NCBI RefSeq assembly: GCF_025698545.1 | Contig: NC_068569.1 | Span: forward strand, 6,944,001-7,008,000 | Reading direction: 5' to 3' | Length of the DNA: 64,000 nt | Source of the DNA: Gossypium raimondii | Taxonomy: Eukaryota; Streptophyta; Magnoliopsida; Malvales; Malvaceae | In this document: piece by piece, positions 1 through 64,000 of the stretch | How the letters are laid out: each line of letters starts with the position of its first letter | Numbering within the stretch: the stretch's first letter is position 1 | The notes under the pieces: generated by a model | What the model saw: only the letters and a program-made list of their open reading frames with translations | Told to the model about the DNA's origin: nothing | Databases searched by the model: none | Translations under genes and position numbers: made by a program

Positions 1-1040
1 AGACACTTGGATGTCAGATCTGGGACATTTGTGGGAGAACCGTTTAAATCAAAATGGGATTGATATTGATGTGTGCGTGAAAGACATGGTGGATGAAGAT
101 GGAATGACATTGCTATGTGGTTAAGTCCCCCAGTCTACTACGTATTGCAAATCATACGACCTCCCACTGAACAAGTTGGGAAGATGCATGTCTTTGTAAA
201 TGGTCAATTATCGGTCTCTGAAGCTTACAGTTTCTTAACTAAGGGTTGATGAGTCTCAAAGAACATGATCTGGTCATTGATATACACGTGAAGCAATTTT
301 TATGGCTCCTTGTAAAACTGAGGTTGTTGTTTAATTATGAGAGGTGGTAAAGGGATCTAACCATGTATGCTTCTTGCTAAATGTGTGGTGCGACACAAGA
401 TACCATATTGCATTTAGTCTGTGATTGCTCAGCAGTTGCTCATCTCTGGAAGCAAATTGTTCCGCACATGGAGCAGGTTCCATTCTTTTCCTTGTCTTTG
501 CTTGATTGGCTTATGGAAAATCTACGGAATACAAAGGCAATGTTCACTGTTAATGCTCATTGGATCACTCTTTTTGGCATAACTTGCTGCAGACTCTTGA
601 AACACGGAAATTATTTCATTTCCCGAAACCATGATTGTTTCTCAGGAAAGGAGCTTAGGCAAAGTATTAACATGGCTCGACATATTGAAAATTGCTACAT
701 TACTGACAGTTCAAACCAAGCAGAGCTCGTAAGCAAATTGGTTTGCCACCGACATGATGGGTAAAAGGTAAACACAGATGGAGTGGTCAAAGCTGATCCG
801 ATACCATCGTTTGTAGGTTGGATCTTGAGGGATGATAATTGGAATCGGATTACAGTTTTTTGGCCATAATGTTGGCTGGCGTATGCTCTATCACTCATGC
901 GGAGCTATGGGTAAATTTTTGTGGTCCTTCTATAGTTTACAATAAAGGCTACAAACAGGTATTGTTAGAAAGTATGGTTTCATGTTCATGTTTAACGGTG
1001 ATGGTGTTGCCTTATTTCTCCTCTTACCTTCCTTTTTCTC
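1..1040 (+). mobile_element. LINE (non-LTR retrotransposon) ORF2 3' relic
   Basis: Only the C-terminal end of a plant L1-type ORF2 is visible. From 381 a frame begins with CGATQDTILHLVCDCSAVAH and LW, the Cys/His pattern of the reverse-transcriptase zinc-binding (zf-RVT) domain, and runs to a linker near 764. A following RNase H-like start (VNTDGVVKADPIPSFVGWIL) lies at about 769-830 in a shifted frame. Upstream, 1-380 looks like the preceding finger/linker part with several stops. The frame is broken repeatedly and there is no intact reverse transcriptase, so this is dead. The left end lies outside the window. Confidence 0.6.
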
Positions 1041-3100
1041 TTCAATATTTCAACTCTTGGGACGAATTCGAATAGTCAGCAATCAGGTTGGGTGAAGGAG
1101 CCTAGACAGACCTGAAACAAGGCTTAAATTGGTTTGAACGGGCTGGATCTGCAACACGTTCTGGCCTATCTAGCTTAGCAGCATCAATTAAGATAGGCTG
1201 GTTTCACCCATGATTGGCCGGATTCGACATGAAAGAGGGACATCAGGGCCAGGGGAGAGAGAAAAAAGGAATTTACTTAAAATTTTAATTATCAATACTC
1301 ATGGTATTCACTGAATAGGTACCATATAACATGAGCAAGCTATGAGCTATATGATGTGAGCGGTCCCTTTCCATTACTCATGCTTACTCGTGTATCAGTA
1401 TACCAGGTTATGCTACTTCATCCAAAAAGAGAATCAAAACCCATACTACATTTTGGTTAACATTTATATTTTGTCCGCATCCTAATTAAGTAGCAATGTT
1501 TGCCTTTATTCACTTCAGAATTTCAACTCTACTTTTTACTATAACTATTATGTATTAGGTTATTGTTCTTTTTACCATATTATATGTAATTCTTTGAAAG
1601 TTGTGATTTTAAGTCCCTATTTCATCCCACTTCATGTAATAACATTAAGGGGGTTAAGATATTCAGCGTGGGGTTACATAATTATGAGTTGATGGTTTGG
1701 TGGAATGAAGCAGCTGTTTTTGGGTGTCGTATCGACATATTTGATATTTATGATAAAAAGAAAAGAAAAGAGGAAGGGAGATAGCTGATGCTTGAATCAG
1801 GAGGGGGGAGTTTCCTGGGAAGCTGTGATATTTATTTGCTTGGTTCAGTGGAGATCCGTGAAGCAAAAATATGAATCGCTTGAGATCTATTTGAATTACT
1901 TTGTACTGTAATTTTCTCATTTTTCTTTGGTGGGCCAGCCCACCTCTCTTTATGCTACCTATATTTTATTTCCTATTTCTTTTTATTTCCATTTATTTTA
2001 TATTTTACTAGAATAACTAGAATAAATAATAAAAAATTATTACAAATTTTATAATCGAATATTTCGATGCAGTCCCACCGCTATCTCAATCAACCATTCA
2101 TCATTCAATTCATAATAATACTAACGACGATGAGTTGCCCAAAAAAAAGATGATGAGTAGATGTGAGTTAATTTTAAAACCATTTATTTTATTTTTATAA
2201 CAAATTATATAATAAATATATTTATAAAAATAAAAATTAAACTCTGGCATTGTAGGTTTAGATGAATTTCCTAATAGTTTTATTATTAACAAATACATTA
2301 ATAATTCTAGTTGATGTCATGGTTGTATCTTAATATTTCTTTATATGTACAACGATTGAAACTATTTTATATTAAGTAAATGATTAATTTTTTAGTGAAA
2401 ATTATTTAATTTTTTGACACAAAACATGTGAAAACAATTTTTCATTAGGTTAACCTCACCCTTCAATTATAGTTCAACTTAGTAAATTACCAAAAACATA
2501 ATTTTTATTTATAAAATAACAGATATTATTTGTTAATAAAATAAAAATATTATTATTTTATATTTTAGATAAATTTTGAAAAAAAAACACATAATAAAAT
2601 TTTACCTTATAATATCATAAATTTAATATTTCAACTAACACTTTATTTTTAATTTTTTAAATATATTTGATGTATAAAATTTTTACTTATATTTTAATCC
2701 GTTGTTTAGTTTATTCTTTTTAATAGTTTTGATGTGATATTTAAAAACCAGTGGATGTGATGTTACCGTCACGTGCAGTTCGCCAGCTGTTGTCCAACCT
2801 TAGACTAGACTCAACTAGCCGACAATCGTATACAGCTGTCTCTGCAATTTTGAAATTTAATCCTAATTTTTTATTTTATCTTTAGGTTAAGTTAGCCGTT
2901 ACCTCTTTTTGTTATATTCCAGCCGTTAACTGTTGTCAGCCACTGCCTCGTAACCATTGATTCAAATTTCAAAACCAAAAATTTTAACCTAACCAACTAA
3001 CCAATCAGGAAGGCAGGCTGTACAGTAAAAAGATAGTAATTGAAATTTTAAAAATAGAAAAAAATAAAATAAATAAAAACCCTCATCAATCTCATCTCTG
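1041..3100. other. Intergenic spacer upstream of beta-tubulin
   Basis: AT-rich sequence with no coding region I can support. The last few hundred bases should hold the tubulin promoter. No clear repeat boundaries are seen. Confidence 0.5.
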
Positions 3101-3105
3101 TGAGA

Positions 3106-3113
3106 TATAAATA
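3106..3113 (+). promoter_or_regulatory. TATA box of the beta-tubulin gene
   Basis: TATAAATA lies 119 bases before the ATG and is followed by a pyrimidine-rich leader (about 3,130-3,215) typical of plant housekeeping 5' UTRs. The transcription start is inferred to be near 3,135-3,145. Confidence 0.6.
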
Positions 3114-3224
3114 AAAACATCCCTAAGAATCCTTTCATTTCACCCTTTTCCTCCATATCTTCAGTGTCTTACTCTCTCCGACTCCGTGCTTCACTCCAGC
3201 TTCTCCTTTCTCTCTTCAAAGAAA

Positions 3225-4940
<1,716 letters not shown>

Positions 4941-6210
4941 GGAGAAGGAAAGTTATTGCCATTTTGGCAATTCAAAATCTCAACTCCCAGTTGCTGGTGC
5001 TTTTTTTTTCCTGTTTTGGATGTGAAAGAATTAGTCATTTACTTTTGCTGTAACTGCTGTTGCATTTCTGGATATTTGCAGACTTGTATTTTTCTTTCTT
5101 TGAAGTTTCTTTCTAAATATTGTCTTGAGTTTTATGAAAGCAAATGAACTGAATGATGAAATATTATAGGCAAATCTAGTGTGCAATTCTGGTAAAGCAC
5201 TAAATGTTTATGAAATCTGGAGTTCTCTTTTTGATAGCTTTGAACAAGCATTACAAATCTCGGATACAAGTTGTTTAATGAAGAAACCCTCGAAATCTGT
5301 ATGTCGATCGTTTAAACAATCATTTTTTTGGATGCAACTTGTTTAATGAAGGAACATAAGAAAGCATTGTTGGGGCGAAGCTATGACGCTATCGTCAATG
5401 GCGTCATTGTATTTTGGAATTTGACTAGACTCTAAGTCAGGACTTGGACCGCCTATCAGCAAACTTAGCTCATTTATTTCGAGTGGTTGTAACTTTTCTT
5501 TTCGGTTCACTCCTAGAATCGGTAATATGAATTTGATTAGGTGGCTAATCATCCAACACAAACAGCTTGTAAGAAATTTAAGCACAAAAGACCGGATTTT
5601 TTTATCCATATAAACAGCAAGATAAATAACAGTAAAGAGAAAAGTATGGAAGACTAGAGGTGCTCATGGGCTTAATCGGGTTCAACAAAATTTTAAACTC
5701 GTTTGTTAGACTTAACCTATAAAATGAAGTTTAAAATTGTCTTAGCTCAATCCAGAAAAAAATATTAAAATTTAGACTCAGCTTGAATCATATTATTTTT
5801 TTATATACCTGTTTAAAAAAATAGGTATTATTTTTTTATCAAAACTTATTTTTTAAACCTATATTTTACTTAAACTTTTTCACTTTTCGAGTGAACTTTT
5901 GGACCGGCCAGGGTACCCAACCAAGAGCAGGTATATACACGACCCAATATCATGTAAATTAAAAGGATAATTTTTCTGTTATTTTTAACTTGATGCCAAA
6001 TGTTACTTTTAACATCGTTCTCATATTTATTTGTGAAGTTATTTTATTTTTCTAAATTAAAAGAATAATTTATTCTAGGGAGAAAATATTTTTGTCACTA
6101 AATAAAACGAAATTATAAATTTACCCCTAACTTAAATTAAGCAATGACGTGGCGTTTTATTATTCAGTTTTAAGTCGAAATTATATTCATAGTTACACCT
6201 TAGACTTACC
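4941..6210. other. Tubulin 3' UTR and spacer to TIM10
   Basis: The first 200 bases are a T-rich tubulin 3' UTR. The rest is AT-rich. About 5,654-5,930 resembles the dispersed repeat also seen at 56,280-56,815 and 57,400-58,025 (shared text such as GTGCTCATGG/GTGATCATGG near one end). No gene is seen. Confidence 0.45.
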
Positions 6211-6214
6211 TCTA

Positions 6215-6309
6215 AAACCCTAATTTGAGATCCAATTTAACGGACCTAGTGAAGCCCGAACCGGTTTCCTTTTCCCATTTCTCGTTTTCGGCGGATCTTT
6301 AAACCCTAA
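6215..6309 (+). promoter_or_regulatory. Two telo-box motifs upstream of TIM10
   Basis: AAACCCTAA occurs at 6215-6223 and again at 6301-6309, 140-240 bases before the TIM10 ATG. Telo boxes (AAACCCTAA) are known in plant promoters of translation and mitochondrial-biogenesis genes, commonly with a second element. Function here is inferred from position only. Confidence 0.45.
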
Positions 6310-6450
6310 CAAGAATCAGGCTTCTCTTCAATCAGAGGAAAATCATACAAGTCAGATTCTATAAAACCCATTTTCCTAGCATGGTTAAATGTTTACCCCT
6401 CATTTTTATTGTTAGGTTCTGATCGATCTTGTTTGGTGCTCAGGGTTCTA

Positions 6451-7763
6451 ATGGCTGCCAACACCACCCCAGCTGGAATAGACAAAGAGCAGGTTAACTA
6501 TTTTTGTACTGTTTTTTTCCTAGCTTTGGGTTTAACTCTCTGATTTGCATTGAAAGAAAAACCTGATCTTTTCTACTCGTTAATTTGGCCTTTTGTTTTG
6601 CTGCATTTGGACTCCTTAAGTAACTCTGGATCTCTAGTCTCGATGGATGAAGGCGTTTCACTGTTTCTATTAACTAATTGGAAATAGTTTTTGGGACTTA
6701 TGTCGTTTTGGGTTTTGATTAAAGATTGTAATTTAATTTAGTTTTTTATTTTTTATTTGTCATCATTATTGCAATGTATGTGGGTGGTTTGAAGGTCATG
6801 TTTGAATCGCTTGGCAGGCCTTCGGCATGGCGGAAACGGAGATGGAATATAGGGTAGAACTCTTCAACAGGTAAAGAGAATTCCCAATTGTTAATGAATA
6901 TGTTTAATAGTACATCTATAAGTTAAAACAAGATATGTCAAGATTTACTGCCAGAAACAAACGTAAATTATGTTTCATCTGGGAAACTCCTTGAATGATT
7001 AATATATCTTCCAATAAATGAAGATTTGAGAGATGAGAATTTGAAAAAGGACCCTTGTGGCCCGATAGGCTTTGTTATGGATAGTGTGACAAATCTTCTC
7101 CACTGCTTTCAAGTTTTGAATGCCAATACTCAAGTTTCTGAGTGCAACTTGTTTTATGATTTTTATTCAGGCTTGGACAAACATGTTTCAACAAGTGTGT
7201 TGACAAAAGGTACTAAAATCCCCAATGCAGCCTTTCTCATTTTTTTTGTCAAACTATCCAAGAGATGTACACATGTTAAATATAGTTGCTTTTTTCATTG
7301 AGGATGGCGTCAACGATAATCTCTTTCTGCTTTAGGTACAAGGAGTCTGAGCTAAACATGGGTGAAAATAGTTGCATTGATCGCTGTGCTTCGAAGTATT
7401 GGCAGGTATATGTTATTGAACTTATAACCATGTCCACCAACTATATATAATTGCATGTTCTTGTTCTATTCATAATTACCACAATATATATTATACAAGC
7501 TGTGTACTGCATTTAATTGTGCCACTGGTTTGAGTCAAACATTTGCCTAATATACTCGGCAAAAAGTGCTTTTAATCGTTCCACTGTCGAGTCTTGATTC
7601 TGATAGTGATGATCGGTTTCTTTTAGATGTGCTCAATTTTGTATCATATTTTCTTAGATGATGACTGAAATTTGATTCTTCTACATACAACTTTTGTGAT
7701 ATTTTGTAGGTGAATAGCATGATTGGGCAGATGCTGAGTGCTGGAGGTAGGCCTCCAATGTAA
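6451..7763 (+). CDS. TIM10: TIM10 small translocase of the inner mitochondrial membrane, 5 exons, 85 aa
   Basis: Small Tim chaperone of the mitochondrial intermembrane space; with TIM9 it carries hydrophobic precursors to the TIM22 inner-membrane translocase. Exons are 6451-6492, 6818-6870, 7171-7209, 7336-7405 and 7710-7763 (258 nt in all), each with GT-AG ends and matching phases. The twin CX3C motif that forms the two disulfides is complete: Cys37-x3-Cys41 (CFNKC) and Cys58-x3-Cys62 (CIDRC), 16 residues apart. The conserved EMEYRVELFNR helix precedes it and NMGENSCIDRC lies in exon 4. As expected for MIA40-dependent import there is no presequence. Length fits plant TIM10 (about 83 aa). It is easily missed by ORF calling because every exon is under 71 nt. 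Confidence 0.93.
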
Positions 7764-9094
7764 GATGCTGCCATCTTCCATTCTCAATTTTGATTTACAT
7801 GTAAAAGCCATGGCTTTGTCTTGCTGGTTGCCAGAGAATGTGGAGACTGAAATTAAGCTTACAACATGTCTTTAATGTGTTATGAAATCACATTTTGTTC
7901 TGATAATTGTATCAGTTTTGTATTACTTACTACTATACAATAAGGATTTTGGTGTTGAAGAGCTTCTTGGTTACTGGTTAATTTTTTTAAAGAGGAATTG
8001 CCATTTGAATTCATCTTATATGGATTGAAGCTGCTGATAGAAAATATGCACATATTTTAGCTACTAACTAGTTATGTGTGTATACATATAACCAATTACT
8101 TAATGAAATAGGTCAAATTTTGCTATTAGTTTTTGTATTATACGTAAATTGTAGATTGTCTTTATTTTAATTTGGTCAATTTAAGCATATAAATTGGTAA
8201 CTTTTAGTTATCTATTTTTCAAAATTTAAAATTCAAGACCCAAATTGTAGCAATTAAAACTGTTTGAGTAAGTTTTGTATTTGGCTTGCTCGGCGTAAAG
8301 TTCACAATTTAATTTACATTTTTAATTTGATCATTCTTAACTATATAAAATTTTTTTATTTTAAAATTTCAATCTTTATATAAACAAGAACTTTTAAATT
8401 AATTAGCTTTTTTTCTTTTGTAAATAATACATTAAAAGGCAAACTAACATGTTATTAGGCATGATATATTTGTTTCATTATTAATAAAATTTCAAACTTG
8501 TTAAAATTTTAAATTTTGAAAAATATAAAAATTAAAAATTGAGCCACAATGTATGCATATTATAGAGGCTAAAGCAAAATAAAACGTATAAAATTTAGAT
8601 AAAAAATGAAATAATGACATGATATGAGCACAAAATATGAGTATTGGGAAGTTTACATATGAAGGATTAAATTGATCTTTCAAACATTTCATGAAGTTCC
8701 TATTGTGTTCAAAATTATTATGTGGAATTGAATTATACCTAACTGGTGAAGTTCATGTATCACTAAACTTCCCTGCTAATGAAAATGGTCTTCAATTAAT
8801 GTTTAATGAAATAATTAGAGAGAGAGGTGAGGCACATTTCCTTGAAGTCAAACTCAAAAAGAGAAAATGAAACATTCATTGTGGTTATCGTCTTAAAATA
8901 AAGTGTTGGGAATGCGTGAAATAAAAGACAACAAAACAAAACACCAAAACCAGACTATGAACGTTACAATTACTGTGGTGCTGAGATCACATTAACAATA
9001 GACCGAAGGGGTGGGGGGAAATATGACAGGAAGATACAAGATGAGCTATTTAGAAGTTAAAAAGGCAAAAAAAAAAAAAAAAGGGTATGAGCTT
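7764..9094. other. Spacer between TIM10 and the BSK gene
   Basis: AT-rich DNA between the 3' ends of two convergent genes. It contains a poly-A run near 9,069-9,082. No gene, RNA or clear transposon ends are seen. Confidence 0.5.
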
Positions 9095-12105
<3,011 letters not shown>

Positions 12106-15100
12106 TGGCTTAAACTTCAAATTTTCAACCTAACTCTCAAAAAAAAAAAAAGTTGCTTCTTTTCGCCTTTCTTTGCTTTGAGCGAGACGGAATTTGAGTG
12201 AAGGACAGGTAGAAGAATGCTACTACTAGTCTAGTAGTAAACAGGCGAGAGGAATAGTTGTGTTTGGGAAGCGAGAAAGTAAGAGAAAACAATTTTTAAA
12301 AAAAGAAATTAAAAAAAGCTTTTAACTTTTTGGATCCAAGGTTTCTTCTTCGCTTTCACATTTTTTTTCCTTTTTCACCACCTCATCATTCTCTCGTTTC
12401 CTTACATTTTACATTTCTTATTTTTTCGTTTTCAAGTAAAAAATTTCCCTTTTTCCCCCTTAATTTTAAACCCAGTCCTTGTTTATCGCGTGGATTACAC
12501 GCTCCAATGAAATTGATAACTGTGAGACTGTGTTTGGAAAAACTAAGTGAAGGGGAGAGTGAGTGAGAGTAGAGTAATTAGGGGAGTCAAAGTCAAAGAA
12601 GAGAATTAAAAAAATAAAAACAAACATTTATTTATGTTTTAGATAAATCTCTGTAATAATAATAATAATAAGAGAGTTTATGAACATTTAATTTCACTAA
12701 ATAAAGTAGTTTATCAAATATAACAATCTTAATACTTATCCAGATGAGGTGGTTTTAAGAAAGCTATGTCCTTTTCAGAAAATCCAACAGATATTTCTTT
12801 TTAAATAACAATTAATTTGTGATAATTACAGGTGTTAAATCATTTTAGGAAAATAGAAGGTCGGATTAAAAGCTGGAAATTCCTTCGCCTTTTATGATGT
12901 TGATATCAAACATTAGATATGGTTTGTTGGTCCCCCTCATCATTTATGCCATTTTTTTCACTTCTATTTTCTACTATATAATTATTATTTGTTTATTCAA
13001 CATTCATATGGAATCCAAATCTTACTTTATTATTAAAAAAATTGATATGGATATTGTTGTTAATATAAACATACATAAGTTCAAGTGCGCTTTATTATCC
13101 TACGGTTATGCAATTTTAATCTACTAAACTAATGCCATTATGTTTGTGTGTGTGTTGGACATTTTAAAGTGATGAATAGAAAAATGAAATGATGAGTGAT
13201 ATAAGTAAGGGCTTGAAATTGAAGCAAAAATGAATAGAATAATGGGCATAGCTGGGTCCTTGCTATAAAAGTATGGAGTCTAGAAATTGTGTGTGCTTTT
13301 CCATGTTTAATTACGAGATTAGATATAATAATAACATCAAATGAGCTCAAGGAATTCAGGTAAACCTTTTTTTCCTTTTTGCAGATTATGTTTAAAATAT
13401 TAAAAGCAACTTTTAAAGGAAAAACGGAGCCCCAAATGTCTATTAATGACCACACTCTGCCACTTTTTTTCATAACAACTATACTTTCAACCCAAGTTGT
13501 TTATTTCTATACCTAAACCTTTGAATCTTACTCAATAAATAAAATATTCATTACTAACTCTCTAATTTAATATTAAAACATTTTGAGCAAGCAAATATGA
13601 AAATTGATTTCATTTTCTTATCTGGTTAAGAGTTTGATCTCGTTTATAAACGAAAATGAAGTCAATCATTTACTTCTTTAAAGAAATATCTATATCTTGG
13701 TTAAAAACCAAAGAAAGAAAGATTGTAGTCCAACAGATATACAAAAGTAGAAACCATTATATAAGAAAGAAAAGCCCACATGGGGCAGCGAGCAAAGGTA
13801 GCTTGGCAATGGGCAGAACCTAAAATATTAAAAATAAGTTGATCTCTTTTTGTTCTGCTAAAATTTCATCACAGACACAAAAGATCCTCCCTCAGGATTT
13901 GTTTGGCAACTTACCAACAGTGTTGAACATGGTGGTTTTTCTTGGAGTTGGGAAGCATGAGAGCTGTGCTCCCTTTTAACCTTTGATGCTGTAATCTTCA
14001 ACCTTAATTTTTTTAAAACGAAAGGAAACTTATGTTTTATTCATAGGCTAGGACCACTTCAAAAACATGTTCAACAGTGGAACATGAGTCATCAAAAGAA
14101 CCAACATGAAAATGAGAAAACAAAAACAAGAGCAGGTCTTAAATATAAAAACCAATTGGATTAAACCCGAGATTTTATTTTTTATATGAAATATTTTAAG
14201 GTAAGTAATCTCTGCTGGGTGATTGCTAAGGGCTAAAGCCACAGTGTAAAATGTTGTGAACTTGGTGCAAACAGCTTTAGCACAGGCTTTTTAGGCTGCA
14301 CTTGGACTAAAAACACAATTTCAGAGAGAAAAGTGCATGCAAACTGCAACTATCTCTTAAGGGAAAATAAAACTTTTTGACAATGGCAGGGGAAGCAAAT
14401 CAGATATCTTAGCAGCAACCAAGATTGGATCAAAAAAGGAAGGGAAACAGTAGCTTTGATGGTGAGAGGTACTAAGAAAAGCATGTGATATAACAAGTGT
14501 TGTCTCCAATTTCATATCCTTACAGAAAATGAATGTACAAACTTCTTCTTTTAGAAAACAACTAATAATAATGTAATTGTAAAAGTAAAGGGTGGTGGTG
14601 GCAATGGTGGGACATCAGACAAAGAAGCATTGTTCGATTGAATCATTGGTACATGCCAGCTTCCTATTTGCCAAAAAAGAAACCCATCTCACATGCACCC
14701 TAATCTTGTCACTGTGCTCAAAAAGTTTTAAAGCCCTGAATTTGGCCTTCAAAGTACCATGGCCCCTAAAATTTTCCAGCTTTATTCAATTTATTATCGA
14801 TTCTCTGGATTCATCTTCGAACATGATAATCTGATGGGGGGATATAAGTGGTTTCTGCTTTTCCTCTGTAAGTACGCAGGTATACACTACTTTACCACCA
14901 ATTACAATAATCTGGTTCATTGATGTATACTCAATTCTTTGATCGAATTTGAAATAACTAAGAGCGCAAATCATAATTGAGAAAACTTGAATCAATTTCA
15001 ATTCAGTAATTGATAAAAGAGACGAGAATATGTTGTTTTTGGTGTTTTAAATATGTTACATTAAAGCTATATTCAGCTTGTGCTGACGATTTGATATTTT

Positions 15101-15935
15101 ATCAGTGTACCTAATTGAAACTTTTGTGATAAATCTTAACCAATTTTTGCTTATGCTACGAAGCCTGACAAGTTGTTGCTGAAATTTTAATCGCCAAAGA
15201 ATTACCCATTAAGTAATTTCTGGTTTAGAACAGAAATTTAAAGAATAAATAAATAAAAAGAAAAAATAAATAAAAAGTTCTGGTTCTTGCCTTCCTTATT
15301 TCAAGTGGCCATGATTTTTTATTTTTATATATTTTTCACTAATTTACATCGTTGGGTAAGAGTTAAAGAAATTGGCCTTGAAAAAGAGTAATTATCATTT
15401 AATTAATTTCTGTGTCTTTCCTTTTCATTTTCCCTCGACCAAACTATTATTGTACAAGACCACAAGAAAACAACAGCTCCACTAGAATAGCCCAGAAACA
15501 TAAAAAGGGTTTTTTCAATAGCAGTTCTATAAATGGAGAACTTACCTTGTCCTAGAGTTTGATTCTTGAGACATCTACTGATAAATGCACCATAAGTACT
15601 ATCCAAGCATGTTGACGTTCAAGGGTTAGGAGAAAAGCAGATATAATAATCACTTGATTTTATATGCACACTTACATTCATCAAAATACTTTGCTCATAC
15701 TACAGCTGATATTGCTTCTGTTAAATAAGTAATATCAAACTACTAATATCCAAAGCTCGCAGGGGGTCCCAACTATTACAAGCAAGCCTTGTTCATCATT
15801 TCTTATTCTCCATTGGGCGACACTTAACCTTACAGGTGATGGAGATCTCGCTGAGCATTACCCAACCAACAAACCAGAAATTATATATATAATTGTATCT
15901 TTCACTTAATTACATCATATCATTGGTAGTGTGAA
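12106..15935. other. BSK promoter and spacer to DUF3527 gene
   Basis: 12,106-12,600 should hold the BSK leader and promoter; it has poly-A and pyrimidine-rich tracts (such as 12,350-12,480). The rest is AT-rich. An AAT run lies at about 12,655-12,670. No coding region, RNA gene or transposon ends could be supported. Confidence 0.5.
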
Positions 15936-18779
15936 TTAAACCCTTCCAACTGGGGAAACGGGGGGATATTGCACATATCTAGCAGCAGTCTCACCTTGCA
16001 GAGGATTAGGGGCATTTATTCTCTCATTTAATATGGTTTCCCCCAAAGTTCTTTCTTGAGAAGACGTAAATGGTTCTGATTCTGAAAGCTCACAGTGTTT
16101 CCTACTATCCCAGACTGCTATACAAATGGAGAATGCTTGCATATGTGAAAGAGAAGAATTGAACTCAACTGAATAGATCCCATCTCTGAAAGGGGCCAAG
16201 CTGAAAAACGGCTTCTTGTCTTGCTCTCCTCCCTGTTAGTTATTATTAGAACATAAAGAGAAGTCAGCTGACATTTTCAATAAAATACAGTGTCTATTTT
16301 AGTTTACTTGACACAAGATCTATGATCGTACCTGAAAGAAAAGTTCAAACTGATTAGAGACTGGAGAACTTTTCAACGAACCAGACCACTGGCTGAATTG
16401 GCTCTTATTAGAAAGAATCCGAAGTTTGCAACCTAAATCCCAACCACCACAGTCACATGCTCCACCTGATTTCCATCGTTGGATCAGTGATGAAGGTTCT
16501 CCTTTATTTGGCAGGCTGTGTACACCACTTGGAAGTATGACCGTAGGACTAATGTCTTCACTGCCCATAAATGGACACTTTTTCCCAGAATCAAAATCAG
16601 GTTTCGCCTCTGGCAGACACTCTTTCAATGGAGCCTCATGCAAGTTATTACGCTTATCAATCAGATACCCATCTCTGATTGAGCTTCTTTTGTTCCTTTT
16701 TGGGATCTTGACAACAATAGCTGCCTGCTCTTCGTTTGGCTGGAAATCTGATGCTTGTGGATTTCCCTGTCCTACATCCAAGGTAAGAAGAACAAATTCT
16801 CTGATGCTAAACTGATCCACATATGGCCTGGACAAATGAGAAAACTCTGAACCAGAGACCTTCATCTGGGCAACAACATTTGGGACATAATCCTGACCTT
16901 TGCCTTTGCCCTGATTTATCCACCGTCCATTCTTTTTCCTGATTTCTTGAATGGCAAAGAATGTGTAAATGCACCCATAATCACCCTTCCCTGAGGCACT
17001 CAGCATCTTCACTGTAGCTGCAAGAATGTTACTCTCATTATCCACAGCAAATGTGAACAAAGGCAACCCATTCTTAACTTGAACTCTGAGAAGAGCTTGA
17101 ACTGGTGAAGATTCATTCTTTTTGCTTTGCGCCGAATCATTTGCATTGTTTGCGCAATGGCTGGCTGTGTCTGATTTCACTTTGGCCGACTGCATGGACA
17201 AGGCTGAATGTCTTAGCTGTTCTGATGATTTACAAGCGCTTTCTGCTAATATTGAGTCCTGTAATTGGTTGGTAAAATTGCGACAGTTAACTGCCTTCGG
17301 TTTCAGAAGTGGGTCTAATAGTCTTCTCAAAGGGCTGGACCTGGCTCTGCTTTTAGCATTGAGCTTGTCACTACAAGAAGTATCAACACCAGAAGAAACA
17401 GGATTCTGTAAATCAGATTTTACAGAACTACAAGTTAAGCCTGCCTGAGGTATAGAAGAACCCTCTTTAGGCCCAGAAATTTTGCCTGTCTTGCCCATGC
17501 TGAAGCTAAAACGACGGAAAGGTGAAGTGCTTCGTACTTTTTCAGAAGCAACCTTGCTTCCTTTCAGGTCTGATCCTCTGCAAGCCTTATTTGCAGAAGT
17601 CCTTACCAACGTTGCATTTGGCTTTCTCTCCTCTAGATTTCTGCTTACGGAAGAATTACTTTCAATCCTTGTCGCACGAGGCACAGAACGAGATCTTTCT
17701 GATATTACGTTGTTACCATTTGCATCTAAACCTGTCACTTTAATCTGGGAATGTCTACTGCCATCAAGCTCACAAGGCAATAGGCCTGAAAGATGGAAAT
17801 TGGAGCTGACTGCTGCATGATGGACCTCTTTAGATGTTTGGAGGAATGTCCTCTGACTAGGTTCTGCTCCTTTTTTACTTGAATTCATTGTTAAATTAGA
17901 AAGATTGCCTGCTCCTGAATGATTCGTTTTGGGCAAATCTCTTGGCAAAAGGAAGACAACTGCATTTCCTTTTTCAGCAACATCTAGTTTAGCCCCAATT
18001 GGAAGAACTTCTTGTAACTTCTCAGCTTTCTTCATAACTTCACCAACTTGGTTCTTCATTTTCACCTTGTCATATGATGCCACATTATCTTTTACCCCAT
18101 TTGGCACAGTTGAACCCGCTGAATCAATCTTTGGGACCATTTCTCTTCTCATGCATTTTTCAAGCTTGAATCGTGGATTAGTCTTGCAAAAAGATTTATC
18201 TTCTCTCAGGAACTTTCCCCGAGCATTGAAGCTGCTGCTCTCAGAAGCCTTGGGATCTTGAAACTTTCCAGCAGTTTCCCTGGTAGGTTTGTCAAATGGC
18301 AAATGGCCTTCTGCGGAGACTGACATCAGATGAGATTGCAGTGAAGGCCGTCGTAACCTTTGACGGGCAGGAGATAAACTATGACCTATGCTGGAAAGTG
18401 CTGATGATTCATCTGTAGAAAACGAGGAAGATGTGTTGCTGCTGGGGGAAGAGATACTACTTCTATGTAAGATCTGTTTATGGCTACATTGCCATTTTTC
18501 AAGGCGCCCCCACTCAAGGACCCCAACATTTAAAACTTTTTCTTGGGGCTTAACTCCTCTCTCCAGGTAACTTGGTAGCTTTGACATATACTTCACAAGC
18601 TCATCTTCTTCATTTGTCTTGATATCAGCATTTTGTTTTTTGTACTTCAATGAAGATTCAACTGACACCCCTTTTCCACCGTCAGCAATCTTTTGATGAA
18701 GATCAGCATATGACAAATTAGGCTTTTCAGGTTTAAACCTGGCTTGCATGTTGGCCCTATAGCTAGCTTGGGGCAACAT
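15936..18779 (-). CDS. DUF3527 plant protein, 2 coding exons, 914 aa
   Basis: Plant-specific protein of unknown function carrying the DUF3527 domain. Exons are 16332-18779 and 15936-16232 (816 and 99 codons), joined at phase 0: FELFFQ is followed by GGEQDKKPFFSLAPFRDG. The start is the ATG at 18779 (MLPQASYRANMQARF); the frame continues upstream to a GTG but meets a stop a few codons further, so this is the first ATG. The N-terminal two-thirds is Ser/Lys-rich and low in predicted order; the DUF3527 part occupies roughly residues 570-914, with GLPLFTFAVDNE and the terminal FRDGIYSVEFNSSLSHMQAF. No membrane helix or signal peptide is visible. In Arabidopsis the matching gene, as I recall, also lies next to BSK5. 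Complete, with no breaks. Confidence 0.92.
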
Positions 18780-18920
18780 TGTCTTCACAGAAATTCCAAA
18801 GGATTAAATCTCTTAAATTTCACTTGAGCTCTAAATGGCGTTCCATAGGTTGGATAGGTCTTAATCACTCCAGATCCTTTTAGCTGAACACTTTTGACTC
18901 CTTTCACATTGATGCAGGCA

Positions 18921-20176
18921 CCTGTGGAGATGAAAATAAGCATTGGAAAACAATGTTACAATCATATCAGAAACTGAAAACAACAAGTGTATCACATGCA
19001 TAGTAGCATAAGGTTCTCGAAACAAGTGAGAGCTTATGATTCGGCAATTGGAGCAAACAAGAGAACACAATTCCTATAGCGGCAAGCATTGATTCATTTA
19101 AGTCTTAACCAATGGTGACGTTGTGAGATATCCCATTAAGCAAAAATCCCAATTGTATCAAACTTAGAGATGGTCATCTTCATGTGACAAAGGCTTGAGG
19201 GGTCTGCGAATGCTCAAAGAGGACGATACTTTTGATATAAGTGCACATGAGGTGACAACCAAATCCCCATACGTAAGGTGATGCAAGGGAAACATCCCAA
19301 TCCCAATCATTATCATTACGAAATTAAAAATTGCAACAACGAACCAATCAAATCATAAACTTGCTTCACAAGTAATATCTTTTATAAAGTAAGCAATAAG
19401 CAGTGTAGTTCTAAAATTTACTACTAATTTTAAGTGAAATTCAACTATGCTCGGGAGCAGCGTTAAATCGATTGCGAAATTCCATGATTCCTAACTAAAA
19501 CGTAAAAGCCATGAATTCTTTTTTCTTCAGAATTTTCCAGATTATCTAGTTAGTACTAATTCTCAATAAACACAGCTCAAAAGCCTCAAATCACTTCCAA
19601 AGTAACAAGTTTACTGCAAAATACACCTCAATTGAAAATTTTCCGCTTACAGTTTCCAAAATAGTAAAAGAAATGAAAATTCTAAACTTTTTCAGAACTC
19701 ACAAGTTAACAAAATTAATAGAATATGGGTAAGACGAGATTGAAAACGAAACCAGAGAACCTTGATATATAGTTAGTATAGAAATCGAGAGTGAGTGGTT
19801 CCAGAAGAACAAACAAAACAAAAGATAATGAAAGCTATCCTTCGGATAATGTACATATGATGAGTCATCATCAAAATTCAAATCCGGTTAAGTTCAATGG
19901 AAACGACAAGATCGCCTTAAGCTTAAGCAAAACAACGGGCGCAATCATTTTTCTTTTCAAATTTCAAAACAGTAAAAGCCTCGTTTACTCCATCAAATTA
20001 TTAAAACACAAAATCTTCTCCTTTTTTTGGAGAAGTACAATTCACGTCATAGTTCCAGTGCTTATAAAAATTAGATTGCAGACGTGAGAGGGAGAAAAAA
20101 AGAAACAAACCCTTGTTGAAGTTTCAAGCATTCAAAACTTTCTAGTCAGAGTGAGTGTGAGAGGAAGAAACTTACC
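18921..20176 (-). other. Probable 5' leader intron of the DUF3527 gene
   Basis: On the minus strand a good donor (GACTG|GTAAGTTTC, exon edge at 20176) and acceptor (TCTCCACAG|GTGCC, exon edge at 18921) bracket about 1.25 kb of AT-rich sequence directly upstream of the coding start. This would leave a leader exon of about 140 nt before the ATG and a first exon beginning near 20,300-20,500. No transcript data, so inferred. Confidence 0.5.
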
Positions 20177-20499
20177 AGTCTGAAAACAGGAAATGCAGAA
20201 CGAAACGGGCCGTCAGTAACGGAAAACGTGAAGGCCTCGAGGAAGAAGAAGGAGAACCTCGTTCGGCAGCACATTGAACAGTGAAATACGAAGAAAACTA
20301 ACGAAATAACAGAGGATCAGAGGTGAAAATCATTAAACGCTTAGAGCAATGATGAATCTCCTCGTTAAAAAAAAGAGCTTTAAAGCAACAAATCCCAAAT
20401 CCTTTTTAGCTTTTCAGGTAACAAAAAGCTCAAAGTCGCAGCCAAGAGAGAGAAAGAGAAAGGCCTTATGAAGTGTGAACGAAAGCTAAAATGATAGAA

Positions 20500-22640
20500 A
20501 TTTTTTAATTGTTTTTTTTTATTTAATTGCTGGAGCTCATTTATTTATTTATTTCTCCTTTTCCTTTTCCTTTTGTTGTTTTCGGTTTTTGTTCTGCATG
20601 AAGTGATTGAGTCAAAGTGAGAGGGCAGAGAGTTAGGGGAGGGAATTGTTTGTATTAGGGTTTATCGAAAGTTAAGTCCTCTTCATTTGATCGGACGGTT
20701 GAAAATAAAAGATTTTAGGAACAATTGTCAATTCAGCTGATCAGACCAGAAAGACCGGGGGTGGAGAAGGTCATGTACGGTGGTCCCTACTTTACAGAGT
20801 GTATTATATAAAAATATTCATCTTTTTGGTGCACAATATAAAAACCTATATTATTATTTAACTTTTTTACTGAATTATTATCGTAAGTCAACAATAGTTT
20901 AATTGATAATTTGATCAAAAACCTCATTTATTTTAAAATAATAAATATTACTATAAATAAACTTTAGGGCTAAATCACTATATAAGACTTAAACTTGATA
21001 ATTTTGAGGTCTAAATTTATTTTATACAAATCAAACCCTGAATTTGATAATTATTCTTAAATTTCAAGATTTTCAAGGACTAATATGGATAAAAGAAAGT
21101 CAAATCTTAATATGAGAATATTTGTCAAATTCAGGAACAAAAAATTTTGAGCCCCAATAAGAGAAGAGTTGTCAAGTTTAAACCCTTAACCCTAGATTTT
21201 GAAAAATAATTGCATAATAATTGTATTATAATTTAAAAATAAAAACTCGTTTATTTTATTCAAGATACTGTGATTTCTTCATGATTCTCCCACTTGTCTT
21301 TTGGATTTGGATAAAGAAATGTAAACAAATATTAATAGAAGAGTTGATAATAAATTCTAATTTAATTAAAGTGAATATAAAAGTAATTAGTTTGAATAAA
21401 TAAGGCAATAATATGAAATAAATAAATAAATAGGTTTTGAAGTCATTGAAACATTTTAAAGCGCGAAAAAAAGTGGGAGTTCCTTTTTAGAAATATTGCA
21501 TGGGATTCCCTGTAAATGAAGCCCCAATACTCACTATGAATGTTAATTATAATTTGAAACATGCAAATATCATTCACTTTATTCATGCCATACTATGATT
21601 ATCTACAAGAAAGAAAAAGATGCCATGCTTTTGATCCCGCGCCTGTTTTCAAAAGTCTCCACTTCCGCTCCCAAGCTTAAAGTAGTAAAAAGGAATATGC
21701 AAGAATATACATGTACATGAATTATTAATATATTATTATTTAAAAAAGACACGTAATAACTTTTTTAACGTTGATTGTGGAATAAAAACGATACATTGTT
21801 AATGTACATCCATTGATAGAAGTGAAACACATTTAATTCGGTTCACTTTATTTTAATTAAATCATTTTAAAATCCAACATACTTTTTTGAGTTACAAGTA
21901 AAACTTTAAAAATGAATTTGAGTGAAATTAAATTAATAATTAAAATGTATTCAAATAAAGATTTATATATTTAAATTAAAATGTTTTTTATATAGTATTT
22001 AGATGAGATAAGATCACAAGATTTAAATTCATGTCAAAAATTTTAACTACAAGTATAAATTAAAATGTTTTTTTATGCTATTTAAGATGTTTCTTTTAAA
22101 TAGTTTTGTTATGACTAAAAAAAGCAATTTAAGCATTCGTAGTTTTGGAAAAACACAAGTCAAATTGATCTAACACCAAATCCACAATTTTGTGCAACTC
22201 GTCGGGCCGAATCACCGAACAAGTTGCAAGATTTATATTCGAATGATTGAGGTTCTCTCATGAGGGAATATTAGGTAGTAGGGTCTGTAAGGAAATTAAG
22301 AGAATTTAGTCAAACCACCCAAAACAATACAATTTTAAGTTATATATACAGCGCACACACACATATGTATATAGTCTTGTGGGAGATATGAAACAAAATT
22401 AAATTTAATAAATAAATAAATATCAACGTTTGTGATGGCTTTATTGTAGTTTTAATTTCTCAAGAATATTTAATTACGTTATTTAAATATATATTGTTTG
22501 TAATTATAATTATATTTATACATATAGGTAGTTTTATTCACACATCAAATGAATTTAGATCGTGACTCGAATTTTTCTTTTGGTTCTTTACTCAAGTTTA
22601 GTGGCAACTCACTTATAACTAGAGACGAATATTAAAGCGC
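20500..22640. other. AT-rich spacer
   Basis: Upstream of the DUF3527 promoter. Very AT-rich with short ATAA/AAAT runs (for example 21,415-21,432, and 22,400-22,420). No gene is seen. Confidence 0.5.
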
Positions 22641-23330
22641 ATTCGGCACTAGTTCCTAAAAAGATGGATAATTGCCAAGGAAGAGGTGGATGTTATGGAA
22701 TATTAGGAATGAAGATAATTTGTTGCCTTCTATTCTATTATCGGTTGGTTTTATTTTCTGTCATTCTAGTAGAAGTATTTTTGAACTTATTAATTTCACA
22801 AGGATATGGACAAAATCTTTGGAGACTAAAGAATTAGCTAAACAATGGGTTTGTACATCTATGACAATAAGAAGTTGGCAATTACCTGAGGTAGAATGGG
22901 TTAAAGTTAATGTTGATGGTTCGGTGGCAAGGCAAATTCCGAAGGCGGCGGTTGAAGGGGTGGTGAGAGGGCCTAGCGGTGTTTAGTTGGTGGGTTTCAA
23001 AATGACAGTTGGGTTGACTGATATCTTACAAGTAGAAGTCAGAGTTGTTCTAGAAGGTTTGAAGTTGGCTTGGGATCGAGGTTTCAGGCAAATTGAATTA
23101 GAATGTGGAATTCATTCGAAATGGTTGGGTGTTTGATACATTTGGAAGTTAAGTTCAGAAATATCCAAGGGGAGGTTAATAGAGTTGCGGGTTGCATCGC
23201 GAAGGCAGATGGTGGCATGATGGATCAATTGGTTATTTTGGAGGAAACCCCTAGATATGTAAGAGAATTTTTGGAGGATGACATTCGACAATCGTTGCTG
23301 GTCACAAATAGAGCACATTAACTGCTCACG
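22640..23330 (+). mobile_element. LINE ORF2 RNase H relic
   Basis: 22672-22986 gives a linker followed by LPEVEWVKVNVDGSVARQI, the start of the RNase H domain typical of plant L1-type ORF2 (VKVNVDGS). The frame then meets a stop (near 22,983) and continues as LVGFKMTVGLTDILQVEVRV to about 23,100 with a further shift. 23103-23321 carries the end of the domain (LEVKFRNIQGEVNRVAGCIA, matching the usual RExNxVADxLA pattern loosely). At least two frame disruptions; no reverse transcriptase nearby, so a 5'-truncated, decayed copy. Confidence 0.6.
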
Positions 23331-24329
23331 TTATCTTATATTTGTTATTTAAGCTTATATTTACCAAAAAAAAAATTCCAATTATGCTAAATTTAATAAA
23401 TTATAAATTTATATATGATAAAATTGTATTTTGACTTTAAAATAAAAAATATATGTTTAATTCTTAAAAAAAGGATGAAATCATAAATTGATATCGATAA
23501 ATTTATATTTTGACCTCTCAAAAATATATAGGTTAATTATGGCCCCTCCTGAAATTTTTCTAGATTCTCCTTACTTATCATCTAAAACTAATGAAAAGTA
23601 ATGAAAAATAATTTTGTATTAATATATATTTTTGTAAATTTTGAATTAATCTATTATATTTTATCATATTAATAAAGAATATTGATTTTATTAATATATA
23701 TTTAAAGGTTAATTTCATTGACCTAGAATAAATAGTCAAACATTTTTAATTTATTTAAAATTTATATGCATGATTTAAATGTTTTTAATTTTATAGTAAT
23801 ATAAATTATATTTTCTCTATTTAAAAACCTGTATTAGCAAATATTTGTAAAAAGAAGAAGAAGAAGAAGAAGAAGGAGGAGGAAAGATTCTCTTATAACA
23901 AAATTTAAAGTCTAAGCAGAGATTTAATTGGAAAAAGAAACATTACTTTAAATATTTGTCCTAACTACCATGTTATAGTTCCTTATTGGTGTGCACATGT
24001 AGTTCTTTAAAGTGTCAACTGACTAAACAAGCTTAAATAAAACACTAAGACATCCTTAAAAAAGGATAAGTTATTCCCACATGATCCCTTTTTTTTTTTT
24101 CTTTTTTTTCTTTTTTCTGCTTTACAGCCTTGGAGATGATGATGGGAGGAGCTTACACAAATATATCAATTAATTTTCCTAATTCCAGAGACGGGCCAAT
24201 TTAACAAGTGTTTATATAGTTAAAGTTAAAAAAAGGGGGGGGTAAATTTACTTGTATCCAATCGCATCTAAATGAAAAAAAATATCTTAAACTTGGTTGA
24301 ATTTCTTAAATAAAAGAGTAAATTATAAA
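23331..24329. other. AT-rich spacer with AAG microsatellite
   Basis: No gene. A short (AAG)n run lies at about 23,851-23,875, and T-rich tracts at 24,090-24,115. Confidence 0.5.
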
Positions 24330-24728
24330 AATAGTCAATTTTGTTTGTTTTAGATTATATTTTAGTCACTTATGTTTGAAATGTTATGTTTTAGTCACTT
24401 ACGTTATTGTTTTGTTACAAAATGGTCACTCTACCGTTAAGCTCCGTTACCTCCCTAACAGCGATCCTACGTGGCAATCCAAATGGGTTTTAAATGCCAA
24501 CTTAAATGTCCTACGTGGCAGTCCAAATTAAATTTATTTAATTAAAAACCTATTTTCATCTCAGCAACTGCACATCTAAGTTAGCATTTAAAACTTATTT
24601 GGATTGTTACGTAGGACTGCCGTTAGGAAGGTACGGTAAAGTGACCACTTCGTAATAAAACCATAATGTAAGTTTTCAAACACAAGTGACTAAAATATAA
24701 TCCGAGTCAAACAAAAGTGACTCTAAAT
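24330..24728. mobile_element. Fold-back (MITE-like) element, about 400 bp
   Basis: The two halves are inverted copies of each other. The left arm has GATTATATTTTAGTCACTTA then GTTTGAAA; the right arm read backwards has GATTATATTTTAGTCACTTG then TGTTTGAAA. Similarity continues inward through TCCTACGTGGCAATCCAAAT (left) and TCCTACGTAACAATCCAAAT (right, reversed), so arms are about 180-190 bp around a loop near 24,520-24,570. No coding capacity. A target duplication could not be defined, so the superfamily is unassigned. Confidence 0.65.
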
Positions 24729-24737
24729 AAGATTGGT

Positions 24738-26283
24738 TGTAACTACCCGATACTCACGGGTGTGGGAAAGTGTATTTTTGAGACTCCATTTTCATAAATT
24801 GGACTCGTAAATATTTATTAAAAATGTAATTAGGTTTTGGTTAGGTGAATTTGCATGAATTAAGAGTAATTAGGTAAAAAGACTAAATTGCATAAAGGGT
24901 AAAAGTTAAATTATAGATTAAAGAATAATTAAAAGGACTAAATAAGCAATTAAGCCTTTATTCCTACAAGCGGGTGGTAGTGATTGCATGTGTAAAAATA
25001 ATATACATATGTATATATTAATAAAATATGTATTACTTAATTTTTAAGTAAATATATATAATATAATAATAAAGTAAATATAATAAAATAAACAAGTAAA
25101 TGAAACAAATAAAAGAAAACAAACGAAACAGAAGGAAAAAGAAAGAAAAGGAAAGAAAAGGGAAAGACCAAAGTTAGGGGTTTCAAAGTTTCAAGCTTAA
25201 TTGGTTAGTCAATTTAGTCTTTTTTTTCTTGTAATTTTATATTTTGAAATTCGGTATTAAATACTACCCAACTCATGTCAAAATTTTAGAATTTTTTAGT
25301 TTTTAAGTGTTGTCTATGTTGAATAATTTTAGTATTAGGGACTAAATTGATAGATTTTAAGTTAGAAATGAAAAAGGATTGAATTGTAAAATAAATTGTA
25401 AATTTTGAGTAATAGGGACTAAATTGTGAAAATTTTGAAATTTAGGGATTTAAGTGAAAATAGGAGTTAGTTTAAAGTGAAATTTGTGTGAAAATATAGA
25501 ATTAATTGTAAAAGAAATAAAGTTAGTCTCGATTTAGGGACTAAATTAAAAATTAGGCAAATATTGAGTAAAAATTTAAAATATGCAATATGAAATTGAA
25601 TTGTGTTGTGTTGTATTGATGAATTTTATTGTTTTAATTTCATAGCTAACGTCGTACCGGAACCTTCGACTAAAAAGGAAAAAGATAAAGTCGACGAGGA
25701 ATAGTTGGAATTTTCGGTTTGTATTTCTATAATCCGAATCTAGTTATTAATTGTTGTATTCTGATTTAATTCTTATGGTAAGTGGTTGAGGTGAGTATTT
25801 GACATTTTGGTATTGAATTAAATTAAAGTTGATGGAAATTTATTGAATTGTTATATATATATTATGATTGTATTGATTATTTGAATTGAATTGAATTCAC
25901 ATGTATATGTGATTATATGAAAAATTTATATTGGATATTGGTTGTTTTTGAAATGTGAAATTAAACCCTATTAACTGTATTGGGCTAAATCGGATATAGA
26001 TGACATGCCATAGGATTGGAAGAGTTCAGAGATTTCTTTGACTTCGAGTCGATGAGACATTGGGTGTCAATTTACTACTTCGGATTAATTCGATGATGCA
26101 CTGCATGCCAATTTACTTCGGTTTAGCCGATGAGACACTGTGTGTCAATTTATTACTTCAAATTATCCGATGAGGCACTGGATGCCAAACTGGTGTGTTT
26201 TGGTTGGATCCGTGTATCCGTCCAAGTCATGTTAATAGGGGTAAATAAATAATAAAGTTTTATAATTGATATTGAAATGACAT
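24738..26283 (+). mobile_element. LTR-like unit, copy A (old, Ty3/gypsy-like)
   Basis: Begins TGTAACTACCCGATACTCAC, the TG-start style of plant gypsy LTRs, and is a direct copy of the sequence beginning at 26284 (offset 1,546 bp). Both share GGAAAGTGTATTTTT near the start, a polypurine-rich middle, GGATTGGAAGAGTTCAGAG, the hairpin array, and TTGGATCCGTGTATCCGTCC near the end. Compared with copy B it stops short at its right end. No protein-coding part is present. Divergence between copies suggests an old insertion. Confidence 0.6.
26047..26190. repeat. Hairpin array in LTR copy A (4 units)
   Basis: Four units about 37-42 bp apart, each with a short stem-loop: 26056-26068 GACAT-TGG-GTGTC, 26097-26109 (imperfect), 26134-26146 GACAC-TGT-GTGTC, 26174-26186 GGCAC-TGG-ATGCC. 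Each is preceded by CGATGA or a near match and followed by CAATTT or CAAACT. Confidence 0.6.
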
Positions 26284-27913
26284 TGTAATGACCTGATAGT
26301 CATGGGTATTGGAAAGTGTATTTTTAGGTCTCCGTTTTCATAAAACGGATTCGTAAATATTTATTAAAAATATTTACGAAGTTAGTTGTGTGGTTAATTA
26401 GGTTTTGGTTAGGTGAATTTGTATGAATTAAGAGTAATGAGGTATAAGGACTAAATTGCATAAAGTGTGAAAGTTGAATTATAAATTAAAAATAAAAGGA
26501 CTAAAGAAGTAATTAATCTTTATTTCAACAAGTGTATGGTAATAATAATTACATGTGTAAAATAATATACATATACATATTAATAAAATATGTATTACTT
26601 AATATTTAAATATATATATTATTATAATAATAACTAAAAGAATAAACAAAATAAACGAAAGAAAAAGAAACAAAAATAATTAAAACGAAACAGAGGGAAA
26701 AAGAGAGAAGAAAAGGAGAAAGCTAGGTTTTCAAAGTTCAAAGCTAAATTGGTTAGTCAATTTAGTTCTCTTTTTTTAATTTTTTTTGGTGTTTTAGATA
26801 CTACCCAACTTATGTCAAAATTTTAGAAATTATTGAGTTTTTAAATGTTGTCTATGTTGAATAATCAGAGTTTAGAGACTAAATTGATAGATTTTAAGTT
26901 AGAAATGAAAATGATTGAATTGCGAATAAATTATAAATTTTGAGTATTATGGACTAAATTATAAAATTTTTGAAATTTAGGGATTTAAGTGAAATTAGAG
27001 AGTTAAATCTAGTTTAAGGTGGGAATTGAATGAAAATTTAGAACTAATTGTGTAGAAATAAAGTTAGTCTCAGTTTAAGGACTAAATTGGAATTTAGGCA
27101 AATGTTGAATAAAAATTGAAATATTCAATGTGAAATTGAATTGTATTGTGTTGATGAATTTTAATTGTTTTAATTCCATAGCTAATGTTGTGTCTGAAAC
27201 CTCGATTAAGAAGGGAAAAGATAAAGTCAACGAGGAATAGCTCAGGGATTCTAATTATTAATTCTTGTATTTTGATTTAATGTTTATGGTAAGTAATTGA
27301 CGTGAGCATATGACATTTTGATATTGAACTAAATTGAATTCATTGTACATGTGATTATATGGAAAATTGATATTTGATATTGATTGTTATTGAATTGTGA
27401 AATTGAAACCCTATTAACTGTATCGAGCTGAGTCGGATATAGATGGCATGCCATAGGATTGGAAGAGTTCAGAGATTCTTTGACTATGAGTCAATGAGAC
27501 ATTGGGTGTCAATCTATTATTTCAGATTAATTCGATGAGGCACTGGGTGCCAATTTATTTCGGTTTAGCCGATGAGTCACTGGGTGTCAACTTATTATTT
27601 TGAATTATTCGATGAGGTACTGAGTACCAAACTGGTGTGTTTTGGTTGGATCCGTGTATCCGTCCGAGTCTGAGTCGTGTTAATAGGGGTAATTAAATGA
27701 AATGATACTATGATTGGTATTGGAAAGCATTGAATGTGAAATCAAAATGAGACACGTTGATTGTGTATCATATTGTGAAAAGCTATTTGAGATAGCAAAT
27801 GATAAGAACTGAATATGTTATGAACTAATTAATTGAATGGTTATTGTTATTGTATGATTAAATGTGCATGTTATATTAATTTTGCTTTTAAACATTTGGA
27901 TTATAGAAATACC
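26284..27913 (+). mobile_element. LTR-like unit, copy B (old, Ty3/gypsy-like), split by a younger LTR
   Basis: Begins TGTAATGACCTGATAGTCAT and follows copy A throughout, then carries on for about 200 bp beyond the point where copy A ends. It is interrupted after 27913 by the solo LTR; sequence of the same element resumes at 30878 (TACCACTGAGTTTATACTCA). No coding part is visible. Direct tandem LTR-like copies suggest either unequal recombination or one LTR inserted into another. Confidence 0.6.
27489..27632. repeat. Hairpin array in LTR copy B (4 units)
   Basis: Counterpart of the array at 26,047. Stems: 27498-27510 GACAT-TGG-GTGTC, 27539-27551 GGCAC-TGG-GTGCC, 27576-27588 GTCAC-TGG-GTGTC (one mismatch), 27616-27628 GGTAC-TGA-GTACC. 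Units differ by paired changes that keep the stem. Confidence 0.65.
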
Positions 27914-30877
27914 TGTAACAGCCCGATTTTGGGCCTAGTCGGAACAGTGGTTTCGGGACCACAAATCTGACAAGGAAAAAATTTATTTTTCTTATATTTT
28001 TATGGTCTACGATTTCACGGAATTATTTTGTAAAAATTTTGTTCGAAAATTTCGACGTTTGGGCACTCAATTTAGTCAAAAGGACTAAATTGTAAAAAGT
28101 GCAAAAGTTGAGTTCTACAAGTTAGAGGTGTCTAATTATTATGAAATTTTAAATTGGAGGTCCTTAAATGGTAATTAGACCATTGGTTATTTATGGACAA
28201 AAATAGACATGGTTAGTAAGTAAGCTATTTAAGGGCATTTTGGTAAAATGCCTTAATTAATGAATAAAGACAAAATAACATGAAATAAATTATCATCTTC
28301 TTCAATTCTTTTCTTCATGGCCGTATGTAGCAAGGGAACACCATGGCTAGGGTTTGTTCATCTTACAAGCTTCATGGTAAGTCCGTTCTAGCCCCGTTTT
28401 TCTTGTTCTTTGTATTTTTCGCATCCCGATAACTTGCTTAAGCTATCTCTACCATTAATTCGAGCTAGAATTTATGTCTGAAAAATTACCCATAGATGAA
28501 AAGTGTGAATTTTGATGTTTCATGATAGAATATGAAGCTTAGAATTATGTTAAGCAACTTTTGCTAAGCGATTTTGAGTGAAAACGAGTAAAACGACATA
28601 ATCGATAAAAATACTAAATGTTCATAAGTAAGTGTTAGAGTTGGAATTTGATGTTTCTATAGAAGGGAAAAATGTTCAACATGTCATAATACATAAGAAT
28701 AAGGGATGAAGTTTAATTTACGAGCTTTGGGGCAAAAGTGTAAATATGTAAAAGTTTAGGGGCAAAATTATAATTTTACCAAAGTTTGAGTCAAGGACTG
28801 TTTTGATAAATGTGAGTACTAAATAAGTCAAATGTGTTATTATAGATCAAGAAAGAAGTGGAATCGACCTTGACCGGAGAAAAGGAAAGATTAAAGACTA
28901 AATTGCTAAATTTTTATATTATTGCATCAAAGTAAGTTACGTGTAAATAATAGTTATATTTTTATAAATTGTGAATTATATTTGATATGTGAATTAATAT
29001 TGAATGTGGAAGGAAAATTGTTCATGAATTATTCAAGTGATAAAGTGTTTAAAATAAAGTGTTAAGTGTAAATTCCCGGTTGAACTTAGGAATAGAAGTG
29101 GATACAAGTGACATGTCACTAGAGATCGATGTTACTGATGTTACGGTGAGTCCCGGTGCTGGGTGATCTAGCATGTGTTGCGAGACACGACGACTTGTGT
29201 GAGCGGGCCCGTGGACATTTCCGTGTTATTGATCAGTGGTAGCTTCGGCTACGTATCAGTGGTAGCTTCGGCTACGTATCAGTGGTAGCTTCGGCTACGT
29301 ATCAGTGGTAGCTTCGGCTACGTATCAGTGGTAACCGGCTACATATCGGTGGTAACCGACTACGTATCGCTGGTAACCGGCTACGTATCGATGGTAACCG
29401 GCTACATATCGATGTGGCACTTATGTGCTAATTCTCTACGTATCTATGTATATTCCGAGTGTTCAACGGGAAATTGACTAAGTGTAATTGAATAATGAAT
29501 ATAGGTGTGGAACTGAATTGAATATCGACTTAGAAATGGAAAAGTAAATTTTGAATTGAATTGTGATTGAAAGTGAAAAAGTGAAATTATGAAAGAGTAC
29601 ATTTAGCAACAAAACAGTTTAGACAGCAACAGTTGTGTGACTTTGAAAATCACCAAAATGGTGGAAATTTAATTAGAGGCTGAATAATATATGAAATTGA
29701 AGCTTAATGAGTCTATTTTCACATAAAAGAAATAGAAAAAGCAAAAGAGTTATATATTTTGAGATATTTGAAGTTTAATTAGACAGAGTCAGAATGAGTT
29801 TGGAATCCCCTGTTTTGACTTTGGAAAATTGTAAAAAATTGTACAAAAATAATTATGGGATAAAGTTTATATGTTTAGAATTATCAGTGAATCTATTTTT
29901 ATGAGAAACAAACGGAAACTATATCCGAATTCTGTACAGTGAGATAATTAATTTTTAGTGAAGAGAGGTCAGAACTGTCAAACAGTGAAACAGGGGAAAC
30001 TTTAAAGAATAAACTGTACTATTTGGCTAAACCAAAAATTATGAAAATTTTATGGTAAGAATATATGTGAATCTAGTTTTGGATAAAATTTACGGATCTT
30101 AATTTGGAGTTCTGTAGCTCCGGGTAAAAATAATTTAGTGACTATGACTCGAATAGACAGCTTTGAATATACATGTTAGTGAATAGAGAAATTATAGTTA
30201 ATGTTGTTTAAATGTGATATACACATAAAGGATGTGGAATGGAGAGGAGGAGGAGGACAATAAAATGTAGGAAATAATTGTGTATAATGGTCATATGCCC
30301 GATTATAATCGGTAAATGTTAAATTGAATGGTAAATACGTATTGGTACCGAAGGAACTATTGCGGTTTTGAAAAGCAATTGACCAAATGTATAAGAAATT
30401 TAGTCTTGATATATATATATGATAATAATGATATATGGATGATTATATCATTGAGTTGCATTGATTAATTCGGTTTATGTCATGGAAATGTCAAGAACAT
30501 TTGTCTTTGATATGTGATGATCATGGTTTAAGCTCATATGGGAAAATAAAGTTTCATAGTATGAGAGTGTGGTATTGAAATATATATATTGGATTGAGAA
30601 ATTAATTTGAATTGTGAACACGAAATATTGTGAATTGAATAAAATGGAAATGGAGCTTTGAATTACATAAGTAAGTATCGGGTCTCGTAGGCCCTATTTG
30701 TTATGAATATAATATTTTGAGGATATGTTATAAAGAATTATAAAAGCATGTTAAAAATTTGAAGAGTTTAAATTTGAATGAAATTTTGTAACTCAGTTTA
30801 ATACGTTTACATGTGTAAGTGTTCTAGTAATGCCTCATACCCTATTCCGGAGTTGAATACGGGTAAGGGGTGTTACA
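27914..30877 (+). mobile_element. Solo LTR, 2,964 bp, Ty3/gypsy-like
   Basis: Starts TGTAACAGCCCGATTTTGGG and ends AAGGGGTGTTACA, so the ends are the inverted pair TGTAACA/TGTTACA. It is flanked by a perfect 5-bp direct repeat ATACC (27909-27913 and 30878-30882), the integrase-type target duplication. No internal region or open frame is present, so it is a single LTR left after recombination between the two LTRs of a full element. It sits inside older LTR sequence and is therefore the youngest layer of this island. Assignment to gypsy rests on end sequence and length, not on a protein. Confidence 0.8.
29232..29407. repeat. Minisatellite with TTCG hairpins inside the solo LTR
   Basis: Four exact 23-bp units (29232-29323), each ATCAGTGGTAGCTTCGGCTA plus CGT, then four 21-bp units (29324-29407) in which AGCTTCGG is shortened to AACCGG or a near match. 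Each 23-bp unit holds the perfect stem-loop GTAGC-TTCG-GCTAC; the 21-bp units keep a near-palindrome GTAACCGGCTAC. Confidence 0.9.
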
Positions 30878-32130
30878 ATACCACTGAGTTTATACTCAGC
30901 GTATGATTTTGTTTTTCGTGCACAGGTTAGGTACTTAAGTGTGATCGCCGATTCAGCATCCATCAACGATCCCGATCTCAAACGTGGTGATGTATATTTC
31001 TTTTGTGTCGGCATGTACCTAGGGTGTCTAAATGTTAACTATTTTGTGGTTTAGTTATAAACAATATTATAATTTTAATGTTGGTTGATATATATAAGCA
31101 TGTGTTTGTGTTTGAAGTTTTAATATGGTATGTCAAATTAATGTTTAAGTGTTCATGATTTAGGTAAAATTTTGATTGAAATTGGTATGTTTATAATATG
31201 GATTAAATGATGTTTAAATTAATATATTTTGATAATATAATTGTGGTACCTATGAGGATACAATGGTTAGACATTTAGGTTGATTATTTTGACATGTTTT
31301 GAAGGTATTTGATTGTGCTTTGAATTGGTTGAATGAATGATTTTTGAGTTGCTTGGTGTCTAAGATTGTAGGGATTGGTAAACTTGTTGTTTAAGGTTCA
31401 TTTTGAGTCCACACGGCCAGATACACGGGCGTGTGACTGGATCGTGTGAGACACACGGCTAATACATTGGCGTGTGGTTTGGCCATGTATCCCCTGTAAC
31501 TTTAAAATTTTAAAACAGAATGCTCAAATATTTTCACATTGGCAGAGACACGGGCATGTGTTTCAGCCGTGTGTGGCATACGGCCTAGCACACGAGCGTG
31601 TGACTTTGCCGTGTGAACCCTGTACCTTAATATTGTAAGTCAGTATGCTCACACGGCCTAGCACACGGACGTGTGGCTTGGCCGTGTGACATAAGTCAGT
31701 GAGCACCCAATTTTAGACACGGTTTAAGGCATGAATTGAGTATTGCATGACTAATGCCATTGTACGAATAAATATGGTTTGATATGTGAATAACCATTTA
31801 TATAGCAATTGTGTGAATTAGGATATTGTTTAAATAAAAAAAATTATAGTCATGATACTAGACATTAATATGTCCTTATAATTTTAATTGTGCTTATTAT
31901 ACTGTTTTGTCTTTAAATATTTGGATTATAGAAATACCATTGAGTTTTACTCAGTGTACGATTTTGTTTTTCGTGTGCAGATTAGGTACAGTGATTTTGA
32001 CGAGTTGTAATTGAGGTTGTGAGCATCTATCTCACTACATCTCCAAGTGCCAAGAGGGTTTGTTTCAAAAGTTTGAATAGAATGGCATGTACTTAGGAAG
32101 ATCAAATGTGTTCCAAGTAGTAAGGACAAA
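30878..32130 (+). mobile_element. Older LTR-element sequence right of the solo LTR
   Basis: Resumes the interrupted element. The stretch from TTTGGATTATAGAAATACC (27,895) plus its continuation at 30,878 (ACTCAGCGTATGATTTTG, then TTTTTCGTGCACAGGTTAGG) occurs a second time at about 31,917-31,990 (ACTCAGTGTACGATTTTG, GTGTGCAGATTAGG). So at least two related LTR-like or leader segments lie here. No coding part. The right end is not sharply defined. Confidence 0.5.
31409..31690. repeat. CACACGG / CCGTGTG palindrome-rich repeat block
   Basis: About three imperfect units of 115-125 bp, beginning near 31409, 31,545 and 31,650. Each has ACACGGC, then ACACGGGCGTGTG or a variant, then GGCCGTGTG or a variant, and ends near CCCTGTA. 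The motif ACACGG..CGTGT is its own reverse complement, so every unit can pair with itself. Confidence 0.7.
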
Positions 32131-34310
32131 AATATAAGTTATGAAAACTTAATTTTTTTAATGTTCAAATATATTAGTGATTAGCCAAAATCACTTTGGC
32201 ACCAAAATGTAATATTTGTATATCAAGTTTCTTGGATCGAATCGGATAGAGGGTTGTTAGTATAAATATGAAATATAGGTATATATTTTTAAGGTTGTTT
32301 TGCTTTTCATTTTTATGATATATTTATTGGTCCAAGGTTTTAGTTTCTATAATACTTCAAAATTAAATATATAGTCGACATGCAGTACAAAATTCAAATA
32401 ATATAATTAATAAACAATATGTTTTCATATTAACAATAATTTTAAATTAAAAAGAATAATTAATGATGCTTAAAGTTGGAGAAGTAAAAGTACTGATGAG
32501 TAAAATTTGTTTCGGTTTGAAAAAGTGTTTTTAAAATTTTTTGAGTTAATCAAATCTAGTTATTCGAGTTTCAATTTGAGTTAAGTTGAATTTTACGATT
32601 GAATAACCTAAATAATTTGAATAGTAAATTTGTGTAAATATCGTTTTGGTCCTTGACAATTTTTAAGATATAGCAAATTTGTCTCTCTTAACAAAAATAC
32701 AAAAAATTTCAAAATTCAAAATAATTAAAAGAAGTCCAAAATTTATATTTTAAAAATATAATTTTGTTAAAAGTCTAAATAATATATAAAGAAAGTTTAA
32801 ATTTCAAAAAATTCTAAAATAATAATCTTAATATATAAATAAGTTAATTAATGATTTAAGTTTATTATATTAAATTTTAAAAATATTTTAAAATATATAT
32901 GATTTCAAATTTATGTTAATAATTATATTTTAATAAGATGTTATATAAAAGAGATCCGTAGCTGCTATTGGATTGGGACGGATGATGATGGTGATCGCGC
33001 ATTTTATGATTGCAGTTGATGATGATCAGCTTCACGTGAATCTCTGAAAAAAAAAATTTTATTTAGGTGAGGCCACCAAATGAAGAAATGAAAAATTCAC
33101 CGACACTGGCCCATGTGTGTTCGAAAAACAGTGTGGAAATAGAATAATAAAAGACAAGGATCGTCGCCATTTAATTAATTGCTTCAACAGTTTCAGCCTC
33201 GCAAACACTGCTTGCGTTTATTCTTTGTTGACCCTGTCTTTTGATTAATGAAGTAATTTACATTTTTGGCCCTTTCTAACTATTAATATTTCAATTTCAG
33301 CTTTTAAACTCATAAACGTTATAGTTTTATCTCTAACTTGGCTTCTCATTATATTTGTTTTATGATTTGATTAAAATAATTTCTTTAGCACTATCAAAAA
33401 ACATGTGAATGTGTACAGAACTTAGAAGAAAAAAAGAAGAAACACGTGAATACGTGTGGGTACAAAATTTTCCAAGTTCAAAGAGCAGGTTTTGCCCTGT
33501 ACTTGGATTATGTTTTTGTCTTTGTGTCTTTTTTAATGAGTGAAAATGTTTCATTCCAGGTGTGGACACTGAAACAATGGTTGTAGTAAGTTTTCATCCT
33601 GCTGGTTTATCATTAATTTATAAATATTTTCCCGAGAAAACTCTGTCTCGGTCTACACTTTCACACTGACTGAAAACAGACACTTGAAACCCAGGGCTAA
33701 AGAATGAGGATTGTTGAGAACAAAAATTGTAACGTGGCATTGCCGGATTAGACAGGTGGCAAGTTCTCGAGGAAGGGAAGGCATATCGAACAGAGATGTT
33801 CAGACACATTTGTGAGGGAAATTCCACTGATGTTCATGCTGGCCTCTTATTTGCTTCATCAAAGAATCGACAAACTTTGTCTACACATGCAGCAGCAACT
33901 ACAAACCTCATCAACGTGATAATAACTATAAACTTGGATTTTCCTCATTCAGTGGATGGGCCTAATGACAATGTTCTCATCTATCTACCCACTTCACATG
34001 GACGACGATGAAGCTGAAATATGGTATAAACCCAAGGTCCAAGCCCAATTTGATTGATATACTTAGAAGGACTTAAAATGAAGGTCATTTCAGTTTTTAT
34101 TGAGGCTCAAGTCTTCCATTTATCTGTTTAAAAAGCCCATAGAGAAAATGAAAATTCAGGAATGTCCCAGAATAGAAGTGTCTAGTCATGTAATTGGAAC
34201 AGGCGTGTGGATAAATGTCCTAGAAAATTATTTAAACCTAAAATAGAATAATCTTCTCAACACTAGAATTCTAAAGAAAACAACCAAGAAAAAGGTAAAG
34301 AAAAGATCTT
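32131..34310. other. AT-rich spacer upstream of the first HSP20 gene
   Basis: 32,131-32,940 is extremely AT-rich with no genes. 32,940-34,310 is more mixed; short open frames (33,796-34,011 and others) have no recognisable motif and no coding-like neighbours. No supported gene. Confidence 0.5.
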
Positions 34311-34319
34311 GTGAAGACT

Positions 34320-34345
34320 AGAATTTTCCGCAAGTCCTATAAAAA
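34320..34345 (+). promoter_or_regulatory. Heat-shock element and TATA box of HSP20 gene 1
   Basis: AGAATTTTCC (34320-34329) fits nGAAnnTTCn, the heat-shock factor binding unit, with a further GAA at 34313. A TATA box TATAAAAA follows at 34338-34345, 123 bases before the ATG. This spacing is typical of plant small HSP promoters, so strong heat induction is inferred. Confidence 0.7.
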
Positions 34346-34467
34346 CCCCACTCCAGGTGCTCTAAGTACTCAGACAAGCAAAGCATACAAAAACCAAGAC
34401 GAGTTTCTCAATCTCCCAAAATATCATAATCCAAGTTTCCTGTTAATCCCAGTTTTCTATCCTGAAA

Positions 34468-34938
34468 ATGGCTATGATTCCAAGCTTTTTTGGCAACCGC
34501 CGCAGCAATGTCTTTGATCCTTTCTCTCTTGATGTATGGGATCCTTTCAAGGACTTCCCCCTTTCTTCTTCACTCACCTCACAAACCCCGGAAACCTCAG
34601 CGTTTGTGAATACCCGAATTGACTGGAAAGAAACCCCAGAAGCGCACGTGTTCAAGGCTGATGTTCCGGGGCTTAAGAAAGAAGAGGTGAAAGTGGAGGT
34701 TGAAGATGACAGAGTGCTTCAGATAAGCGGAGAGAGGAACATTGAGAAGGAAGACAAGAATGACACATGGCATCGCGTGGAACGCAGCAGTGGGAAGTTT
34801 ATGAGGAGGTTCAGGTTGCCTGAGAATGCCAAGATGGATCAGATCAAGGCTTCCATGGAAAATGGTGTGCTTACTGTCACTGTTCCCAAACTGGAAGTGA
34901 AAAAGCCCGATGTCAAGGCTATTGACATTTCTGGCTAA
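34468..34938 (+). CDS. HSP20: Cytosolic class I small heat-shock protein, 156 aa
   Basis: ATP-independent chaperone that forms large oligomers and holds unfolding proteins during heat stress. A single exon, as is normal for class I sHSPs. It opens [20 protein letters not shown], followed by [10 protein letters not shown], the class I N-terminal signature. The alpha-crystallin domain covers about residues 47-140: [20 protein letters not shown] at its start, and GVLTVTVPK near its end. The C-terminal extension has the [11 protein letters not shown] tail with the IxI-type anchor (IDI). Length (156 aa, about 17.9 kDa) fits HSP17-18 class I. It is closely related to the inverted copy at 39,042-39,512 (156 aa, about 24 differences). 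Complete. Confidence 0.96.
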
Positions 34939-35882
34939 ACGATTGAACTTGGGTTTCTAAATCGTGTCTTTCAACACTGCCAGATCAGAGTTCAGTTCCC
35001 ACTATGCGCGATCCATAATATATGTGTGTTTACGTATGTATGTATAAAACTTTTAAATAACGTTGTGATTTGTAATGGTCTTAATTTTGTAGTTTGGTCT
35101 TTTATGTATCTGTAATAATATAAATATCTCAATTTTATATATCTGTTTGCGAAGTTCTGTTTTTTCTTAGATTGAATACCCTATGCCTTGACTCAGTCCC
35201 TTTTATAAACTTTCTTATGACCTTTTCCCCTTCGATAGTCTCCGAAAAGTTGCTGATAAACAATTCCAACTCGCGCAAATATTTTCCGAGGTTGAGTTCC
35301 AGCGGCAGTGGCTCCAAAAAGAAAATCTGCCATTGCTTTAGGAGTCGACACTTTGGGGTGCGCATTTCACTGTTAGTCCTTTTTCTTCAGTAACTTCATT
35401 GTGAAATCTTCAGGCAACAACTTGCCGGAGCACCGAAAAGGAGGGCCTGTTTGTTGTTCCTCAGCCATTTCCCATGACAGTCGTTCTCATATAAAACTGA
35501 ATTAGGAGCTCTGTTTCGTCAAGCCACTATCTGCACCTTCTATATCCTCTTCTAATAAACTGCTAGAAGCAGTTGGAACAATAGCATTGTTCGTTGTGTC
35601 TGTATTCACGGTGTAAGATTTTAGCTACAATATTGAAGCTTGTTGCTGTACTGCAAGAAAGATCAGTGACATGGCGTCTTTATCCACTGTGTAGATTTTA
35701 GCTATAATATTGAAGCTCAGCGACACAAATATTAAGGAAATATACCTTGCGAGGGCATATAACCCTCTTGCTGGGGTTGTGGAAATGAATGCCATGTGAG
35801 TAGATGGCAGCACTGGTGGATGCTTAGGAGCTCTCCTGCTTATGCGCCACGGTTTCACCTCAAGTACATGAAATTAGGGTGA
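34939..35882. other. HSP20 3' region and unassigned coding-like fragments
   Basis: 34,939-35,130 is the HSP20 3' UTR. On the minus strand 35,135-35,365 reads MRTPKCRLLKQWQIFFLEPL and continues with a charged segment, and 35,625-35,858 reads KPWRISRRAPKHPPVLPSTH; composition looks protein-like rather than random, but I do not recognise either and they share no frame. They may be relics of one gene. The statement is tentative. Confidence 0.3.
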
Positions 35883-36020
35883 GTTTGGATGGGCGGTGCG
35901 TTTACCTGCGGTTAATGTAAAAATAGCGGTGGCGGTGAGATTAGATACTATAGCAATACTGTAGTATGAGACAAAAAGTAAAGTAAACGTACCGCACTAC
36001 ACCCAATTGCCCATCCAAAC
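35883..36020. mobile_element. MITE, about 138 bp
   Basis: Starts GTTTGGATGGGCGGTGCGTT and ends with GCCCATCCAAAC, its inverted repeat (GTTTGGATGGGC on the other strand). Internally GTGCGTTTAC and GTAAACGTACCGCAC are also inverted relative to each other. No coding capacity. The exact ends and target duplication are uncertain; a hAT-type origin is possible. Confidence 0.6.
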
Positions 36021-37720
36021 CTATCTTTAGTGACAGAGCGAGGATATTAATATTGGGGTGAAAATTAAAATTATAAGTATTATGTAATAGACGATTTAAA
36101 CATATAGACAATCGATTTAAAAGAAGCGGTATTCTAATATGAAAATTAATTTAAACATATAAAAATATATTCAAAAGAAACAATATTCTAACAATAAAGA
36201 TAAAATAGCTAACATTTGACTCTATTAATAATTTTTTATTCTGTTTTCATAGAAATGCTCACTGCTTCACAAGTGATATAATTTTAAACAAAGTGATCAA
36301 TGTTTTCTCTCTTACTTTGGCTGTAACTTCTTGTAAGATTATCTAACTATTTTTGTTTCGTTTTTACAATTCTAACAAGTTAAAAACTATTTCCTAATCA
36401 TTTTCCATAGAAAAACATACACACTTCTCTTAATTTTATAAGCTTCCAAGTTTTCATCAATATCTTTTAATGGCAACTTTTAATATACTTAATAAAACAA
36501 ATTTGAATATTTAAAATCTATGAAAAGTTTGAAGAAAAACATGCCTTATATTTCAAATTTGGAGGAAAAATAATAAATAATATTTTTTCTTCTTTTCTTG
36601 CTAAGCACCATATGAATCTTTTTTTCTTTATATATATATATTATTATATTACTTATAAAATATTATTATATTAAGTAAACTATTAAATAAACATTAAACA
36701 ATTATTATTTAATAAAATATCATTTAAAAATTAGAATGAATAATTTAGCTTCTTCAAGAAGATTTTTCTTTATTTTATTAATAATAAAATTTTAATATTA
36801 TTTTAATTCTATAAAAATATTAGAAGGTCTTACTTATATTTCTAAGAGAGCTATAATATATATACAAAGAAAAAATTACAAAAATCTTACACCTTAAAGG
36901 GGCCTACTTATATTTTTGAGATAGCCGTAACATAAATTTACAAAAAAAATTAAACTTTGGGGATAATTATGATCTTTCTCAGCTCTCTCAAAAATCTGGG
37001 TCAGTGATTTCTCGAGCCCTGCTTTGCAGCTGATGTTGGTAGAAAGCAAGGTGATTGTTTGGATTAGGAAAGTTTAGAAGCCATGGCATGAAAAGGGGAC
37101 ATGGAACCAACACCAAATCATGTAGAATCCATCTTCTCGGTGAAAATGTCCGGCAGTTTTTTATGCTTTTGACAAGGCACTATTAGCTGGACAGCTGTCA
37201 ACGTAATCCAGAATGCTCAAGGGGTTCCAAACAATTTCGATTCCCGTAGCATTTATAAGACACTACAAAGTATGTTTAAGAAAAAGACGATACAAAGTAT
37301 AACATGATTGAAATATAACAGTAGTTGCTGATATCCAAGAGTTACGCTAGATGATGGAAGCATTTCTTTTGATTTAAATCATGTTTTCCTCCAATAAAAC
37401 TGCCCTTTTGCTGCTTTCATGGAATATCTCATTTATGCTAGGTTTAATAAAAATATTATTATTTTCACATGTTTTATTTTACTAAGAAATGAATCCCAAT
37501 TGAAACTTTTTAACCACTTACATAATTTGTTTATTGCTAAAAAAAGAAAATACTTATTTTGAAAAGTTATTCTATTTTATACTAAAAAGCTTTTTCCTCA
37601 TTTTATTATCCTAATAACCAAACATAGCATTAATAAACAAAGCTGGAGCGACTGTTGACTAATTCAGGAAAAGAAGAAAAAAAAAAAAAGCAGTGCTAGA
37701 AAAAGGGATATATCATGAAA
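36021..37720. other. AT-rich spacer
   Basis: Very AT-rich, with TATATATATA runs near 36,630-36,640. No gene or clear element ends. Confidence 0.5.
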
Positions 37721-37739
37721 TTGGTTAAGGAAAAATCGA

Positions 37740-38260
37740 AGATTTGGGCTCTAAGTTCTGTATGAGAAATATGTGATGGGTAGAAGACACCCCAACAAAG
37801 GTAAAAGGGCGTCCGTTACTTGGGTTTCTATTGCCAAAGTCGGCCCCTCTATGGAAAAAGGGATGAGAAGACAGATGCATAATGGGAAAGAACCGAAAGA
37901 TACAAACTTTTGATGAGATGGTCCTTGGCATGACAACATACATGGGTCTCTGCCCAAGAGTGAAGATATGTTGCAATTTAAAGACACGGAAACGAGCATT
38001 GAAGAAAAAGGCAACACTCTAGTTTCTGTCATGCCCCCTAGAGAGAAAGTTGATAAAATTGTTAGTCTCCAGCTTTCAATGAATGACGAAGCTATTGACA
38101 CCCTTAGATGGGGTCCTGTTGGTGATTGCAGGTCGCTACTGCTTAAGTTGACCACTGTTTCACTCAAGCACATATTCAGGGAGGGGAATCGATATGCGAA
38201 CAGTTAACTCAATTAGGGAGTAGCTTTCAACATATTATTCTAGATTTTTTTTATTAAGAA
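37740..38260 (+). mobile_element. LINE ORF2 RNase H tail relic
   Basis: About 38,120-38,250 reads GDCRSLLLKLTTVSLKHIFR then EGNRYANS, the well-known end of the plant LINE RNase H domain (DCxxLL...HIFREGNRxADxLA), continuing past a stop as QLGSSFQHIILDFF. The preceding 380 bp may be older parts of the same element. The frame is interrupted at 38,205 and there is no reverse transcriptase, so it is a dead fragment. Confidence 0.6.
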
Positions 38261-39041
38261 TCATTTGTGTATATGTAGAAATGTAATATCTATGATCGTG
38301 ATCTGTACTAAACTGTATTTTAACTTATTAGTTTTATTTTGATAAAAAAGCTCTTCAAATTGTCCAAATTGATATTATCCTCTGATGGATATATTTCAAA
38401 TTTTTAAAATTTAACTGTTTTAAATATATATTAAAATTTTAAGTTCAAATAAGTGGTTGATAAGACAGATTATACTATATTATTAAAAAAGACAGTTCGT
38501 AACTGTAAAACTAAGAATCATCGTGGAAGTTGAATGTTTCTCCCTCCGTTTGATCGACGTCCCTGTCTTAAAGCCTACTTCTGAGCAGTCAACAATACAT
38601 GGGCGTAATGGTTATAGTCTTCGACTAAGAGAAATGGAACTGATTTACCAAAGCTTCAGCAAAGTACATCAACTCTTTATAAGAGGAGATGTTTGTCAAG
38701 CACCTTCATAAAGTATATGAGCTTTATAGTTTTAAAGATCGAAAACCAAAAAGAGGCGATTTTCAAGGAAGACGAAAGCAGTCCTCCCATCATTTTGACA
38801 GCAAAGTTGAATCCAGAAACAGAGGAGTAGAGAAACGAAAGAACAATTTACATTTATTGATAGAAACTTGATAACATTACAAACTGTAATTTGATAATAA
38901 CTTCAACATGTCATCCACAAACAAGGGATCTTGTTTATTCATCTAAACAAGACATGGAAAACATAAAACACACGCCAAACATGAAGACACAGAGTACCTT
39001 ATAATAGCTTTATATGTCAAGAACAAAACCATTGAAGCTCT
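38261..39041. other. Spacer, and 3' UTR of HSP20 gene 2
   Basis: No gene supported. Short frames at 38,523-38,711 and 38,689-38,871 have no recognisable motif. Confidence 0.45.
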
Positions 39042-39512
39042 TTAACCAGATATCTCAATGGCTTTGACGTCAGGTTTCTTCACTTCCACCTTAGGAACGG
39101 TAACCGTAAGAACTCCATTTTCCATTGAAGCCTTGACTTGATCCATCTTCACATTCTCCGGCAACCTAAACCTCCTCGAAAACTTCCCACCACTCCGCTC
39201 CACACGGTGCCAGGTGTCGTTCTTGTCTTCCTTTTCTATTTTCCTCTCCCCACTGATTTGAAGCACCCTGTCATCTTCAACGTCCACTTTAACTTCTTCT
39301 TTCTTAAGCCCTGGAAGATCAGCCTTAAAGACGTGAGCTTCAGGGGTTTCCTTCCAGTCCATGCGAGCATTGACAAAAGCCGAGGTTTCTGGGGAGCCTG
39401 TCGTCAGTGAAGAAGGGAAAGGGAAGTCCTTGAAAGGATCCCATACATCAAGAGCGAAAGGATCGAAGACGCTGCTCCTTCGGTTACCAAATAAACTCGG
39501 GATCATAGCCAT
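39042..39512 (-). CDS. HSP20: Cytosolic class I small heat-shock protein, 156 aa (second copy)
   Basis: Same family and role as the gene at 34,468. Single exon. It begins [20 protein letters not shown], then [10 protein letters not shown]; the alpha-crystallin domain spans about residues 47-140 ([20 protein letters not shown] ... GVLTVTVPK), and the tail is [11 protein letters not shown] with IEI as the anchor. It lies tail-to-tail with the first copy, 4.1 kb away, and both are exactly 156 residues, so an inverted duplication is likely. Minus-strand TATAAATT (39643-39636) lies 124 bases before the ATG, at nearly the same distance as the TATA of copy 1; heat-shock elements upstream are less clear (GAAGAGGAATC at 39651). 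Complete and apparently functional. Confidence 0.96.
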
Positions 39513-40068
39513 TTCGCTTACCCAACCGAAACAATGATCAACGAAAAACTGAAAAAGAAAATGGAAACTGAAAGTTTTTGATTGCTGAGTGTTTCAGATA
39601 ATCTTGCTGATGCTAATGAACTATGTCATGTTGAGAATTTATAACAAGCTGAAGAGGAATCTAGTATTTTCCCCAACTTTCATGTTTGTCTTTTGGGCCT
39701 TAAAATTTTAAATTATATTTCATGAACATTAGAGAATTAGCGCGAATGATCTGGATTCTACTGCTGTCCGAATTGGGCCCAAGTCTACTTATTTATGATT
39801 TCTTATATTGAAATTACAGCATAATATTTTTAAAAGGAAAAGAAATCCAAAGTGGAGCTTGCCATATATGTATAGGTGCCAAGAAAATTAAAATTAAATA
39901 GTACAAATTTAACAGTACAAATTGGGATAATGTACTGTACACTGTACAGCTAAAAACCCTAAAATTTTGTTCTTATTAGCAAAGGTTTTTTTAATACAAA
40001 TTCAAAAAATTGATAAAATTTATATGCAATCAAAGTAAAATTTTACAGTACTTGGCATAGCAACCACA
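39513..40068. other. HSP20 promoter and spacer
   Basis: Holds the divergent-side promoter of HSP20 copy 2 (TATA at 39636-39643, minus strand). Beyond it is AT-rich sequence without genes. Confidence 0.5.
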
Positions 40069-40511
40069 ATGAATCATATGATCATGGCATGGCAGCACCA
40101 CCATTGTCAATGAATGGCACCTCGGGGATGCACTACGGCAAGAAGATGATGATGATGCATATGACCTTCTTCTGGGGCAAGGACGCCGAGATCCTATTCT
40201 CGGGGTGGTCAGGCAGGCGTTTGGGTGGCGGCATGTATGCATAATGGATCTCTCATTCTCGGTTGATCAAGCCAGGTGGAGCGAACAATGTGTGGGCTGG
40301 CGTGGTGCAAAGTTTGTTGCATGCCGTGCGGGTAGGTCTTGCTTATTTGGTAATGCTTGCTGTCATGTCCTTTAATGGTGGGGTGTTTTTGATGGCGATT
40401 GCTGGTCATATGTTAGGCTTTTTGTTGTTTGGTAGTAGGGTTTTCAAGAGAAATATGGATATATTGTCTTCTAAAAAAACATCTGATCATCTTCCTCCTA
40501 TGAGCTGCTGA
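40069..40511 (+). pseudogene. COPT: COPT-type copper transporter pseudogene
   Basis: Relic of a plasma-membrane Cu(I) importer (CTR/COPT family; normally three membrane helices, about 150-170 aa, no introns). The first ATG (40069) reads only MNHMIMAWQHHHCQ before a stop; the family frame is the next one over, giving MAAPPLSMNGTSG, then a Met-rich MMMMHMTFFWGKDAEILFSG. Just after GGGMYA there is a stop codon, and downstream in the same frame the match resumes at WISHSRLIKPGGANN. The normal first membrane helix of about 20 residues is missing between them. The rest is well kept: VGLAYLVMLAVMSFNGG with the MxxxM copper-passing motif of helix 2, and GHMLG, the GxxxG of helix 3, ending SC-stop at 40509-40511. 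Three lesions (early frame change, helix 1 loss, stop) make function unlikely. Confidence 0.85.
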
Positions 40512-42207
40512 TTGTTCACATAAGTGTATTGGATCCTTCTGTTTCAATTCCTTAATTAAATTTATATCTCATTGTAGTACTTGCGAAATTTATAGCAATG
40601 TAGGATATGGAAAATGTTAAATCTGAGACTATCGGATAAAAGTAAATGAAATAAGCTTCAATTTGAACATTCTTTTACTCCGCACTTAATAAGATCATAA
40701 AAGAACCAAAACAATTTACAGGCTTCTAAACAAGGTCAGTGGCCCGTTTTATTGAATAAGTGCAATGGTCTCGAGCTAAAGCTTGCACCGACATATATTC
40801 GCATTCAGTACTTGAATAGAATTTTGGTAACTTGATAAAAGAAATCAAGCCATCATCTACTTGCAACGAACATATGGGGCATAATGATCCAACAATTAGC
40901 CCTACAAATTGCACGCCTTACGCATTCAAAGAATTTGAATAGAAAAACAGAAAGCAATATGAATGCTGATCAATCGCTTTCATCATTGCAAGCTGTAGCA
41001 CTGGATCTTATCCTTATGTTTGCCAGAAACATAGATCACAAGTCAAAATGGAAACAGAAAGATTATCACATTCATCAGAATTATGAAGAAGATTTGGATC
41101 ATTTCAATACCGACATACGTACACACATACGCACATGCACATATACATAAACACAGAAGACACAATCTGGAAGGAGTCGTTAGATCTTGGAAATGGAAAG
41201 AATCTGACCCCACAAACCACAAGCAAGCACTTATTTTCCAACTTCTCCCACACAGCAACAGTTGATAAACGAAAAAAATACAGCAAAAGGACAAAAGGGT
41301 GCACAAATGACAAAACTTTGAGGGGCGCTGGCAAATCAGAAAACCACCCTGTCTTACCCTTTAAGCACCTAAAAAGAGGCTAAAGTCTGAAGTTCAGTCT
41401 TTTCGTCCAAGAAACTTTGAAAAAATTGGAACTTTCCAAGTGACACTTGAAAGCTATTTTCAAGCTTATAGTGACAGAGATTGCATGGACGCATATGGAT
41501 TAGTGTTCTTCTCTTCAGGGTATATTTGTCTATTATTTTATGTTACAAGTGGGCCAAGTGGGTCTTCTCTAGAATTTGAGTGAAAGGCACGAATTTGGTT
41601 TCTGGGTCTGGGCTACAGCATTGGCAAGCAACAAGAAACTTGTATAGAATGTTTACAAGAGGCCAGAAATTTTGTTTCAATGAGATGAAGTTCACTGCTG
41701 CTAATGATTCATGTCATCTTTATTCTCACTTTTAATTTTGTTTACTTTTTAATGATGTGTAAATGAAAAACCAATCAATTTCCTTTATTTGTCAAAGTAC
41801 TTAATCATCACAATGATATCCCATGATATAAGGATGGGTTTGAGAAACCAAAGGAAGTTTCATATTGCTTATAGCTGATTTTATTACAAGGATTTTACAA
41901 AAGACATCTCCAATAAGCTTACAGATACTTAAGCCTGCAGCCAGAGGAAGGTACAAAGACTGTCTGTACCCATCATTGTCATAAAGCAAATTTATTTTAT
42001 TTTCCCATCTAAATTAAAACCCTTTAAAACAAGGGGGAAAGTGAAGAAGAAAAATACATATTCTTAACCCTAGATTCCCTATATTTTGACCACTGTCTGT
42101 ATTTTATTTTGGCTTTTTTTTCCTCTTTTATTCTGCCTTGAACTTGTTTTGTATTGTTCCCTTCATACATTTAGCTTTGATTGAGAGAGGCAGAGGGGAT
42201 TGTTATT
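40512..42207. other. Spacer between COPT pseudogene and the Gln-rich gene
   Basis: Several short overlapping frames (40,726-41,383) show no known motif; 41,112-41,160 is an ACACAT/ACATAC-rich low-complexity stretch that explains some of them. A minus-strand frame at 40,726-40,914 contains KLPKFYSSTECEYMSVQALA, protein-like but unrecognised. 42,000-42,207 should hold the 3' UTR of the next gene. Confidence 0.4.
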
Positions 42208-44062
42208 TTAATATGTCCATTCTTGAGGTAGATTCATTTCTTGATGGTTCAAAGCCGGCACCGTCTTGGACTGATTCTTTTGCAGTGAATGCATGCTATT
42301 ATTCCTCCCACTTACACAAGCATCTGTATAGGAATCATTTAAAAAAAAAAGAGGTATTCTTTCAAAATTAAGTCGCTAAAGGATGAAGACAAATGCGAAA
42401 AAAAAGAGATTTTTTTTCTCACCGTGTTGTACGGGAAAAGCACTATTACTGGACCTTGTTGGAACACCTGTTTTCTCGAAGTGGAGCTTCAGTGCCTGTA
42501 CTACTCTTGCAGGAATCAGAACTGTGGCACATCCTGACCAGAACAAAATCCAGGTATAAATATCTAGGAAGGAACATCTGTTATGAGGCCATCAATTTTC
42601 TTACAAAATTCATGAAATCATGAATCTAGATTTCCAATTCTAACATCTGTAAAACCAGACTTTTATTTAAAGCAACATGCAAATAGACTAAGGGGGGACC
42701 ATGACAAGGTGAAGATTCCAGTTCACGTTAATCAAAATTTTGGACACTAGCAATGGAGGAAAGATTTATTGATGAAATGGAATCTGAGAACATGGGTGGG
42801 AATATAAAAGAAAATTATCAGATTACATGGTCAAAACTAAGGAAACCCAAAATAGTAAAATGTAAACCTAATCAGAAGATGGGATGGAATTGGGAGTTGA
42901 TCGTCCACTGAACACTTAACCACTCCCCCCAACAAATCCAACCAAACTTTTGCCTAAATCCTAAAGGCACACCCCAGAAATTACATAAAAGTAACCTTTC
43001 AATTATTTTAAGAACCAAAAGTCAAAAATAAAAAGCTAAGGAAAGGTACTTTTTTGTAACCTTGTTTCTTGCGTGACTCAGTAGGGGTTCCTCCTATTCC
43101 ACGAGGCAAGAATACCCCGGTTCCACAAGAACCATTTCTTGAACCGGATGCATTCAGGAAAACCGCTCTCATATGAGAACCGGCTTGTTGGTTGCTTTGT
43201 TGTTGTTGTTGTTGTTGTTGCTGCTGCTGTTGCAGATTATACCAGGGATTATTAGAGTTAGTGACGGCTTTTTGGCCATCGTTAAACCCACCGAACACTC
43301 TTCCTTTGCTTTGATGATAATGGTTAACCCTTGGCTTTTGTTCCATTTGCTTCATAGCTTGCTCCTGTTTAAGCCTGTAAAGCTGTAAATATTATATGAA
43401 GAAAAATTAATGCTGTTTCATCTGTAAATTAAGTCTTCAAAAGTAATGATGTTCATTCTTACTTGGATTGCTCTTATTTGATCATCAATAAGGGCTTGTT
43501 TTGATTGAATTCCAGCATTCAGGTTTCCCCCAGAAACTTGGATTGAATTGGATGTACTTGAAAATCTCTCACCTTGGTTATATCTTGCCGTTTCTTCAGT
43601 TATCTTCATCTTTTCAAAATTCCCAACCCAAGGTGCCATTGGAGGAGATGGCTCCCTAGATGGTACTATTGGACCATCCAGGTTCGAGCCAAACTGTGAC
43701 CACAGCGTTGATTCCGGTGAACAAGCCAAACCCCATGACTTGAAAACAACAGTGAAGGAAAAATAAAAAGGATCAGTTTTTTAATGTAAAACATATCGAA
43801 TCTTTGGTATTATTAACATGATCAAGAAGAATAGAGGATGGGATACCTTTTCAAGTTTATCATCATCAGGAAGCATGTACTGAGCCATCTGGCGAGTCAA
43901 CTCACCAATGTAATCGTCTTCTTCTCGAGTGCTGTCTGTTGAGCTTGAACTCGGCTGATCGGAGCCAATAGGTGAACTCAACCCGGATCCAAGGTTATCT
44001 TGAGGAGTGAAAAACTGAGAAGGAAGCAATAACTCAAAGTTGTGTAGGTCAACAGCCATCAT
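42208..44062 (-). CDS. Plant protein of unknown function with poly-Gln, 5 exons, 346 aa
   Basis: Exons in coding order: 43847-44062, 43463-43738, 43061-43382, 42423-42533, 42208-42323 (216, 276, 322, 111, 116 nt); all junctions GT-AG, phases consistent, 347 codons with stop. It starts MMAVDLHNFELLLPSQFFTP; other recognisable blocks are DDYIGELTRQMAQYMLPDD, SPESTLWSQFGSN, GCATVLIPARVVQALKLHF and the terminal NLPQEWTY. Exon 3 holds a run of about 12 Gln encoded by mixed CAG/CAA (43,197-43,232). No signal peptide or membrane helix. I recognise it as a plant-only family of unknown role, with an Arabidopsis relative in the At5g59050 region as I recall. The last two exons are not obvious open frames: reading on through the exon 4 donor also gives a short alternative end, but only the spliced form restores the conserved QEWTY tail. 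Confidence 0.85.
43197..43232 (-). repeat. CAG/CAA poly-glutamine tract
   Basis: In-frame repeat in exon 3 of the Gln-rich gene, coding about 12 Gln (followed by S-N-Q-Q). Mixed CAA and CAG codons make slippage less likely than in a pure repeat, but length variation between lines is expected. Confidence 0.85.
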
Positions 44063-45456
44063 TTAATGGAAATATAAGTTTTGCACTTTAAAGTGACACT
44101 GGAAAAATCAGGTGAGTGGCTTGATGATTTGCTATTATGGATGTCGCTGGTTCGACAAGATACAATTATTACCTGATCTACTACACATGAACACTGAAAA
44201 AAAAGAGAGAGAGAACAAGAGAGTAATAAAGAGAGGGTGTGGGAGAGAATCCTGTGGGACTTTGTAACCGATGTTATAAGGAATGGAAATATGGGAATTT
44301 TGGGTTGCTTCTTGGGTTCTTTTTAAGATACAGACAATATTAAAAAAAACAAGACAAGTTGAGCAAAAGAAGACTTATATAATGTTGTTTTTCCATTTAT
44401 GTGCGGTGCTTGTTTTGTGTTATGTATGTTGGTTATAGCAGGTAGGACTTTAGACTTGTCCAAATTCAGCAAAATTCACCTCACCTGCCATTTGTTAGGG
44501 AGTTGCACTCTGGGTAATTAAAAAATTTTGATTTTTTAATAATAATATTAGAATTACTAATTTAAAATATAAGCAAATTGTTGAATAAGGTACAAATTGA
44601 GGGGTTTGAGGTTGATTGTTTCCACAAACAAAATAAAGGTTAATGTGGTTGACCGAGGATCAGTGCTTTTGTTCTGTCTTCACATTCAAGAGTGTAAATA
44701 GAACAACTTATTCCATTTGTACCCAAAACAAAAGGTTTTGTAGTAACTGGACCTTGTTAAAAAGAGAAGATTTTGGTTTGCCTTTATTATATTTCCTTTA
44801 AGGTTTCGCAATTTAGTCAACAAAAAAAAAAATTTAAAGCTGATTAATGGGAGCAGGTGAGAATGAATAGAGATTTTGGTTGGAAAGATTTGGTACATAT
44901 AAGTTAAAAGTGGTTTATCATTTTTTAGCTTTCGGCTTTCACTTATTTAAGTTCAATGGCCCAATTGGTTAAAGCTCCTGCACTCAATAACAGAGCGTGA
45001 AACTTCATTTTGGGGCCAAAATCTAAGGCTCTGAAGCCCAATTTCCCTAAAACACAGGCAGTCCAATTAGGCAGAGAAAGATAAAAGAGTACGACAGAAT
45101 TTTCAACTTGATTGATATTGTATTGGCTTCTTAAACCATAGATGGATATCATGCAGAAACTAGTGGTGCCTTGACGAATATTATTCGATCCTTTGGTCAC
45201 ATCACTGATGCAACCAACTTGCATTTATTCTTGCCATTTCCCATTTCCTCTACCTCCTTCGACCAAGCCAGTTGGAGGACAAGGATCTAGTGCACAAGTT
45301 ATCGTAAGAAAGAAAACTCAGTACCTCTCTTGAAACAAAAAAAGAAAAAACAGTATCAGTTGTTACAACGTGTATCAAACTAGACGTTGTTCTATTAAAG
45401 CTTCTCTTAAATGCTTTTTATTTATAAAATAACTTTGAAGACCTCTCATCAACAAG
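44063..45456. other. Promoter of the Gln-rich gene and spacer to tRNA-Asp
   Basis: 44,063-44,300 should contain the leader (GA-rich at 44,197-44,240 on the plus strand). The rest shows no gene, RNA or element I can support. Confidence 0.45.
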
Positions 45457-45528
45457 GTCGTTGTAGTATAGTGGTGAGTATTCCCGCCTGTCACGCGGGC
45501 GACCCGGGTTCGATCCCCGGCAACGGCG
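45457..45528 (+). tRNA. trnD-GUC: tRNA-Asp (GTC)
   Basis: 72 nt and a complete cloverleaf. Acceptor GTCGTTG pairs with CAACGGC, with discriminator G. The D arm has TAGTATAGTGGTGAGTA. The anticodon stem CCCGC/GCGGG encloses CTGTCAC with anticodon GTC. The T arm is CCCGG-GTTCGAT-CCCCGG with the internal B box GGTTCGATCC. There is no intron and no encoded CCA. A run of T begins at 45535, a normal RNA polymerase III terminator. Sequence is that of a nuclear cytosolic tRNA rather than an organelle copy. Confidence 0.96.
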
Positions 45529-46135
45529 AAACGCTTTTTTTCCCCCCTGCAAAAAAGACATCACTGGGCATGGAATTCGTGCCTGTCTTGTGTGATGTTG
45601 GTTTCAGATTTTCGTTGTTGTTAGAGGTCGGTTTTGGCTTCGTTGCAGATTTCAGTTTGAGGACTTTTTTGAGTTGTTGGAGTCTTTACAGTTTTTTTTC
45701 TTTTATTTCTATTATTTGGATATGGAGACGGATGATGAGTATTGACTTGAGTAGTGCCTTTGCATGAATTGTGGAAAAAGATACTTGTTTTTCAATTTTT
45801 GCTGTGCAACTTTGATACAAAGCAAAAATATGGTATTTTTGATACAGAATCTCAAGCATGATCTTTTACATATAAAGGACTTCTCAAGCTTCATTTTCCA
45901 GAGAAAAATTATGAAAAAGGTATTACTGAAACGATTTGAAATCCAAAGAGTCGGCAACTTATTCATGCTTTTATGTTCTTCCATAATTATTGGCTTTGCT
46001 TTGCTTTATGAATTCCTGCAAATTTTCAGGATTAACAAAGTGTGTTAGTGTAAGAAACTCAACTGAAATCTTCAGACAAGTTTATTGAGAATCCGAATAC
46101 CTTGGAGAATTTCAGGTGCATAGGAAATCTAGGCT
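45529..46135. other. Spacer after tRNA-Asp
   Basis: Starts with the T-run terminator (45,535-45,541). Overlapping frames on both strands at 45,712-46,048 have no motif. The right part probably contains the 3' UTR of the next minus-strand gene. Confidence 0.45.
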
Positions 46136-47296
46136 CTAATAATAAAGCGAACCTGTAGAAATCCAAGTCAAGTGTTTGAGATATAGGAATAACTCTAAAC
46201 CCAGAGTTTCGTTGATCACCAACTTGAAGCTTTCAAATAGAAAATCAGTACCTTGCCACCAATTCCCTCTAGAAGCATCCATTGAATTGTTTCCATTAGT
46301 GTCATCTTCTCCCCCATCTTTTTTAAACTATAGTCATTCACCAAAATATATACAATAATTACTTTCATATATACACATGTATCAGAAACTAGTTTTCATA
46401 TCAGAGTTTGATATGTCGAGACTCACAACCGGATACGATGTTGTAGATGTTTGGCAAGTCGAGGGATGGGAATACAAGTCTTGCCCACCGTAGTAAAGAG
46501 ATGAACTTAAATGGCATGGTTCAACCCTTTCTTCCTTGTTTGGCAGTGGAGCTACATTATATGAACCAAAAAGAAAAGATTAATCAGACAAAGTTATAGG
46601 AGATTAGTGAAACATATATATACAGTATACTCACACACACACAGATCAATAACCTTGCATACCTTGTCTCCAAGCTGAACCTTCTAAAGGCTGCTTTGGC
46701 CATGATTCCAGCACCTTGGAGCCTGAGGAGTTCTTCCCTCCAACCTGGAATTTCATACAAAGAAACCTCTAATTTAGACCAAAAATATGTGTCGGCCATG
46801 ATTGTCCAATACTATTTGAAAAGTCTGAGTAACTTCGAAATATGAGACCTTTCAGCTTCAGTTTTAAAGACTTGTGTACATGTCAGAAAAAAAAAAAGGG
46901 AAATTTACTGGAGCATGTCAATAACATCCTGAAAAGCTCATACCCTTATTAGACAAAAATTAACCTTTTCAATCTTTCTTAAAACTGTTAACCCTATATA
47001 TACCATAATACAATAAAACTTGGTAGCATGAATAATGTACTAAAACATGTCTAGTGTCTAATCAGCAGGATTGAATATACGAAGAGAAGCAAGAAAGGAA
47101 CTGAAAAGATTCAAAAGAAATAAAACCATAACAAATACAATCACCAACGCAAAAAGAAAGTATATGTATATACCGAAGATGGAGGTGGAAAAATGGAACT
47201 GAAAATCCCTTTTGATGATGAAGATGATGAATCTTTGGAGCCAAAAAGATCAGCTGTGAACGAGGAAGAAGAACCAACTTGTCTCTTAGTCTCCAT
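46136..47296 (-). CDS. Small plant-specific protein, 5 exons, 140 aa
   Basis: Exons in coding order: 47174-47296, 46663-46744, 46427-46551, 46252-46327, 46136-46152 (123, 82, 125, 76, 17 nt; 141 codons with stop); all GT-AG. It begins METKRQVGSSSSFTADLFGS, continues with KGIFSSIFPPPSS, then EEPCHLSSSLYYGGQDLYS-like text (actual: VEPCHLSSSLYYGGQDLYS), and ends KKDGGEDD...ASRGNWWQGSLYY. These blocks, especially HLSSSxYYGGQD and RGNWWQGSLYY, are typical of a short, Ser-rich plant family with no known function; Arabidopsis relatives, as I recall, are near At5g59080 and At3g46880. No signal peptide, helix or catalytic motif is visible, and it is probably largely disordered. The final coding exon is only 17 nt and encodes SLYY after a split Gly. 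Confidence 0.85.
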
Positions 47297-50175
47297 TGCT
47301 TTTTCTTCTTTGAAACCAGCCCCGAAGTAAAACAAAGGTCCAAAAACTAAATCAAATACAGTGTACCAACGCCTTCCAAGAAAAGACTACACCAGTTGAA
47401 AGAAAGAAAGAAAAACAGATAAGATTTGCAGAGAAAATACAAAGGGAAATGAGCAGTGCACGTGACGATCACAGTATATGGGAGGGATGTATAACTGTCT
47501 CAGTAGACCATCAAATATATACACTCAAAATTAGTTGACATTGCAGTGCAGCCCATGTGCCTATCATCATCAAACCAAAAAAGGTGTTGTATGACTATGG
47601 TAAAGAATTCCCTTCTTTTTCTTTTTTCTCTTTTAAAATCAAAAGAAATGAAGGAATTTTGCTATTAAGTTTCCTCTCATTCACAGTTTATTCTCTCAAT
47701 CTTACTTTTTTTCAACTATAGTAAGGGATAAGTGCCACGGGTGGTCCACTTGGCATCCTAACTGGCTTACTGCCATCTGTACTCAAATGGATAAATGCAG
47801 CCTCTCTTGGCTCTATAGGGTCAAAAACAAACCCAACTAAACCGTCCTTCCCTAACAAGTACTTGACCCTTCATGTCCAGGGAATGATTTTCTTTTCTTC
47901 TTTACATCGAATTTCATTTTTAGTGAATATATACAACTTTTTAATAATATGATTTGTATGAACCAAAAGTGTTAAACCCGAATTCAGGGAATGAATTCTT
48001 TGGATATAGCTTCAAGATGGGTTGAATGAAAGATTTGAAGAGATCTCTATTCTTCTGACTCACATGCAACAAGATAACTAGATAAGGTTTAATTTCCCCA
48101 CTCACTCATCCTTTTCCTTTTTATGTGCCCTTAATAGTTGTTGACCTTTAATTATTCTCTTTTAAATACCAAAGTTCGACACTAAAATAGCATTTAAATG
48201 AGATTATTATTTATACTTGAAATTGAAGCTACCTAACTAATCATATTGATGTATTTGGCATGACGAAGATACTAAAATGCTTACCACCAAATCCCCTTTG
48301 CCTTCTCTGCTTTCCTTTTTGGCTGTCTGTCATTAAATGGGTTCAATTATTATTATTATAATCATTACTTTAAAGAAAATGGGTTCAATTAAGAGGAGCC
48401 AGATTTTCCATTAGGAATAAACCATCACTTATCCGCATTTTAAACTTATCCAAATCGAAATCGGTTTCCGATTGGGGGGTTTTGAGATATCATTATCCAA
48501 TCTCACATATTATGTGCAAATTGCATGCTATTAAGAGCAAAGTTGGTGATGTTTTGGGACTAAAATAAGATTGAATATTCATAGAGATAAAGGTGATGCG
48601 TCAGCTCAACCAATTTGGAGAGTGATAGTTTGACTGAATTTTCCTGGCAAAAAATATCCAGCGTTGTGGTCATTTTCGGTCATGATGATCTCGTCCTGGG
48701 AAGTAATGGTTGAGAGAGCATGCTGGGATTTTGTTTGATGGAGCTTCAATTTGTAATCTCATGCAACATGTTTCCATCCGTAAACTGAAATTTTATTAAC
48801 ATATCATGTTTCTTAAAAAAACATCTCGGTTTCAATCATATCAAAGATATTTATCTTATGAACTACGCTTTCATTGTTTTTGGGGGGAGGGGGGGAATCC
48901 ATATCAAATTTGTGAATCCAATAATGAGTTGTGAGAAATAATAAGCAGAATCGGGTTCACCAAGAATAATCAAAATTCTTCTTGCACCCATATGTATTAG
49001 CTTGAAACAAACAACTTTTTTCCTTGATGAAGGTTTCAAACTTTCAATAATAGTTCGAGTATCTCATCCTCTTTTTCCTTTCATCTCCTTCCTTATAAAG
49101 CAAACTCTTTACTTATTTATTCATCGATCTTACAGCAATATGGCCAATTGGCTACCATTGTTTAGGCAACCTGCTAGAGGATAACGACATGATAACATAA
49201 CGCAAACATAACACAAAAAAATAGTGAAAACACCGACCATAGCATGACCATCAAACAAATTTATAATACGAGTTATAATGTAAATATAAACATTGTCACC
49301 ATTATAACATGAACAGGACATTATACAGCAACTGTTAGGTCTCAAGAATGAGCCCAACAAATGTTATCCATCTTCCATGTGCATCTAGCAATAAATCAAG
49401 GGCAAACTTTAACGTGAATGAGTCCAAGACATGTTCTAAGGTACACCGCAGTCTTAAGATGGGAGAACTCCTTAATGACACAGACATGTCGACCATGCTA
49501 TCTCTGAACAGGAATTATCTCCAATATAAGATCTTCTTCAATGGAGTAACTCATTCTTTGCTTCCTCCTTGTAAAGCATTGCTGTCTTAACCGTACGAGT
49601 TTCTATCAACCCTATGCAGTCAAGATCACTCATTTGAAGCCCTGAAACCAATGACAATTGAATCAAAATAAAAAATAAAAAAACACGTCATATAATAGAT
49701 TAGTGTAATCCAGTGCATTTGTCAAATGGAGAACTGCATTACCAGTTCTTTTCCAAATGATTAATTTAGTTGCATCAAGTGATTAACTAATAACACTGAA
49801 CTAACAAAAACTATTGGTTCTCACAAAAACAGATAAAGATTGCAATGATCCTAGAAGATCCATTCAGTCAAGCACTAGGACACATCATATGCATAGATCA
49901 CCTAATAAGTAACACATTTGAGTGCACAAGAAGCACTGGTTCAACAGAGGTAATAGCTGATGCCAACATCCTGGTAAGAAAAAGTTGATAGTCTCAGAGT
50001 TGACATGGATAAGTTAGCTGCTTGCATGTACAAAGCTTTCTTAATGAATTATTAACCAAACTACCCTAAAAAATGTCAATTCGTCGTCACCAATTATTAC
50101 TGTTATTTCTTTAAAAAATGAAATGAAAGAAAGAAAACACAAAAACTAGAAAGAGCATGGGTCACTATGCAAACC
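47297..50175. other. Spacer between the small plant protein gene and the PPR gene
   Basis: 47,297-47,480 is the likely leader of the minus-strand gene. The remaining 2.7 kb shows no supported gene; frames at 49,002-49,590 carry no motif. No transposon ends are recognised. Confidence 0.45.
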
Positions 50176-51339
50176 TCAACATCTGCCAAAAATTTCTTCT
50201 GGAGGATCATAAGCATGCTTTTCTGGAAAGAGCTCCTCAAAATCTTTCTTAACTTTGTTCCTCAAAAGAGGATGTGGCAGAAGCCCCTTTAGTAAAATCC
50301 TGAATGGCAACTCCTCTGGTGGATCCGGAGATTTTATCATATCCTCATATATGTTCATTGCATCGGCAGGAGAACCGTCCCTCAGGAATCCCCTAATGAT
50401 CTCGGTGTATGCCTGAGAATCAGGGAACAGATTTTCCTTTCTCATAGATCCCCATAACTTCATTGCTTCATCCATTTTCCTGCATCTCGCTAATGCAATA
50501 ATCAAGTCCTTATACAAATAGACGTCAGGTGTATACCAGTCTTGCTTTTGAATCACCTCAAAAACCTGAAAAAGCAGCAAGATACAAAATATCAAGCAGA
50601 TGATATTATAACTCAGAAGCAACCTTATCTACTTCACAAGGAGAAAACCCGATTAAGTACTCTGTGTATGCAACAATAAAAACACCCATTCTCATGCTCA
50701 ATAACTATATATATTAGTGTACTGAAAAAGGAATTACATAATTTCAGTGCAAAAAGGCATTAGGGTTTTCTGGATAATGGGCCGGAAATTCAATGCTCAC
50801 CAAGAAATATTAAAAATCTCTCTCGAGCATTTGATCAAACAAAATAAAAGCAATCTCATTTCACTCTAACTCAGAGAAAAACGAAGAATGCAAAAGAGTC
50901 CAGAAAAACCCAAATAAGAGAAAATTAAAAGAATTAATGGAAGTGAAAATGCAAGGAGTACCTTTACAGCCAGAGAAGTCTCCTCTTGACGTTCAAGCTC
51001 TGAAAGAACAGCAATCAAATCCATCTTCAATAGCCTTAAAACATGGGTTTTGATAAATTTCAGAACTTTATCTTCATCATCCTTAAATCTCTTTAAACCC
51101 AATATTACAAAAAGGGCTTCTTTCCCTATCAGCTTTTTGCCTTTCCAAAGGGGACCTCTCGGTCTCCCATCATGATATTGCTTAAACCCTGAAATGGGTT
51201 TATGGAAATCGGGTTGTACAGGTGGAATTTGAGGTTTTACAAGAAACGGGGACCTCGTAATACTGTTTTTCGTGAGGTTTTGAATGCGGATTGACGTTAA
51301 AATTGGGAACTTCGATTTTGAAAAGGCGCGAGTTGCCAT
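50176..51339 (-). CDS. Short P-type pentatricopeptide repeat protein (THA8-like), 2 exons, 255 aa
   Basis: PPR proteins bind single-stranded organelle RNA. Exons are 50962-51339 and 50176-50565 (126 and 130 codons with stop), joined at phase 0 by a 396-nt GT-AG intron. The N-terminus (MATRAFSKSKFPILTSIRIQ) is rich in Ser, Arg and Lys and poor in acids, so an organelle transit peptide is likely. After RPRGPLWKGKKLIGKEALFV the helical part includes two clear PPR units, starting near DVYLYKDLIIALARCRKMDE and SQAYTEIIRGFLRDG. Length and layout fit the small THA8-like group, whose maize member helps chloroplast intron splicing; whether this protein goes to plastid or mitochondrion cannot be told here. 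Start chosen as the only ATG in frame before the transit-like segment. Complete. Confidence 0.9.
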
Positions 51340-51908
51340 TAGAGCCGGTAGAATACGGGAATGTGAAGGGTTTAGGAGAAGAAAAATACTCCCAAGTCCT
51401 TAAATTATACTCCGTTTTTCTCATTTTGATCCTTAAATGTTTTTTCTACCCAGGTCAGAACAAGGTTAAGGGCTGTTCACCAATTTGGTCCTTTAACTTC
51501 AATTTTTTTTAAATTTAGTCACTTATTCCCTATGTGTTAGATGAAGATATCACAATGACATCATCACTCAAAAAAAAAATTAGTAAGGCCTACTAAGTTA
51601 ATGGTGTTATCATAGTTTATACCTTTTGCAAATATTTTAATTTATCCTATTGTTTATTAATAATTATGTTACGCTACTCAATTTTGGACTTTATAGTAAA
51701 AAAAATGAAAGCTTAGGGATTATTCATAGTTGTGATATACGTAATTAGGTAATATATACATAATAAAATAACAGAATATTATATAGATGGGAAAAAACAT
51801 TTTATAAACTTACGACATAATAAAATGCAAATACATAACGCAATCCGTGAAGGAATTCTTATTACAATACCATTAGAGAACAAAAAAGATGACAATCTAA
51901 ACAAAGAA
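51340..51908. other. Spacer between PPR and subtilase genes
   Basis: PPR promoter on the left and subtilase 3' UTR on the right. The stretch around 51,440-51,760 is AT-rich and has text typical of dispersed dicot repeats (TTTGGTCCTTTAACTTCAAT). No gene. Confidence 0.45.
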
Positions 51909-54922
<3,014 letters not shown>

Positions 54923-56278
54923 TGGTATATTTGCAGTGTATCCAGACAAGTTGGTGCTTCTTATATGGGGTTCAGGACATGATCCAGTATCAAATATCCC
55001 GGATTTTCTCTATCAATTTATTTTGGAGAGAAATTTAGGGCTAATTAAGTAATTCAATGTTCTTTCATATAAGTAAAGAAATTTCATGAATTACAACATC
55101 TAGCAATCACTTGTGAATCTTCAAATAAAGCATAATTTGATTAGTTTCCTTAAAAACAAATCATTTCTTTGACTTTTTATCATCTGTAAAATGTCTACTT
55201 CCTATAATATAATTAAAGGATATCAATTACTACGTTAATTGAGATTTATGAAATAAAATCCATTAAAAGCACACAAATCATTGAGATTTGGTATACTCCT
55301 TTCTGGTATCTGTACTCATTTTTGCCATTCATGTGAATTTGACAAAATTGCCAAATTTTAGCCTAATTCTACTTGTTTGCTGAACTTCAACAGAGTTGAA
55401 CACATTGGTTTTGAAATGTCCAAACATGACTTATAATCTGCTATACCATAATCGGTTTTAACTTGTACGAGTTAAAAAAGATAATTGATTCAAGACTTAG
55501 CTGGAATGGTTTTATCTTGTTTCAATTATATGAATCCATTTTACTTTGGAATTCAGTTCTAATACATATTAAATCAAATTTTATATAATCTAGCCCTTGG
55601 AATTGTCCATTTGTACCTACTTGTTCTCTAAAATTTTTTTGGAACTAGTTGGTCTCTGAATTCATATTCTGATAATCAAGTTGACACTTCCACATTAATA
55701 TCGTTACTTTGTGCTGATCTGACACTATTAACTAATCTGTAGTGTCACATGGTAAACAATGGAGAAAAGGGAGAGGGAGCAGAATCTTTGACAGTTGTAT
55801 TTGCCGAAAAGGACCATCTGAGTACAACGGAGTAGCAATGACGGCTAGGGTTAATTTAGGGGTTTTAAGTGAAGAAAAAATAGAAAGAAACAAAATGACA
55901 TTTTTGGAACTACGGTGGGGATGAATCTCAAAATTATAAATGAACTTTGATTTAATGTGCAATTGTAACATGAAACTCTAATTGTGGTTCAAATGTATAC
56001 TTGAAACATTAATTTTGATTTAATCATACACATTTCAAGAAATAAACATCAATTTATTTTTATATTGGATAAATATAATTATTTATATATGCAATATATA
56101 AACATAAAATGATGTTATATCAATAATTGTGTTAATAATTTATAAGAATTGAATCAAATCAAAATTTCATGTATAAAATTACACAAAATCAAAGTTCATA
56201 TATACAATTGTACATTAACCCATAGTCCATGTGCAGTTTTGGTATTTATCCCAACTATACTGTCATAAAGTTGTCAAT
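54923..56278. other. Subtilase promoter and AT-rich spacer
   Basis: No gene supported. Contains text of a dispersed repeat (for example around 55,920-56,240, where a sentence-like motif AAATTACACAAAATCAAAG... recurs loosely). Boundaries are not defined. Confidence 0.4.
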
Positions 56279-56279
56279 G

Positions 56280-56815
56280 GTTCAGGTCAGGCCAGTCCAG
56301 TCTAGTCCTTGATAAAATTTTAGGCCTAAGTTTTTCCAAAACCCGGCCCGGCCTATTTGTATTAATTTTTTTTAATTTTATATTTTTTATGTAATTTTTA
56401 AAAAATATAATACACCAAATATACTAAAAATATTAAAATAAATATTTCTCCAACAAAATGAAAATAAATTAAAAAAAGTTTTTATACTTACTTAAATAAC
56501 ATTAAGATAAGTGTAACTTAACAAGCAAATACCTCTAAAATAGTAGCAAAATTAAAAATAAAACAAATGTTATACAATACCAAATATTAACAATAAAATA
56601 GTAGCAACATAATAGTGAAATAATAGCAAAATAGCATGATTTTTTATTGCAAATTTGGGTCGGGTCGGGCCAGGCCCAAGCCAAAAACCTTATCGAGACC
56701 CAGTCTATTTTCTAAATGGATCTTATTTTTTTTTCCAAACCCATTATTTGGGCCTGTATTTTTACTCAAATCATCTCATTTTTCGAATTAACCACCCGGC
56801 CTAGCCCATGGACAA
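56280..56815. repeat. Dispersed GGCCGGGCC-ended repeat, copy 1
   Basis: Starts near GGTTCAGGTCAGGCCAG and ends near CCCGGCCTAGCCCATGGAC. The middle has ACAAATACCTCTAAAATAGT and AGCAAAATTAAAAATAAAAC, which recur in copy 2 at 57,400-58,025. No coding capacity. A related diverged stretch is at 5,654-5,930. Short G/C-rich ends around an AT-rich core suggest a non-autonomous element. Confidence 0.5.
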
Positions 56816-57399
56816 CTCAACTAACTAAAAAAGAAATTAATGAATGAAAAAAATGGGCTTTCACTTGGTTAAACCTGCCCCTAAACATGTGTTTTACTGA
56901 CCTACTTCAGTTGAAGAGGAAGAGCCGATAGTTGCACGGCCCAAGGGAATAAAAAACCCACTACATGAGACATTTCTAGCAACATCTTGCTTATTATTAA
57001 CTTACATAATAACCAATGTAATTTAATTATTTTTTCATTCGTTTTTTATATAATGATTTTAAAATTAAATTATATTCAATTTTTATTTTCTTAAAAATAA
57101 TTTATTTAGAATTAGCTTAAAATTTATAAGTTTAATACATATTCTAATTTAATTAAACATATTTTTATTATACTCAAACCTTTTTTTGCTTCGCATTTTA
57201 AATATTTTGTATTATATTCATATCTTTTAGGTACATTCTTACAAAAACAATAGTACGTTATAATTATTCCTACAATAATTCACTTATATGCAATATTTTT
57301 ATTGTATTATACATTAAGTTACAAGCACTATTAAATCAATTTTTTTAAATATTCATTGTATTTTAGATCAATATCTTTATTTTTATTTATCCTTACATC

Positions 57400-58025
57400 T
57401 AGAGGTGATCATGGACTAGATCAGGTCTCAATAGAATTTTAGGCTCGTTTTTTAGGTTCAAGCCTGACTCGAGACGAAAAGTGGGTCTAAATTTTACACA
57501 AATTCAACCCAGGTAAAAATGTTAAAACCTGAGCTCGATTCAGCCCACCTGTATTAAAATTTTGTTATATTATTATTTTTATATAAAAATAAATTTTTTA
57601 ATATAACACATCAAATACACTAAAAAATATTGAAATAAATGTTTCTCAACAAATTGAAAATAAATTTAAAAAATATTTATACTTAAATAACACTAACATA
57701 GATACAACTTAATAAACAAATACATCTAAAATAGTAACAAAATTAACAATAAAACAATAGTTATACAATCTCCAAACAATAACAATAAAATAATAGCAAT
57801 ATAATAACAAAGCGGAACCAACACAGTGACAAAATAGTAAAAACAATACCAAAAAATAGTAAGTTTTCTTTTGCAAATTCGGGTAAAGCCCGAGCAATAA
57901 AAAAAAACTTACTTAAGGCCTAATTCACTTAAAAAACGGGTCTTTTTTTTTTATCTAAACCCATTTTTTAATCTTACATTTTTACCTAAACCTTCCCACT
58001 ACTCAACTCAGCCGAGTTCTACCTA
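57400..58025. repeat. Dispersed repeat, copy 2
   Basis: Direct copy of the element at 56,280-56,815: ACAAATACATCTAAAATAGT and AACAAAATTAACAATAAAAC match copy 1 with few changes, and GGGTAAAGCCCGAGC corresponds to GGTCGGGCCAGGCCCAAGCC. No coding capacity. Confidence 0.5.
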
Positions 58026-58490
58026 TACCCAAAAGCTTACTTTTAATGATAAAATATGTATGGTTATATTGCTTTAAAACAAGTAACAAATTATACATGA
58101 TCATATTACCTTTTATTTGTACTATATGTTAGTTATATAAAACCTATATATTTCAAATAGCTTAATTTACAGCAATGTCAAAATTGTAATTTCCATATTC
58201 TATTTTGTTTTATTATAAACCTTCCACATATGTATTTATACAAAAATTTGATTTAGGCGATGACTTTTCAACATGTAAAAAGTCTTTAAAGGATTTAATC
58301 AGCTTGTTGTTAAAATTTTAGTTTCTCAGAACATTTAACTTTTTAAAAATTTATATTTCATTTAAAATTTTACACACGTAAAATAATTAAGAAATCCTAG
58401 CAATTTTCAAAAATTATTAGTTTCATTTTTAATTTAATATTAATATATTAAATTAATTAAAATGAGGTTCAAATTCTATGAAGGTGATAG

Positions 58491-59082
58491 TGTCACGAAC
58501 TTAGATTTTTCCCATGCAATCTATGTGGCCTTATGCAAATTTTTCACTCAAAAAATGTATAAGTCAGCTTAACTCTCAGCACCAACGAATAACAAATATG
58601 AATGAATATGAAATATAAGAACAAAGTCACAAAAAAGCTAAGAACACAGGAGAGAGTTTGAGAGAATGCTCTCTGGAGTCCTATTTCTTTTAAGAATTTA
58701 AGATGCAATGGATGATTTACAAGTGAGAGAAAGACTCTCTATTTATAGTTGAACTTTTCCAAAACCAACGGTCAAGATTAAGTTACATCGACTACTAGGA
58801 TTAAAAGTTATTTACAAATCATATCTCTAAGATTACATTTATTATATCTTCAATATTACAAGTTATCTCCAATATTGTATATCTTTGACTTGGTCATACT
58901 TTGTAGATGAGTCTTTAATCTCTTAAAGCAACGGACTAGTTAGTTTGGGCCACCCAAGCTTCTTTATCAGTTATTGGAATCGGGTCAGTTCTTACAGACT
59001 AAATGATCCTCATCTCAACGATAAACCTCCATGGAATGCATTGTGTGCGATAGTCACGGGCTTTGCATCTTGACCCATGACA
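58491..59082 (-). mobile_element. Solo LTR, about 592 bp (probably Ty1/copia type)
   Basis: Read on the minus strand it starts TGTCATGGGTCAAGATGCAA and ends CTAAGTTCGTGACA, i.e. TGTCA...TGACA ends. The flanks share ATAG on both sides (58487-58490 and 59083-59086), a partial target duplication. A minus-strand TATA box (CTATAAATAGAGAG, about 58,735-58,748) fits an LTR promoter. No internal region. Family assignment by length and end sequence only. Confidence 0.55.
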
Positions 59083-59086
59083 ATAG

Positions 59087-60208
59087 TCGTTTCCTTGTTC
59101 GTCTCTTAACCAATGATATTACAAATTTGTGTTACCATTTACATACATACACGTTATATTTATTTTAAATTTGGAAATATTACATGGAATTTAAATTATT
59201 ATTAAAATTTTAAAACTTTTTTGTCATGATCTATTTGCTTAATACTAAGATTTTTTTAATAACAACATATTTAATAATTATATATTTATGCCATAAAAAA
59301 TATATTTATTAGCTTAAAATAATTGAGACTTGCAATTTTTAAAGTATTGTAAAAAATAATAGTATTACTATCATTTTAACGTTATAATTTTAAAATAATA
59401 ATATAATAACTTTAGCAATTAAACAAATTTATATACAATTCACTAGATTTCTTAACAATAACTATTCAAAATTTCTTTAAAAATGTAATTAATAAATATA
59501 AAAAGTTAAACGCAAATTTTAAAAATATAAAATACTACTAAAATATCGAAACATGTTAATTATAAATTATTTTTCAAATCATGATAAAATTAAAAAAATT
59601 AAAAACATAGTTTAAAAATAAAAACAATGTTAAAAATGTTTTAAATCCATCTAACTCTTGAAAAGATAAGAATTCTTACAAAATTATAAGGCATCGAAAA
59701 TAAAACAAAAACAATTCAAAAGAGAAAGAAACTTGAATTGAACAAAAAAACTATAAGAAAGCAATGCATACAAAGTGTTTGAGTAAATATTTTCAAATAT
59801 ATATTTTAACTCAAGAATGGAAAATAAAGTACAATGAGATCAAGTGATTACAAATGAAAATGGCTCTAATTATAATTGAGCACTCTCGGATCTAATAATA
59901 TTGATAAAATTACATTTTCATCTGCAATAATAGAGTGCTAAGAAATTTAAGCTCTATACATATTTATAATTTAGGATTTATAATAATCATTTTGATAAAA
60001 GTATAATTTACTGAAATATTTATAATTTAAACATTATTTAAGTATATAAAATTAATTAAAAAAACATAAAGGGTCTAAAATTTGCGCCGCCTACTATTTA
60101 TAATATATTACGGTAACATGCTAAGTTGCTTTTCGCTTTTTTTCAATAACCGGATTGAACATTGAAGGAAGAGAGACATGCTTAGCTGATATTGCTAAGT
60201 GCTACATA
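59087..60208. other. Extremely AT-rich spacer
   Basis: No gene, RNA or element ends seen. Confidence 0.5.
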
Positions 60209-60820
60209 GGGTGTGCAAAATTCGAGTAAAACTGAAAAAATTCGGTTAATCGACTGAATTCGGTTAATCGATCGGTTAATCGAATTTTTTTGGTCGGGAG
60301 TCGGTTAATTATTTTTTGATTTTTCGGTTAACGGTTAATTCGGTTCGAAACCGGTCGGTTAACAGAATTTTTTCGGTTTAACCGAAAAAATTAGTAAATA
60401 AAATTATAATATATAAATAGACCCACTATTCACCTAAACCCAATCCAAACCCAAGTATTCAACCCAACCCAATCATAAAAATTAGAAATAATTTAATAAA
60501 TAAAAATAAAATTCTAAAACTAAAACTAAAGTCTAAAAGTCTAAAAATAATTTAATTATGTAGTGATTCAATTCGGGTAATTCGGGTAATCCGGTTAATT
60601 CGGTTAATTCGGTTAATTCGGGTAATTCGGTTAATTTTTAATTTAAAATAAAAAATATATAATTTTCTGTTAATTCGGTTAACTGACCGAATTAACCGAA
60701 AAAATTTCGGTTCGGTTAAATTTTTTTTAAAAAATTTCGGTTCGATTAACGGTTAAAAATTTTGAAAGGTCGGTTAATTCAATTAATATTATTTCGGGTC
60801 GGTTAACCGAATGAACACCG
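60209..60820. repeat. TTAATTCGGTTAA-rich element, about 610 bp
   Basis: Made largely of overlapping copies of CGGTTAATTCGG/CGGTTAACCGA on both strands (60,240-60,380 and 60,565-60,800) around an AT-rich core that has a run of AAACCCAATCCAAACCCAAG-like text. The ends GGTGTGC and GAACACC are loosely inverted. No coding capacity. It looks like a non-autonomous, self-complementary element common in dicots. Confidence 0.5.
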
Positions 60821-61931
60821 CTAACATCCACCATCAAAGCAAATCATTCAGCCAACCAGCCTCGTAATATTCATTTTTGTCCTTCCAAGTTTTTTTTTAT
60901 TTACAAAATTACCACTCAAGCGGCACCGTTTTCACCCCAAAATTGAAAAAGGCAAAATAGGACGCGAAAACCTCAATAACATATAATTTTCTGTCAAATT
61001 CTACGTACTTTATGTAAATTGTGTATTTTTACCTTTAATTTGTTAATTTTCAATATATTTTTAGAATTTGAAAATATTAATTCTAATCAAATGATAAATA
61101 TTAAATTAAAAAAATATTATCACACACGGCCGTAGCCAGGGGTTCACAGGCGTTCTGACCCCCTAAAATTTTTATTTAAGCCTTTTAATTTAGTAAAGAT
61201 AAAATTATATTTTACCCATTAAAAATGATAAAAATTTAATTTTGTCTTTTAAAAATTATAAAAATATATTGTTCAAAAAAATTAGTTAATAAATTTAATG
61301 GTTTCCATTTGTATTAAGACTAAAATTTTAAAATTAAAAAAATATAACCACTAAGAATGATCCAATTGATGAACGTGGATTAAATCTATAACTTTACAGA
61401 TAATATAGGACTAATGACATAAATTTAATCAAATAGATTTAACTGATACCATTGAATGAGGACTAAAGTTTCAAAATTTGAAAAATATAAGGATTAAAAT
61501 TGATCAAATTAAAATACAGGTACTAAATTCACAATTTACTCAAAGTACAGGGTCTAATAACAGAAATTGACCTATTATTTTATAGAAAAATCATCAAAAT
61601 CAAATCCCCTGGCACTCCTTTCCACCTCTCTCCAATCGTCATTGGTTTTTCCGTCTCCTCTCATTTGATTACACTTTTTCCTTCTTCTTTTTTCAGTCTC
61701 TCTCTCTCCTTTTTTTCCCCCTAAAATTTTATTATAATAAATCCCCTAAAATTATCTGTTTTTCACATTGATAATCTTCTCTTCTCGATCTATCCGCTTC
61801 GGGTAAGTTTAATCGTTTCAAGATCTATCTCTCTATTATTCGTTTACTTTTTGGGTGGAATTGATTGAATTTTTTGGATCTTCCAGGTTTGAGAGAGAAG
61901 GGATAAAGAATATAGAGAAAAAGAGGGTAAA
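60821..61931. other. Spacer and leader of the RABA2 gene
   Basis: 60,821-61,560 is AT-rich and resembles dispersed repeat text. 61,610-61,800 is a CT-rich run typical of a plant leader, and a short leader intron (donor CGGGTAAGTT near 61,802, acceptor CTTCCAG near 61,887) probably precedes the coding start. No other gene. Confidence 0.45.
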
Positions 61932-63635
61932 ATGGCGCATAGAGTAGATCACGAGTACGATTACCTTTTCAAGATCGTGTTGATCGGCGATTCTGGAGTT
62001 GGAAAAACGAATATTCTCTCTAGGTTCACCAGAAACGAGTTTTGTTTGGAATCTAAATCCACTATCGGCGTCGAGTTCGCTACTAGAACCCTCCAGGTTT
62101 TTCATCTATTTAATCGACTCCATGTTTATTCATCTTCATGTATGTTTTTTAGTTTCTGTTATTTCCTTTTGCTAAAAATGAATAACTCTTGAAAAGTATC
62201 TTCAGCTTTGATATTTTGAAGTGTGCTTGAATACTTCTGATCTGATTTAGCTTCGTAATTTTTTGCATGATTAAGTTGATTGTGAAATCTTATGTTCACT
62301 TAATTGAATATTCAGTAAATAAAAAATCATCTCAATAAATATCGTGTGATGATTCCGGTTGCCTTATCCTACACTGTGATTTTAACTTGGAAGTTCATTT
62401 TGAATGTTAAGAGAAAAGATATCTGGATAATGATGCTCATCGAAGGTGCTTTATGTCGTTCTTTTACTGTGAAAGTCTTAAATCATACGGTTGAGTTGAG
62501 GGATTCCATTTCTGTTTTTAGGAACAAATTGCGGATGTAAGATGTGTTGAAAAGTTGATCAATACAAAGAGTCTTTTTACATGTTTCAACTATTTTAGTT
62601 ATGGGTTTTCTAACAAAGTAACAAGGGTCATTGGGCCACTCTTTAAGGATTGTCAATATATTATAAAGTAATGAGTATTGTAATAAATGAAGTGCTTGTC
62701 GACTTCATTCATCATTTTCAATACATAGGTTGAGATATTACTATTTATAGTAATCTTAAAGAGTGCCCTCGCAAGCAAAATCTTTTATTTACTGAAGCAA
62801 CAAAGTTGGAAGGATGAGAAGGCTTTTGTTAGTGAAAAAACAAGCAAACGACTTGTCTGTCGTTTGCAATTTTTCCACTCTCCATTATTATACTACTCCA
62901 GGCTGTTTTTATATCGTTTTATTCTCATTTACACTGGCAGGGAGTATATGGTTGCTTCTATTGGCTCATTACATGATTGAGCATTTGACTCTGAGAAAAA
63001 AACATCATTTTCCTGTGTTTTCCAGCCTGTCATGTCAGATTTATTAGAACCTTCTTTGGGTTCTTTGTTAATTAGCAATCATATTGGTGCAGATTGGTAA
63101 ATTGTTGTTTGTATTTTGCAATGAATTTATATTGTTTTTGCTGATATAGGTAGAGGGAAAGACTGTCAAGGCACAGATTTGGGATACGGCAGGTCAGGAG
63201 AGATATCGAGCCATCACCAGTGCGTACTACAGAGGGGCTGTTGGTGCACTTATGGTCTATGACATAACGAAGAGGCAAACCTTTGATAATGTTCAAAGGT
63301 GGCTTCGTGAATTGAGGGACCATGCAGATTCTAACATTGTCATCATGATGGCTGGAAATAAATCCGACTTGAATCATCTCAGAGCTGTTACCGAGGAGGA
63401 TGGTCAAGCTCTGGCTGAGAGGGAAGGTCTTTCATTTCTTGAGACATCAGCACTGGAAGCAACCAACATTGAGAAGGCATTCCAAACTATATTGACTGAG
63501 ATCTACCATATCATAAGCAAAAAGGCATTGGCAGCCCAGGAAGCAGCTGCTAGTACCGCAATTCCTGGCCAAGGAACTACCATTAATGTCACTGATACAT
63601 CAGGAAACACTAAGAGAGGATGCTGTTCTACTTAG
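61932..63635 (+). CDS. RABA2: RABA2-type small GTPase, 2 exons, 216 aa
   Basis: Rab GTPase of the plant RAB-A2 (Rab11-like) group, which works at the trans-Golgi network/early endosome in secretion and cell-plate formation. Exons are 61932-62096 and 63150-63635 (55 and 162 codons with stop), phase 0, GT-AG. All nucleotide motifs are present: P-loop GDSGVGKT (residues 19-26), switch [18 protein letters not shown] of switch II, NKSD, and ETSALE. The C-terminus KRGCCST carries two Cys for geranylgeranylation. The opening [20 protein letters not shown] and the Ala-rich hypervariable region ([10 protein letters not shown] ... [10 protein letters not shown]) match RABA2c/d better than RABA2a or RABA1, as I recall them. 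Complete. Confidence 0.96.
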
Positions 63636-64000
63636 AAAGGTGATAGGTTACATTTGATGCTGTTCTACCTTAAAAGGTCATAGGTTACATTTGAGAAGGT
63701 AAAAATATTTGCTAGGAAGTAGGCCCTTTTTCTGTTTTTGTCAATTTTTGGCTGAGAGGGAGACATGTAAAATACATATATATATTACCTGAATTGTGAT
63801 ATGAAGCTTGTGATGTTTTAAACAACCATAAATTGTTAGTAGAAATAGAATGGAACGCCTGGTTTTACTTTGCACTGTTACTCAACGTGTTACTTCAAAA
63901 GTTGTTTTGGTGAGATGTCGCTATTAGAAAGGCAGGAAGCGTAATTGGTTTTATCTGATCTGGCACACTTGTCTTTAAAGTGTCTCCCTGTACCTCTTTT
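63636..64000. other. RABA2 3' UTR and downstream sequence
   Basis: An imperfect direct repeat of about 35 bp follows the stop codon (AAAGGTGATAGGTTACATTT at 63,636 and AAAGGTCATAGGTTACATTT at 63,672). No further gene to the window end. Confidence 0.5.

Follow-up and report, generated by a model that had tools for sequence, protein, structure and literature searches.

Known structured elements and the host retrotransposon

The Rev response element and the packaging signals of retroviruses are multi-hairpin RNAs with a long-range closing stem, an organization that we predict here for a domain found in the LTRs of a plant retroelement. Unlike the Rev response element, this domain lies inside the LTR and contains nearly identical hairpins in tandem, which vary from one LTR type to another, and a similar role would be ascribed to it by analogy. 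If the splice-like motifs described below are used, it would, like the Rev response element, be present in unspliced RNA alone. To our knowledge, few RNA signals acting in cis have been identified in plant LTR retrotransposons, and a structured LTR domain of this kind was not found described in the searched portion of the plant LTR retrotransposon literature. The tandem-repeat enhancer arrays of plant LTRs also consist of tandem repeats located in an LTR; here, however, the repeat is a hairpin with complementary arms enclosed in a long-range stem. Plant retroelements with structured RNA also include the retrozymes, which carry hammerhead ribozymes (PMC4918200).

The window analyzed is a stretch of 64,000 nucleotides of Gossypium raimondii (NC_068569.1, positions 6,944,001 to 7,008,000), in which several LTRs are nested; all features below are on its forward strand. 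The 5′ part of LTR copy A, which begins TGTAACTACCC, was placed at 24738–26282 by aligning it with copy B and with copies elsewhere in the genome. Copy A is interrupted by copy B; of its 3′ part, a short stretch is matched around 31884–31938. Copy B is 77% identical to A. Its 5′ part spans 26284–27913 and its 3′ part 30878–31720 (right end approximate, set by eye), the latter continuing ATACCACTGAGTTTATACTCAG as other copies do. Copy B is split at 27913 by an LTR of another type with TTCG hairpins, LTR C (27915–30877, TGTAACAGCCC...GGGGTGTTACA). The sequence ATACC flanks LTR C on either side of its insertion in B, and no second LTR was seen beside it. LTR length is ~2.75–3 kb, and several fuller copies elsewhere have the terminal letters ...GGGTTAGGGGTGTTACA or near that.

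Genome-wide pattern counts were made on the 751-Mb assembly (281 contigs), with reversed patterns as controls. The junction GTTAGGGGTGTTACA-N-TGGTATCAGAGC, in which a primer binding site (PBS) follows the letters GTTAGGGGTGTTACA within 8 bases, occurs at 331 genomic sites, versus none for the control; we take TGGTATCAGAGC to be a PBS of the tRNA-iMet type. Locus L122, which has this junction, carries the LTR studied here. Only one of the 20 PBS-linked stretches examined carries the array, so the LTR superfamily is wider than the array carriers. One element on contig C1 has the array in both its 5′ LTR (L124/L122) and its 3′ LTR (L053), with gag-pol pieces between them. Six of the eight pieces scanned in the stretch between the LTRs (L143) match Pfam families, namely zf-CCHC, RVP_2 (twice), RT_RNaseH, rve with H2C2, and SH3_Tf2-1; the other two, including one that looks like a reverse transcriptase, had no Pfam match. 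We read the C1 element as a Ty3/gypsy-type LTR retrotransposon, the likeness to such plant elements lying in the TG...CA LTR ends, the PBS, and the protease, RNase H, integrase, and SH3_Tf2-1 pieces.

Alpha and beta hairpins of the arrays

Copies A and B carry arrays at 26047–26190 and 27489–27632, respectively. As described in the first-pass annotation, each array comprises four hairpin units, which we call alpha; their spacing is 41, 37, and 40 in both copies. The hairpins are located at 26056–26068, 26097–26109, 26134–26146, and 26174–26186 in A (unit starts 26051, 26092, 26129, and 26169) and at 27498–27510, 27539–27551, 27576–27588, and 27616–27628 in B (unit starts 27493, 27534, 27571, and 27611). 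The stem quality given there was likewise recovered: three of the eight stems are perfect (26134, 27539, and 27616), two have a T.G pair as their sole flaw (26056 and 27498), and three have one or two mismatches (26097, 26174, and 27576). A 20-base unit pattern allowing up to three mismatches matched exactly these eight units in the window and nothing in 100 shuffles. When all ten stem letters were left free, the unit pattern had 933 matches in the genome against a single one for the reversed control.

Among the fetched copies, the usual array has GACAC/GTGTC stems in units 1 and 3 and GGCAC/GTGCC stems in units 2 and 4. The GGTAC/GTACC stem is found in unit 4 in one subfamily, to which copy B of the window belongs, and in unit 2 in another. 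A third subfamily lacks one unit and has one GCGC/GCGC-like unit. Within the main family, 259 of 366 five-base-stem units carry a perfect stem of one of these three types (138, 99, and 22), and the centre is TGG in 294 of 368 alpha units. Divergent relatives (L144–L163) have four-base stems such as GCGC/GCGC or GTGC/GCAC with a TGG-like loop, and several of them end the array with a GGCAC/GTGCC unit; this apparent paired change of stem length is suggestive. As array positions carry fixed stem types, the stem differences within the window are mostly inherited unit types to which one-sided decay has been added.

A second series of hairpins, beta, alternates with the alpha series. According to column pairs in 91 copies and to segment counts, beta hairpins occupy 26038–26170 in copy A (26038–26052, 26080–26093, 26118–26130, and 26158–26170) and, in the same columns with an offset of 1442, 27480–27612 in copy B (27480–27494, 27522–27535, 27560–27572, and 27600–27612). 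They have the form TCGNN-loop-NNCGA, the last three letters being the CGA of the constant CGATGA flank. Their types include TCGACT/AGTCGA, TCGGT/ACCGA, TCGGC/GCCGA, and TCGGA/TCCGA, with TCGGT/GCCGA as a T.G form. In beta3, an A.C mismatch is present in 79 of the 91 copies.

The paired changes of the alpha stems had initially been taken as the sign of a conserved structure, with a covariation test such as R-scape proposed as the check. We applied a tree-aware null of our own, not R-scape, on a tree of 91 copies. The 117 aligned rows combine loci similar to the two arrays of the window and loci among the unit-pattern matches listed; leaving out a duplicate of the window reference and seven gapped rows gave 109, and 18 rows with a shifted register were then removed to obtain the 91 used for column pairs and tree. 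Changes from one Watson-Crick pair to another numbered 10, where 4.6 were expected (P = 0.007), and 6 of the 51 tested pairs had P < 0.02. Two C-G to T-A double changes at stem position 3 map to single ancestral branches, with 12 and 17 descendants (P = 0.001 and 0.002, respectively). Internal-branch co-changes alone numbered 2 against 0.68 expected (P = 0.15). Co-changes of any kind numbered 13 for true pairs and 15, 14, 15, 8, 8, and 2 when the partner was slid by −3, −2, −1, +1, +2, and +3; pairings slid by −1 to −3 thus co-change as often as the true ones. The tree supports two ancestral double changes, whereas the matched differences seen from unit to unit are for the most part fixed by position in the array. 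With only transitions separating the main stem types, and with certain slid pairings co-changing equally often, the array alone is modest evidence of a conserved structure.

These observations bear on a purely mutational origin of the matched changes, through C-to-T decay that is symmetric where sequence contexts are identical, through template switching by the reverse transcriptase, or through exchange among units, with no selection on structure. In its favor, the main types of alpha stem are related to one another by transitions, slid pairings co-change as noted, and the identical GGTAC/GTACC change occurs in units 2 and 4. The four-base (family-2) stems, tried as a larger covariation sample (60 matches) and set aside, point the same way: they are mostly TG/CA forms of a CG core, and we put down their weak pairing excess (P = 0.035 and 0.46) mostly to CpG decay. 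We nevertheless hold such an origin to be quite unlikely for the domain as a whole, in view of its better conservation than that of the LTR upstream and of the distant, transversion-bearing closing stem presented below.

A predicted closing stem common to several LTR types

In both copies, the array is enclosed by an inverted repeat, which delimits a domain of ~275–280 bases. In copy A, the domain spans 25966–26240, with closing arms at 25966–25975 and 26231–26240. In copy B, it spans 27409–27688, and its outer arms, CCCTATTAAC (27409–27418) and GTTAATAGGG (27679–27688), are complementary at 10 of 10 positions and lie 260 bases apart; copy A is arranged likewise. An inner closing helix of copy B pairs 27434–27441 with 27655–27662, both in the minimum-energy fold and in the duplex, and a palindrome, ATGGCATGCCAT, occupies 27443–27454. 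The counterpart of this palindrome in A (26000–26011) has one mismatch, which is one-sided. The outer inverted-repeat pattern was found at 946 genomic sites and at none in the control; the pattern is strand-symmetric and each site appears twice. It was not found in the fetched stretches of L144–L149. A search for long-range inverted repeats of at least 11 bases yielded two in the window (0–1 in block shuffles), neither of them at such an array, and in the loci it returned mostly a GGACTAAATTG motif repeated within the LTR.

Conservation was assessed on 20 loci (L041–L060) picked by the unit pattern with free stems and fixed flanks. A long upstream-LTR match was present in 19 of them; in the remaining one (L055), it was limited to 48 bases. 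In 19 out of 19 loci, identity to copy B was higher in the domain than in the upstream LTR, the comparison being one of best local alignments and not of whole LTRs. A profile of 36 copies, biased toward the array because the copies were chosen by array similarity, gave a mean identity of 0.89–0.93 for 27404–27643, against 0.76–0.80 for 27284–27403 and 0.64–0.77 after 27684; one further stretch, 26884–26963, reached 0.90. The domain could have been brought by a MITE-like nested inverted-repeat element that landed in an ancestral LTR and has no retroelement function, as it measures 275–410 bases with terminal inverted repeats of 10–18 bases. We find this very improbable: 19 of the 20 loci, although picked by the unit pattern regardless of the LTR, sit in the same LTR and not at many unrelated sites, no target-site duplication was seen by eye at the arms, and few stretches of the compared LTR part are as well conserved as the block. 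The distance between the beginning of the LTR and that of the domain is also similar, at 1125 bases in B and ~1155 bases in C.

LTR C contains a domain of ~410 bases with the same layout (29068–29478), in which closing arms at 29068–29085 and 29461–29478 and a middle helix pairing 29089–29094 with 29451–29456 surround a TTCG array (29232–29410). The letters are different: TTCCCGGTTGAAC/GTTCAACGGGAA, GGAATA/TATTCC, and GGATAC/GTATCT are followed by a palindrome, GTGACATGTCAC (29108–29119), the counterpart of that of B, and by the array proper to this LTR. The outer-arm pattern of type C has eight genomic matches and none in the control (an earlier, worse-placed pattern had four and one, respectively). 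One type-C-like LTR, L040, showed no array by eye in the part read (1900–2820). A further type, D, was identified in L140, the stretch upstream of one PBS junction, through the common motif GGATA...TGNCATGNCA, in a scan of loci longer than ~520 bases. Its pairs are TTGAACC/GGTTCAA and GGATACAA/TTGTATCC, to which ATGACATGTCAT is added, and its array is again distinct (25-base, GAGC/GCTC arms, one GAGTT/AACTC unit). The inner-arm pattern of type D matches three genomic sites and none in the control. A second occurrence of the type D signature, 7.6 kb from the first and oriented like it, is what a pair of LTRs belonging to one element would give; another lies on contig C12. A fragment of a fourth type was found in L034.

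The 5′ flanks of these domains resemble each other, since the alignment score was reached by 7 (B–C), 1 (B–D), and 0 (C–D) of 1000 letter shuffles. The 3′ flanks align weakly (58, 13, and 20 of 1000, respectively), and each is still complementary to its own 5′ flank. When the outer stems of B and C were aligned by structure, three of ten pairs differed, all on both sides and with pairing kept (T-A to G-C, A-T to T-A, and T-A to G-C, from B to C), a count that depends on the placing of an extra G of C, which the aligner puts elsewhere. Two pairs distinguish the palindrome of B from that of C, and each of these changes is compensated. Being transversions, the outer-stem changes do not correspond to C-to-T decay, and the arms are at least 260 bases apart, so that exchange between neighboring units does not explain their matched changes. 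Two-sided transversions (T-A to G-C, A-T to T-A) are among the differences of the closing stem and of the beta hairpins, which argues further against a mutational origin. Together, these data suggest that the closing stem is kept by matched changes in at least three LTR types and that the RNA of the element needs this shape.

It had been proposed that two LTR types of this region built tandem hairpin arrays independently. The array units of B and C are indeed unrelated; however, both arrays sit in a block with a common closing-stem layout, a palindrome, and homologous 5′ flanks. To judge from these sequence comparisons, the LTR types hold one homologous domain with different arrays, rather than independent inventions.

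Folding and a possible role in unspliced RNA

The flank-to-flank duplexes of the four LTRs were more stable than those of dinucleotide shuffles (A, −31.2 kcal/mol, P = 0.0004; B, −33.0, P = 0.0006; C, −35.5, P = 0.0002; D, −30.2, P = 0.0002), as were those of L079, L154, L159, and L106 (P = 0.0005–0.0015); these P values do not describe a blind search, because the choice of segments followed the sighting of the inverted repeats. In B, C, and D, both the minimum-energy fold and the centroid fold contain the closing stem; for the fold of 27398–27695 in B, z = −2.56. On the plus strand, the array alone folds near randomly in A (z = −0.65) and moderately better than random in B (z = −1.99), and in the predicted folds of both copies an alpha arm often pairs with one of another unit instead of with its partner in the same unit. 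Minus-strand duplexes (P = 0.0002–0.0006) are about as good as those of the plus strand, and for LTR C the minus-strand fold is the better one (z = −6.5, versus −4.3 on the plus strand). As both strands fold about equally well, folding does not pin down the transcribed strand. One-sided T.G and A.C cells in the alpha hairpins, considered as a means of choosing the strand, numbered 64 and 38 (36 and 16 at the loop-closing pair, 28 and 22 elsewhere), and nothing was drawn from this tally.

The symmetry of the arms on both strands and the lack of strand preference of the folds would also fit dyads acting at the DNA level. The palindromes and arms would then bind dimeric DNA-binding proteins, forming an enhancer, insulator, or anti-silencing array in which the same protein reads both half-sites. 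Tandem arrays within an LTR can have enhancer activity. Under such a model, one would usually expect the reverse of what is observed in the alpha units, where the centre is mostly constant and the half-sites change together between types. Nor do closing arms separated by 260–375 bases, with matched differences between LTR types, fit binding by a dimer, and we consider DNA dyads rather unlikely.

At the gathering score, Rfam models detected nothing but a tRNA at 45457 in the whole window. We take the matches below this score to be due to chance; they are mir-202 (E = 0.0082) at 30688–30764 in LTR C and U18, U54, and bxd_5 (E = 1.8–4.4) in 24600–32000, and RAGATH-30 (E = 4.5) in L144. The CGATGA flank of the units resembles the core letters of a hammerhead. 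A hammerhead or retrozyme was rejected, as no Rfam hammerhead match was obtained up to E = 5 in 20 loci and in 24600–32000, and the CGA is half of the beta stem.

A splice-donor-like GTAAGT, preceded by TATG, lies upstream of the domain at 27289–27294 in B (25778–25783 in A), and a splice-acceptor-like CAG lies downstream, after a T-rich run, at 30923–30925. Among aligned rows, some of which are overlapping loci, GGTAAG is kept in 44 of 48, the downstream AG in 43 of 49, and CAG in 38 of 49. Flanked by donor-like and acceptor-like motifs, the block may sit in an intron of the LTR leader, and from this placement we infer a cis-acting RNA element on unspliced RNA.

We see an even chance that the arrays are part of a conserved structured nucleic-acid domain of Ty3/gypsy-type LTRs acting as a cis RNA signal. 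The observations themselves comprise the presence and copy number of the domain, a conservation exceeding that of the upstream LTR, complementarity in three LTR types, and compensated differences. The structure is the better supported half of this reading; its formation by RNA rather than by single-stranded DNA, its strand, and its function are what we infer. A long-range irregular stem would close the domain around the 12-base palindrome and a string of short hairpins; in types A and B, alpha hairpins (5 bp, TGG loop) would alternate with beta hairpins (5–6 bp). The closing stem and the palindrome would be inherited, other LTR types carrying unrelated hairpin arrays. The domain would act as RNA in the LTR transcript and, if the splice-like motifs are used, would be carried by the unspliced (genomic) RNA alone. 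In the least certain step of this scheme, it would serve as a signal for the export of unspliced RNA, or for its recognition by Gag and its packaging, and the repeated hairpins would provide several binding sites. More tentatively, and with the odds against it, the domain may be a module of the LTR intron resembling a Rev response element or a packaging signal. Such a module would combine a slowly evolving closing stem with a swappable hairpin cassette rebuilt from unrelated sequence, the structure being inherited and not the sequence.

A domain common to divergent LTR types and present in hundreds of copies in this one genome would offer a concrete target for the study of how these elements mark their genomic RNA. 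It may also represent a case in which hairpin arrays are rebuilt while the architecture is inherited.

Inverted repeats within the LTRs

The 3' part of LTR B harbors an array of CACACGG...CCGTGTG inverted repeats (31410-31689), also found in two loci elsewhere in the assembly, L017 and L022. A further short inverted repeat, CTGAGTTTATACTCAG and its variants, was identified at 30884-30899 and 31940-31954 and is present in several LTR copies, including L051, where its form is CTGAGTATTCCCATACTCAG. Repeats of this type are positioned a short way 5' of the acceptor-like CAG (30923-30925 in LTR B). Inside several LTR loci (L013, L016, L017, L047, and others), GGACTAAATTG is repeated in both orientations, thus generating long-range inverted repeats.

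Other features of the window

The inverted repeat formed by CGGTTAATTCGGT and ACCGAATTAACCG at 60260-60700, whose arms lie about 340 bases apart and flank a 9-base tandem repeat, AATTCGGTT, is a structured repeat of a different kind from the LTR hairpin arrays. Inside LTR C, a weak Rfam match to mir-202 at 30688-30764 (E 0.0082; 27.1 bits, gathering threshold 51) is probably due to chance.

An additional LTR type and a possibly composite LTR

A fragment of an additional LTR type (positions 20-230 of locus L034) carries the GAATACAAATGATATGTCATTAG motif and hairpin units GTAC-TCT-GTAC and GCAC-TAT-GTGC. It is interrupted by an insertion of the LTR family bearing the alpha array of the window. 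In L051, the type A/B domain is followed downstream by an LTR C-like part, a layout that may reflect module exchange between LTR families.
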